In this document: piece after piece, positions 1 to 44,397 of the stretch
How positions within the stretch are numbered: position 1 is the stretch's first letter
How the letters are laid out: each line of letters starts with the position of its first letter
Source of the DNA: Pseudomonadota bacterium
GTDB lineage: Bacteria > Chloroflexota > UBA5177
DNA: 44,397 nt
Assembly (NCBI GenBank): GCA_021324655.1
Contig: JAJPIP010000066.1
Coordinates: 1 to 44,397 of the forward strand
Direction of reading: 5' to 3'
Made by a program: the position numbers and the translations under genes
Notes under the pieces: model-generated
Told to the model about the DNA's origin: nothing
The model's database searches: none
What the model saw: the letters and a program-made list of their open reading frames with translations, nothing else

Positions 1-236
1 ACGCGCTCCAGTCTCCGGTCGGCCCAGGACCAGTCGGCGTTTTCGATGCCGGCCGGCGCCACCCGTTCCCAGAGGACGGGATAGCGCAAGGCGCTGACGC
101 CGAGATCGGCAAAGAGATCGAGATCCTCGATGCGGCGATCGTGCCCGGTGAGCGCGATCTGGTCGATGTAGCGGTCGCCGACTCTATTGACTGTGCTGTC
201 CGTTCCCCCCCAGAGCTGAAGCCGGGACGGTTTCAC
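1..236 (-). CDS. Family 1 glycosyl hydrolase-like protein, N-terminal part (truncated by window edge)
   Basis: The first 78 residues are visible; the gene runs off the left edge. Reading from a GTG at 236 gives a protein opening with LQLWGGTDSTVNRVGDRY and containing SALRYPVLWERVAP. This is the N-terminal style of the GH1-like domain that in many bacteria is fused to an RmlD-type sugar-nucleotide reductase. The start lies inside the 3' end of glf, so the two genes overlap by about 53 bp in different frames, which points to translational coupling in one surface-polysaccharide operon. The C-terminal half, including any reductase domain, is outside the window. No glycosidase activity can be claimed, because the catalytic glutamates of GH1 would lie beyond the edge. 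Confidence 0.7.
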   Translation of the reverse strand, partial: MKPSRLQLWGGTDSTVNRVGDRYIDQIALTGHDRRIEDLDLFADLGVSALRYPVLWERVAPAGIENADWSWADRRLER

Positions 237-1359
237 GGACAATCTGTGCATCGACAACCTCGACCTCCGGACGGCGCGTCAATCGCTCATAGGTCGCGAG
301 CGCCTGCGCGACGACCTGGTCCATGTTGTAGTACTTGTAGGTGGCCAGCCGGCCCACGAAGTGGACGCCGGGTGTGGCATCGGCCAACTCTTTGTACTGA
401 GCGTACAGAGCGCCGTTTTCCGGTGTCGGGATGGGATAGTACGGATCTCCCTCCGCCTGCGGGTACTCGTAGACGATGCTGGTCCTGGAGTGCGACTGCC
501 CGCTGAGGTACTTGAACTCGGTCACCCGGGTATAGGCGTGGTCGTTCGGAAAGTTGATGACCGGGTACGGCTGGAACTGCGGTGTGTCGTGGGTTTCGAC
601 CACGAAGTGGAGTGAGCGGTACGGGAGTTTGCCGAACCGGCAGTCAAAGAATTCGTCCACAGGTCCGGTGTAGATCATCTCCCGGAATGGGATGGTGTCG
701 ACAATCTCTCGGTAGTCGGTATTGAGCATGATCTTGATGTTGGGGTGCGCCAGCATCCGCTCGAAGAGACGCGTGTAGCCGTGCAGCGGCATGGCTTGAT
801 AGGTATCGGTGAAGTAGCGGTCATCGCGGTTGGTGCGGGTCGGGACACGGGCGGTGACGGCGGCATCGAGCTCTGATGGGTCGAGTCCCCACTGCTTCCG
901 CGTGTAGCCACGAAAGAACTTCTCGTACAGATCGCGTCCGACGGCGCCGACCACCACGTCCTCCGACGTACGCGTCTCGGAGCGGGGCTCCGCGACGGAG
1001 GCAAAGAAGTCGGGCAGATCGAAGGAGGTAAAGTTCGTGCCGTAGAGCATGTTGACGGTGTCGAGGTTGATGGGGATAGGGAGCAGCTGTCCATCCACCT
1101 GGGCGCGGACCCGATGCTCATACGGCCGCCACGCCGTGAATTGCGAGAGGTACTTGAACACCTTCTCCGCATTGGTGTGGAAAATGTGCGGCCCATACTG
1201 GTGGATGAGAATCCCGGCGTCGTCGTACGTGTCATACGCATTGCCGCCGATGTGGGGACGGCGATCCACGATCAGGACTCGCAGACCGGCATCGCGTGCC
1301 AGCCGCTCGGCCAGCACACTCCCGGCGAAGCCTGCTCCCACGACCAGAAAGTCAAACAT
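184..1359 (-). CDS. glf: UDP-galactopyranose mutase
   Basis: This flavoenzyme interconverts UDP-galactopyranose and UDP-galactofuranose in the cytoplasm and supplies Galf for surface glycans. The 391-residue length matches the bacterial family. The N-terminus carries the dinucleotide-binding motif VVGAGFAGSVLAERL (about residues 6-20), then IGGNAYD and the signature GPHIFHTN around residues 56-63. The ATG at 1359 sits inside the end of the upstream glycosyltransferase gene with GGAGG a few bases before it, so the two are coupled by an 8-bp overlap. The downstream GH1-like gene also starts inside glf. The three genes form one minus-strand operon for a galactofuranose-containing polymer; the polymer itself is an inference. 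Confidence 0.96.
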   Translation of the reverse strand: MFDFLVVGAGFAGSVLAERLARDAGLRVLIVDRRPHIGGNAYDTYDDAGILIHQYGPHIFHTNAEKVFKYLSQFTAWRPYEHRVRAQVDGQLLPIPINLDTVNMLYGTNFTSFDLPDFFASVAEPRSETRTSEDVVVGAVGRDLYEKFFRGYTRKQWGLDPSELDAAVTARVPTRTNRDDRYFTDTYQAMPLHGYTRLFERMLAHPNIKIMLNTDYREIVDTIPFREMIYTGPVDEFFDCRFGKLPYRSLHFVVETHDTPQFQPYPVINFPNDHAYTRVTEFKYLSGQSHSRTSIVYEYPQAEGDPYYPIPTPENGALYAQYKELADATPGVHFVGRLATYKYYNMDQVVAQALATYERLTRRPEVEVVDAQIVRETVPASALGGNGQHSQ

Positions 1360-2461
1360 TCATGACCTCCACATTTTCAGCCAGGACCTCGTTTATCAGC
1401 GCGTTCATCTCGGACCACGTGCGGTCCCAGGAGAGTGTCTGGAGGAAGCGGTCGGCGCGTGCGCGGCGAAGTGCCGGCTCTTCGGTGAGCAGCGCGTCGA
1501 TTGCCGCGATGAACGTATCAGGATTGTCGGCGATGGCCACCAGGCCGTTCTCGGCGTACGGGTGCACCACGTCGCGGATAGATGTTGAGACGACCGGCTT
1601 GCCGGCTGCCAGGTACTCTGGGGTCTTGGTCGGACTGATGTAGCGAGTGGCCTCGTTGTGGGCGAAGGGAAGGATCGCCACATCCCACGTCGCCAGGTAG
1701 GTGGGGAGATCGTCGTACCGCTTCGGGCCGAGGTAATGAACGTTCGGCGCGGCCGGAAGGGTATCAGGATCGATTTTGGCGGTGGGGCCGATCATGACGA
1801 GATGCCAGTCCGGCCGGCGGTTCGCGATCGCGCCGAGCAAATCCAGATCCATACGCTCGTCGATGACGCCAAAGAAGCCGATCTGCGGCGACGGAATGCC
1901 CGCGGCGTCGTCCGGGACGCCATGACGGCCGCGCGCCTGCGCAAAGTGGGTGACATCGACGCTGCTGGGAAAGCAGTACGTCGCCCGGTGACGTCGTTGT
2001 TTCCTCTCGTAGAGGCTCCGGCCTCCCGTGAACACGAGATCGGCCCGACTTAGCAGTTCTCGCTCCAGGAGCCGCAACTCCGGCGGAGCCAGAACGAAGG
2101 CGGAAAGCTCGTCCATGCAGTCATAAATGACGGCATCGGCGGCGAGATGCTGCGAGAACGGCACCGCCATCGGGGTGTAGTACCAGAGGACGAGGTCGGT
2201 GCACTCCTCACGCTCGAGGAGATCGTCCAGCAATGCTCGCTGGTTCTCCACGGGATCAGCCCCGTGCGGAAGATGCGGTGCCACCACATGCACGCCGTTG
2301 CGGCTCTCCATGGTCAAATGCGCCTCATTCGCCCCCCACACCGGTTCTTCCAGATAAAACACACGGTGGTCCCGTGCGAACCGACTCATCAGGTGGTGGG
2401 GGCGCTGGTACACGAAATCCCACCGCAGATGGGATAGGCAAATCAGGTCGTAACTGAGCAA
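1352..2461 (-). CDS. Glycosyltransferase, GT4-like, next to glf
   Basis: A 369-residue GT-B type glycosyltransferase expected to act at the cytoplasmic membrane face in cell-surface polysaccharide assembly. The N-terminus SHLRWDFVYQRPHHLMSRF is typical of the family members that accompany glf in exopolysaccharide or teichuronic-type clusters. The C-terminal nucleotide-sugar half includes NVHYLGPKRYDDLPTYL and an SPTKTPEYLAAGKPVVST segment, the usual donor-binding region. The start is a TTG with GGAGG 8 nt upstream. No signal peptide is present. Donor and acceptor cannot be read from sequence; the neighbourhood suggests a galactose-related polymer. Confidence 0.85.
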   Translation of the reverse strand: MLSYDLICLSHLRWDFVYQRPHHLMSRFARDHRVFYLEEPVWGANEAHLTMESRNGVHVVAPHLPHGADPVENQRALLDDLLEREECTDLVLWYYTPMAVPFSQHLAADAVIYDCMDELSAFVLAPPELRLLERELLSRADLVFTGGRSLYERKQRRHRATYCFPSSVDVTHFAQARGRHGVPDDAAGIPSPQIGFFGVIDERMDLDLLGAIANRRPDWHLVMIGPTAKIDPDTLPAAPNVHYLGPKRYDDLPTYLATWDVAILPFAHNEATRYISPTKTPEYLAAGKPVVSTSIRDVVHPYAENGLVAIADNPDTFIAAIDALLTEEPALRRARADRFLQTLSWDRTWSEMNALINEVLAENVEVMNV

Positions 2462-2928
2462 AGTAAGAGCCTCCTCATGCGTGAGAACTATATGGCCGGG
2501 GCGCGGTCACGTAGCCCGCACTGTGGATCCGGTGTTCAGCCGTTGCCGGGCGGCCGCGCAGCCATCGACTCGTCGCGGCGAGCCGTGCGTCAACTGTCGG
2601 ATGAGATGCCGGGCGGTCGGCCAACACAGGGACCGACGCTCGCTCCCGGCGTCACACAGTCATCACATCTTCGATTCCGGCGAATCAGAATCCCGGGTTT
2701 GCACGAAGATGACGATGTGCGACCTTCTCATGAGCAGTTTCCTCCCTCTCTGTTCCCGTCCACGATGGCAGCGGAGCAGTTAAAGGCACGAACTGTGCCA
2801 TATAGGTGTTTATCTTCAGTATGTGAGTGTAATACATAGATTTGTATGATAATTTCGCGCATTGGGGTGTCGTGCAGCAGGAACGGATCATGCAGACCCC
2901 ACCTCCCGTATCGTTTCGGGAGGACGGA
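2462..2928. other. Divergent intergenic region with AT-rich core
   Basis: This is the 467-bp gap between the divergent glycosyltransferase and beta-propeller genes. Bases 2780-2860 are clearly AT-richer than the rest and hold several -10-like hexamers on both strands, for example TATGAT at 2845-2850 on the plus strand, but no convincing -35 partner. It probably holds the promoters of both neighbours. The only coding signal is a 22-codon minus-strand frame listed separately. Confidence 0.5.
2663..2731 (-). CDS. Possible 22-residue micro-ORF with strong ribosome-binding site
   Basis: ATG at 2731 is preceded on the minus strand by GGGAGGAAACTGCTC, a good Shine-Dalgarno at normal spacing. The frame encodes 22 residues beginning MRRSHIVIFVQTRD and ends in TGA. 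It lies about 200 bp upstream of the glycosyltransferase, on the same strand, so it could be a leader peptide or a small protein. There is no family resemblance I recognise, and a frame this short with one good RBS can arise by chance. Confidence 0.2.
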   Translation of the reverse strand: MRRSHIVIFVQTRDSDSPESKM

Positions 2929-4068
2929 ATGACGTTTATTGCGGTCTCAGTGGTTAGTGCGCACCTCGAAGAAACGCACAAGCGCTGGAAGCTGGAGTCT
3001 TTCGCCGACGATGGGGGTAGCGTTCCGGTTGTGGTTGATGAGCGATTTGCCGAGAAGGTAAGGCGGCAGCTCGCGACCCTTACGTGGAAGAAAGAGGGAT
3101 ACCGGTTCTTGCCTGCTGATAGCGCCATCCTGGGCCCGACCTTCCATGACCCGACGTCCTTCGGCGGGCTGATGTATCTCCTGGATCTCGATACCGGATG
3201 CGAGGTCTGGCGCAGTCATTGGGAACCGTATATTGCGACGCCGTCCGGCTTCTGTCTCGACGGTGATCGCATGTACGTCGCCGACCTCGAGGGGAGCCAT
3301 ATTTTCGAGGTCGATCTGGCCAACAGGCCCGGAACGATTGTGCGCCGTATCTCCCATCCTGCCCTCAATGACATCCACTATGTCGTCCGGACCCGCCGCG
3401 GTCTACTCGTGGCGTCGACGGGTACGGACATGGTGATCGAGCTGGACCTGGACGGAAATAGCCTCTACGAGTGGTGGGCGGGCGACTATGGCTACACGAC
3501 AACGCGCGGTGGACTGGAGCGGCGTCCCGAGAAAGGCGTGGAGCACCGGGATCAGTACTATCACACGCGCTTTCAGACGACCCACCTGAACGCGGTTCGC
3601 TATCGCGACCCGGAGGAGCGGTTGCTGCTGGTTCTCCTCTGGGAGCAAGGATGCCTGATCGAGATCGATACCTCGCTGCCTCCCGAGCACCAACAGCCGC
3701 GCGTCGTCCTGGACGGCCTGTATCATCCCCATTCAATCCGGCCGCTATGGGGCGGGAGCATCCTCGTCGTGAATAGTCAGGGAGAGGAGCTCATCGTCCT
3801 CGATCGCCATCTGGAGGTGGTGCGCCGCGTGCCGAGTGTTCCCGGATGGATCCAGGATGCCGTCGACGTCGGTCCCGATCGCTGGCTCGTGGCCGACGTC
3901 AATCGTTTTCGCCTTCTCCTCCAGGACGACGCCGGCCGGGAGATCCGGGAGATCCCGTTCGATCCGGACTGGCGTGTCTACGGCATGGAGGTAGTTCCCG
4001 ATGAGGCGGCGCGGCGCTTGACAGGGGTGCGCCGGGACGCATACGCATCTTCTCTCGCCGCCTTTTAG
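2929..4068 (+). CDS. Beta-propeller (NHL/SMP-30-like) protein of unknown function
   Basis: About 379 residues of repeated strand-rich blades without a signal peptide or membrane segment, so probably cytoplasmic. Repeats such as GFCLDGDRMYVADLEGSHIF, GLLVASTGTDMVIELDLDG and DRWLVADVNRF are the alternating hydrophobic/Asp-Gly pattern of NHL or SMP-30 propellers. No catalytic motif is certain. I chose the ATG at 2929 because GGGAGGA precedes it at proper spacing; in-frame starts at 2842 and 2890 exist with weaker sites. The following small gene is 50 bp away on the same strand. Function and ligand are unknown. Confidence 0.8.
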   Translation: MTFIAVSVVSAHLEETHKRWKLESFADDGGSVPVVVDERFAEKVRRQLATLTWKKEGYRFLPADSAILGPTFHDPTSFGGLMYLLDLDTGCEVWRSHWEPYIATPSGFCLDGDRMYVADLEGSHIFEVDLANRPGTIVRRISHPALNDIHYVVRTRRGLLVASTGTDMVIELDLDGNSLYEWWAGDYGYTTTRGGLERRPEKGVEHRDQYYHTRFQTTHLNAVRYRDPEERLLLVLLWEQGCLIEIDTSLPPEHQQPRVVLDGLYHPHSIRPLWGGSILVVNSQGEELIVLDRHLEVVRRVPSVPGWIQDAVDVGPDRWLVADVNRFRLLLQDDAGREIREIPFDPDWRVYGMEVVPDEAARRLTGVRRDAYASSLAAF

Positions 4069-4118
4069 ACGCGACAATCCGGCTGGCATGGATCATATCT
4101 AGGGGAGGAACGGTCACA

Positions 4119-4307
4119 GTGGAGCGCTACGATGTGCTGGTCCACAACGACGAGACGGGCGAGAGTGTGGTCGTGCCGATTGACTGCGACTGCAGCCAGG
4201 AAGCGCAGACCCAGGCGTTGATCCGTCTGTTCCACGAGCGGGGATGGCGTAAGGCCTCGGCGCCCGTGCCGTCTCCGGCGTGTGCGGCCGAGCGCCGAAC
4301 CGCCTGA
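4119..4307 (+). CDS. Small conserved-looking hypothetical protein, 62 aa
   Basis: A GTG start at 4119 is preceded by AGGGGAGGAACGG, a strong ribosome-binding site. The first 45 residues (ERYDVLVHNDETGES, then VVPIDCDCSQEAQTQALIR) look like a small alpha/beta domain; the tail is low-complexity and Ala/Pro-rich. A CDC pair could bind metal, but nothing else supports that. The gene sits between the beta-propeller gene and the SDR gene on the same strand. I do not recognise a family. Confidence 0.6.
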   Translation: MERYDVLVHNDETGESVVVPIDCDCSQEAQTQALIRLFHERGWRKASAPVPSPACAAERRTA

Positions 4308-4331
4308 GTCGGGATAAGAACCTGTCCGCGC

Positions 4332-4337
4332 TAGGAT
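4332..4337 (+). promoter_or_regulatory. -10-like TAGGAT box, leaderless start of SDR gene
   Basis: TAGGAT ends 5 nt before the ATG at 4343 and no Shine-Dalgarno is present. Transcription would begin on or beside the start codon. Confidence 0.5.
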
Positions 4338-4342
4338 GAGCC

Positions 4343-5398
4343 ATGAAGGCTCTTCCCTGGCTGCTCGGTGCGGCCGGTCTCGCCGCCGCCAGGTCCGCTG
4401 TCCTGCGTGTCCGCGAGGTTGAATTTCACGGCAAGGTCACTCTCGTCACCGGTGCCTCGCGCGGACTGGGCTATCTCATCGCGCGCGAACTCGGCCGTCA
4501 GGGGTGCCGTGTGGTCATCTGCGCGCGAGACGAGGCGGAGCTGGAGCGGGCCGCCGATGCTTTGCGCGGCGAGGGTATCGACGTGCATGCCGTCGCCGCC
4601 GACATTGCGCACGAGGCAGACGTGGAGCGCATGGTGCGCTCTGCCGAGGAGCAGGTTGGCCCAATCGACGTCCTGGTCAATAACGCTGGCATCATGGAAG
4701 TCGGCCCCTTCACGTCCATGACGGTCCAGGACTTTGAAGATTGCATGGGAGTCATGTTCTGGGGAGGTCTATTCTGCATCCGCGCCGTGCTTCCGGGCAT
4801 GCGCGAGCGCCGGTCCGGCTGGATCATCAACGTCACATCCATCGGCGGCAAGATCAGCGCGCCGCACCTGCTGCCCTACAACAGCGCCAAATTCGCCGCG
4901 GTCGGACTCTCCGAGGGATTACGTGCCGAACTCGCCGCGGACGGTATCGCCGTGACCACCGTCTGCCCGGGCTTCATGCGCACCGGTTCCTATGTCAACG
5001 TCGTCTACAAGTCCCAGCCGCAGCGAGAATTTGTCTGGTTTGCTGCCGGTTCCAGCCTTCCGATCGCGACGATGAATGCCGAGCGCGCGGCCGCTCACAT
5101 CGTGCGGGCGGCGCGCCGCGGGCAGGCCGAGATCTTCCCTGTCTGGTGGGCGCCCTGGGCAGCGCGCTTCCATGGCCTCTTTCCAGGTATCACCGCCGAT
5201 GCCATGGGGCTCTTCAACCGATTTCTCCCCGACGACAGCGGTGCCGATCACGCCGAGGAGCGCGGGCTGATCATCGAGCGGGCGATGGAATCCCCTCTGG
5301 TGTCCTGGCTCACCACGCTTGGCCGCGCCGCCGGGCAGCGCTGGCACGAGATTCCGGGAAATCCTCATCCATTACAGGGCGAGGAGCGGACGACCTAA
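4343..5398 (+). CDS. Short-chain dehydrogenase/reductase (SDR)
   Basis: A 351-residue NAD(P)-dependent oxidoreductase of the classical SDR type. The cofactor motif TGASRGLG is at residues 36-43, NNAG at 113-116, the catalytic Ser at 166 and the YxxxK pair at Tyr179/Lys183. The R after TGAS and RD at about 61-63 favour NADP(H). The chain is about 100 residues longer than a minimal SDR: it has a hydrophobic N-terminal stretch (residues 4-20) that could anchor it to the membrane, and a C-terminal extension with a WWAPWAARFHGLFPG segment. This layout is common in membrane-associated actinobacterial-type SDRs. The substrate is unknown. It starts from a leaderless-looking promoter and is followed closely by the TPR gene. 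Confidence 0.92.
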   Translation: MKALPWLLGAAGLAAARSAVLRVREVEFHGKVTLVTGASRGLGYLIARELGRQGCRVVICARDEAELERAADALRGEGIDVHAVAADIAHEADVERMVRSAEEQVGPIDVLVNNAGIMEVGPFTSMTVQDFEDCMGVMFWGGLFCIRAVLPGMRERRSGWIINVTSIGGKISAPHLLPYNSAKFAAVGLSEGLRAELAADGIAVTTVCPGFMRTGSYVNVVYKSQPQREFVWFAAGSSLPIATMNAERAAAHIVRAARRGQAEIFPVWWAPWAARFHGLFPGITADAMGLFNRFLPDDSGADHAEERGLIIERAMESPLVSWLTTLGRAAGQRWHEIPGNPHPLQGEERTT

Positions 5399-5404
5399 CC
5401 ACGC

Positions 5405-5410
5405 TATCAT
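5405..5410 (+). promoter_or_regulatory. -10-like TATCAT box, leaderless start of TPR gene
   Basis: TATCAT ends 7 nt before the ATG at 5418. This spacing decides the start: the alternative ATG at 5409 would overlap the -10 box itself. Confidence 0.45.
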
Positions 5411-5417
5411 GCGGCGC

Positions 5418-6155
5418 ATGGCCCCGATTGAGACCCGCGAAACCCTTGAGACGCGCAAGCGTGATCTCTTCTCCGCCATCCGGCTTCTCGAGCAGGATTT
5501 AGAAGACGGCACCATCGATCCGGAGACGTACCGGACGACGCGCGCCCGGTGTGAGAAGGAGGCAGCGGCGGTGCTGGAACGCCTCGATACCCTGCAGCCG
5601 GTCTCCCGGCCTTCCGCCCGTCCTCTGCCGTTGTTCTTGACCGGTGCCCTCGTCGCCGTGGCTCTCGGCGTCTCTCTGGCCGCCGCTCTGGCCCCACGGG
5701 GGACCGGCGCCGTCACGGGAACCGTTCCGACAGTAGCGCCGCAGGCGAGCGCGCTCCAGAGGGCTCAGGCGTATGCCTACGCGCACCCAAACGACGAGTC
5801 GGCCTGGCTGCGCCTGGGCAACGCCTATCTCGACGCGAATCAACCGCGCTTGGCCGATGCCGGTTACCGCCGCGCCATGGCATTGGTGCCGGCCGATCCC
5901 GCTCCGGCTGCCCTCCACGCCATGATGCTGGCAAGCCTGGGGCAGCGGGCGGCGGCAACCTCTTTGCTGCGCCGCATCGAACACGCTCACCCGACGTACG
6001 CCCGCGCCTGGCTGTTGGATGGAATGATGGGCTTGCGCAACCACCACGACCGGGTTCACGCTCTGACCGCTTTTCGCCGTTTTCTCCGCCTGGCGCCGCA
6101 CAGCGCGGTAGCGCCGACGGTGCGGATCTGGGTGCGCTCTCTGACGAGAGGATGA
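5418..6155 (+). CDS. Membrane-anchored TPR protein, CcmI-like
   Basis: About 245 residues. The N-terminal 55 residues form a charged helical pair (LFSAIRLLEQDLEDGTID, then RTTRARCEKEAA) resembling the N-terminus of CcmI-type cytochrome c maturation proteins. One membrane segment follows near residues 71-92 (LFLTGALVAVALGVSLAAA). The remainder carries TPR-like units such as DESAWLRLGNAYLDANQPRL and ARAWLLDGMMGLRN, which would face outside the membrane. No haem-lyase or other ccm genes are visible, so a role in cytochrome c assembly is only suggested by the architecture. The stop overlaps the next start as ATGA, so the next gene is probably coupled. Confidence 0.75.
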   Translation: MAPIETRETLETRKRDLFSAIRLLEQDLEDGTIDPETYRTTRARCEKEAAAVLERLDTLQPVSRPSARPLPLFLTGALVAVALGVSLAAALAPRGTGAVTGTVPTVAPQASALQRAQAYAYAHPNDESAWLRLGNAYLDANQPRLADAGYRRAMALVPADPAPAALHAMMLASLGQRAAATSLLRRIEHAHPTYARAWLLDGMMGLRNHHDRVHALTAFRRFLRLAPHSAVAPTVRIWVRSLTRG

Positions 6156-6472
6156 CCGATTGGTATCACGGCTCGCCAGAGCGGCTGACCGTCCTCCTCC
6201 CGGGGAGCACGATCTCGCAGGATAGAGAACTGGCGGAGGCATTCGCGCACCGGCCGACCATCGTGTCGGATAGCCGTCAGGAAGGCGGGCCGCTCGAGCA
6301 CAACGGGACGACGCCCGGCTTTCTGTATCGTGTCGACGAGTGGGTGGATGACGGGGATGTTCAGCCGGTGCCCGAATCCACCATGCCCGGCAATGAGTGG
6401 CTGACGACGCGGCCGCTAAGAGTGACCTGCATCCGGGAGCTACCGGTTGTGCCGACCGGAGATGCGCGGTGA
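6152..6472 (+). CDS. Small ART-like (ADP-ribosyltransferase fold?) hypothetical protein
   Basis: A 106-residue protein starting in an ATGA overlap with the TPR gene. The opening WYHGSPERLTVLLPGSTIS, followed by LAEAFAHRPTIV and GFLYRVDEW, recalls the first strand and donor loop of small ART-superfamily proteins, in which a Tyr-His-Gly-Thr/Ser block binds NAD. Arr-type enzymes are of comparable size. The later conserved acidic residue of that family cannot be assigned with confidence. Enzyme activity is an inference; it could equally be a degenerate member. No signal peptide or membrane segment is present. Confidence 0.6.
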   Translation: MTDWYHGSPERLTVLLPGSTISQDRELAEAFAHRPTIVSDSRQEGGPLEHNGTTPGFLYRVDEWVDDGDVQPVPESTMPGNEWLTTRPLRVTCIRELPVVPTGDAR

Positions 6473-6524
6473 CCGCGGGCCTGCCGCAAGGATAAGGCGA
6501 ATCGACATGACCCGGGACGACGCG

Positions 6525-6530
6525 TAGACT
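6525..6530 (+). promoter_or_regulatory. -10-like TAGACT box, leaderless start of lipoprotein gene
   Basis: TAGACT ends 5 nt before the ATG at 6536 and there is no Shine-Dalgarno. Confidence 0.45.
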
Positions 6531-6535
6531 CGGCC

Positions 6536-7060
6536 ATGCGTAGTACATGGCGGCGCGCCGTCCTGGCCGGTATTCTGGGGCTTGCTGCGGTTCTGGCCGG
6601 CTGCGGCTCTCCCGGATATGGCGCCGTGAGCGAAGACGACCAGACCGTCAACCTGGATCTCGGCATGCCGGTGCCGCATGGCACGATGGTGTTCGGCGTC
6701 GGGAACTCCGGCCGCCCCATCCAGGATCTCATCGTGACCGCCGGCACCGGGGGCACCGTGCAGATCCTCGGTGTGAGATCGTACATCCAACTCGATTCGA
6801 CGGTTACCCGGATCGATCTCAGCAAAGGCGGTGTGTACATGCCTCCGCACTGGATGACGGCGGAGCCTCGAGGCAACGGTACCTGGGACCTGGGTGATCT
6901 GCCGCACGGGTACCGCGCCGTGATCTGGCTCCGTCTGCGACACCTGCATCGCAAAGGAGGGAGCTATCACCTGAATGTCAATTGGTACGCCGTCTCCTCA
7001 TTCGATCAGCCGCGGACCTCGTGGCACCGTCTCACGGGTCTCGCCGCGGCATGGGGCTAG
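6536..7060 (+). CDS. Lipoprotein, unknown function
   Basis: A 174-residue exported lipoprotein. The N-terminus has a twin-Arg-like basic start (MRSTWRR), a hydrophobic core and the lipobox LAGC with the lipidated Cys at 23. The mature part is rich in beta-strand patterns (GTMVFGVGNSGRPIQDLIV, TVQILGVRSYIQL) and may form an Ig-like or jelly-roll domain. No enzyme motif is visible. It would be anchored on the outer face of the cytoplasmic membrane. The stop codon lies in a CTAG shared with a short convergent frame, and a GC-rich stem-loop follows. Confidence 0.8.
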   Translation: MRSTWRRAVLAGILGLAAVLAGCGSPGYGAVSEDDQTVNLDLGMPVPHGTMVFGVGNSGRPIQDLIVTAGTGGTVQILGVRSYIQLDSTVTRIDLSKGGVYMPPHWMTAEPRGNGTWDLGDLPHGYRAVIWLRLRHLHRKGGSYHLNVNWYAVSSFDQPRTSWHRLTGLAAAWG

Positions 7061-7176
7061 ACAGCGCCGCACTTCTGCGGCGGCGCCAGGTGGAGCGCGA
7101 GCCGATGGTCGCCGGCCGACTCCGCCGGGTTCAGGATCAGAGCGAGCGTGAGGGACAGGTCTCCCTGCGTCGCCAT
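7057..7176 (-). CDS. Possible 39-residue micro-ORF with strong ribosome-binding site
   Basis: An ATG at 7176 (minus strand) follows AGGAGAAACCG, a near-consensus ribosome-binding site. The product begins MATQGDLSLTLALILNP and ends QKCGAV. Its stop overlaps the lipoprotein stop at the palindrome CTAG. A helical hydrophobic N-terminal half and one C-terminal Cys are the only features. I recognise no family. It could be a real small protein or a chance frame. Confidence 0.25.
   Translation of the reverse strand: MATQGDLSLTLALILNPAESAGDHRLALHLAPPQKCGAV
7065..7082. repeat. GC stem-loop after lipoprotein gene
   Basis: CGCCGCA pairs with TGCGGCG over a CTTC loop, 4 nt after the lipoprotein stop. 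There is no U-tract on either strand, so it is at best a weak terminator or an mRNA 3' stabiliser. The rest of 7061-7381 holds only the short frame listed above. Confidence 0.5.
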
Positions 7177-7381
7177 CGGTTTCTCCTGGCCGCGCATGCA
7201 TCGCCGGCTTGAGGAAGAATGAGTTGGTGCGGGCGTGATCGGTGCGCAGGGCTTGTCCCCTCGTGACACAGTGCAGCGCCGGGGCGTGTAAACCGCGGTG
7301 TCGTCGAACGAAACGGAGGCGCGCTCACGCCCTGGCGCGTTGATTGCTCCGCAACCGGCAACGGTAAGACACACGAGGTGA

Positions 7382-8290
7382 ATGATGGGTGATCAGTGGC
7401 CGGCGTTGCCGTATGACAGCTGGAAAGATACCTGCGCGACAGTGCAGATGTGGACACAGATCGTCGGGAAAGTCGCGCTGGAACTCAAGCCGTTTCTGAA
7501 TGAGTGGTGGGAAGTGGCCTTTCATCCCACCGCCCGCGGCATGACCACCGGGATCATCCCCTATGGAAACGGCTCCTTTGACGTCACGTTTGACTTCCTC
7601 GGCAGCGCCCTGTACATCGCCACCAATGATGGACAGGTCAAGTCGATCCCATTAGTGGCGCAGTCGGTCGCGGACTTCTATAAGAAGTTCCTGAGCGAGC
7701 TGGAGGAGCTCGGCATCAACGTTCGCATCGATCCCCACCCTACTGAGGTACCTCATGCTATTCCCTTTGATCAGGACACGGAGCATGCCTCGTACGATAA
7801 GGAGTACGTGCGGCGCTGGCACGAGATTCAGCTACAGACGGTGAAAGTGCTGCAACGCTATCGCAGTCCGTTCGTGGGGAAGAGCAGCCCGATCCAGTTC
7901 TTCTGGGGCTCATTCGATCTCAACGAGACGCGCTTCTCCGGCCGACCCGCTCCCAAACCGAAAGAAGGGCCGCACTTCTATCAGGTGTCGGAAGATCAGG
8001 AGAACGTGGCAGCCGGGTTCTGGCCCGGCAATCCCACCGCCGCCGGCGTCGAGCTCGGCGGCGCCGCCTACTACTCGTACATTTATCCGGCCCCCAAGGG
8101 GTACAAGGATGCGGCGGTGAAACCGGCGGCCGCCCACTACGATGAGAAGCTCGGCGAGTTCATCCTGCGCTATGAAGATGTCCACACGGCGGACGATCCG
8201 GCGCAGACCCTGCTGGATTTCTTTCAGAGCAGCTATGAGGCGGCGGCCAAGCTCGCCGGCTGGGATCTCAAGGTGCTACAGAGGTCGTAG
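7382..8290 (+). CDS. DUF5996 family protein
   Basis: A 302-residue protein with the family hallmarks WPALPYDSWKDTCATVQ near the start, TQIVGKVALELKPFLNEWWEV and the block TARGMTTGIIPYGNGSF. Further on are the conserved QFFWGSFDLNETRFSGRPAP and GFWPGN segments. It is soluble with no signal peptide. The biochemical role of the family is unknown. Two adjacent ATGs are possible; the second (7385) sits 6 nt after GAGG, a better spacing than the first. It is tail-to-tail with the DUF1385 gene, 35 bp away. Confidence 0.88.
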   Translation: MMGDQWPALPYDSWKDTCATVQMWTQIVGKVALELKPFLNEWWEVAFHPTARGMTTGIIPYGNGSFDVTFDFLGSALYIATNDGQVKSIPLVAQSVADFYKKFLSELEELGINVRIDPHPTEVPHAIPFDQDTEHASYDKEYVRRWHEIQLQTVKVLQRYRSPFVGKSSPIQFFWGSFDLNETRFSGRPAPKPKEGPHFYQVSEDQENVAAGFWPGNPTAAGVELGGAAYYSYIYPAPKGYKDAAVKPAAAHYDEKLGEFILRYEDVHTADDPAQTLLDFFQSSYEAAAKLAGWDLKVLQRS

Positions 8291-8325
8291 CGCGTTCTGC
8301 TGAGACAACGCGGCCGTGCGTGATC

Positions 8326-9177
8326 CTACGCGGGCGCCTCTTCGAAGTCGATGACGGCTTGCAGAGCGGCCAGCGCGACTTCCAGCTCCTCGTCACCCGG
8401 CTCCGCCGTCGTGAGGCGCTGCGTTTGCCAGGCCGGACCGAACAGCGTCTTGCCCACCGGGTGGTCTTTGAGTTGGGCACCCAGGCGGACCATCTCGTAG
8501 GCGCCGCCGAGGATGACCGGACCGACGAGGGCGCCGGTAACCATCTTGCGTTTGCCGTCCGGCAGACTATTCACGTAGGCGCGCGCTACGGCGCCGCCGA
8601 CCATGCCCCAGAAGGCCATCACCGTGCCGCAGCGCGGATGGACCCGGCTCATCTCCGCCGCGTTTGCCGGCGTCAAATCGAGTCCGGCTTCCGCCGTATT
8701 GACCGCCTTGTGCTCGGCCCCGTGATAGCGCCAGAGCTCACGCACGCCGGGCATGTTGCCGCTAATGCCGAAGGCCACGAAGGGGAGGGCGATCCCCGCC
8801 GCCGTTTCGAGCGGCATGACGGCTCGTCCCGAGGCGCGCTTGGCCAGCTCGCGTGTCAGCCGGTCGGCAAGGGCGGCCCCGAATCCCGGCGCCATCTGGG
8901 GCAACATGCTCTGCCACCGCCGCTTGCCGCCGTTCAAGCGATTCTCCAGGCCGGCTGCCGTCTTGGAGAGGCGCAGCATGCCGGCCATCGAAACAAGCCC
9001 GCGCAGCATAGGAATGTTGCGCGCCCAGGCGCCCGGCATGGAAAACGCCTGCACCGCCGTCTCAATCTCGCCATCAGGGCGGCGCACGGCCACCGCAATC
9101 GCTTTGGGACCAACCATCATGACCCCGTTGCGCAGCGCGCGTCCGCCGTAGCGAGGGGTTTCTGTACTCTCAGCCAT
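8326..9177 (-). CDS. DUF1385 family putative membrane metalloprotein
   Basis: A 283-residue member of DUF1385. The N-terminal RYGGRALRNGVMMVGPKAIA block and the central RYHGAEHKAVNTAE, VHPRCGT motifs are the family signature; the His, Glu and Cys residues are the likely metal ligands. Compared with family members I know, the region after residue 130 appears to have fewer membrane helices. The start is supported by AAGAAAGAAG just upstream and a TACAAT box further up at 9207-9212. Function is not established for the family. It lies immediately downstream of the TIR-STAND gene, separated by 85 bp. Confidence 0.85.
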   Translation of the reverse strand: MAESTETPRYGGRALRNGVMMVGPKAIAVAVRRPDGEIETAVQAFSMPGAWARNIPMLRGLVSMAGMLRLSKTAAGLENRLNGGKRRWQSMLPQMAPGFGAALADRLTRELAKRASGRAVMPLETAAGIALPFVAFGISGNMPGVRELWRYHGAEHKAVNTAEAGLDLTPANAAEMSRVHPRCGTVMAFWGMVGGAVARAYVNSLPDGKRKMVTGALVGPVILGGAYEMVRLGAQLKDHPVGKTLFGPAWQTQRLTTAEPGDEELEVALAALQAVIDFEEAPA

Positions 9178-9262
9178 TCATCTTCTTTCTTGCCCGCAAT
9201 GGCATATTGTAGACCGCGGCACGATGACGGCCTCAGTCATCAACGAGTGCCGGGTCGTCGCG

Positions 9263-11818
9263 TTACTCGCCGAGGGCGTAGGAGACGGCGTCGCCAAGGG
9301 AGAGGGTGCGCCCGCTCTCCCAGGCGGTCGACCACCGATCGGCGGCGAACTGCGGCCGGGCGGCATCGACCCAGCGGCGATAACTGGCCTCTTCCACCAC
9401 CGAGAGAGGAGATCCGATCTCCTCTCGTAGCGCCTCCGCGGCTCCCCATAAAGTGGCGGCTCGTTCGCTGTGTCCTTGTCCAGCGGCAACGGCTCCCAGG
9501 CCTTCCAGACAGAAGGCTATGCCGGATTTCTCTCCCAGTTCGGTAAAGAGGGAAAGGCTCTCATGGAGGAAACCAATTGCACGTTCGTACCTTCCTTGCG
9601 CCTGGGCGGCGCTACCGAGACTCACCAGGGAGACCGCGATGTCCCAAGTATCACCCAATTGCCGGCCGATGGCCAGGGTCTCCTCCAGCAGATCGGTGGC
9701 CCGCTCGTAGTCACCCTGCTCCAGGGCAATGGCTGCGAGATTTGCCAGCGGCCCTGAGGTGACTCTGGCATCGCGCAACTCTCGAGACAGCGCCAGAGCC
9801 TCTTCGTACCACGTGGTGGCCTCCTCATACCTTCCTCGACTATGGGCCACAACCGCCAGATTGTTGAGGCAGATGGCGACAGCCTTGGTATCTCCGAGCT
9901 CCCGCCGAAGTGCCAGGCTCTGCTCCAGGTAGTTGACCGCGGAGGGATAGTCCCCCTGTGACGTCGCGACCATTCCTACCCCATTGAGCACCTTCGCCCG
10001 CAGCGCCGGCTCCGCCGGAGGCTGAGCCAGCGTTGCCTCCATCCACAGCCGCGCCTCGGCGAAATGCGTGTGGTACAACCAGAAACGAGTAAGAGTGCCT
10101 ACTAACCGAGCGAACTCGTCTCCACCCTGCTGCTGGAAATACATCAGAGCCGCTCGCAGGTTGTCGTGCTCCCTCTCGAGACGTTCCAACCACAGAGCCT
10201 GCTCGGGGCCCCCCAGCTTCGCATCAGCCTCTTGAGCACGGACTAAGAAATGTACTGCATGCGTCCGCCGCGTGGCTTCTGCGTCGCCCGCCTCCTCCAG
10301 CCGCTCGCCGGCATACTCACGGATGGTTTCCAGCATCCGGAAGCGAGGCTCCTCCGCTTCCTCGTGTCGCATCAGGCTCTTCTCCACCAGGGACGCGACG
10401 GCATCAAAGATGTCGAGGGCGAGATCTCCGGACGCGTGGAGCACCGCCTCGGCGTCGTCGAGGGTGCAGCCACCACTGAAGACAGAGAGTCGCGCAAAGA
10501 CTTGACGCTCCGCCTCGTCCAGGAGGTCATAGCTCCAGTCGATAGTGCCGCGTACGGTCTGCTGTCGGCGGGGAAGATCCTTGGCTCCCCCCGTCAAGAG
10601 GGGTAAGCGCCTCCTCAGCCGGGAGAGGAGAGCCGGAGGCGGAAGGAGGCGGATGCGGGCGGCGGCGAGCTCGATGGCCAGTGGCAGGCCATCCAGGCGC
10701 TGGCAGATACCCACTACCGCATCCACGTTGGTAGACGTCAGCGCAAATCTCGGATCGACCGCTCTGGCCCGCTCGACAAACAGAGCGACCGAGTCGTACC
10801 TCGCCACGTCGTCCAGGGAGGACCGGTGACTGAGGTCGGGCACGGAGAGCGACGGTACCGCGTACTCGTGCTCCCAGGCCAGGCGCAAGGGAGTGCGGCT
10901 GGCGGCCAGTATTTTCAGGTGCCGGCATCCGTCAAAGAGTTCGGCCAGGAGCGGAGCGGCCTCCAGCAGGTGCTCAAAACTGTCCAGCACCAGGAGGACC
11001 CGTTTTGCCCGCAGGTAATCAATGAGACTCGCGGCTAGACCTTTGGCCTCTTCTTCCCGCACCCCCACAACGGCCGCAATGCTCGACAGGACCAGTTTCG
11101 GATCGGAGAGAGGTGCCAGTGGGACGAGGTGGACTCCGTTGGGAAAGGCGGCGATAGAGCGCGTGGCGACCTCCAGAGCCAGACGAGTCTTGCCGGTACC
11201 GCCCGGACCGGTGAGCGTGAGGAGCCGGACTTCCGGTTTTGCCAAAAGGCTCTCCACCGCAGCCAGCTCCTCTTCCCTTCCGAGGAAAGGGGTCGGTTGA
11301 GCAGGAAGTTGCTGCCTTACCGGCTCCGCCGCCCCGCCGTCTCTCTTTCCGGATATCGTCCGGAGCAGGAGGTCGAGGTCATACTCGAAACGGGCATCAC
11401 TCAGCTCCAGAGCGTTTCGTCGAGCGAGGGGGACCAGCGGGTCAGGTAGATCCTGGGCAGCCGGCATCTTTGCTCCCTGGACCAAGACAGGGATCACCAT
11501 GATGCCCCGCTCGAGCGCTGTGGCGACCTCTCGTCGCACGAAGTCCTCGGGGTCATCGAGGCGTCGGTGACCCTCAGCGTCCATGGCGTTGAGCCAGCGG
11601 GGACCGATGAGCGCCAGGAGGACGTCACAGGAACCCACAGCCTCCTGCAGGACCTGCACGAAGTCCTCCCCGGGATGAATGCTCGCGAGGTCCATGAAGA
11701 CGTTCGCGGAGCCGAGGTGATTTCTCAGCCGCTGCGCAAGCCATCCGGCGTGGCCGGCACTATCGTCCCTCCGGTAGCTGAGAAAAATCGTCGGCATCTC
11801 GGGCGACGTGACAGACAT
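9263..11818 (-). CDS. TIR-STAND ATPase-TPR protein, putative NAD-consuming sensor
   Basis: About 851 residues from the ATG at 11818, in three parts. Residues 8-155 are a TIR domain: IFLSYRRDDSAG opens it, and FVRREVATALERG aligns with the segment of SARM1-type TIR domains holding the catalytic Glu (here Glu97). Residues 175-510 are a STAND/AfsR-like NTPase with Walker A TGPGGTGKT (203-211), Walker B LLVLDSFE ending near 282, and the GLPLAIELAAARI motif. Residues 608-807 are five TPR units with an exact 40-residue period (QGDYPSAVNYLEQSLAL and its repeats). STAND ATPases of this type often carry LuxR or cyclase domains; here an N-terminal TIR replaces them. Ligand binding to the TPR part could trigger oligomerisation and NAD cleavage, as in TIR-NLR-like immunity. 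That role is inference. Confidence 0.9.
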   Translation of the reverse strand: MSVTSPEMPTIFLSYRRDDSAGHAGWLAQRLRNHLGSANVFMDLASIHPGEDFVQVLQEAVGSCDVLLALIGPRWLNAMDAEGHRRLDDPEDFVRREVATALERGIMVIPVLVQGAKMPAAQDLPDPLVPLARRNALELSDARFEYDLDLLLRTISGKRDGGAAEPVRQQLPAQPTPFLGREEELAAVESLLAKPEVRLLTLTGPGGTGKTRLALEVATRSIAAFPNGVHLVPLAPLSDPKLVLSSIAAVVGVREEEAKGLAASLIDYLRAKRVLLVLDSFEHLLEAAPLLAELFDGCRHLKILAASRTPLRLAWEHEYAVPSLSVPDLSHRSSLDDVARYDSVALFVERARAVDPRFALTSTNVDAVVGICQRLDGLPLAIELAAARIRLLPPPALLSRLRRRLPLLTGGAKDLPRRQQTVRGTIDWSYDLLDEAERQVFARLSVFSGGCTLDDAEAVLHASGDLALDIFDAVASLVEKSLMRHEEAEEPRFRMLETIREYAGERLEEAGDAEATRRTHAVHFLVRAQEADAKLGGPEQALWLERLEREHDNLRAALMYFQQQGGDEFARLVGTLTRFWLYHTHFAEARLWMEATLAQPPAEPALRAKVLNGVGMVATSQGDYPSAVNYLEQSLALRRELGDTKAVAICLNNLAVVAHSRGRYEEATTWYEEALALSRELRDARVTSGPLANLAAIALEQGDYERATDLLEETLAIGRQLGDTWDIAVSLVSLGSAAQAQGRYERAIGFLHESLSLFTELGEKSGIAFCLEGLGAVAAGQGHSERAATLWGAAEALREEIGSPLSVVEEASYRRWVDAARPQFAADRWSTAWESGRTLSLGDAVSYALGE

Positions 11819-11824
11819 GAGGGG

Positions 11825-11830
11825 ATTATA
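11825..11830 (-). promoter_or_regulatory. Consensus TATAAT, leaderless start of TIR-STAND gene
   Basis: TATAAT is followed by six bases (CCCCTC) and then the ATG at 11818, with no Shine-Dalgarno. The expected transcription start falls on the A of the ATG. No good -35 was found at 16-18 bp. This favours 11818 over the in-frame starts at 11842 and 11797. Confidence 0.6.
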
Positions 11831-11873
11831 CCGATGTGTCACCTCGACAGGTACGGCGGCAGCGAGCTATCTT

Positions 11874-13271
11874 TCAAGCCGCCGGCAGGTCTGGGTCCCG
11901 CCCATCCGTTGCCTCGGAACGGCGAATCACGCCGCGTGCCCGGCGCCACACCTCCCGCAGGCGGCGCAGTTCCTCGGCGTCGGGCTCGCGCTCGGCATAA
12001 CGTCGGACGACATAGGTCTCGGTGATGGCGGCGAATTCGGCCTGCCCCTCCGGCCAGCGGGTTTGCAGATGGTGCAGGAACTCCTGCGGCGTGACGCTGC
12101 CGCGGCGGGACACGCCGTAGGTGGCTGCCCGGTGCAGCAGCTGCGCGTAAATCCGCCGCACCGGATCAGCGGGATACGTTGGACCCAGCACACGCCGTCT
12201 GGCTCGCGTGACACCCTGACCGGCCGTCTCGATGCCGCGGCGGAAGAGCCCGGCCAGCCAGGCCAGGAAGAGACGCCAGGCCGCACCGGGTGTCAACAGA
12301 CGGCCACGTTCTTCCTCAAAGCCTTCCTCGCGCTCTTCCTGCTCGCGCCGTGGAATCGCCGCGACGAGCAGCAGGACCAGGCTGATGACGACGAGGGCCG
12401 TGACGATCAGGATGACCGCGGTCAACCCGCCGTGCGCGGCCGCATGGTGGCCATGGTGCGCCGTAAGACCGTGTTGCAGCCCCTTGGTACGCGGGGGTCT
12501 CGGTCGCCGCATGTGGGGCAAACGAACGTGGACATGTCCGAGGAGCCAGATGATGGGATACGCCAGGATGGCAGCGATCAGCGCGATGCCGTTAGCGATG
12601 ACATTCCAGACCGATCCGAGGAGGCTGTCGAGATAGAGTCCGATATTGAGGGAGAACAGGCTGATCGCGACCAGACTGATCAGAAGCAGGATTCCCAGCT
12701 GGATGCCGACGGCCAGGGAAACGGAGGGAGCGGTGCCCCGCTCGCGGTGTGCCTCGAGACGTGCCATGGCGAGAGCGGCAAGCCCGGCCAGGATATAGGC
12801 GATACCGGCCAGTGTGAGGATCGGCCAGGTCGTGCTGCCCACAGCCCGCGCGACCGCCAGCACGATCCCCAGCAGTACCAGCCCGAGACCGAAGGCGAAA
12901 CGGCGCCGTACCTCCTCGTAGTCGGGGGCCTCCTGCGAGATCGTCGTGCCGCGCCAGTAGAAAAGGCCGAGCAGCACGGCGAGAACAATCGTCGAGGAAA
13001 GGCTCCGTGTCCCCACCAGCGCGATACCAACTGCCAGCACGATCCCGGGCCCGGCCAGGACAGCGCGTTCGGCCGGTCCGCGCAGGCGCGCCGTGGCAAC
13101 GCCCAATTCGACACCGGTGCCGGCGACTTCGCACACCAGGATGAGCCAGAAAATGCCCGCTCCGGCCGGTGTCAGCCGGTCCAGCCCGGCGGCGGCAATG
13201 ACCATGAAGCCGGCCAGCGCTTCCACGGCGGCGAGCAGGACGACGAGAGCGATCTCTTTAGGATGCGGCAC
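11874..13271 (-). CDS. DUF4129 multi-pass membrane protein
   Basis: About 465 residues from a GTG at 13271 that overlaps the end of the DUF58 gene. The N-terminal part has roughly ten hydrophobic segments (for example IALVVLLAAVEALAGFMV and LILVTALVV-like stretches). The C-terminal part is the DUF4129 domain: AQLLHRAATYGVSRRGS, TPQEFLHHLQTRWP and TETYVVRRYAE. DUF4129 usually sits at the C-terminus of membrane transglutaminase-like proteins in MoxR clusters; no transglutaminase Cys-His-Asp domain is present here. It is the last gene of a MoxR-DUF58-DUF4129 unit, likely a cell-envelope maturation or stress module. Confidence 0.8.
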   Translation of the reverse strand: MPHPKEIALVVLLAAVEALAGFMVIAAAGLDRLTPAGAGIFWLILVCEVAGTGVELGVATARLRGPAERAVLAGPGIVLAVGIALVGTRSLSSTIVLAVLLGLFYWRGTTISQEAPDYEEVRRRFAFGLGLVLLGIVLAVARAVGSTTWPILTLAGIAYILAGLAALAMARLEAHRERGTAPSVSLAVGIQLGILLLISLVAISLFSLNIGLYLDSLLGSVWNVIANGIALIAAILAYPIIWLLGHVHVRLPHMRRPRPPRTKGLQHGLTAHHGHHAAAHGGLTAVILIVTALVVISLVLLLVAAIPRREQEEREEGFEEERGRLLTPGAAWRLFLAWLAGLFRRGIETAGQGVTRARRRVLGPTYPADPVRRIYAQLLHRAATYGVSRRGSVTPQEFLHHLQTRWPEGQAEFAAITETYVVRRYAEREPDAEELRRLREVWRRARGVIRRSEATDGRDPDLPAA

Positions 13272-14583
13272 GAACCACTCGCGGGAATAGATGATGAATC
13301 GGTACGCCCGGCACCGCGGGTGGGGCGACATCGCCGACGTAGACGATGGCGACCCGGTCGCGCAACCGCCGGCCCGTCAGAATCGGGATAGTCGGCGGCG
13401 AGATGACGGGTGTGACGAAAAGGACCGAGGTGCGTGCATCCAGACGCAGCGACTCATCGGAGAGGAGATCCTGCGCCGGATAACGGCTCGCGGCCGAGAT
13501 GCGCGCCAGCCGATCGAGAATGGCTGCTGTCTGACTGAGATGGGCGCTGGGGAGAATGCGTGTCCATCCCTCCTGGCCCATCGCCGACCCGTTGGCGTTC
13601 AGCCCCACCGCGTACCCTTTCTCCAGTCCCCACACGGCGAGTGAGGCGGCAGCGTCGATCGCCGCCTCCATGCGCTCGACGTTGATGCCTTCCCAGAGGT
13701 AGTCGTACGTGTTGATGTTGAGCAGGATGAGGAGATTGGCCGTGGTACTGGGGTCACAGACGCGGACCTGCAATTCACCACTGCGGGCCGTGGCTTTCCA
13801 GTGCATCTTGTGCAGCGGGTCTCCGGGCCGGTATTCCCGACTGCCCGCCAGCAGCGTCGGGTCCTCGAGCAGAGCGCGCTGCGGGATCAGCTCACCCATG
13901 GCGTCACGGAAGGGCATGCCGGGCTCGCCCGGCGTGTAGACGTTCGGGTAGACGACAATCTCCAGCGGCTCGCCGAGTGTCCCCTCGGTCTGGAACATGC
14001 CGAAGGGATCGCCTGAGCTGGCCGTGGCCGGGCCCAGCGTGTAGACACCGCGGCGCAGCGCCTTGATGCGATACCGCCGGGTCAGCGAGCCGTAGGGACC
14101 GAGCGCTGCGTCGATCACGAGCGAGAACTGATTGGTCCCGGTGCGCTCGACCCCGCCGGAGAATCCCAGCACATCCGCCAGCCGGTGGTCGTTGCGAACG
14201 CTGCGGAAGTGGATGGTGTCGACGACGTGCAGCCAGCCGAGGGGCAATAGCTTGCGATTCTCGAGACGCACGACCAGTTCGGCCTCGTCGCCGGGAAAGA
14301 GACGCGAGGGAATAAGCTCCTGCGTGTAGGTGAGTCCTGAGAGTCCGGAGCCTGCCGTGAGACGGGCCAGTCCGATGGACAGGAGCGCCGTCGCCGCGAC
14401 CACGGCCAGCGCCGGAATGCTCATGAGAACAGCCGCGATCAGGACGACCCCGAACAGGATGGCGAATTCACGCGGCTCGGGGAACTGTCGGAAGCGGTCA
14501 GAGTAGACCAGGTAGAGGGCCGGGAGACCGATCAGCAAGCCCACGAAGGCGACCTGCGCCAGGACGTGGACGGCGCTGCTCAT
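13258..14583 (-). CDS. DUF58 protein with von Willebrand-like domain
   Basis: A 441-residue protein with two N-terminal membrane helices (residues 8-28 and 40-75) and a DUF58 C-terminal half. The signature REYRPGDPLHKMHWKATARS is clear, followed by LLILLNINTYDYLWEG, the start of a VWA-like fold. DUF58 proteins act with MoxR AAA ATPases as presumed chaperone or insertion partners. The ATG is in an ATGA overlap with the moxR stop, and the stop is overlapped by the next gene, so the three are one operon. Confidence 0.9.
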   Translation of the reverse strand: MSSAVHVLAQVAFVGLLIGLPALYLVYSDRFRQFPEPREFAILFGVVLIAAVLMSIPALAVVAATALLSIGLARLTAGSGLSGLTYTQELIPSRLFPGDEAELVVRLENRKLLPLGWLHVVDTIHFRSVRNDHRLADVLGFSGGVERTGTNQFSLVIDAALGPYGSLTRRYRIKALRRGVYTLGPATASSGDPFGMFQTEGTLGEPLEIVVYPNVYTPGEPGMPFRDAMGELIPQRALLEDPTLLAGSREYRPGDPLHKMHWKATARSGELQVRVCDPSTTANLLILLNINTYDYLWEGINVERMEAAIDAAASLAVWGLEKGYAVGLNANGSAMGQEGWTRILPSAHLSQTAAILDRLARISAASRYPAQDLLSDESLRLDARTSVLFVTPVISPPTIPILTGRRLRDRVAIVYVGDVAPPAVPGVPIHHLFPRVVRAAS

Positions 14584-15530
14584 GACACCGCTTCGACCGG
14601 CACCGGCACGGAGCGCGTGATCTCGTCCACGATTTCCCCGGCACCACGGCCGCGCATCCGCGCCTCCGGAGACGGAACGATGCGGTGGGCCAGGACGAAG
14701 GGGGCCAGGTACTTCACATCATCCGGCGTCACGAAGTCACGGCCCTGGACCAGAGCGTAGGCCTGCGCCCCGTGATAGAGGGCGAGGGACCCGCGTGGGC
14801 TGACGCCGAGCGCGATGGCCGGTTGATCGCGGGTGGCGCGCACCAATTGGGTGATGTACTTGCGAATATCGGGCGCGACGTGGACGGCGGCGATCGGGCC
14901 GTGGAGAGCGCGGATGTCGTCCGGAGAGGCGACCGGGGCGAGTGACTCGATGGGGTGTCCCGCTCCCTGGGAGAGAATGATGGACTCTTCCTCCTCCTCG
15001 GAGGGATACCCGACGGTGAGGCGCAGCATGAAGCGATCGAGTTGCGCCTCGGGCAAGGGGAAGGTGCCCTCGAGCTCCACTGGGTTCTGGGTAGCGATCA
15101 CCATGAAGGGGCGAGGCATCGGGTAGGTCTCGCCCTCGACGGTCACCTGCCGTTCTTCCATGGCCTGCAGCAGCGCCGACTGCGTGCGCGGCGTCGCGCG
15201 GTTGATCTCGTCGGCGAGAACGATGTTGGCGAGGATAGGGCCGGGGCGGAACTCGAATTCGCTCTCCCGCTGGTTGAAGAAGTAGATGCCGGTGATGTCG
15301 GACGGGAGGAGATCGGGCGTGAACTGGATTCGCTTGAACGATCCGGAGAGCGACCGCGCCAGAGCGCGCGCCAGCGTCGTCTTCCCCGTCCCCGGCACGT
15401 CCTCCATCAGCACGTGCCCCTCGGTGAGCAACGCCACCAGGAGCAGCTCGATCACATCGCGCTTGCCGATGATGACGCGCTCGATGTTGTCGATCAGGCG
15501 CGCGAGTACGTCCGGCTGGTTCTCGGTCAC
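14580..15530 (-). CDS. MoxR family AAA+ ATPase
   Basis: A 316-residue MoxR-type AAA+ ATPase. Walker A is VPGTGKTT (residues 45-52), Walker B includes NIVLADEINRATPRTQSALL, and ATQNPVELEGTFPLPEAQLD is the MoxR sensor/loop signature. The start is a GTG preceded by GATGAGGA. It heads the DUF58/DUF4129 cluster with ATGA coupling. MoxR ATPases remodel or activate partner protein complexes; the client here is unknown. The MFS gene ends 49 bp upstream on the same strand. Confidence 0.94.
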   Translation of the reverse strand: MTENQPDVLARLIDNIERVIIGKRDVIELLLVALLTEGHVLMEDVPGTGKTTLARALARSLSGSFKRIQFTPDLLPSDITGIYFFNQRESEFEFRPGPILANIVLADEINRATPRTQSALLQAMEERQVTVEGETYPMPRPFMVIATQNPVELEGTFPLPEAQLDRFMLRLTVGYPSEEEEESIILSQGAGHPIESLAPVASPDDIRALHGPIAAVHVAPDIRKYITQLVRATRDQPAIALGVSPRGSLALYHGAQAYALVQGRDFVTPDDVKYLAPFVLAHRIVPSPEARMRGRGAGEIVDEITRSVPVPVEAVS

Positions 15531-15579
15531 CGTTGTGTCCTCATCCCGTGCCTTCAGAATACAGCCACCGTGAGCCGAA

Positions 15580-16806
15580 TCAGAGCCTGTACGCTCTCAG
15601 TCGCTCCCCCACGGCAGCGATGATGCCCGTACTCACCAGCACGGCCACTCCCCCGATGATGACCGACGCCGGCGCTCCCAGCGCACGGGCCACGACACCC
15701 GCTTCCAGTTCGCCCAACTGCGGGCCGCCCATAAAGAACACCATGTTGACCGAGGTCATGCGGCCGCGTAGTGCGTCCGGGGTCGCGATCTGGCGGATCG
15801 TCTGACGCAGGATCATGCTGACCGTATCGGCGGCTCCGGTTCCGGCCAGAGCCAGCAGCGAGATGGCGAAGATGTGGGAGACGCCGAAGAGAACGGTGGA
15901 GGCGCCGTAGGCAGTAATGGCCAGCAGGATGACCAACCCCTTGGCGTGGATGCGGGCCGCATAGAAGGAGAGGATCACACCGGCCACGATGGCCCCCGCC
16001 GACGGTGCCGCATAGAGCAGCCCGTAGCCGGCCGAGCCGACGTGCAGGACGGTTTGCGCGAAAATCGGCAGCAGCGCCGTGGCCGAGCCGAAGAAAGTGG
16101 CGACGAAGTCGAGCGCCATCGTCTGCAGGATGATCGGCGTGCGCACGACAAAGCGCAGTCCTTCCACCGCCGCACCAAGACTCACCCGCGGGACGGCCCC
16201 TTCCAGGACCGGTGAGCGCATCAGCAGCAGGGCGACCAGGACCGCCGCATACGAGATCACGTCGATCACGTAGACGCTGCCGACGCCGTGAGCGGCGATG
16301 ATGAGCCCCGACGCGCTGGGCCCGAGCACGGCGCCGGCTTCGAATGCGGTGGTGCTGAGACTTAGGGCGTTCGGCAGCACGGCCTGCGGCACGAGCGAGG
16401 GCACCAGCGCCTGGCGCGCCGGGTTGTCGAAGGCCGACGCAGCGGCGGCAATGGCGGTCAGCAGATAGATGTTCCAGGCCGCGGCCGTGCCGCTGAAGGT
16501 GACCAGCGCCAGCAGGGCTGAGGCGCTCATCAGCACGCTCTCCGCGATCAAGAGAAGCCGGCGCCGGTCGTGCGCGTCGGCCACGACCCCTCCGAGCAGC
16601 GAGAACGCGATGATGGGAAGAACCCGGACCAGGCCGATCAGTCCCAGCGCGATCGGTGAATGGGTGAGGAGATAGATTTGCCAGGCCACCGCCGCCGTCT
16701 GCATCTGCGTGCCGACGAGGGAGATGAGAGACCCGGTCCAGTAGAGCCGGAAGTCACGGAAATAGAGGGCGGCAAAAGGGGAGGACGTGGCCGGCTGGGT
16801 GGTCAC
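15580..16806 (-). CDS. MFS transporter, EntS-like exporter family
   Basis: A 408-residue, 12-helix major facilitator protein. The opening PFAALYFRDFRLYWTG and the loop DAHDRRRLLLIAE after helix 2-3 are typical of the EntS/MFS_3 exporters. FDNPARQALVPSLVPQAVL is the conserved central block. Substrate is unknown. The start is a GTG 17 bp after the GNAT gene; a GATACT box ends 5 nt before it, so it may also have its own leaderless transcript. The GNAT-MFS pairing could be a resistance or secretion pair, but that is only suggested by adjacency. Confidence 0.88.
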   Translation of the reverse strand: MTTQPATSSPFAALYFRDFRLYWTGSLISLVGTQMQTAAVAWQIYLLTHSPIALGLIGLVRVLPIIAFSLLGGVVADAHDRRRLLLIAESVLMSASALLALVTFSGTAAAWNIYLLTAIAAAASAFDNPARQALVPSLVPQAVLPNALSLSTTAFEAGAVLGPSASGLIIAAHGVGSVYVIDVISYAAVLVALLLMRSPVLEGAVPRVSLGAAVEGLRFVVRTPIILQTMALDFVATFFGSATALLPIFAQTVLHVGSAGYGLLYAAPSAGAIVAGVILSFYAARIHAKGLVILLAITAYGASTVLFGVSHIFAISLLALAGTGAADTVSMILRQTIRQIATPDALRGRMTSVNMVFFMGGPQLGELEAGVVARALGAPASVIIGGVAVLVSTGIIAAVGERLRAYRL

Positions 16807-16823
16807 GTCCCAGTATCACCCCT

Positions 16824-17516
16824 TTACGTCAGCAGGAGTTCGGCTCCAATAGGCCGGTAACCGGCGGCGAGGACCGCCCGCAGCGAGGCGACATTGCCGA
16901 GGGCGACCTGCAAGAAGAGCGTCTCTCCGGCCGGGATCAGGTGCGCGGCGGCCGCGGCGAGGGCACGTCCCAGACCCTTCCCTCGCGCGTCCGGTGTTAC
17001 CTCAAAGCCCGCTTCCCACCGGCCGGCCAGCCCGCGTCCGACGGTTAGTAGGCCTCCGTCCGCCGCATAGACACGCACATCGTGGCGATAGCGGAGACTG
17101 CGGCGTACACGCGGATGGGTCTGATCGGTCATGAGCGAGAGATTCAGATCCGGCCGGCCGGGGCGGGCCGGTCCCCACAGGACGAGATCGTGAGCGCCGG
17201 GCCGAGCATCCAGGCGGGTTGCGAGTGCTTCAAGGAAACGCGGACCGAGGGGTGCCGTCAGTTCGCCCGGTGGACAGTACCCGGCGACCCATGCCGCCGG
17301 AACATCGGCGGCCACGATATGGTGGCCGCTGAAGGCGAGCACGGCGCCCAGCGCGCCGGTGGGGCGCGTCAGCACCTCCACCATCTCGTCGAAGGGCGGA
17401 AAATCACCCCGCGTGGCCCGCCCCAGCACGTCAAGGATTCGAACATCCGCCGGCTGCCGGCCTTCAAACGGCACGGCGTGCCGAGCCCGTCGCGATTGGT
17501 GGGTTGGGACGCTCAT
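16824..17516 (-). CDS. GNAT-family N-acetyltransferase
   Basis: A 230-residue protein whose C-terminal third carries the GNAT acetyl-CoA motif: GFEVTPDARGKGLGRALAAA followed by LQVALGNVASLRAVLAAGYR, the usual motif A and B. The N-terminal 130 residues are a less conserved domain, so this is not a minimal GNAT. The start codon ATG at 17516 has no clear ribosome-binding site. It is divergent from the marR-like gene with 178 bp between them. Substrate is unknown. Confidence 0.8.
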   Translation of the reverse strand: MSVPTHQSRRARHAVPFEGRQPADVRILDVLGRATRGDFPPFDEMVEVLTRPTGALGAVLAFSGHHIVAADVPAAWVAGYCPPGELTAPLGPRFLEALATRLDARPGAHDLVLWGPARPGRPDLNLSLMTDQTHPRVRRSLRYRHDVRVYAADGGLLTVGRGLAGRWEAGFEVTPDARGKGLGRALAAAAAHLIPAGETLFLQVALGNVASLRAVLAAGYRPIGAELLLT

Positions 17517-17659
17517 AGAGGCGCAGGGCTTCTCCCAACACCGCTAAGAGAAGGACTGGAGGGCAGGATGTGCGTTGTCGTTGGGGGCGACCCGCGACCC
17601 TGATCGCAGAGTCCCTCCAGACATATTGGAGACGCGGCGCCCACCTGGCTGCCTCTTGC

Positions 17660-17694
17660 TTGACACTAACCGTGTTTAGGCGCAAACTACATAC
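17660..17694 (+). promoter_or_regulatory. Promoter of the marR-like gene with possible operator
   Basis: Perfect -35 TTGACA (17660-17665), 17-bp spacer, -10 CAAACT (17683-17688), then six bases to the ATG at 17695, so the mRNA is probably leaderless. The inverted repeat GTTT/AAAC at 17674-17687 overlaps the -10 and could be an autoregulatory MarR site; that part is inference. Confidence 0.6.
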
Positions 17695-18183
17695 ATGACG
17701 GTGGATGTCGCGGAAGAACGGGTGGGGGTCCGGCGGCCGTCGGTCCTGGCGTGGCTGCGTCTCGTGCACGTCTTCCATAAGGTCGAGCGTCGGGCCGAGG
17801 AGCATCTTCGTGCCGGCGGCATCAGCATGGCGCAGGTCGATGTCATCGCTCGGGTCGGCGCCGACCCGGGTCTGACGCAGCAGGAGTTGGCCAACTCTCT
17901 GCTCGTCACCAAAGGGAACGTGTGTCAGCTGCTCGATCGCATGGAAGCAGCGGGCATGATCGAGCGCCGGCAGGACGGGCGGGCCAATCATCTCTATCTC
18001 ACCGCAGACGGTTCGCGCATCTTTACCGAGATCGTACCGTGTCATGAGGATTTGATCGCTGCCCAATTTGAGGCGCTGACTCCGGAGGAGCAGCGCCTTT
18101 TGCTTGATCTGTTGCGCAAGCTGGATCAATCGCTGACGTGGTCTTGTGGCCGAGCCGAGCCGCGCTCAGACGCATCACGATAA
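17695..18183 (+). CDS. MarR family transcriptional regulator
   Basis: A 162-residue winged-helix regulator. LTQQELANSLLVTKGNVCQ is the helix-turn-helix, followed by LLDRMEAAGMIERRQDGR and the wing ANHLYLTADG. MarR proteins bind palindromic operators as dimers and release on ligand binding or oxidation. The divergent GNAT and MFS genes are plausible targets. Two Cys (QLLD-adjacent Cys and a C-terminal Cys) are present but not obviously redox pairs. The gene is convergent with the exonuclease gene, 20 bp away. Confidence 0.92.
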   Translation: MTVDVAEERVGVRRPSVLAWLRLVHVFHKVERRAEEHLRAGGISMAQVDVIARVGADPGLTQQELANSLLVTKGNVCQLLDRMEAAGMIERRQDGRANHLYLTADGSRIFTEIVPCHEDLIAAQFEALTPEEQRLLLDLLRKLDQSLTWSCGRAEPRSDASR

Positions 18184-18203
18184 CGCCGAAAACGCGTCGT
18201 TCT

Positions 18204-18788
18204 CTACCGCTGAATGCTGCAGGCGTTCACCAGGTCGCCGAGACGGGGATAGCGTGGCGCGCAGAGTTGCAGCAACTTGAGGAGTAGTTCGCCCGTGGCG
18301 AGAGCATCGGCCAGAGCGCGGTGGCGCCCGCGTTCCGCGCGCTCTCTGTTGACGATGCCGAAGCGCCGGCAGCAGGCATCGAGATTGTGGCGTGGCATGT
18401 GCGGAAAGAGCCGGCGCGAGAGCATGCACGTATTGACGTACGGCGTACCGATCCGCTTGCCCCAGGCCTGCTCCAGGAAGAGCACGTCGAACGCCTTGTA
18501 ACTGTGCTCGACGAGGGCCGCCTCACCGGCGAAGTCGAAGAAGAGACGCAGCGCCTCCGCCGTCCGTGGGCTGCCGACCAGCATCTCATTGTTGATGCCA
18601 TGGATGCGGCGTGCCTCGAAAGGAATCGTCTTGTCGATGTAGACCAGCGTGTCGAATTCGTCCACGACACGGTTCCCGACGATCTTGACGGCGCCGATCT
18701 CGACGATGGCGTCCCGACGCGGATCAAGACCGGTCGTCTCGACATCCAGGCTGACAAAGGTGACCTGGTCCAGGGGCACGGTCAGCAT
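18204..18788 (-). CDS. DEDDh 3'-5' exonuclease (DnaQ-like)
   Basis: A 194-residue nuclease of the DnaQ superfamily. The catalytic set is visible: Asp15 and Glu17 in SLDVETTGLDP, Asp101 in HSYKAFDVLFLE, and His156/Asp161 in RHRALADA. It matches the stand-alone proofreading-type exonuclease rather than a PolC fusion. The start overlaps the M20 hydrolase stop as TGATG, so translation is coupled although no functional link is known. Likely role: trimming of DNA or RNA 3' ends in repair or replication. Confidence 0.92.
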   Translation of the reverse strand: MLTVPLDQVTFVSLDVETTGLDPRRDAIVEIGAVKIVGNRVVDEFDTLVYIDKTIPFEARRIHGINNEMLVGSPRTAEALRLFFDFAGEAALVEHSYKAFDVLFLEQAWGKRIGTPYVNTCMLSRRLFPHMPRHNLDACCRRFGIVNRERAERGRHRALADALATGELLLKLLQLCAPRYPRLGDLVNACSIQR

Positions 18789-19990
18789 CAGAGCGATCGA
18801 CTCAGGAACAGAGGCAGAGCGGCGTAGAAGCGCGTTGCCTCCACAACCTCATCGACCGGAATCTGCTCGTTAACCGAGTGAGCGTAACGCTCGTCGCCCG
18901 GTCCGAAGCCGATGGACGGTATGTTTGCCTTGCCCATCCAGTACGTGCCGTTGGTCGAGAACTCCCATTTGCCGATTGACGGCTCGCGGCCGTAGGCGGC
19001 ACGGAAGTCCTCCTCGGCGGCGCGCAGCAGAGGATGATCTTCCGACAGCGCCCAGGCCGGAAACACCTTGTCGACGGAGAAAACGAAGCCGGTGTAGCTC
19101 GGCTCCTCGTAGCGCGGGATCTCCACGGCGGCATTCTCCGCGCCCGGCAGAGAACGCACCTCAGCGAGCACGCCCTCCGCCGTTTCACCGAGCGTGACCC
19201 GCCTGTCGAGATACACCTCGGCCTCCGCCGGCACCGCGTTCAGCGACGGCGTGTTCACATCGACATTGGTGACGGCGATGGTGCCCGGACCCAGGAACGG
19301 GTGATCCGGCAACCTGTCATTCAGCGCCTCGACGCCGGCGATGAAGGGAACGGACTTATACACGGGATTCTCGCCGAAGCGGGGCATGGCGGCGTGGGCG
19401 CTCTTCCCCTTGAATGTGGCGCTCATCTCGACTCGGCCCCGATGACCCCGGTAGATCTCGAGGCGGGTCGGCTCGCCGATTACCACAAAATCCGGGCGGA
19501 TCCCTTCGTGCTCGACCAGAGCGTGGGGAGCGATGCCGTCGCACCACTCCTCCATATTCCCGAAGTAGTACAGCGTCCAGCCGTCGAGAAGCCCGAGCTC
19601 CTTGAGGGCGGCTATGGCGTAGATCATCGGAGGCGTGGAGCCCTTTTCGTCGCAGGTGCCGCGCCCGTACATGATGCCGTTCTCGATTTCTGCCGCATAG
19701 GGATCGACGTGCCATTCAGCCGGATCCCCGACACCGACGGTGTCGATGTGGCTGTCGAAGAGGAGGCTGCATGTCCCCGACCCGGCGCGCCCGAGGATAT
19801 TGCCCATACTGTCGGTGCGCACCTCGTCGAATCCGAGGGAGCGCATCCGGTTGCCGATCGCCTCTCCTACCGCGCCGATCTGCGATTCGGTACTCGGAAT
19901 CCGCACGATTTCCTGAAGAAACGCGATGATGTCGTCCCGCCGCTGATCAACGTAGTCGTTGATGCGCGCCAGGGTTTCCCGTTCGGCCAC
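18788..19990 (-). CDS. M20 family metallohydrolase, YgeY-like
   Basis: A 400-residue zinc-dependent M20 peptidase/deacylase. Metal-site segments are LLFDSHIDTVGVGDP, MYGRGTCDEKGSTPP, GNMEEW, and the C-terminal GFGPGDERYAHSVNE. The last block and overall length match the YgeY branch annotated as linked to selenium or purine metabolism. No selenium genes are in view, so the substrate stays open. The GTG start follows GGGAAGG at good spacing. A long perfect palindrome lies between this gene and the permease upstream. Confidence 0.88.
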   Translation of the reverse strand: MAERETLARINDYVDQRRDDIIAFLQEIVRIPSTESQIGAVGEAIGNRMRSLGFDEVRTDSMGNILGRAGSGTCSLLFDSHIDTVGVGDPAEWHVDPYAAEIENGIMYGRGTCDEKGSTPPMIYAIAALKELGLLDGWTLYYFGNMEEWCDGIAPHALVEHEGIRPDFVVIGEPTRLEIYRGHRGRVEMSATFKGKSAHAAMPRFGENPVYKSVPFIAGVEALNDRLPDHPFLGPGTIAVTNVDVNTPSLNAVPAEAEVYLDRRVTLGETAEGVLAEVRSLPGAENAAVEIPRYEEPSYTGFVFSVDKVFPAWALSEDHPLLRAAEEDFRAAYGREPSIGKWEFSTNGTYWMGKANIPSIGFGPGDERYAHSVNEQIPVDEVVEATRFYAALPLFLSRSL

Positions 19991-20038
19991 AGCGAACCTT
20001 CCCGTCCGAATATGCGCCCATCGTACCAGAGGACACGA

Positions 20039-20064
20039 GCGGCGCGGACTTGAGTCCGCGCCGC
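20039..20064. repeat. Perfect 12-bp palindrome between permease and hydrolase genes
   Basis: GCGGCGCGGACT is followed by TG and its exact reverse complement. It lies 9 bp after the permease stop. No U-tract follows on either strand, so it resembles an extragenic palindrome or a 3' mRNA stabiliser more than a classical terminator. Confidence 0.7.
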
Positions 20065-20072
20065 ATCAGCGA

Positions 20073-21608
20073 CTACGGTCCTCCGATGGTCATGGGATCG
20101 CCGGTCTCGGGAATGGCCGGTGCGCCCGCCGTCGACCGGTGGCGTTGCACGGCCAACCAGTAAATGCCACCCAGGATCAGCAGGATGGCGATAGACAATT
20201 CGAACATTGGCGCGCCGCCCAGGATGGGGACTTTACCCAGGGAGGTAAATGCGCTGCTCAGCGCCGGGTTGGTGAGCGGCCGGGGCCAGGCGAAGTTGAC
20301 CAGCATGCTGAGACCCCAGAGCACCGCCAGGACGTTGATGAGCATACCCCAGCGCCCCAGCGTGAAGGGCGCCTCGTCGCGTGGCCACCCGTTCTGGCGA
20401 GCGCGCAGCAGGACCAGATTGGTCGCCGTGTATGCCAGATAGATCAGACCGGTCGCGCCGCTGGCGATCACCCCGATCTGCTGGCTGATGATGAGCGGCA
20501 GGGCGCCGATAACGGCGGTGACGATCGCGGCGGCGATCGGTGTCCCCACCAGGGGATTGACACTGGCCCACAGTCCCGACAGCGGGAGGCGTCGGTCACG
20601 ACTCATGGAGAAGACCAATCGAATGGCGGCGGCCTGGATGGAGAGGAGACAGACGAAGATCGCAATGCTGACGACGGCGAGGTAGATATTGCCCCAACCG
20701 GAGCCAAGCGCTCCCTTGATGATGTCGGGAAGTGGCGTGGCGCTGCTCATGATGCCGGGGATGTTCTTGATGGCGAGGATCGCCGCCAGCAGGAAGAGGG
20801 CGCCGACGAACAGCGAGAGCAGAACGGCTGACAGCAAGGCACGCGGCGCGGAACGCCGGGGGTTGATAGTTTCCTCCCCGAGGGAGCCCGCGGTGTCGAA
20901 GCCGTAGATGACAAAGAGAGACATGAACATCGCCAGCAGGAACGTGCCGAGATAGCCGGCGCCCTCGCCCGGCGTATGCTGCGTGCCGGCCGGATTGACG
21001 AGGACGCCCAGCGACTGGTGATGCCCCACGATGAGGAGCACGAGGGCGAACACAAACATGCCGACGATCTCGGCAGCGACACCAATGTTGTTGATGATGG
21101 AGAGGATGCGGACGCCGGCGATATTCAGCAGCGTGGTCAGAATGATGGCGGCCAGCGCGATTTTGACTTCGTTCCCCGCCGTGAGGGCCCAGCCGAAGAT
21201 CGGCGAGAGTGTGAGTGGCAGCGTGAAGGCCACCGCGGTGATGGTGAGAAGCGTGGCTCCCAGGTAGAACCAGCCGATGAACCAGCCGGAGGCGGGACTG
21301 GCGACGCGCCGGCTCCACTGGTAGATCGAGCCGGCCACCGGGTAGTGGGAGGCGAGTTGCGCGAAATTCAGCGCCACGAGCAGCTGCCCGATAGCGACGA
21401 TCGGCCAGCTCCAGAAGAAGGCGGGCCCTCCGGTGCTGATCCCGAGCGCGAAGAGGGCAAAGGTACCGGTCGAGACGGAGATGTACGAGAACGCGACCGC
21501 GAAGTTGGAGAAGACACCGAGGGTGCGCTGCAGTTCCTGACTGTAGCCGAGCGAGCGCAAATGTTCGGCGTCGATCTCGGCCTGAGACTGCGTGGTGGGG
21601 ACGGACAC
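20073..21608 (-). CDS. APC family amino-acid/GABA permease
   Basis: A 511-residue, 12-helix amino acid-polyamine-organocation transporter. The cytoplasmic N-terminus includes LRSLGYSQELQRTLGVFSNF and the first helix SYISVSTGTFALFALG. The YPVAGSIYQWSRRVASPASG segment is the conserved loop after helix 2. I chose the GTG at 21608 because AGGAGG lies six bases upstream; an in-frame start six codons earlier overlaps that site. It would import amino acids or GABA; no regulatory or catabolic partner is adjacent. It may share a transcript with the M20 hydrolase across the palindrome. Confidence 0.93.
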   Translation of the reverse strand: MSVPTTQSQAEIDAEHLRSLGYSQELQRTLGVFSNFAVAFSYISVSTGTFALFALGISTGGPAFFWSWPIVAIGQLLVALNFAQLASHYPVAGSIYQWSRRVASPASGWFIGWFYLGATLLTITAVAFTLPLTLSPIFGWALTAGNEVKIALAAIILTTLLNIAGVRILSIINNIGVAAEIVGMFVFALVLLIVGHHQSLGVLVNPAGTQHTPGEGAGYLGTFLLAMFMSLFVIYGFDTAGSLGEETINPRRSAPRALLSAVLLSLFVGALFLLAAILAIKNIPGIMSSATPLPDIIKGALGSGWGNIYLAVVSIAIFVCLLSIQAAAIRLVFSMSRDRRLPLSGLWASVNPLVGTPIAAAIVTAVIGALPLIISQQIGVIASGATGLIYLAYTATNLVLLRARQNGWPRDEAPFTLGRWGMLINVLAVLWGLSMLVNFAWPRPLTNPALSSAFTSLGKVPILGGAPMFELSIAILLILGGIYWLAVQRHRSTAGAPAIPETGDPMTIGGP

Positions 21609-21768
21609 AGCTATCCTCCTGCGCAAATAATTAGGGATAAAAGTCCTGATTCCACACTACATCCGCCTCATTGATCCGTCAACAGTTTGGGGGAGCATGG
21701 CTTGATCCCTCGCCTCTCTCGCCGCAATGCGAGTGGGGGTAGGGGGTGCGGGCCATCCCGTTACCCCG

Positions 21769-22521
21769 TCATCTCTCCGCCTCGACGACGATGATCTCGT
21801 TGGCATAGGGATTGGGGAGGGGGGCGTAGCCACGGTCACCCCAGCCGGTCATGAGGACCCGGCGTACGCCGAGTCCCGCGCCTTCGACGGCGTCGACGGT
21901 CTCCCGGATGCTGTATTCGCGAATGTGCTCTAGCCGGTCCGGAAAGGGAGCGCCGAGGGGCAGGTCGGGAACGGGCTCGTGGAAGCTCTCGCCGGTGGCC
22001 AGGGTCTCCATATTGGCGGCGCGGGCGATATTGGGAGTCGTCAGCAAGAGACGGCCGCCCGGGCGCACGAGCGAGCCGACCTCGGCGAGCACCCCCTGGG
22101 GCGCGAAGGGAAGGTGCTCGAGCACTTCGGACAACACGACATAATCTTGAGACGCCGGTTCGAAGGGAGGCGGCGTGCGGCCGATGTCGTACTCCCGGAT
22201 CTCGATGCCCGCGGCCGCCGCGAGGCGGGCGAGCGTGGGATCGCGTTCCGTCGCGACGATAGCGTGACCACGCCGACGCAAGAGGATGGGCAGGAAAGCG
22301 AGACCGCTGCTAATGTCCGCTCCGGGGCCCGAGGCGCCGGCCAGAAGGGAGGCGAGAACATTGAGGCGCGGACGTGCATAATCGAATGCCTCCAGCACCT
22401 CGTCCGGCGTGCCGACGTCGTGGGAAGAGGCCGCCACCTCGGTTCGGATCTCCTCCAGGATGGGTTCGAGCGTGCGATCGATCGCGGCGTTCCGAACGGC
22501 GTCGAGGGGATAGAGAGTCAC
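21769..22521 (-). CDS. Class I SAM-dependent methyltransferase-like protein
   Basis: A 250-residue protein with a class I methyltransferase layout: ADISSGLAFLPILLRRRGH at the motif I position, TERDPTLARLAAAAG (motif II), DYVVLSEVLEHLPFAPQGVL (motif III) and VRPGGRLLLTTPNI. Motif I lacks the usual GxGxG and has SSGLA instead, so SAM binding may be altered. The start is a GTG with a weak CAGG upstream. It diverges from the sigma-factor gene. The substrate is unknown. Confidence 0.8.
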   Translation of the reverse strand: MTLYPLDAVRNAAIDRTLEPILEEIRTEVAASSHDVGTPDEVLEAFDYARPRLNVLASLLAGASGPGADISSGLAFLPILLRRRGHAIVATERDPTLARLAAAAGIEIREYDIGRTPPPFEPASQDYVVLSEVLEHLPFAPQGVLAEVGSLVRPGGRLLLTTPNIARAANMETLATGESFHEPVPDLPLGAPFPDRLEHIREYSIRETVDAVEGAGLGVRRVLMTGWGDRGYAPLPNPYANEIIVVEAER

Positions 22522-22626
22522 GTGCCTGCCGACATCGCATCCATATAGTTCAGCCTATCCCGCGGCTCGGGAAGGGCATGTATCTTGCGCCGTTTTACAC
22601 GGGAGACCCGCGAGGGGACAGAGGGA

Positions 22627-23706
22627 ATGGAGACTGAACAGGACACCACAATCGAGCATCTGATGGAGGTGGCCGAAGAGCACGGTCACCTCACGGGGGC
22701 CGACATCATCGCTGCCGTGCCGGCTGCCGCTAGCGACGCCGACGTCATGGAGTCTCTCGTCGAGCAGCTGCGCCGCGAAGGCGTCGATGTCGCCGACGAG
22801 GTGGTGGAGGACGAGGAGCAGGAAGCGGAAACCGGCGAGGAGGAGATCCAGGACATCCGGGCGATTACCGGGGATAACTCGATGACCGACGCCGTCCGCC
22901 TCTATCTGCGCGAGATCGCCCGGGCGCCGCTCTTGAATCATCAGCAAGAAATCGAGCTTGCCAAGCGTGTCGAGCAGGGAGATGAGGAAGCCATCCAGAT
23001 CCTGACGCGCTCCAATTTGCGCCTGGTGGTGCACGTGGCAAAGCGCTATCTCAATCGGGGCCTGCCGTTGCTCGACCTGATTCAAGAGGGCAACTTTGGC
23101 CTGATGAAGGCGGTCCAGAAGTATGACTGGCGCCGTGGTTTCCGCTTCTCCACCTACGCCACATGGTGGATCCGCCAGGCCATCACCCGGGCCATTGCGG
23201 ACAAGGCGCGCACCATACGCCTGCCGGTCCATATTCAGGACCGAGTGCGGGCGATGAACAATTGTTGGGAGAAGCTGTCGCGCGAATATGGGCGGCATCC
23301 GACCGATGCCGAATTGGCTTCTGCGCTCGACATCACCGTCGACGACCTGCACAAACTCCTTAACGCGCTCCCCGAGCCGATCTCCATTCACCGTCCGGTG
23401 GGGGAGGAAGGCGAAGAGGAACTGGAAGGGTTCGTCGAAGATGAAACGGCGATCGATCCGGAGGTCACGGCATCGCAGCGGGTAATGAAGGCCGACATCC
23501 TGCGCATCATGGATACCCTGCAGCCGCGTGAGAAGGAGATCCTCATGCTCCGCTTCGGCATGGGGCAGGATGAGCAGCCGCACACGCTGGAAGAGGTGGG
23601 GAGGATTCTGGGGCTCACCCGTGAGCGTGTCCGTCAGTTGGAAGCGCGCGCTCTGCGCAAGCTGCGCGAGCCGGAGCAGGCCGAACAGTTGATGGCGTAC
23701 CGCTAG
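22627..23706 (+). CDS. rpoD: Primary RNA polymerase sigma factor (SigA/RpoD type)
   Basis: About 359 residues, a short group 1 or 2 sigma-70. After an acidic N-terminal region (residues 1-80), region 1.2 is DAVRLYLREIARAPLL, region 2 contains SNLRLVVHVAKRYLNRGLPL and the -10 recognition helix FRFSTYATWWIRQAITRAI, region 3 contains RLPVHIQDRVR, and region 4.2 is LEEVGRILGLTRERVRQLE. The ATG at 22627 follows GAGGGGACAGAGGGA. The strong region 2.4 fits the TANNNT boxes seen in the window. Whether it is the only housekeeping sigma factor cannot be told here. Confidence 0.93.
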   Translation: METEQDTTIEHLMEVAEEHGHLTGADIIAAVPAAASDADVMESLVEQLRREGVDVADEVVEDEEQEAETGEEEIQDIRAITGDNSMTDAVRLYLREIARAPLLNHQQEIELAKRVEQGDEEAIQILTRSNLRLVVHVAKRYLNRGLPLLDLIQEGNFGLMKAVQKYDWRRGFRFSTYATWWIRQAITRAIADKARTIRLPVHIQDRVRAMNNCWEKLSREYGRHPTDAELASALDITVDDLHKLLNALPEPISIHRPVGEEGEEELEGFVEDETAIDPEVTASQRVMKADILRIMDTLQPREKEILMLRFGMGQDEQPHTLEEVGRILGLTRERVRQLEARALRKLREPEQAEQLMAYR

Positions 23707-23714
23707 GAGGCAGC

Positions 23715-24035
23715 ATGATCGATCTGCAGGGAGTGCAGCCGGGGATGGACGTGCACGACAGCAACGGCGACAAGATCGGCACAGTGGCATCCGTCGCGAC
23801 GACCTGGAAGGGAGGCTCGGGGCTCGACGAGACGTCGATTGACGTTGATGCCGGCAGCACGCCGAACACCTACATCAAGGTGCAGAACGGCCGGACGATC
23901 TGGGTGCCGGCCAACCAGGTCACGGGTGTCGATCCCGGCAAGAGCGTCACCCTCGCCTGCGAGCGGTTCACCTGCTACGAGACCTACGAGCTGGAGCCGC
24001 CCGGACTGACCGCCGACTCGCAACCAGGGTCATAA
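23715..24035 (+). CDS. PRC-barrel/DUF2171-like small protein
   Basis: A 106-residue protein 8 bp after the sigma gene with AGGAGG before its ATG. The pattern LQGVQPGMDVHDSNGDKIGTV and YIKVQNGRTIWVPANQV is the short beta-barrel of PRC or DUF2171 domains. The C-terminal part adds two Cys residues (ACERFTCYETYE). Such proteins are small and often stress-linked, but no direct function is known. It is probably cotranscribed with the sigma factor. Confidence 0.7.
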   Translation: MIDLQGVQPGMDVHDSNGDKIGTVASVATTWKGGSGLDETSIDVDAGSTPNTYIKVQNGRTIWVPANQVTGVDPGKSVTLACERFTCYETYELEPPGLTADSQPGS

Positions 24036-24411
24036 CGGCAGAGCATCTGCAATTGGCGTCCCGAGGCAGGTACCGTCATCCTTGCTCCCGACGGGCGGCG
24101 CAGTCCGGGTCATGGTCGTCTGGGTTCACGATCGGCACAGCGCAGCTCGGTAGACATACCGTCGCGAGGGCGGCAACCATTACCCTGATCGCGGAGCACC
24201 TACCCGCTCGCTGCACGGTCATCACGATACCCGCTCTGGCTTCATCCGCTGTCGAAACGGCGGAACCGCGCTGGTGTAACAGATAACCGCTTGACCGCGG
24301 GCGCCGGGTTGTGGTTGCTTCCTGGCGAGCGTCCGGTTGTACCGAGCCCCTGTTGCATTTGGTGTTCGAGCGCGTTAGTTCCGTGGGAAAGACGATGTCT
24401 GAGCCCATCGC
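24036..24411. other. Intergenic region, no gene recognised
   Basis: The 376-bp gap before the ECF sigma gene. Open frames on both strands here lack ribosome-binding sites and family resemblance. I see no tRNA, terminator with U-tract or clear promoter hexamer pair. An ECF-type autoregulatory promoter may be present but cannot be picked out by eye. Confidence 0.5.
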
Positions 24412-24924
24412 GTGACGATACGAGTAGCCGGAGATGGAGAGATTACTCGCCCCGATGACGGCGTGGAGGGACAGCTGGCGTGCCTCATGGATTGCTACGA
24501 GACGCGCCTCTTTCGCTACGCGTACGCCCTCACCGGCAATTACGACCTCGCTCAGGATTGCACGCAGGATGCCTTCCTTCGCGCCTACGCCAATCTCCGC
24601 AAGAGAAGACCGGTGACGGCCACCTGGCTCTATACGGTCGTTCGGAATCTGGCAATGGATGAGTTCCGGCGGCGCCGCAAGGTCAGCGCAGGGGATGAGG
24701 ATCTGGAACGGGTGCCGGTCGAGGGCATCGGCGAGGGGACGGCGCTGCGAGCCGCTTTTGCCGACCTGTCGCCTGACGATCGCTCCGTCCTGTATCTCCT
24801 CGCGGTTGAGGGGTACAGCCCGGAGGAGATCGCCTCCCTGCTGGGGACGACGTACGGCGCGGTGCGCATGCGAATTTCCCGAGCCCGTCAGCGCCTGCGG
24901 CTGGCGTACGAGGCAAGCTCATGA
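24412..24924 (+). CDS. ECF-type RNA polymerase sigma factor
   Basis: A 170-residue ECF sigma factor. Region 2 is ETRLFRYAYALTGNYDLAQD and TWLYTVVRNLAMDEFRRRR; region 4 is LSPDDRSVLYLLAVEGYS with the helix-turn-helix EEIASLLGTTYGAVRMRISR. A GTG at 24412 begins the frame without an obvious ribosome-binding site. The stop overlaps the anti-sigma start as ATGA, so stoichiometry is coupled. The pair should respond to an envelope or redox signal sensed by the partner protein. Confidence 0.92.
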   Translation: MTIRVAGDGEITRPDDGVEGQLACLMDCYETRLFRYAYALTGNYDLAQDCTQDAFLRAYANLRKRRPVTATWLYTVVRNLAMDEFRRRRKVSAGDEDLERVPVEGIGEGTALRAAFADLSPDDRSVLYLLAVEGYSPEEIASLLGTTYGAVRMRISRARQRLRLAYEASS

Positions 24925-25766
24925 CGCACGAGCACTATAGCGAGCTTCTCGCCGTGCGCGGCTACTTGTCGCCGGAGGATGAGGCGGATCTATCCGCTCA
25001 CCTTCACACATGTGCTTCCTGCCGCGCGACAGAGGCTGTTTACCGACGCCAGGACCAGTTTCTCCGGCATGTGGCCTGGCCGGTGCCGCCGGCGACGTTG
25101 CGTGACGACGTCTGGGATCGCCTCGGCCCACGGCTGCCCTGGTATCGCGGCCTTCGCCTGCGCCACTTCTTCCCTCTGGCGGCCGTGTTGGTCATTGCCT
25201 TGCTGCTCTGGAAGCTGCCGGTGTCGCACCCCTCCTCCGGGTCGGTCGCCTCGTTGCCGGCAGCACGGTCCGAGACGGATGCTGCCGTCCAGAAGGGACT
25301 CAAGGCGGCTCCGGTGTATGGGCCTCTTATCCCCCGCGTGCCCGCCGGGCCAGTCGTCGACAAGAGCCTCAAGATTTCGGGACGTGCTGCGAACGCAAAG
25401 GGTGTGGCGCTCAAAGGCTGCTGCCCGCACGTGTGGAGGCTGACCCTGCGTCAACCGGCAGGATCGGCGTTCGGGTTCGAAATCATCGATCGTTTCCTGG
25501 TGTCAGGACCGGGATCCGGGCACCACACTTCGGAGACGTACGTTGTAAATCAATTGTGCGGCCCGTTGTCTCAATATGTGGCTCCATGCACCAGACGCAC
25601 CTATACGGTGCGTAGTGGTGAGGGAGATTTCGTCGCTAGATGGACGGTGCAGTGGGCCTTTGTACAGCGCACCGGTCCCAATCAGACGTCCGTGTATGTG
25701 TTCCGCACCCTGACGGTGGGGCCGAAGACGCCCAACGCCGTCACCGTCATCTATCCGGGCACGTAG
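24921..25766 (+). CDS. Zinc-type (ZAS) anti-sigma factor with one membrane helix
   Basis: A 281-residue partner of the preceding ECF sigma. The ZAS motif Hx3Cx2C is His27, Cys31, Cys34 (HLHTCASC), expected to bind zinc and clamp the sigma factor. One membrane helix spans about residues 84-100 (FPLAAVLVIALLLWKLP). The outer domain of about 180 residues is beta-rich and holds four Cys: a CC pair (GCCPHVW) and two single Cys (LCGPL, APCTRR). These could form disulfides and serve as a redox sensor; that is inference. The domain is otherwise unrecognised. Confidence 0.85.
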   Translation: MTHEHYSELLAVRGYLSPEDEADLSAHLHTCASCRATEAVYRRQDQFLRHVAWPVPPATLRDDVWDRLGPRLPWYRGLRLRHFFPLAAVLVIALLLWKLPVSHPSSGSVASLPAARSETDAAVQKGLKAAPVYGPLIPRVPAGPVVDKSLKISGRAANAKGVALKGCCPHVWRLTLRQPAGSAFGFEIIDRFLVSGPGSGHHTSETYVVNQLCGPLSQYVAPCTRRTYTVRSGEGDFVARWTVQWAFVQRTGPNQTSVYVFRTLTVGPKTPNAVTVIYPGT

Positions 25767-26004
25767 GGCCGTTTCTGCATTGATGCCGGTGACGGCAGGT
25801 GCACCGATCCGTCCTACCGCGGTCGGCGACGCGGATGGAGCCGAAAGGGATGCGCCGGGGCCTCGAAGGCTCACTCCCCGTGCGGTGAGCAGGGCAACAA
25901 TCCCTGCCGGAGTGTCCAGCAGTCCCGCCACCCAGAACAACGTGTCAAGACCAACTCATACGAGAGAGACCGATGGGGTCGCGGACCGGACGCTGGGTGA
26001 TGAG

Positions 26005-26763
26005 CTAGCCGTCGACGCCGAACCCGAGGTTCGGGAAGCAGTCCAGATGGCCCGCGAGAGTGACATGGGCGTTGTTCCGCGGACTCACGAACCCACCCGC
26101 CAGGAAGCCGAGATGCTGCCGCGTTGCCTGAGTGATGTTGCCGGGAAAGGGACCCGGCGATGACCGCATGAAGAAGCTGTTCGGACCGTCGGACCCATTG
26201 AACGGCGGGTAGCTGATATAGCCCCGAACAGCCAGACCGTAATTGTCGTAGAGTCGGTGCGGACGCGCGGCACAGAAGGCGAATGCCTGCGACACGGTGA
26301 GGGTGACGCGCGCCTGTGCGGGTGACAGCGGTGGCTCGAGTGTGATACCGGACGTGACCACGCGGTGGAGAGTCCCGGCGGTCACGTCGACGACGACGTC
26401 GGAGAACTGCAGTGGGTGCGTGACCGGCACATGGAACAGCGCCTCGAAGTGACCGCGCTGCCGACCTGACCGGAGGCGAACCTGAAAATCGGCCGACTCG
26501 ACAACGCGACGGTCCAAGTGCCAGCTGACGTGGCGCAAGGCCAGGGTCACCGCGATGGGGGCCACCCGCTTGCGCGTCGACACCTGGACAACGACCCGCA
26601 AAGTCTGACTGTTCGGCACCTGCTTCCAGTCCGCTGGGACCCAGTGGCCGTCCCAGGCGTACAGCCGCTCGCTCACGATCAGTGGTGGGAGAGTGCCGGC
26701 ACGAGCGGGTGCCAGCGGAACAATGGCGGCGACGATGAGCGACAGCAGGACGAGCACACGCAT
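26005..26763 (-). CDS. Secreted protein of unknown function
   Basis: A 252-residue protein with a Sec signal peptide (MRVLVLLSLIVAAIVPLAPARAG minus its ends, cleavage probably after ARA). The mature part alternates short beta-strands (RVVVQVSTRKRVAPIAVTLA, FSDVVVDVTAGTLHRVV) and may be an Ig-like fold. Two Cys are present (AFCAARP, LDCFPN). AAAGGAT precedes the ATG at 26763. No enzyme motif or family is recognised. The 238-bp gap after the anti-sigma gene (25767-26004) holds no recognisable element. Confidence 0.7.
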   Translation of the reverse strand: MRVLVLLSLIVAAIVPLAPARAGTLPPLIVSERLYAWDGHWVPADWKQVPNSQTLRVVVQVSTRKRVAPIAVTLALRHVSWHLDRRVVESADFQVRLRSGRQRGHFEALFHVPVTHPLQFSDVVVDVTAGTLHRVVTSGITLEPPLSPAQARVTLTVSQAFAFCAARPHRLYDNYGLAVRGYISYPPFNGSDGPNSFFMRSSPGPFPGNITQATRQHLGFLAGGFVSPRNNAHVTLAGHLDCFPNLGFGVDG

Positions 26764-26856
26764 GGGCGGATCCTTTCGAGTCTCTCTCCTGGAAACGGCC
26801 TCGGGCCCGCTTTGTCACACCTCGCCGGAGAAAGACGGGGAGTGAGCCGGACGACT

Positions 26857-27465
26857 TCACGCCGGCCGCAGGGCCCCGTAGCCTTCTCTCAACCCGTAGA
26901 CGACGATGACCAGGGCGGCCAGCGGGTCGGCCCACCACCAGCCGGCGAGAGCGTTGAGGGCAATGCCGATGAGCACCGAGCCCGCCAGAATGCCGTCCAC
27001 GACGGTGACCCGGGACTCCTTCAAGAGCACCGGGTTGCCGAGCGCTTGCCCCGTCCTCCCCTTCCCGTAAGCGAGCAGGAGCATGGCGGTGAAGGTCAGA
27101 GCCAGCCAGATGATGCCGGGGACGGAGGTCTGCGCATGGAAGCGTGTGATCAGGACGATGGCCGACTGGATGGTGAGGTAGATCGCCAGCAGAAGAAACG
27201 CGATGCCGATCAGCCGCTCGGCGAGCCGCTCTCTGTCCTCGTTGATGGCCTTGAGCTGCCAGACGACCACGACCGAGGCGAAGATCTCGATCACGGAATC
27301 AATGCCGAACCCGGCGAGCGCGACCGAGCGAGCCGTGTAAGCGGCGACGAGCACGATCACACAACCGACGACATTCCAGCCGAGCGTGGCGTATTCCAGT
27401 CGGAGGCCGCGGGTAACGAGCGCCGAACGATCACGCACCTGGTCGACCGCGCCGTCCAGACTCAT
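26857..27465 (-). CDS. Cation diffusion facilitator-like transporter, short form
   Basis: A 202-residue protein with five or six membrane helices. GFGIDSVIEIFASVVVVW corresponds to CDF helix 2 and VDGILAGSVLIGIALNA plus GWWWADPLAALVIVVYG to helices 5 and 6. The usual helix 2 His-x3-Asp pair is replaced by Phe/Gly-x-x-Asp, and the cytoplasmic C-terminal metal-sensing domain is missing. This short branch is common in actinobacterial and chloroflexal genomes. Substrate metal is uncertain. It overlaps the DUF6062 gene by ATGA. Confidence 0.82.
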   Translation of the reverse strand: MSLDGAVDQVRDRSALVTRGLRLEYATLGWNVVGCVIVLVAAYTARSVALAGFGIDSVIEIFASVVVVWQLKAINEDRERLAERLIGIAFLLLAIYLTIQSAIVLITRFHAQTSVPGIIWLALTFTAMLLLAYGKGRTGQALGNPVLLKESRVTVVDGILAGSVLIGIALNALAGWWWADPLAALVIVVYGLREGYGALRPA

Positions 27466-28208
27466 CCCTCGGTTCCACTCGACGCTACGTTGAGCGCCGT
27501 TCGCCAGGAGCGCATCTCTGCCCCTTTTGGTTCATCGGCGAAGCGGTAGTCGTGCTTGCGGGCGAGCTCGGCGAGATCGTCGGTGATCTGCCGCAAGGTG
27601 CGTATCTCGACCGCGCGAAGGAGAACCTGCTGCGCGTCGCTCGCGACGTCGCCGGCCAGGTGATAGTGCCCGAGACAGAGGCGAGCCGCCCGTGAAAAGA
27701 GAGCGGCGAACTCCTCGTTCTCGAGAGCCGCCAGCATGGCGCCAATCACCGTCCAGGTGATATCTCGCTCCGCATCACAGACCGTACAGGGACGGCGGGC
27801 AACCTCGCTCTCCCATGTCGCCCCCGGAGCGCTGCGCACCAACCGCGACAGGTCAAGCAAGCTGCCGGCAGAGCGACTCTGACCACCCTCGAGGGAACGC
27901 AGGTGCGCCGTCAGGACGTCGCGCAGAATGATGGCCGTGCCCAGCGCATCGCCCTGGCGCAGGATGAAGCCGGCATGATAGCGGCAGAAGCCACCAGCCT
28001 GACGGATGGCCTGGCGCGCCGGGACGTCGTTGACATTCTCATAGAAAAGGGCGTCGATGCGTCTCTCGACGCCGCGGCGCACCGCCAGACAGACGCCACA
28101 GACGTCAGACCCGTCCTGCCACAGACGCTTGAGCTCAAATGCAGTCGTGCTCAGCTGACTGTCACCGTCTTGCTTCCCGATGATTTCCTCCTTCGCGCCT
28201 CGCTCCAT
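27462..28208 (-). CDS. DUF6062 family Cys/His-rich protein
   Basis: About 248 residues from an ATG at 28208; a TTG eight codons earlier is also in frame. The protein carries a duplicated metal-like motif: CxxC at 37-40 with CxxH at 75-78, and CxxC at 141-144 with CxxH at 178-181. The spacing between the halves of each motif (34-35 residues) is nearly identical, suggesting two zinc sites from an internal duplication. The remaining sequence is helical. Family function is unknown. It is coupled to the CDF gene, so a metal-related role is possible but unproven. Confidence 0.8.
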   Translation of the reverse strand: MERGAKEEIIGKQDGDSQLSTTAFELKRLWQDGSDVCGVCLAVRRGVERRIDALFYENVNDVPARQAIRQAGGFCRYHAGFILRQGDALGTAIILRDVLTAHLRSLEGGQSRSAGSLLDLSRLVRSAPGATWESEVARRPCTVCDAERDITWTVIGAMLAALENEEFAALFSRAARLCLGHYHLAGDVASDAQQVLLRAVEIRTLRQITDDLAELARKHDYRFADEPKGAEMRSWRTALNVASSGTEG

Positions 28209-28285
28209 GCCGGCAGATTGATCAGCCGGCAATTGGCGCGTAGTGTTAGACGTGCGTCCTCTTTAAGATCCTGCCGGAAGGGAGT

Positions 28286-29311
28286 ATGGTGCCGATAGAG
28301 TTCCGGCGCGATGTGGTAACGGCGCGTTTTGTGAACCCCGCCGGCGGTGAGATCGAAGATCGCCGGCTCGACATTCGCTTTGATCCGCTTCTCCATACCT
28401 CGTCTCGTATCGCGCCCGGAGTCCGTCTCCCGACGGCACAACCCGAGGCGCTGCTGCCGCTCCAGCAGCCTGACCCGACCTGCCCCTTTTGCCCTGGGCG
28501 TGTGGAGAAGGTCACGCCGACGCTGCTGCCGGCGATCGCCCCGGAGGGCAGAATTCGGTGCGGCGAGACGCTCCTCTTTCCCAACCTGGTGCCGTACTCG
28601 CAGTACGCAGCGGTCGCCGTTTTCTCCTCTCGACACTGGCTCTCCCTCCCGGACTTTACTCCGCCGCTTCTGCTCGACAACCTGAACGCCGCGCTGTCCT
28701 ATATACGGCGGGTGGCTCAGGCCGACCGCAGTGTCCGGTATGCCGCATACAACGTGAACTATCTGTATCCATCGGGCGGCTCGTTGCCCCATCCCCACTC
28801 CCAGGTCTACGTGGACCGACATGCCACCACCATGATGCGGCTGCAGGAAGACGCGGCCGTCAGCTACCTGGCACGTCACGGCCGTCCATTCTGGGAGGAT
28901 CTCGTCGACGAAGAGGAGGGCCGGGGCGAGCGGTTCATCGGCAGGCTGGGGAGAACGGCGTGGATTACCCCTTTTGCTCCACTCGGCTTCAACGAGGTGC
29001 GGGTGATCGTGCGCGGCGTCGGGACGGTGTTGGAGCTGACCGACGCCGACCTGCGCTCACTTGCCCACGGTATCGCGCGCGTTCTGATCGCGTATGACGA
29101 TCAGGGATACAACAGCTTCAACCTCGCCCTGTCCTCCGCCCTTGATCCCGCGCGGCCGGCGCTCGGCGTGACCATGTCGATGATCACGCGCAGCGCCCTT
29201 GTCCCCTACTACCGAAGCGATGCCATGTACCTGGAGCGATTGCACTGGGAAGCCGCGGTCGATCGCCCGCCGGAGGAGGTCGCAAGGGACCTGCGCACCG
29301 TCTTCGGCTGA
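28286..29311 (+). CDS. GalT-like HIT-superfamily nucleotidylyltransferase
   Basis: A 341-residue protein of the galactose-1-phosphate uridylyltransferase class. CPFC (Cys66, Cys69) is the likely metal site, ETLLFPNLVPYSQYAAV is the family block, and GSLPHPHSQVYVD holds the active-site HPHSQ (His169, His171, Gln173). GalT enzymes usually have HPHxQ with the second His as nucleophile, so chemistry is conserved. No galK or galE is nearby, and the N-terminal 60 residues differ from E. coli GalT, so the substrate may be another sugar-1-phosphate. GGAAGGGAG lies just before the ATG. Confidence 0.85.
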   Translation: MVPIEFRRDVVTARFVNPAGGEIEDRRLDIRFDPLLHTSSRIAPGVRLPTAQPEALLPLQQPDPTCPFCPGRVEKVTPTLLPAIAPEGRIRCGETLLFPNLVPYSQYAAVAVFSSRHWLSLPDFTPPLLLDNLNAALSYIRRVAQADRSVRYAAYNVNYLYPSGGSLPHPHSQVYVDRHATTMMRLQEDAAVSYLARHGRPFWEDLVDEEEGRGERFIGRLGRTAWITPFAPLGFNEVRVIVRGVGTVLELTDADLRSLAHGIARVLIAYDDQGYNSFNLALSSALDPARPALGVTMSMITRSALVPYYRSDAMYLERLHWEAAVDRPPEEVARDLRTVFG

Positions 29312-29320
29312 GCGAGCCGC

Positions 29321-29326
29321 TATTGT
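29321..29326 (+). promoter_or_regulatory. -10-like TATTGT box, leaderless start of small membrane protein
   Basis: TATTGT ends 6 nt before the ATG at 29333 with no Shine-Dalgarno. Confidence 0.4.
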
Positions 29327-29332
29327 CGAACC

Positions 29333-29548
29333 ATGAGCAGCCTGACAATCTTTGGTGCCTGTGCGGTCACGGTCATGATGGTGTCCTACGCACTCGAGCG
29401 GCGGTCCTCCTGGTGGATTCTGGTCTTTGCCGGCGCCTGCGCCGCCTCCTCGGCGTACGGATGGCTGGCCGGCACCTGGCCGTTTGGCGTGGTCGAAGCG
29501 CTCTGGGCAGTGGTCGCCGCTCGTCGCTGGCAAGTGACGCGGACGTGA
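29333..29548 (+). CDS. Small conserved membrane protein, 71 aa
   Basis: Two to three hydrophobic helices: SLTIFGACAVTVMMVSYALE, WWILVFAGACAASSAYGWLA and WPFGVVEALWAVVAARRW. The pattern closely resembles small proteins seen in many actinobacteria and chloroflexi, possibly DUF6552. No charged catalytic residues are apparent. It lies 21 bp after the GalT-like gene, and probably has its own leaderless start. Confidence 0.7.
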   Translation: MSSLTIFGACAVTVMMVSYALERRSSWWILVFAGACAASSAYGWLAGTWPFGVVEALWAVVAARRWQVTRT

Positions 29549-29768
29549 GTGATCTGCAACTGTTCCTGGTCAAGATGGGGACAAAACTGTTCGGGGGGTA
29601 TCCCATGAGTCTGGCGTCGCCGGAGCCGTCTGTCTAGCGGCCTTTCGGCACGAGTCACGCGCTGACAATTGTCACCGCTCTATCGTGATGGACCTCACTA
29701 CTGGACATCCCGGGAACCGCATACGCTCGAAGGGAGCCATAACGGCACCCGGCGAGGAAGGAGAGCGC

Positions 29769-30281
29769 ATGACACCACCAGCGATTGGTCCGACGGGAGG
29801 GCAGGCAGAGTTCCTTCAACCGGCAGCATCACGGCCGACCTACATCGCGGTTGTCTGGGCGTTCCTTCTCGTGCTTGGCGCCTTCTTTCTGTTTGCCGTG
29901 GCATCCGATCTGGCAGCCGATCTCCGGACCGGCATGCCCAACGATCATCTGGGAACCTTCAGGAGTCTGGCCGGAATATCGTGGACAGAGGCGACGGGCC
30001 AGGTCCGTGGCGTAACGAGATACATCACCTTGCTCGAAGTGACATACGCGTTCCATGAGTTGGTCTTTGCCGTCCTGTATCTCATCATCGTGGCGATCCC
30101 ATTTCGTCAGGGTCGGCTCTGGGCCTGGTGGGCGTGCTGGCCCGTGGAGATCGCCAACGTCGCCTATCTCCTCACTTTCGGAGCTCACGACTCCACTATC
30201 TTCTACCGCGCCCTGATTGCGGCACTCGCTCTCCCGGTGTTGCTTCTGATAGCCGCTCCGTGGTTTTTCAGGAGCAAGTAA
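29769..30281 (+). CDS. Four-helix membrane protein, unknown function
   Basis: A 170-residue integral membrane protein. The ATG at 29769 follows GGAAGGAG at good spacing; a longer in-frame extension upstream has no such site. Predicted helices are near YIAVVWAFLLVLGAFFLFAV, LVFAVLYLIIVAIPF, AWWACWPVEIANVAYLLTF and ALIAALALPVLLLIAAPWFF. The gap 29549-29768 holds nothing I can assign. No family is recognised. Confidence 0.75.
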   Translation: MTPPAIGPTGGQAEFLQPAASRPTYIAVVWAFLLVLGAFFLFAVASDLAADLRTGMPNDHLGTFRSLAGISWTEATGQVRGVTRYITLLEVTYAFHELVFAVLYLIIVAIPFRQGRLWAWWACWPVEIANVAYLLTFGAHDSTIFYRALIAALALPVLLLIAAPWFFRSK

Positions 30282-30315
30282 TTCCGTCGGAGCCGCGCCT
30301 GTTCCATGAGGAGTC

Positions 30316-30783
30316 GTGCAGCGGGAGCCAGGACGTGCGAAATTGGAAGGAGCAAAGGACAGTATCGTGTTCAGCAGCGGCTTCAGTGAGCTCGTCCTCA
30401 TCGTGAACGACGTCCGGCAGTCGGCGGTGTTCTACCGCGACGTCGTGAAACTGACCCCTGATACCGAGCCGAACGAGGAGTGGGCATGGTTCTGGGCGGG
30501 TGAGCCCGGGAAGCGGCAACGTCTCGCCGTGCACCGCGGCACCCTCCTCTTTGAGGAACACTCGCCGCTTCCCGAGGGCCGGCGCTTCGGGCAGGTGCAC
30601 TTTGCCCTTGAAGTACCGCGCCGGCGATTAGATACTGCCGTGGAACACATCGCGCAGCAGGGCGTTGATGTCTATGGTCCCGTGCACTTTGACTGGATGC
30701 ACGCGATGTCGTACTACTTCTACGATCCGGATGGGAATCTCGTCGAGTTCTGGAGTCCACAAGAGGACCGCTCGGACTCATGA
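30316..30783 (+). CDS. VOC-fold (glyoxalase/bleomycin-resistance-like) protein
   Basis: A 155-residue single VOC module pair: FSELVLIVNDVRQSAVFYRD opens the first beta-alpha-beta unit, GQVHFALEVPRRRLDTAVEH the second, and SYYFYDPDGNLVEFWSP is the classical C-terminal strand with a metal-ligand Glu. Such proteins are metal-dependent lyases, dioxygenases or drug-binding proteins; the activity here is unknown. The start is uncertain: the GTG at 30316 with GAGGAG close by, or a GTG at 30367. Confidence 0.85.
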   Translation: MQREPGRAKLEGAKDSIVFSSGFSELVLIVNDVRQSAVFYRDVVKLTPDTEPNEEWAWFWAGEPGKRQRLAVHRGTLLFEEHSPLPEGRRFGQVHFALEVPRRRLDTAVEHIAQQGVDVYGPVHFDWMHAMSYYFYDPDGNLVEFWSPQEDRSDS

Positions 30784-30925
30784 AGCACCCGAGCCCGTCG
30801 TTGTCGCCGTAAGTCTGTAGGTCCGCAGCGCTTCACCGCCCTTCCTCAGCATCGGTTCCCGACGTAAGCATTGAGTCAGAGACTGGCTCGGCGTGGTGGA
30901 GTCATGCTGCCCTGTGCCGTGTCCC

Positions 30926-30952
30926 GGACGCGGACAGGGGCCGCGTCCCTAC
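30926..30952 (-). repeat. REP palindrome, copy 1
   Basis: GGACGCGG and CCGCGTCC form an 8-bp stem with a 7-base loop (30926-30948). On the minus strand the stem is directly preceded by GTAG (30949-30952), the foot tetranucleotide of REP elements. It lies in the otherwise empty 30784-31089 gap, downstream of the transposase. Confidence 0.75.
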
Positions 30953-31089
30953 GGGGAGGGCGTGTAGACCAGCTGGACCGGCGAAGAATCTAGATTATGA
31001 CCGCGTCCATAGGGAGAGGTCCTGCCCAGCCGACGTGGAGGATGCACGAGGAAACGTCGCATCTTCTGGTGGGGGATGGGGGACCGATC

Positions 31090-31785
31090 CTATCCGTGAA
31101 ACGCCGGGTTCTCGCGGTCGAGGGCCCACTGCCGCGGGTTATTGACGATGTACTCCCGAATGGCATCCAACTCACGGTCGTTGCGAATCACCCGCTCGTA
31201 GAATCGCTGCTGCCACAGCCTCTTGTCATACGCCGGCCAGCTCTCCTGCTTGACCCCCAGCCCGTACTGCCAGACCGTCATGGTCTTGAACCGCCGTATC
31301 ACATCACCGAGGGACGGGCCCTGTCTGAGATCCTTGAGGTCATGGGCGGCATCTGTCCTCTGCTCGACCTGACCTTGGAAACCCACGCCATTCCCTGTAG
31401 GGACGCGGCCCTTGTCCGCGTCCCGGGTCCCTTCCAGCACGACGATGCCGTGCACATGGTTCGGCATCACGACAAAGGCGTCGAGATGTACCCCGTCGTA
31501 CACAGCCAGTTCCTGCCACACATCACGCACCATCGACCCTGGAGGCGAGAGATGCATCTCCCCCTCCGTCACGGCGCCGAGCAAGGGGCGGCGTCCGTGA
31601 ATACAGATGGTGACGAAGTAATAACCGACCTGGGAGTAGTCGTAGCCCTGCAGGCGGGTAGTGCGCCGGGACGGGTGGGAGGAGGCCGGCCTTCTGGGAG
31701 GAGTGAAATCGGACGCGGCCCCTGTCCGCGTCCCGACGACACGATCGTTGCACGCCGGCCGCAGAGCATCCTCCCGGTGAGTCAA
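31090..31785 (-). CDS. REP-associated tyrosine transposase (RAYT, Y1/HUH)
   Basis: About 231 residues from a TTG start. The core LQGYDYSQVGYYFVTICIHG is the RAYT N-terminal signature, MPNHVHGIVVL holds the HUH motif (His110, His112), and RFYERVIRND with EYIVNNPRQW holds the likely catalytic Tyr196. HUH enzymes nick single-stranded DNA through a 5'-phosphotyrosine link at a hairpin foot. Two REP palindromes lie inside the frame: one encodes part of residues 16-27 (VVGTRTGAASDF) and the other part of 119-130 (GTRDADKGRVPT). Both occupy positions before or between conserved blocks, so activity may survive. The TTG start is weak; the true N-terminus could lie closer to LQGYDYS. Confidence 0.85.
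   Translation of the reverse strand: MTHREDALRPACNDRVVGTRTGAASDFTPPRRPASSHPSRRTTRLQGYDYSQVGYYFVTICIHGRRPLLGAVTEGEMHLSPPGSMVRDVWQELAVYDGVHLDAFVVMPNHVHGIVVLEGTRDADKGRVPTGNGVGFQGQVEQRTDAAHDLKDLRQGPSLGDVIRRFKTMTVWQYGLGVKQESWPAYDKRLWQQRFYERVIRNDRELDAIREYIVNNPRQWALDRENPAFHG
31397..31424 (+). repeat. REP palindrome, copy 2, inside the transposase gene
   Basis: GTAG at 31397-31400 abuts GGACGCGG; extended by one pair the stem is GGGACGCGG/CCGCGTCCC (9 bp) with a 7-base loop. It is read in frame as part of GTRDADKGRVPT in the transposase. Confidence 0.75.
31711..31733 (+). repeat. REP palindrome, copy 3, near the transposase start
   Basis: GGACGCGG/CCGCGTCC stem with a loop identical to the reverse complement of copy 1. 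The GTAG foot is missing (AATC instead). It is read in frame as GTRTGAAS. Confidence 0.7.
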
Positions 31786-31805
31786 TCTCCGGCTCGGCCC
31801 AATCG

Positions 31806-31824
31806 AGCAGGGACGGGTCCCGCT
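31806..31824 (+). repeat. REP-like bulged palindrome, copy 4
   Basis: AGC-A-GGGAC pairs with GTCCC-GCT, giving an 8-bp stem with one bulged base, a typical REP imperfection. It overlaps the stop codon of the TIGR03943 gene and marks the likely upstream edge of the RAYT locus. It shares only the GGGAC/GTCCC core with copies 1-3. Confidence 0.5.
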
Positions 31825-32578
31825 AATAAATGTATGGATTGCCGGCTTTGACCTGAAGGACCTTCGACGGCATCACCACCGATACCGCCTGGCCCTGGTA
31901 GGTCTGCTCACCCATCTTGCCTGTGACCGTCACCCACTCGTTGTCCTTGAGTGCGCCGGTCGGATCGTGCACGACCACGCCGATGGGGCGCGCGTCGGCG
32001 ATGCAGCAGGTGATGAGGTAGCGCATCACCATGACGTCTCCCGGCGGCACGCCGGCCGAGTCGTGCAGGACCATGCCGGTGACCTGGACCGGCTTGCCCA
32101 GGTAGTCATGCGGGTTGGGATCGGCGGAGAGGGCACCGGCCCAGTCCTCGATGGAGAAGCTGCGGGTATCGACGGAGAGGGAGACGCGCTTCACCGCGAT
32201 ACCGTGGACCACGGTGAGGCCGGCCACTTCGGGGCCTCGCAGGCGGGCGGAGAAGGCGGCGAGGCTATGAGGCGGCACGGCGAGACCCAGCACGAGTGGC
32301 AATGCGAGCAACCCATAGGTGAGCGGAGACCGCGTCGTGCACGTACAACCGTCGTCGCAGGCATCCTCCCGGCCGACGACAGAGAGGGCGAGCAAGACGC
32401 CGGCCGCGGCGACCGTCGGCACGATATAGGTGGGATTGATGTACCAGGCCAGGACGTGTCGTAGGTAGAGTGACAGGATCAGGATGCCGTACCCGGCCAG
32501 CAGGACCGGGGGCAGGATGCGGTGCAGCGAGAGGCGCGGCTGGACGCGCGTCACGCGCTGCTCGAGTTCGATCGTCAT
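31823..32578 (-). CDS. TIGR03943/DUF1980-type membrane protein (YcgQ-like)
   Basis: A 251-residue protein that pairs with the permease encoded just upstream, coupled by an ATGA overlap. Helices lie near LPPVLLAGYGILILSLYL, IVPTVAAAGVLLALSVVG and LTYGLLALPLVLGLAV. Between them is the Cys-rich loop DACDDGCTCTT, and the outer C-terminal domain holds VMVMRYLITCCIADARPIGV, the family's conserved metal-like CC site. The pair is the YcgR/YcgQ type permease system, whose substrate is thought to be a metal or metalloid. The stop codon overlaps a REP-like palindrome. Confidence 0.88.
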   Translation of the reverse strand: MTIELEQRVTRVQPRLSLHRILPPVLLAGYGILILSLYLRHVLAWYINPTYIVPTVAAAGVLLALSVVGREDACDDGCTCTTRSPLTYGLLALPLVLGLAVPPHSLAAFSARLRGPEVAGLTVVHGIAVKRVSLSVDTRSFSIEDWAGALSADPNPHDYLGKPVQVTGMVLHDSAGVPPGDVMVMRYLITCCIADARPIGVVVHDPTGALKDNEWVTVTGKMGEQTYQGQAVSVVMPSKVLQVKAGNPYIY

Positions 32579-33492
32579 AGCAGGGTCCCCTTCAGATTCA
32601 GCAGCAAGCTGGAGAGGAAGACCAACTCAATGGCGATCACGACCATGGCCAGGACGGCCCTGGGGCGGAAGGCGGTCAGCATCATGCCCACCGACTTCAT
32701 GGAGATCATGGGGCCGAAGACCAGGAAGGCGAGCAGGGCCGGCGTGGGGAAGAACGAGGCGTACGACAGCGCGAAGAAGGCGTCCACCGTCGAGCAGATG
32801 GAGAGCACAAACCCAAGCGTCATCATGGCGAGGATGGCGAAGACGATGCCGCCCGCTACCCCGGTCAGGAGGGTTCGCGGCAGAATGACCTGACTGGCCG
32901 CGGCGATACCGGAGCCGATCACCAGGATCTGCATCATCGTCAGGAATTCGCTGCTGGCTTGACGTGCCGCGCGCCGCATCTTCGCCGCCACTCCCTGGTC
33001 ATGGTGATGGTGATGGTGGTCGTGGTCGTGGGTCTCCCGCACGCCGGGAGCGATCAGGTTTTCCGTGCGCCCCCAGCGCCCGATGAGGAGCCCAGCGACT
33101 GCCGCCACGACGAAGGCGAGGCCGGCGCGCAGCCAGACCATCGACGGATCGTAGCGGAAGGCGGTCGCGGTGGCGAAGAGCGCCACCGGGTTGAGAATCG
33201 GAGCCGCCAGAAGAAAGGCAATGCAGCTCGACACCGGAACGCCTTTGGCGAGGAAGCGTCGCGCCACGGCGACATTGCCGCACTCACACACCGGCATCAG
33301 CATGCCGACACCCAGCGCGGGCACCAGGGAGAGCATCGGGTTCCGAGGGACCAGGCGCAGCAGCCGATCCTCACTGACGAAGACGTGCACCAATGCCGAC
33401 ACGGCGACGCCGAGCAGGAGAAACGGTGTCGCTTCCACCAGGATTCCGATAAAGATCGAGACCCAGTCTGGAAACTGTGCGGGGATAGGCAC
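32575..33492 (-). CDS. DUF318-type permease (YcgR/YraQ family) with His-rich loop
   Basis: A 305-residue, eight-helix permease. The paired repeats show as PVCECGNVAVARRFLAKGVP (Cys69, Cys71) and FVLSICSTVDAFFALSYAS, both typical metalloid-permease motifs. Between the halves is a cytoplasmic loop with eight His and two Asp at residues 155-164, likely a metal-binding buffer. The GTG start is preceded by AAGGA and GGGAG, with a TATACT box 17-22 nt upstream. Together with the TIGR03943 gene it forms a two-gene operon. The substrate is not fixed; arsenic or a divalent metal are candidates. Confidence 0.88.
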   Translation of the reverse strand: MPIPAQFPDWVSIFIGILVEATPFLLLGVAVSALVHVFVSEDRLLRLVPRNPMLSLVPALGVGMLMPVCECGNVAVARRFLAKGVPVSSCIAFLLAAPILNPVALFATATAFRYDPSMVWLRAGLAFVVAAVAGLLIGRWGRTENLIAPGVRETHDHDHHHHHHDQGVAAKMRRAARQASSEFLTMMQILVIGSGIAAASQVILPRTLLTGVAGGIVFAILAMMTLGFVLSICSTVDAFFALSYASFFPTPALLAFLVFGPMISMKSVGMMLTAFRPRAVLAMVVIAIELVFLSSLLLNLKGTLL

Positions 33493-33508
33493 CTCCCAGG
33501 ATTCCTTC

Positions 33509-33514
33509 AGTATA
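33509..33514 (-). promoter_or_regulatory. -10 TATACT box for the permease operon
   Basis: TATACT lies in the 27-bp gap upstream of the permease gene, giving a short leader. A matching -35 would lie inside the upstream phosphatase gene; I did not find a strong one. Confidence 0.4.
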
Positions 33515-33519
33515 TGGGG

Positions 33520-35163
33520 CTACGGCCGGGTGTAGGGCAGGACGGGCGGGTGCGCATGCGCTTTCTGATCGGCGGCGATGTCCGCCTCGGCAGCCGCCAT
33601 GATGCCGTCCTGGATAGCGGTGAGCGGCGCGGCCAGCGCCGTCTGCGCTGCGACCTCTGCCGCCGTTGCGTCCGTCAGCGCATCGGCCAGGACGACCCCA
33701 TCCATACGAGACGGCTTGATGCCGAGCCGGCGCAAGACGGTCGGCGCCACGTCAATCAGGCGTGCTGGGAAGTGTGAGACGACGCCGGACGCGATGCCCG
33801 GGCCGGAGAGGACGAGCGGCACGTGCTGCGCGCCCCAGTTGAGGCCGCCATGATCGCCGCGGGCCACGTCATATGCTTCGCCGATGGTGTTCTCGCGGTA
33901 GACGCCGACCACATCGGGCGAGGTCGGGCCGAGATATGTGCTCAGCAGGTAGTGGTACGATCTCTCGATCTCCGGGTCCATGGTGGCTCCCGGGACACGG
34001 ACGTACTCGCGCGTGTTCCCATGCCGCGCGAGATAGTAGGCGCCGGCAACATGCGGGATGCGGGCCACCTGCTCGGCAACGGCGCGAGCATGCCAGGGAT
34101 TGTGAAGATAGATGTCGGCCGCTGTGCCGCCGGTGTGGAAGAAGTACCGTCCGCCGGCCGCCGTGACTGCCCGCTGCACCGTCTCCTTGGCGACCGTGTG
34201 GGTGTTCGAGACCATGCCGTGGTCCCCTACCACGACGACGAGCGTCTTCTCGACGATGCCGGCGCGGCGATAGGCGTCCATAATGCGGCCAAGGCTCCGG
34301 TCCGCGCCCTCGACAACCTGACGCATGACGAACTCGTTCACCGGTCCACCGGCGGCATGACCGTAGACGTCGATGCCCGGGAGGTTCACCATCAGCACCT
34401 TGGGCCGGAACTGCGTCAAGGCATGCAGGGCCATGGTGTCGGAAAGGGCGTCCCACTGGCCAAAGGAGGTCAGCGGCAGGTGCGAGTGGAGAGAGGCCGG
34501 CCGGAAGAAGTCGGGGTGTGGCGTGTGGCCGGGCATACCGCGCGGCAACAGGGTATTGCGACCGGATCCCACCCTCTCGTGAAACAGGATGTAGTCTGCC
34601 CACGGGCCGCCCATCCCGTCCGCAGCGTGAACCTTCTCCGATGACACCGTGACGATTTTGGCGTGCGGCTCGGCGGCCTTGACGGCCCGGGGGATGGAGT
34701 TGGCGTTGCTCGCTTTGAGATCGCGCTCGAGGTCTCCGGCACGCACCCACTTCGGCCAACCGTCCAGCGCCTCTTTGCCGGTTCGAGGATTGCGCCACTC
34801 GAAGCCGATCACGCCGGTATGGCGCGGCGTGGCACCCGTGGAGAGACTGACATGACCGGTGGGCGTCTCACTCTCCAGCTGCCCGACCCACGCCCGGTCG
34901 TACGAGGTCCCGGATTTGATCAGACTGTTGAGAACCGGCATATCGGCCAGTTGCAGGTAGTCAGGGCGACAGGCGTCGAGGGTGATCACGACCAGATACT
35001 CGGGCCTTATCGGCTCCGCCGCCTGCACCGGCTCGCCGCCGGCCAGCGCTGCGATGGTCCCCGGTGTCAACCCCAGTGCCGCGAGACCAAGCACGAACTG
35101 GCGGCGCGAGATGCGCCCCTGACGATACAGCCGATCAAGATCCGAGAGCTCTGCGCCGGACAT
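33520..35163 (-). CDS. Alkaline-phosphatase-superfamily phosphodiesterase, Tat-exported
   Basis: A 547-residue metallo-hydrolase of the nucleotide pyrophosphatase/phosphodiesterase group. The N-terminus has the twin-Arg motif ISRRQFVLGLAALGL (Arg20-Arg21), indicating folded export. Metal ligands appear in VITLDACRPDYL, VVGDHGM and GDHGGLNWGAQH; the nucleophile is probably a Thr in ETPTGHVSLSTG. Tat export fits a protein loaded with metal before secretion. GGAGGAAACG precedes the ATG and TACTAT lies just above it. The substrate is unknown. It follows a paralogue with 48 bp between them. Confidence 0.9.
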   Translation of the reverse strand: MSGAELSDLDRLYRQGRISRRQFVLGLAALGLTPGTIAALAGGEPVQAAEPIRPEYLVVITLDACRPDYLQLADMPVLNSLIKSGTSYDRAWVGQLESETPTGHVSLSTGATPRHTGVIGFEWRNPRTGKEALDGWPKWVRAGDLERDLKASNANSIPRAVKAAEPHAKIVTVSSEKVHAADGMGGPWADYILFHERVGSGRNTLLPRGMPGHTPHPDFFRPASLHSHLPLTSFGQWDALSDTMALHALTQFRPKVLMVNLPGIDVYGHAAGGPVNEFVMRQVVEGADRSLGRIMDAYRRAGIVEKTLVVVVGDHGMVSNTHTVAKETVQRAVTAAGGRYFFHTGGTAADIYLHNPWHARAVAEQVARIPHVAGAYYLARHGNTREYVRVPGATMDPEIERSYHYLLSTYLGPTSPDVVGVYRENTIGEAYDVARGDHGGLNWGAQHVPLVLSGPGIASGVVSHFPARLIDVAPTVLRRLGIKPSRMDGVVLADALTDATAAEVAAQTALAAPLTAIQDGIMAAAEADIAADQKAHAHPPVLPYTRP

Positions 35164-35211
35164 CGTTTCCTCCGCGCCGATAGTACGCCAGGTGAACAGG
35201 CCTGTGCGGCC

Positions 35212-36816
35212 CTATGGACTGTCGGCGTGACGCAGCGCGGTCACGATCGGGTCGAGCGAGCGAATCTCAGTCCGCCGCGCCTTCACGTCGGACCGCTTGG
35301 GGGTGAGAAGGGCGTCGGTCAGCACGCGGCCTTCCATATCGGACGGCCGCACGCCCATGTCGGCCAGGATGGTCGGAGCCAGGTCGTCGAGCTGGACAGC
35401 CGCATTGCTGGTGCCGGAGCGAATCCCCGGCCCCGCCAGGACCAGGGGGACATGCTGTGACTCCCAGGTATTCCCTCCGTGATCCGCCTTCCAGCCCGTC
35501 GAGGGATCGGAGAAGGATGTCCCCTCCGTCCCGAACACCACGACCTGTGGCTCATGTCCGTTCAGGAGGGCGTCCAGAAGGTACTGGTTCGCTTGGTCCA
35601 TGGCGGGCGGGAGGTGGCCGGCGGACCGATATGCCGGCCGGCCATTGACCGTCGTCAAGTAGTAGGCCGAGGCGATGCCGGGATCTCGCTTCGCCAGGAT
35701 GTTCAGGGTGACGGTCTGCGCCTTGGTGGGGTCGGCCAGCCAGATGAAATCAGAGCTGTTTGTGGCGATATCGGGCGCCGTCGTACCGGCGCTGGTGATG
35801 GCGTCGTCGATCTCGGTTGCCGGAACGAAGTGTTTGATAGGCATCATGCCGTGATCCGCGGTAATGACGAAGAGGGTCTTGTCGAGGATTCCCTCTTTCC
35901 GGTAGAGCTCTTCGATGCGGCCCAGATCGGCGTCCCAGCCCTGCATGTCGGTGGCGACTTTCGCCTGATTCAACGGGCCACCGTCCACGTGACCGAGCGG
36001 CCAGTCGAATTCGGGATAGTTGATCAGCAGCAGCCTCGGATGCATCGCCCGCACTGCCGCAATGGCGAGCTTGGTCGCCAGATGGTCCTCCGTGCCGTCC
36101 GGAAGACGCGTCGTGGGATAGACGAGCCCGGGAGCGTTCAGAACAGCGGAGGGAGGCAGGTGTCCCGGCATGCCGACCGGCACATAGTGGTTGTTGCTGT
36201 CGCCCTCGTACCAGATGATGGCGTCGGCGCTGGGGCCTCCGAGCGGCGCCGCCGCGTAGTATTTATGGCCGGAGAGAGCGACGACCTTGGCCGACGGGTA
36301 CTTCCGCTTGTAGAGGCCGGCGATCGTCGTCGCTCCGGCGGACTCCATGATCTGCTGCATGGTGCCCATCTGGCTCGGATCGAACACGCTGTAGCGCGTG
36401 TTGTCGGTGACCCAATCGAAGCCCAGGACACCGTCGTGATCGGGCCGGGACCCGGTGGCGATCGTGGCATGGCCGGCCGGCGTCTCGGCCTCCAGGATGC
36501 CATCGATGGCGTTGCTGTACGTCATCCCCTGCGCTTCAAGCTGCGCCAGGTGCGGCAGGCCGGGCTCACCCAGGTAATCGGGACGCGCGCCATCCAGCAC
36601 CATCAGCACCAGGTAGCGCGGCGGTTTGACGATGTGGACCGCCGCAGCCGTCGACCGGTTGTGGAGGGCACTGGCGGTCACGGCTCCGACCGCGGTGGCG
36701 ATCGCCAGATAGACGGTGGCTATAACGATAAATGGGAGGCCGACAACTCCGGCGTGTTGGCGGCGGCGCGATTGAGCTTGCCTCCATGAGGGGAGGGTGC
36801 TCTGGGTCTGTCTCAC
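35212..36816 (-). CDS. Alkaline-phosphatase-superfamily phosphodiesterase, membrane-anchored
   Basis: A 534-residue paralogue of the downstream protein. It has an uncleaved N-terminal anchor (VVGLPFIVIATVYLAIATAV, about residues 24-43) in place of the Tat signal. Catalytic segments match: VLMVLDGARPDYL, ETPAGHATIATGSRP, ITADHGMMP and KADHGGNTWESQH. The gene starts from a leaderless-looking GTG. Tandem duplication with different export modes suggests one enzyme held at the membrane and one released; that is inference. Phosphate starvation control is plausible, but no pho box was identified. Confidence 0.9.
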   Translation of the reverse strand: MRQTQSTLPSWRQAQSRRRQHAGVVGLPFIVIATVYLAIATAVGAVTASALHNRSTAAAVHIVKPPRYLVLMVLDGARPDYLGEPGLPHLAQLEAQGMTYSNAIDGILEAETPAGHATIATGSRPDHDGVLGFDWVTDNTRYSVFDPSQMGTMQQIMESAGATTIAGLYKRKYPSAKVVALSGHKYYAAAPLGGPSADAIIWYEGDSNNHYVPVGMPGHLPPSAVLNAPGLVYPTTRLPDGTEDHLATKLAIAAVRAMHPRLLLINYPEFDWPLGHVDGGPLNQAKVATDMQGWDADLGRIEELYRKEGILDKTLFVITADHGMMPIKHFVPATEIDDAITSAGTTAPDIATNSSDFIWLADPTKAQTVTLNILAKRDPGIASAYYLTTVNGRPAYRSAGHLPPAMDQANQYLLDALLNGHEPQVVVFGTEGTSFSDPSTGWKADHGGNTWESQHVPLVLAGPGIRSGTSNAAVQLDDLAPTILADMGVRPSDMEGRVLTDALLTPKRSDVKARRTEIRSLDPIVTALRHADSP

Positions 36817-36822
36817 ATCAAG

Positions 36823-36828
36823 ATGCTA
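36823..36828 (-). promoter_or_regulatory. -10-like TAGCAT box, leaderless GTG start of phosphatase gene
   Basis: TAGCAT, six bases, then GTG at 36816, with no Shine-Dalgarno. Confidence 0.45.
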
Positions 36829-36899
36829 CTATGTCGTCCCTGTCTCTGTGTCTGAACAATTGGTGAACGGCGGCCAGAACCGTGCTCTCCATTCGCATC

Positions 36900-36928
36900 T
36901 TGTCAATGACTTGACACACGGGTATACT
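36900..36928 (+). promoter_or_regulatory. Promoter of zinc-ribbon gene
   Basis: TTGTCA (36900-36905), 17-bp spacer, TATACT (36923-36928). A perfect TTGACA at 36911-36916 lies inside the spacer and could serve an overlapping promoter. A purine-rich leader with GAGAGGAGAG precedes the ATG at 36957. Confidence 0.7.
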
Positions 36929-36956
36929 GGCAACAATGCGGAGAGGAGAGTGAAGG

Positions 36957-37262
36957 ATGGAGGCGTACCAGGATAAGGTACTGAGTTGCCGCGACTGTGG
37001 CACGGACTTCGTGTGGACCTCCGGAGAGCAAGCGTTTTATGCCTCCAAAGGCCTCGCCAACCAGCCCAGCCGCTGCCCATCCTGCCGTGCCGCGCAGCGC
37101 GCCGGCCGGCATGGCGACGGATCCGGGCGCCCGCGCGAATATTTTCCGGCGGTCTGCGACCGGTGCGGGATTCAGACCCAGGTGCCCTTCTTGCCGCGCA
37201 ACGACCGTCCTGTCTACTGCAGCAACTGCTACGACGTCGTGCGGAGCCAGACCGCGCCCTGA
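36957..37262 (+). CDS. Small zinc-ribbon protein with two four-Cys sites
   Basis: A 101-residue protein. The first zinc site is Cys11, Cys14, Cys40, Cys43 (SCRDCGTDFVW, then RCPSCRAAQ), typical of the probable zinc-binding domain of short bacterial proteins. The second is Cys67, Cys70, Cys88, Cys91 (VCDRCGIQTQVPF, then VYCSNCYD). The second half resembles CxxC-CxxC domains often annotated as DNA- or protein-binding. It has a strong promoter and a purine-rich ribosome-binding region, so expression is probably high. The function is unknown. Confidence 0.85.
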   Translation: MEAYQDKVLSCRDCGTDFVWTSGEQAFYASKGLANQPSRCPSCRAAQRAGRHGDGSGRPREYFPAVCDRCGIQTQVPFLPRNDRPVYCSNCYDVVRSQTAP

Positions 37263-37320
37263 CCCGCTGGCACGCGACTTGCCTGTTCCTCTCCGTTCCT
37301 GACTGGAGGGGGACAGCATC

Positions 37321-37968
37321 ATGTCGGATGACAGGACCACTGTCAGCAATCGGCGCAGCTTCCAGCCGTGGTGGCTCATCGCACTCCTGGTGCTCATCAT
37401 CCTGGCGGTCCTTGGCTTCGCCTACGCGCACGCCCATCCGGACCTCTTCGGCAAGAAGGCGACGGCGACGCCGCATGTCGTAACGGCGACGGCTCCGCCG
37501 GTGACGGCAACTCCCCGGCCGGGACCCACCGGCACGCCGAAGGCCGGCCCCACCGGAACGCCCAGGCCGGGGCCCACCGGAACTCCGAAACCGGGTCCGA
37601 CGGCGACGACCGTGGCGTCCACTGTGAAGACGGGCAACATCGCGCATCCCCACAGCTCATTGGTCGCGCTGCAGGGACAGGTGAACAGCGGAGATCCTGC
37701 CGTGCAGTACTATTTGAATCCCGTCGAGGTCGTTCAGCATAACCTTCCGCAGTACGGCTTCAAGGCGGGTCGATACACCATCCAGTCTCCGCCCGTCACG
37801 CCGACGCCGACGCCCTACACCGGCCAGTTTAATAGCCGGCCGCTCGTCAAAGTGGTGGTTGCCTACGTCGGCCAGAAGTTCGACGTCTTCGTCACGCAGC
37901 CGATACAACGGGGTCCGAAGGGCATCTGGGTCGTCATCACCATTCGCCCCTGCAGCGGCTCGTGCTAA
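37321..37968 (+). CDS. Membrane-anchored protein with Pro/Thr repeat stalk
   Basis: A 215-residue protein with a short cytoplasmic N-terminus, one membrane helix (WWLIALLVLIILAVLGFAYA, about residues 17-36), a stalk of 8-residue GPTGTPxx repeats (about residues 68-94) and a C-terminal beta-rich outer domain ending CSGSC. The Thr/Pro stalk looks suited to O-glycosylation or to spanning a cell wall. No enzyme motif is visible. It lies 58 bp after the zinc-ribbon gene and ends just before a strong intrinsic terminator, so both probably share one transcript. Confidence 0.75.
   Translation: MSDDRTTVSNRRSFQPWWLIALLVLIILAVLGFAYAHAHPDLFGKKATATPHVVTATAPPVTATPRPGPTGTPKAGPTGTPRPGPTGTPKPGPTATTVASTVKTGNIAHPHSSLVALQGQVNSGDPAVQYYLNPVEVVQHNLPQYGFKAGRYTIQSPPVTPTPTPYTGQFNSRPLVKVVVAYVGQKFDVFVTQPIQRGPKGIWVVITIRPCSGSC
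37522..37602 (+). repeat. 24-bp tandem repeat coding for GPTGTPxx stalk
   Basis: Three full 24-bp units (37522-37545, 37546-37569, 37570-37593) and a 9-bp partial unit. All are in frame; a change in copy number would lengthen or shorten the stalk. Confidence 0.85.
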
Positions 37969-37993
37969 GAATCCGCGGAGCATGGTACGCTTA

Positions 37994-38021
37994 GAGGCGG
38001 GCGCAAGCCCGCCTCATTTTT
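37994..38021 (+). terminator. Intrinsic terminator after the stalk-protein gene
   Basis: GAGGCGGGC, GCAA loop, GCCCGCCTC, then ATTTTT: a perfect 9-bp stem with a U-tract, 25 bp after the stop. Confidence 0.93.
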
Positions 38022-38068
38022 GTGTAAGACAGGACGGGATCGCCCTCCTGCTAGACGTGGAGATCGGA

Positions 38069-38152
38069 ATGGCAAGCACGAGACGGCGCAAGCTGCGTTC
38101 GCTGCGCATGAAGAAGGCGAACCACGGAAAGCGGCCACTGGCCGGGAAGTAA
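38069..38152 (+). CDS. 27-residue basic protein, bL37-like ribosomal protein
   Basis: ATG at 38069, with GGAG at 6 nt spacing upstream, encodes 27 residues: MASTRRRKLRSLRMKK followed by ANHGKRPLAGK. Fourteen of the 27 residues are Lys, Arg or His. The ANHGKRP tail recalls, from memory, the very short bL37 protein first seen in mycobacterial ribosome structures, which ends in a similar NHGKRP segment and binds 23S rRNA. The gene stands alone between two strong terminators, as expected for a small independent transcript. Length, charge and tail motif agree; identity still rests on my recollection of the family. Tiny ORFs like this are usually missed by gene finders. Confidence 0.65.
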   Translation: MASTRRRKLRSLRMKKANHGKRPLAGK

Positions 38153-38166
38153 GGTTCGGCAGAATC

Positions 38167-38200
38167 GAGGAGAGGGAAAACCTCTCCTCTTTCTTTTTTT
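38167..38200 (+). terminator. Intrinsic terminator/possible attenuator directly before dihydroorotase
   Basis: GAGGAGAGG, GAAAA loop, CCTCTCCTC, then a U-rich run TTTCTTTTTTT. The run ends 11 nt before the dihydroorotase ATG, and the stem starts 14 nt after the micro-ORF stop. It ends the bL37-like transcript and may control readthrough into pyrC. Confidence 0.93.
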
Positions 38201-38211
38201 GGGGTAACAGC

Positions 38212-39513
38212 ATGCCATCGCCACGCCGCCTCCTCATCCATGGCGGGCAGGTCATCGATCCGTCGGGCGGGATCTCGGGCCTGTTCGACGTGGTCGTCGA
38301 GGATGGGCGAATCTCTGCACTCGTCGAGCCGGACCAGGCACCATCCGGCATCTACCGCATCGAAGCGGACGGCATGGTGGTGACTCCTGGTTTCGTCGAT
38401 CTGCATACTCATCTCCGCTTCCCTGGCTTTCCCGAGAAGGAAACCATCGCGTCCGGGACGCGGGCGGCCGCGGCGGGTGGCTTCACGACGGTCTGCGCCA
38501 TGGCCAATACACGTCCCGTGGTGGACACGGTAGAGATCCTGCGTGTGATCGAAGCAGAAGTGCGGCGGAGCGCGGCGGTGCGGGTCCGTCAGCTGGCTGC
38601 CGTGACAATGGGCCTGGCCGGCGAGCATCTCACCGACATGCCGGCTCTGGTGGCGGCGGGAGCGGTCGCTTTCTCCGATGACGGCAAGCCGGTGGGTGAT
38701 GTCGACATCATGGAATCTGCGCTGCGGGCGAGCGCGGAGCTCGGCGCGGTGATCAGTGTCCACGAGGAACGGGCGGGCAGCGCCGGCGCCGCGAACCCCG
38801 GCCCCGCCCGACAGTTGGGGCTGGCTGCGTGGCCCTGCACGTGGGAAGCAGAGATGGTGGCGCGCGATGTCGGTCTCCTGGAGCGGACAGGCGGACGTCT
38901 GCACATTGCCCACGTCAGCTGTGCCGAGACCGTCCAGATCATCCGCATGGCGAAGCAGCGGGGCTTGCCCGTCACCGCGGAAGCGACTCCCCACCATCTG
39001 CGCCTGGACGACAGCTTGCTGCTCGGCACGGCGATCTTGCCGCCGGGCAGTCCTCAGACCAAGGTCAATCCACCGTTACGCGATCGCTCTGATGTGGAGG
39101 CGCTGGTGGCGGGACTGGCCGATGGGACCATCGACGCCGTGGCGACCGATCACGCCCCGCACGCGGCGCCCGACAAAGAAGGGAGCTTTGCGCAGGCCGC
39201 ATTCGGCTTTACCGGCCTCGAGACGGCCCTTCCGGTGCTCCTCGACCTGGTCCGCGCCGGCTCGCTCTCGCTTCCTGCTCTGGTCGAGCGTCTCACCGAG
39301 GGGCCGGCGCGCGTCTTTGGCCTGGATGCCGGAACGCTGCGCCCGGGCGCCCCGGCCGATGTCACGATCTTCGACCCGGAGGCCCGGTGGACCGTCGCCC
39401 CCGAGATCCTGGAAAGCCGAGGCAAGAACAGCCCGTTGCTGGGCCACGAGATGCGGGGCCGGGTGTCCTGCACCTTGGTCGGCGGCCAGGTCGTGCACGT
39501 GGCGGGTGTGTAA
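38212..39513 (+). CDS. pyrC: Dihydroorotase
   Basis: A 433-residue zinc amidohydrolase that converts carbamoyl-aspartate and dihydroorotate in pyrimidine synthesis. The metal site motif GFVDLHTHLRFPGFPEKE has His65 and His67; FSDDGKPVGD, VISVHEE, LHIAHVSC and VATDHAPHAAPDKE hold the further ligands and catalytic Asp. Length and motifs fit the class I bacterial enzyme. The ATG at 38212 is chosen because the upstream in-frame extension runs through the terminator. There is only GGGG as a weak ribosome-binding site, and no other pyr gene is in the window. Confidence 0.94.
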   Translation: MPSPRRLLIHGGQVIDPSGGISGLFDVVVEDGRISALVEPDQAPSGIYRIEADGMVVTPGFVDLHTHLRFPGFPEKETIASGTRAAAAGGFTTVCAMANTRPVVDTVEILRVIEAEVRRSAAVRVRQLAAVTMGLAGEHLTDMPALVAAGAVAFSDDGKPVGDVDIMESALRASAELGAVISVHEERAGSAGAANPGPARQLGLAAWPCTWEAEMVARDVGLLERTGGRLHIAHVSCAETVQIIRMAKQRGLPVTAEATPHHLRLDDSLLLGTAILPPGSPQTKVNPPLRDRSDVEALVAGLADGTIDAVATDHAPHAAPDKEGSFAQAAFGFTGLETALPVLLDLVRAGSLSLPALVERLTEGPARVFGLDAGTLRPGAPADVTIFDPEARWTVAPEILESRGKNSPLLGHEMRGRVSCTLVGGQVVHVAGV

Positions 39514-39529
39514 GGGGTGAGAGCCGGCC

Positions 39530-40840
39530 TTACAGCGGAATATCCTCAGCCGGGCGCGGGCGAACGCCGTGGCGACGCGCGGGACCACCTCGCGGGCCCA
39601 TAGGCGGCCCGCCAGGCATTTCCGGCGTGGGGAGGACATCGGACGTCGATGCCATCTGCATGCGGAGTGTCTCGACCTGGCCCGCCATGACGACATCCAT
39701 CGGGATGTCGCCGCCGATCCAGCGCATCATGGAGGAGAGGAAGAGTTCCTTCAGGTAGGCGAAGGAGAAACCCTCCGTGGCGGCGGCCATCGCTGGAACC
39801 GCGTCCGGGGAGAGTCGCAGGGGCGGCCGAAGCCTCTCGTTCCAGAGCGCGATGTAGCGGCGGCGTTCGTCCTCGCCGGGCAGGTCGAACGGATACTTGC
39901 GATCGAAGCGGCTGGGACGGTCGAGGATCGCCGGATCGAGGCGCTCGGGGTGATTGCAGGTGGCAAGCGTCAGGATGCCCTCGTTGGCGGCGAATCCGTC
40001 CAGCTCGTTGAGGAAGTAGGCGCGGGTGTGCTCGTCGATCAGCGAATCCAGATCCTCGAGAACGAGAAGGCAGGGGGCAATCTGGCGGGCACGCTCAAAG
40101 ACGAAATGGATCCCCATGGGATGGCCGAAATTCTTGACGTAGATACAGCGCCGGCCCAGGTCATTGATCAGCGCCTTGACTGTATGCGTCTTCCCGTTGC
40201 CGGGCGGTCCCAGCAGCAGGATGCCGCGCTTCCAGGGAATGCCGTACTCAGCGTATGTCTCACGGGCGGCAAAAAAAGCGTGCAGATCGGCGACGATCTC
40301 TTCCTTGAGTGTGTCGCGCAGGATGAGGGAATCAAGTGTTGTGCCGGCGATCGCCGCCAGGAGGGCATCGTCCTTCTGCCAGTCGCCCATGTTAAAGACG
40401 AGGATGTACTCGTCGGGTTCCTGGGTGTTCCACGCGCACACCGCCTGGTGGAACGCCTCGGCAATCGCCTGGGTCTCGGCGATGACGACGTAATGGTACC
40501 CGTTGGGACCACGGGAGATGCCGTCCTGAAAGTGCACGATCAGGACACGCAAGCACCGGTCCTCCCAGACCACATCGAGCAAACCCTGCTCGGTCCGCGA
40601 TTTCTGGCCGACCTCCGGGCCGCCCCAATGCATGAGATCCTGACGGTGCGGCACGCTGCGCCTCGTGAGCTCGCATAGACCAGCCTCGTGATATGCCCAG
40701 ATGTTGAAGGCCGGAAAGTATCCTTCCACGATGCCGCCATGGGGATAGAGAGTTCGGAGCCGCCGGCTGACCTCGTACCCAATCAGTGGAGCCGGTGCCG
40801 ACAGGACGTCGCTGATGAGATCGTCGAGAGACTGGGTCAT
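39530..40840 (-). CDS. AAA+ ATPase with unusual N-terminal domain
   Basis: A 436-residue classical AAA protein. Walker A is GPPGNGKT (residues 211-218), Walker B is LLVLEDLDS (258-266), and RPSRFDRKYPFDLPGEDER holds the arginine finger region. The N-terminal 195 residues form a separate domain that I do not recognise, containing GPNGYHYVVIAETQAIAEAF. The C-terminal 35 residues are Gly/Pro/Arg-rich and likely disordered. Such single-AAA proteins act as remodelling motors, but the client is unknown. AAAGGA precedes the ATG. The gene is convergent with dihydroorotase. Confidence 0.86.
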   Translation of the reverse strand: MTQSLDDLISDVLSAPAPLIGYEVSRRLRTLYPHGGIVEGYFPAFNIWAYHEAGLCELTRRSVPHRQDLMHWGGPEVGQKSRTEQGLLDVVWEDRCLRVLIVHFQDGISRGPNGYHYVVIAETQAIAEAFHQAVCAWNTQEPDEYILVFNMGDWQKDDALLAAIAGTTLDSLILRDTLKEEIVADLHAFFAARETYAEYGIPWKRGILLLGPPGNGKTHTVKALINDLGRRCIYVKNFGHPMGIHFVFERARQIAPCLLVLEDLDSLIDEHTRAYFLNELDGFAANEGILTLATCNHPERLDPAILDRPSRFDRKYPFDLPGEDERRRYIALWNERLRPPLRLSPDAVPAMAAATEGFSFAYLKELFLSSMMRWIGGDIPMDVVMAGQVETLRMQMASTSDVLPTPEMPGGPPMGPRGGPARRHGVRPRPAEDIPL

Positions 40841-41003
40841 GACACGTCCTTTTCAGTCCACGCAGTCTACTCCTCGGGGTGATTTACCGCTACAGCCTCC
40901 ACCGGCCGTGTCATCGTTCTGTCATGCGTGGCCCCTATCATACGAGTGAGTAATCAACCCCCGGACGTAACGTCAAGGCAAAGAGGACGAGAGGGCCTGC
41001 GAG

Positions 41004-41681
41004 ATGCGCTTGTTGCTTGTCGAGGATGACAAGTCGCTGGCCGATGCTATTCGGCGTGGCCTGGTCCAGGAGGGCCACGTGGTGGATGTCGCCCACAGCG
41101 GTGAGGAAGGCTTCAACCTCGCCGCCTCCGGGCTGCACGATGTGGTGATTCTCGACGTGATGCTGCCGGGGAAGAGCGGGACCGACATCGCGCAGGCGCT
41201 GCGCCGGAACAACTCGCACGTGCCGGTCCTCATGTTGACGGCGCGCGATACCCTGCCGGATCGCCTCGCCGGCTTCGACGCAGGCGCCGACGACTACCTC
41301 ACCAAGCCGTTCGCCTTTCAAGAGTTGGTGGCGCGCGTGCGAGCTCTGGGGCGCCGGGGCACGGCGGCTCTCGAGGACGAGACGCTGGTGGTGGGGGATC
41401 TGGTGATGGATACCCGCGCCCACGAGGTGCGGCGCGGCGACACGGTCATCGATCTGACGCCGCGCGAGTACGCCTTGCTCGAGTTCCTGATGCGCAATGC
41501 CGGTCAGGCGCTCAGTCGCACCATGATCCTGGATCGTGTCTGGGAGTATGGGTTCGACTCCTTCGCCAATGTGGTGGATGCCACGATCCTCCGACTCCGC
41601 AAGGCGATCGACGACGGGTTTGACTACCCTCTGATCCAGACCGTGCGCGGCGTCGGCTACCGAATCAAGGCCCCGTCGTGA
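41004..41681 (+). CDS. OmpR-family response regulator
   Basis: A 225-residue two-domain regulator. The receiver has Asp8/Asp9, phospho-acceptor Asp51 in VVILDVMLPG, Thr79 and Lys101. The C-terminal winged helix carries LTPREYALLEFLMRNAGQAL and the recognition part FANVVDATILRLRKAID with the final TVRGVGYRI. The sensor kinase gene follows with a GTGA overlap. The divergent AAA ATPase gene is 163 bp away; TATCAT at 40936-40941 is a possible -10 with a leader of about 60 nt. The signal is unknown. Confidence 0.95.
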   Translation: MRLLLVEDDKSLADAIRRGLVQEGHVVDVAHSGEEGFNLAASGLHDVVILDVMLPGKSGTDIAQALRRNNSHVPVLMLTARDTLPDRLAGFDAGADDYLTKPFAFQELVARVRALGRRGTAALEDETLVVGDLVMDTRAHEVRRGDTVIDLTPREYALLEFLMRNAGQALSRTMILDRVWEYGFDSFANVVDATILRLRKAIDDGFDYPLIQTVRGVGYRIKAPS

Positions 41682-43099
41682 ACGCTCTGACCGGTCTCCT
41701 CCGGCGGCCCGTGGCCGGAGACGCCGAGATGCAACGGGTCGGCTGGCGTCTCGCGCTGCAGACGATCTTGCTTCTGCTGGTGATGATTGTCGCGCTGGAG
41801 GCGGTCGTCTATGTCATCGCCGGCAATTCCCTGCGCGGCTCGCTGCAGGCGACTTTACAGGGCCGCGCGCAGCAGTTCGATCCCGACATCTGCGCGTCTT
41901 ATCATTTGCGCTGCGGTTTCGGCTCGAGCCGGCCCGAGCCGACGCATGGGCCCGTCGGCACCAAGCCGGGCCCAACTCCCGCACAGGGGCCACCTCCCGG
42001 CCCGCCCATTCCCAATGATGTCAGCGCGGTCTACGTGAACCGCTCCCTGGAGATCAAGCACGCGGACGGCTCGCTCGGGTGGGTGCTGCTCGATCGCGCG
42101 GGCGCCCGCCGTGCCGTCCAGACCGGCCGTGCTCAGTGTTGCCCCATCGTCGAGCACGGCCGGAACGGCGGCCAGCCGTATATGGTCTTCAGCGCTCCGT
42201 TGCTGTATCACGGGCGGATCATCGGTGCCGTGCAGACCGGTATCTGGGCGCACCAATATCTCGAGGCGATGGAAACCCTTCTCCGTGTCCTGCTGGTGGT
42301 TGCCGTCCTCGGTCTGCTCATCGCCGGCGCGATCACGGTGGTGCTGGTGGGGCGGGCATTGCAGCCCATTCGCCGCGCGGTGCAGCGGCAACGCGACTTC
42401 GTTGCCGACGCTGCGCATGAGCTGCGCACACCCCTCGCGATCGTGCGAACCGTCGCCGAACTGGGGTTGGGGGAAGAGGATCCGGCCGATCTGCATGCCT
42501 CAATCGAGCAGATCCTGGCGGAGAACACTCATCTCACGCGCCTGGTCGACGACCTGTCCCTGCTGGCCCGTGCCGACACGGGGGTGGTGCGGGTGGAGCG
42601 CGGGCGGGTCGACCTCTCGGCGCTCGCCGCCGATATTGCATCGGAATTGGTGCCGTTGGCGGAAGCGAAGGACATCCGGCTCGACATGCGAATCGCCCCC
42701 ACGATCCACGTCAACGGTGACCTGACCCGGCTTCGCCAGCTGGTGCTCATTCTGCTGGACAATGCACTGAAATACACGCCGGATGGGGGGACGGTCCGTC
42801 TCACTCTGGCGCGAGAGGGACATCGCGCTCGGCTGGAGGTCGCCGATTCCGGTCCCGGCATTCCGCCCCATGATCTCGAGCGCGTGTTTGACCGCTTCTA
42901 TCGGTCCGAGCAGTCGCGATCCGGCGAGGGCAGCGGCCTGGGGCTGGCCATCGCTCGGTGGATCGTGGGGGCGCATGGCGGGCAGATCGAGGCTCGCAAC
43001 CGGCCGGAAGGCGGCGCTGTCTTCGCCGTCACGCTCCCGGTCGGAGGCCGGCGGGCACCGGCCGTCGCCCGCGAGGGACAGAGCGCCCCGGCGGGTTAG
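41678..43099 (+). CDS. Sensor histidine kinase
   Basis: A 473-residue membrane kinase. Helix 1 is about residues 24-48, the outer sensor domain about 50-200, helix 2 about 202-224. The sensor loop has a Pro/Gly-rich insert (PGPTPAQGPPPGPPIP) and Cys residues including a CC pair at 154-155. The H-box DFVADAAHELRTPLA puts the phospho-His at 247; the N box DNALKYTPDGG, G1 DSGPGIPP and GSGLGLAI complete the kinase. The start is a GTG overlapping the regulator stop. The stop TAG overlaps the convergent CoxL-type stop by 3 bases. Confidence 0.95.
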   Translation: MNALTGLLRRPVAGDAEMQRVGWRLALQTILLLLVMIVALEAVVYVIAGNSLRGSLQATLQGRAQQFDPDICASYHLRCGFGSSRPEPTHGPVGTKPGPTPAQGPPPGPPIPNDVSAVYVNRSLEIKHADGSLGWVLLDRAGARRAVQTGRAQCCPIVEHGRNGGQPYMVFSAPLLYHGRIIGAVQTGIWAHQYLEAMETLLRVLLVVAVLGLLIAGAITVVLVGRALQPIRRAVQRQRDFVADAAHELRTPLAIVRTVAELGLGEEDPADLHASIEQILAENTHLTRLVDDLSLLARADTGVVRVERGRVDLSALAADIASELVPLAEAKDIRLDMRIAPTIHVNGDLTRLRQLVLILLDNALKYTPDGGTVRLTLAREGHRARLEVADSGPGIPPHDLERVFDRFYRSEQSRSGEGSGLGLAIARWIVGAHGGQIEARNRPEGGAVFAVTLPVGGRRAPAVAREGQSAPAG

Positions 43100-44397
43100 A
43101 GTTCTCGCATGGCGCGCAGCAGTGTCTCCGGAGGCAGCGGCAGGTCATGGAGCTCCGCGCCATACGGCCGCAGGGCGTCTTCGAGGGCGCTGACCATGGC
43201 CGGTATCGCTGCAATGGTGCCGCTCTCCCCGGTTCCTTTGGCCCCCTCCGGACCAAAGGGTGAGGGCGTCTGGAGGTGTTTGATCTCGATCGCGGGAGCG
43301 GTATCGAAGGTGGGGATGGAGTAGTCGGCAAAGGTCGACGTCAGGTTCTGGCCGTCCTCGCCAAAGACGCAGGCGTCGAAGAGGACGTTGCCGATCCCGT
43401 GCACGACGCCGCCGTGGATCTGTCCTTCGACGTTGGTCGGATTGATGAGCGTCCCCGAGTCGTGGACGACGACATATCGCAGGATCTGCACCCGCCCCGT
43501 CTCGGCGTCAACCTCGGCCATGACGATCGTGACCCCCCCTGCCCAGACCGAGTGGTGCTCCGGTGCGAAGCGGTGAAATGCGGTGAGTTCATGACTGCTC
43601 GCCGCCCGGATGACCTGATTCAGGTGAATCGATCGCTCCTCGACGCCGCGCACGGCGGCACGCCCGTCCGCCAGGACGATATCCTCGGGCGCCGCCTCGA
43701 GCAATTCGGCTGCGGTCTCCCGTAACCGCTCGGCGACCTCCCGCGCCGCGATCCCCACCGCGTTGCCGCCGTCGTATGTCATTCGGCTGGCAAAGGTGCC
43801 GATGCCGTCGGCTTGCGTGGTGTCGCCGGATATCACCCGCACGGACGGAACGGGCACACCCAGATGCTGCGCCGCGATCTGCGCAAAGGTGGTCGCGTGG
43901 CCCTGACCGGTGCTGGGAGAACCCACCGTGACAGTGACGCCGTCTTCCTGGACCGACACCCGTGCCTCTTCGAACCCGGCCCCGGTCGATTCGATGAAGG
44001 CAACCAGGCCGATGCCGACGCAGCGCCCTGCCCGCCGTAGCTCCGCTTGTTGTCGCCGCATCTCGTCGTAGCCGGCCAGCTCCAGCGCCTCACGGAGGTA
44101 ACGCGGAAAATCGCCGCTGTCGTAGATGACGGGGGCATCGTTCAGGCGCAGGCCGGTGTCGTGTGGGAAGACGTCGGCCGGGAGAAAGTTGCGGCGGCGG
44201 ATTTCGGCGGGATCGAGCCCGAGACGTCCCGCCGCCTTGTCGAGCAGCCGCTCCATGACGTAGACACCCTCCGGACGCCCACCGCCGCGGAGCGCGGCTC
44301 CCGGACACTTATTGGTGTAGACAGCCGTCACGTGGGCATGGAGCGCCGGGAGGCGGTACGGACCGATGAGATGGCGGACCGTGTTGGCGGCAATGCC
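43096..44397 (-). CDS. Xanthine dehydrogenase/CO dehydrogenase-type molybdopterin subunit (partial)
   Basis: The last 433 residues of a large CoxL/XdhA-like molybdenum hydroxylase subunit; the N-terminus lies beyond the right edge. Family blocks are NKCPGAALRGGGRPEGVYVM, GSPSTGQGHATTFAQIAAQ, and the C-terminal GPEGAKGTGESGT, which includes the conserved active-site Glu (GESG). These enzymes bind molybdopterin cytosine dinucleotide and oxidise purines, aldehydes or CO with small FeS and FAD subunits. The CO-type active-site loop would be upstream of the visible part, so CO oxidation cannot be claimed. Confidence 0.9.
   Translation of the reverse strand, partial: GIAANTVRHLIGPYRLPALHAHVTAVYTNKCPGAALRGGGRPEGVYVMERLLDKAAGRLGLDPAEIRRRNFLPADVFPHDTGLRLNDAPVIYDSGDFPRYLREALELAGYDEMRRQQAELRRAGRCVGIGLVAFIESTGAGFEEARVSVQEDGVTVTVGSPSTGQGHATTFAQIAAQHLGVPVPSVRVISGDTTQADGIGTFASRMTYDGGNAVGIAAREVAERLRETAAELLEAAPEDIVLADGRAAVRGVEERSIHLNQVIRAASSHELTAFHRFAPEHHSVWAGGVTIVMAEVDAETGRVQILRYVVVHDSGTLINPTNVEGQIHGGVVHGIGNVLFDACVFGEDGQNLTSTFADYSIPTFDTAPAIEIKHLQTPSPFGPEGAKGTGESGTIAAIPAMVSALEDALRPYGAELHDLPLPPETLLRAMREL

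Follow-up and report, generated by a model that had tools for sequence, protein, structure and literature searches.

Bacterial TIR-NB-TPR proteins have already been described (PMC9806590; PMC7159879), and for the maize TIR-NB-TPR protein ZmTNP-IIa cell death has been shown to require both the NADase site of the TIR domain and the P-loop (PMC9806590). In PH0952 and MalT, an arm and a TPR sensor keep the ATPase in a closed state (PMC6468293). Recently, a 2026 preprint has placed SARM1 within a mainly bacterial TIR clade, clade 8 (PMC13142454), and another preprint has reported DUF4062 as a TIR-like NADase, the bacterial members of which give phage defence via abortive infection (PMC13174449). 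A survey has also cautioned that the presence of a catalytic Glu is no guarantee of activity (PMC7075850). In this study, we report the computational characterisation of a TIR-STAND-TPR gene located on a Chloroflexota contig (JAJPIP010000066.1), the whole 44,397 nucleotides of which were analysed and are referred to as the window. The window protein is probably a cell-suicide sensor; we give a probability of about 0.58 to its being a single-protein NLR-like receptor with an NAD-cleaving output, derived from an AfsR-type regulator and ending in growth arrest or death.

The open reading frame at positions 9263-11842 of the reverse strand is intact, with 859 open codons counted from GTG 11842. 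ATG 11818 was preferred over this GTG as the start, giving 851 aa, because the TIR domain then starts about 10 residues downstream and the catalytic Glu falls at position 97, the number that the initial annotation had counted from 11818. That annotation had also described an N-terminal TIR domain with a Glu matching the SARM1 catalytic Glu, a full Walker A/B STAND core and five TPR units with an exact 40-residue period, laid out as in NLRs. All of this was recovered: Pfam matches above the cut-off were TIR_2 at residues 11-145 (E 1.4e-14), AAA_22 and NB-ARC within 186-303, and three TPR_12, and together with the AlphaFold model these confirmed that one chain combines a TIR domain with an AfsR-type STAND ATPase and five TPRs. 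The GC content of the gene (0.64) is close to that of the window (0.65), and a recent foreign origin is therefore not visible. The features of the locus are listed in the table.

Table. Features of the TIR-STAND-TPR locus, in window coordinates
Feature	Position	Strand	Basis
TIR-STAND-TPR gene, 851 codons plus stop	9263..11818	-	ATG 11818 start
TIR domain, residues 10-156, predicted SARM1 type	11351..11791	-	Pfam; model pLDDT 92; PDB fold; profile
Glu97 codon, counterpart of SARM1 catalytic Glu642	11528..11530	-	alignment
Linker, residues 157-177, low model confidence	11288..11350	-	residues 158-170 pLDDT <50
Nucleotide-binding domain, AfsR-type STAND core, residues 178-330	10829..11287	-	Pfam AAA_22/NB-ARC; match of AfsR of known structure to residues 169-518; model
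Walker A GPGGTGKT, residues 204-211	11186..11209	-	motif
Walker B LLVLDS, residues 275-280	10979..10996	-	motif
Helical and winged-helix part of STAND core, residues 331-509, with GLPL and FRMLETI	10292..10828	-	motifs, model
Arm-like helical region, residues 513-598	10025..10282	-	model helices; arm named by analogy with PH0952 (PMC6468293)
Five TPR units of exactly 40 residues each, residues 604-803	9410..10009	-	Pfam, period, model
C-terminal cap, residues 804-851, common to regulator paralogues	9266..9409	-	paralogue alignments extend to 849-851
TATAAT hexamer, 6 nt before ATG; promoter function unsupported	11825..11830	-	

A profile built from 73 related TIRs, with PDB sequences kept at E 1e-3 or better, matched 20 PDB sequences, 19 of which were SARM1 or nematode TIR-1 (E down to 8e-17) and the remaining one a plant TIR (5e-4). 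The profile alignment placed the window sequence PEDFVRREVATAL opposite SARM1 CKDWVHKEIVTAL, and therefore Glu97 corresponds to SARM1 Glu642 and Phe93 to SARM1 Trp638 (SARM1 residues being counted along the full-length chain). Glu97 sits in the alpha-C region and is conserved in 74 of 75 sequences. At BB-loop position 45 the window TIR has Ala, and 52 of 75 relatives have Asp or Glu. The AlphaFold model of the domain, which the initial annotation had proposed as a check, was confident (pLDDT 92, pTM 0.87), and its closest PDB folds were SARM1 TIRs, several of them ligand-bound (TM up to 0.89, by target). Judged by sequence and modelled fold, the TIR domain is of SARM1 type; its subfamily would lie within the mainly bacterial clade that holds SARM1, and it is predicted that it probably cleaves NAD.

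The STAND core retains further intact ATPase motifs besides Walker A and B (ASR, 306-308; GLPLAIEL, 377-384, with GLPL at 377-380) as well as its winged helix, and in the MHD-like motif FRMLETI (493-499) Leu replaces His. The TPR units are free of indels and correspond to five helix pairs in the AlphaFold model. The whole-chain model reached a pLDDT of 86.6 and a pTM of 0.62, at which the relative placement of the domains is insecure; ranked against PDB folds, it was closest to PH0952 (6mfv), followed by the tetramer core of the plant TIR-NLR RPP1 and then by Apaf-1 and WRR4A.

By its sequence, the ATPase-TPR part (hereafter the chassis) is a member of a large regulator family, with 39-56% identity to its relatives. 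About a dozen paralogues, 39-49% identical over long stretches, are present in the window's own genome, and their scanned N-termini carry HTH_31/HTH_3, BTAD or no recognised domain, one of them having an HTH and a weak cyclase match. Outputs among 52 relatives from the phylum, a single protein being able to match more than one domain, were cyclase (21), HTH (14), BTAD (5), TIR (3), GerE (2), and kinase, DUF4062 and TCAD9 (1 each), in agreement with the earlier statement that this ATPase branch more often bears HTH or cyclase domains. A Pfam scan of the window chain gave no match to HTH or BTAD, and an assignment to the AfsR-like transcription regulators was rejected as a class on this absence of a DNA-binding domain. 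The presence of the full TIR-STAND-TPR order on an AfsR-type chassis is patchy, with at least 2 of 400 phylum genomes carrying it (the window's genome, and G330 with two copies). DUF4062 was found on the same type of chassis by direct comparison in two proteins of G006 and one of G290, and two further G006 DUF4062 proteins were placed on it from neighbouring coordinates on the same ORFs. Loci L019 (1045-3867), L201 and L203 have this DUF4062 arrangement, and their products are probably also NLR-like NADases.

On a tree of 65 ATPase sequences the three TIR-bearing proteins are separated from one another; the minimum number of changes was three, and the starred branches force two. Constraining the three fusions to one clade cost 45 log-likelihood units, and the AU test did not reject a single TIR origin (p 0.098). 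The window ATPase shares 56% identity with a relative lacking a TIR, against 41% with the other two TIR-bearing proteins. The TIRs of the three fusions likewise do not form one group on the TIR tree, and the TIR of the fusion at L106 has 74% identity to the TIR of a protein without STAND from the same genome. The scatter of the fusions on the ATPase tree suggests repeated grafting, and at least two grafts of a TIR onto the chassis are likely, though not proven. More tentatively, and at somewhat less than even odds, a Chloroflexota STAND-TPR regulator chassis may have been turned more than once into an NLR-like suicide receptor by a swap to an NADase output (a SARM1-type TIR at least twice, DUF4062 separately), so that the same machinery for sensing and oligomerisation would serve regulators and killers alike, and a single genome would carry both HTH and TIR versions.

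The neighbours of the gene are of housekeeping type, as the initial annotation had stated: MFS, MoxR, DUF58 and DUF4129 genes precede it on its own strand, with a gap of 55 bp between the end of DUF4129 and ATG 11818, and a DUF1385 gene lies downstream. A PADLOC scan of the window neighbours found no defence gene and gave weak generic AAA matches only. Beside the other two fusions (L106 and L107) no defence gene was recognised apart from a generic kinase, the PD-T4-6 matches beside L107 being rejected as a generic Ser/Thr kinase. The three fusions occupy three unrelated neighbourhoods, among which neither the enrichment in defence islands that had been proposed as a check nor a fixed metabolic link was evident. 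In genome G001, from the same family, DUF1385 comes next after DUF4129, across a gap of only about 150 bp; in G002 the slot is occupied by an ORF of about 390 aa whose product by eye reads like an N-acetylglucosamine-6-phosphate deacetylase. As the slot is empty in one genome and filled by a different gene in the other, the window gene looks accessory, set between conserved neighbours, a pattern that fits defence genes and other cargo as well.

The proposal that the gene is a stand-alone system with its own TATAAT promoter held in so far as no defence gene was recognised beside it. A private promoter of sigma-70 type was not supported: the hexamer occurs once in the window against 1.37 occurrences expected by chance, and no -35/-10 pair was found upstream of the gene on its strand. 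The search of the window's own genome for a TATAAT pattern of leaderless transcription covered spacings of 3-5 nt, and the spacing in the window is 6 nt. The gene is as likely to be co-transcribed as to form a unit of its own, because it follows so closely on the same-strand MoxR-DUF58-DUF4129 row.

Several other TIR proteins were observed. The window's genome encodes a second TIR-NTPase-TPR protein of 1118 aa (L011:6673-10026; G000:C52, about 151.7-155.0 kb), with an AAA_16-type rather than an AfsR-type ATPase. At L012:4962-12059 (G000:C101), one protein combines two TIR-like domains with a membrane segment; nearby genes read by eye like those for a patatin-like phospholipase, a small membrane protein and a SLOG-like membrane protein, and the region looks, also by eye, like a conflict locus; at L013:97-3716 (G000:C6), a WD40-like ORF is followed by a tandem-TIR protein resembling that of L012. 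TIRs of the same subfamily as the window TIR were seen in a 1274 aa protein, followed by SF1 helicase-like and phospholipase-D-like domains (L068:1114-4935; G171:C62), and, with TPR-like repeats and a formylglycine-generating-enzyme-like domain, at L072:3648-5777 (G195:C45), these domains being assigned by eye.

From the precedent of PH0952 and MalT and the whole-chain fold, the likeliest mechanism is one of ligand binding to the TPRs, an ATP-bound oligomer and NAD+ cleavage by the TIRs. At rest, as in those two proteins, the TPR sensor and the arm would keep an ADP-bound STAND core closed. The TPRs would bind a ligand, probably a protein and possibly phage-derived, upon which the core would take ATP and then oligomerise; the TIRs, aligned in the oligomer, would form composite active sites and cleave NAD+ via Glu97, and growth would stop or the cell would die, conceivably as immunity. 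Such a receptor would have arisen when an AfsR-type regulator exchanged its DNA-binding or cyclase output for a SARM1-type TIR. By analogy, ZmTNP-IIa is a direct functional precedent. The SARM1-like TIR, the likeness of the whole-chain model to PH0952, RPP1, Apaf-1 and WRR4A, the intact ATPase motifs, the occurrence of DUF4062 on the chassis, the variable slot and the rarity of the fusion support this explanation. Counting against it are that the closest ATPase relatives are regulators and not immune proteins, the lack of an adjoining defence gene, Ala45 in the BB loop, and the survey's caution (PMC7075850).

The kinship with regulators also admits the reading that the TIR makes a small messenger at a low level (a cADPR isomer or similar) for physiology, without killing or immunity. 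Among the chassis relatives, signalling or DNA-binding outputs predominate, the cyclase-bearing relatives presumably controlling physiology via a messenger, and the position of the gene behind the MoxR-DUF58-DUF4129 row speaks for the same reading; active SARM1-type TIRs, however, mainly hydrolyse NAD+, and we consider it unlikely. A search of the genome for one messenger receptor, STALD (PF18185), gave no match, a result that weighs little because the search had no positive control. Less probable again is a TIR that acts as a non-enzymatic scaffold and recruits a partner once oligomerised: animal TIRs are often scaffolds, and Ala45 deviates from the subfamily, but the catalytic Glu and the SARM1-like fold are retained and no obvious partner gene adjoins. 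That a TIR gene and a STAND gene were wrongly joined during assembly is very improbable; the genome is a draft of 114 contigs, but the frame is continuous, its GC content is even along its length (0.63-0.64), and two fusions with identical domain order occur in another genome.

A SARM1-type TIR on a regulator-type chassis is unusual, as is the recurrence of NADase grafts there, which the comparisons make likely. If the receptor reading is correct, bacterial regulators and NLR-like death receptors would share one ATPase and sensor, and relatives within one genome would differ chiefly in output. Domain swaps could then directly test how STAND activation is coupled to differing outputs, and the case would bear on the origin of TIR-NLRs.

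Among known systems, Thoeris was rejected as an assignment, there being no adjoining ThsA-like partner and only a partial and weak match to the ThsB model. A match reaching into the P-loop region at the Streptomyces locus L172 was rejected as a fusion, since the locus encodes a short TIR protein without STAND, and a single-sequence scan of genome contigs gave no match. The AP-ATPase-TPR proteins with an N-terminal TIR of FxSxx peptide systems (PMC7159879; NF040586) share the general architecture of the window protein; the FxSxx_TPR model NF040586 did not match it at E 1e-3 or 0.01, and that assignment was rejected.

The bacterial TIR-NB-TPR proteins and plant TNPs (XTNX; PMC9806590) have, like the window protein, a TIR followed by an NB-ARC-like ATPase and TPRs; set against the description of the TNPs, the window protein differs in its ATPase of the AfsR/regulator branch, its 40-residue TPRs and its regulator-type C-terminal cap. 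AfsR and the HTH, cyclase and BTAD STAND-TPR regulators share the ATPase-TPR part but have a DNA-binding or cyclase output where the window protein has a TIR, and PH0952 and MalT (PMC6468293) likewise combine a STAND core with a TPR sensor but are regulators without a TIR. The Swarozyc DUF4062 NADases (PMC13174449, preprint) belong to a family different from TIR, although in G006 and G290 DUF4062 also occurs on the STAND-TPR chassis; those Swarozyc proteins that have been characterised carry a different auxiliary domain in place of a STAND core of the window type. The TIR of SARM1 is the best PDB match by both sequence and fold, with the catalytic Glu in the context DWVHKEI as against DFVRREV in the window protein; SARM1 relies on ARM repeats and SAM domains for its gating, whereas the window protein has a STAND ATPase.
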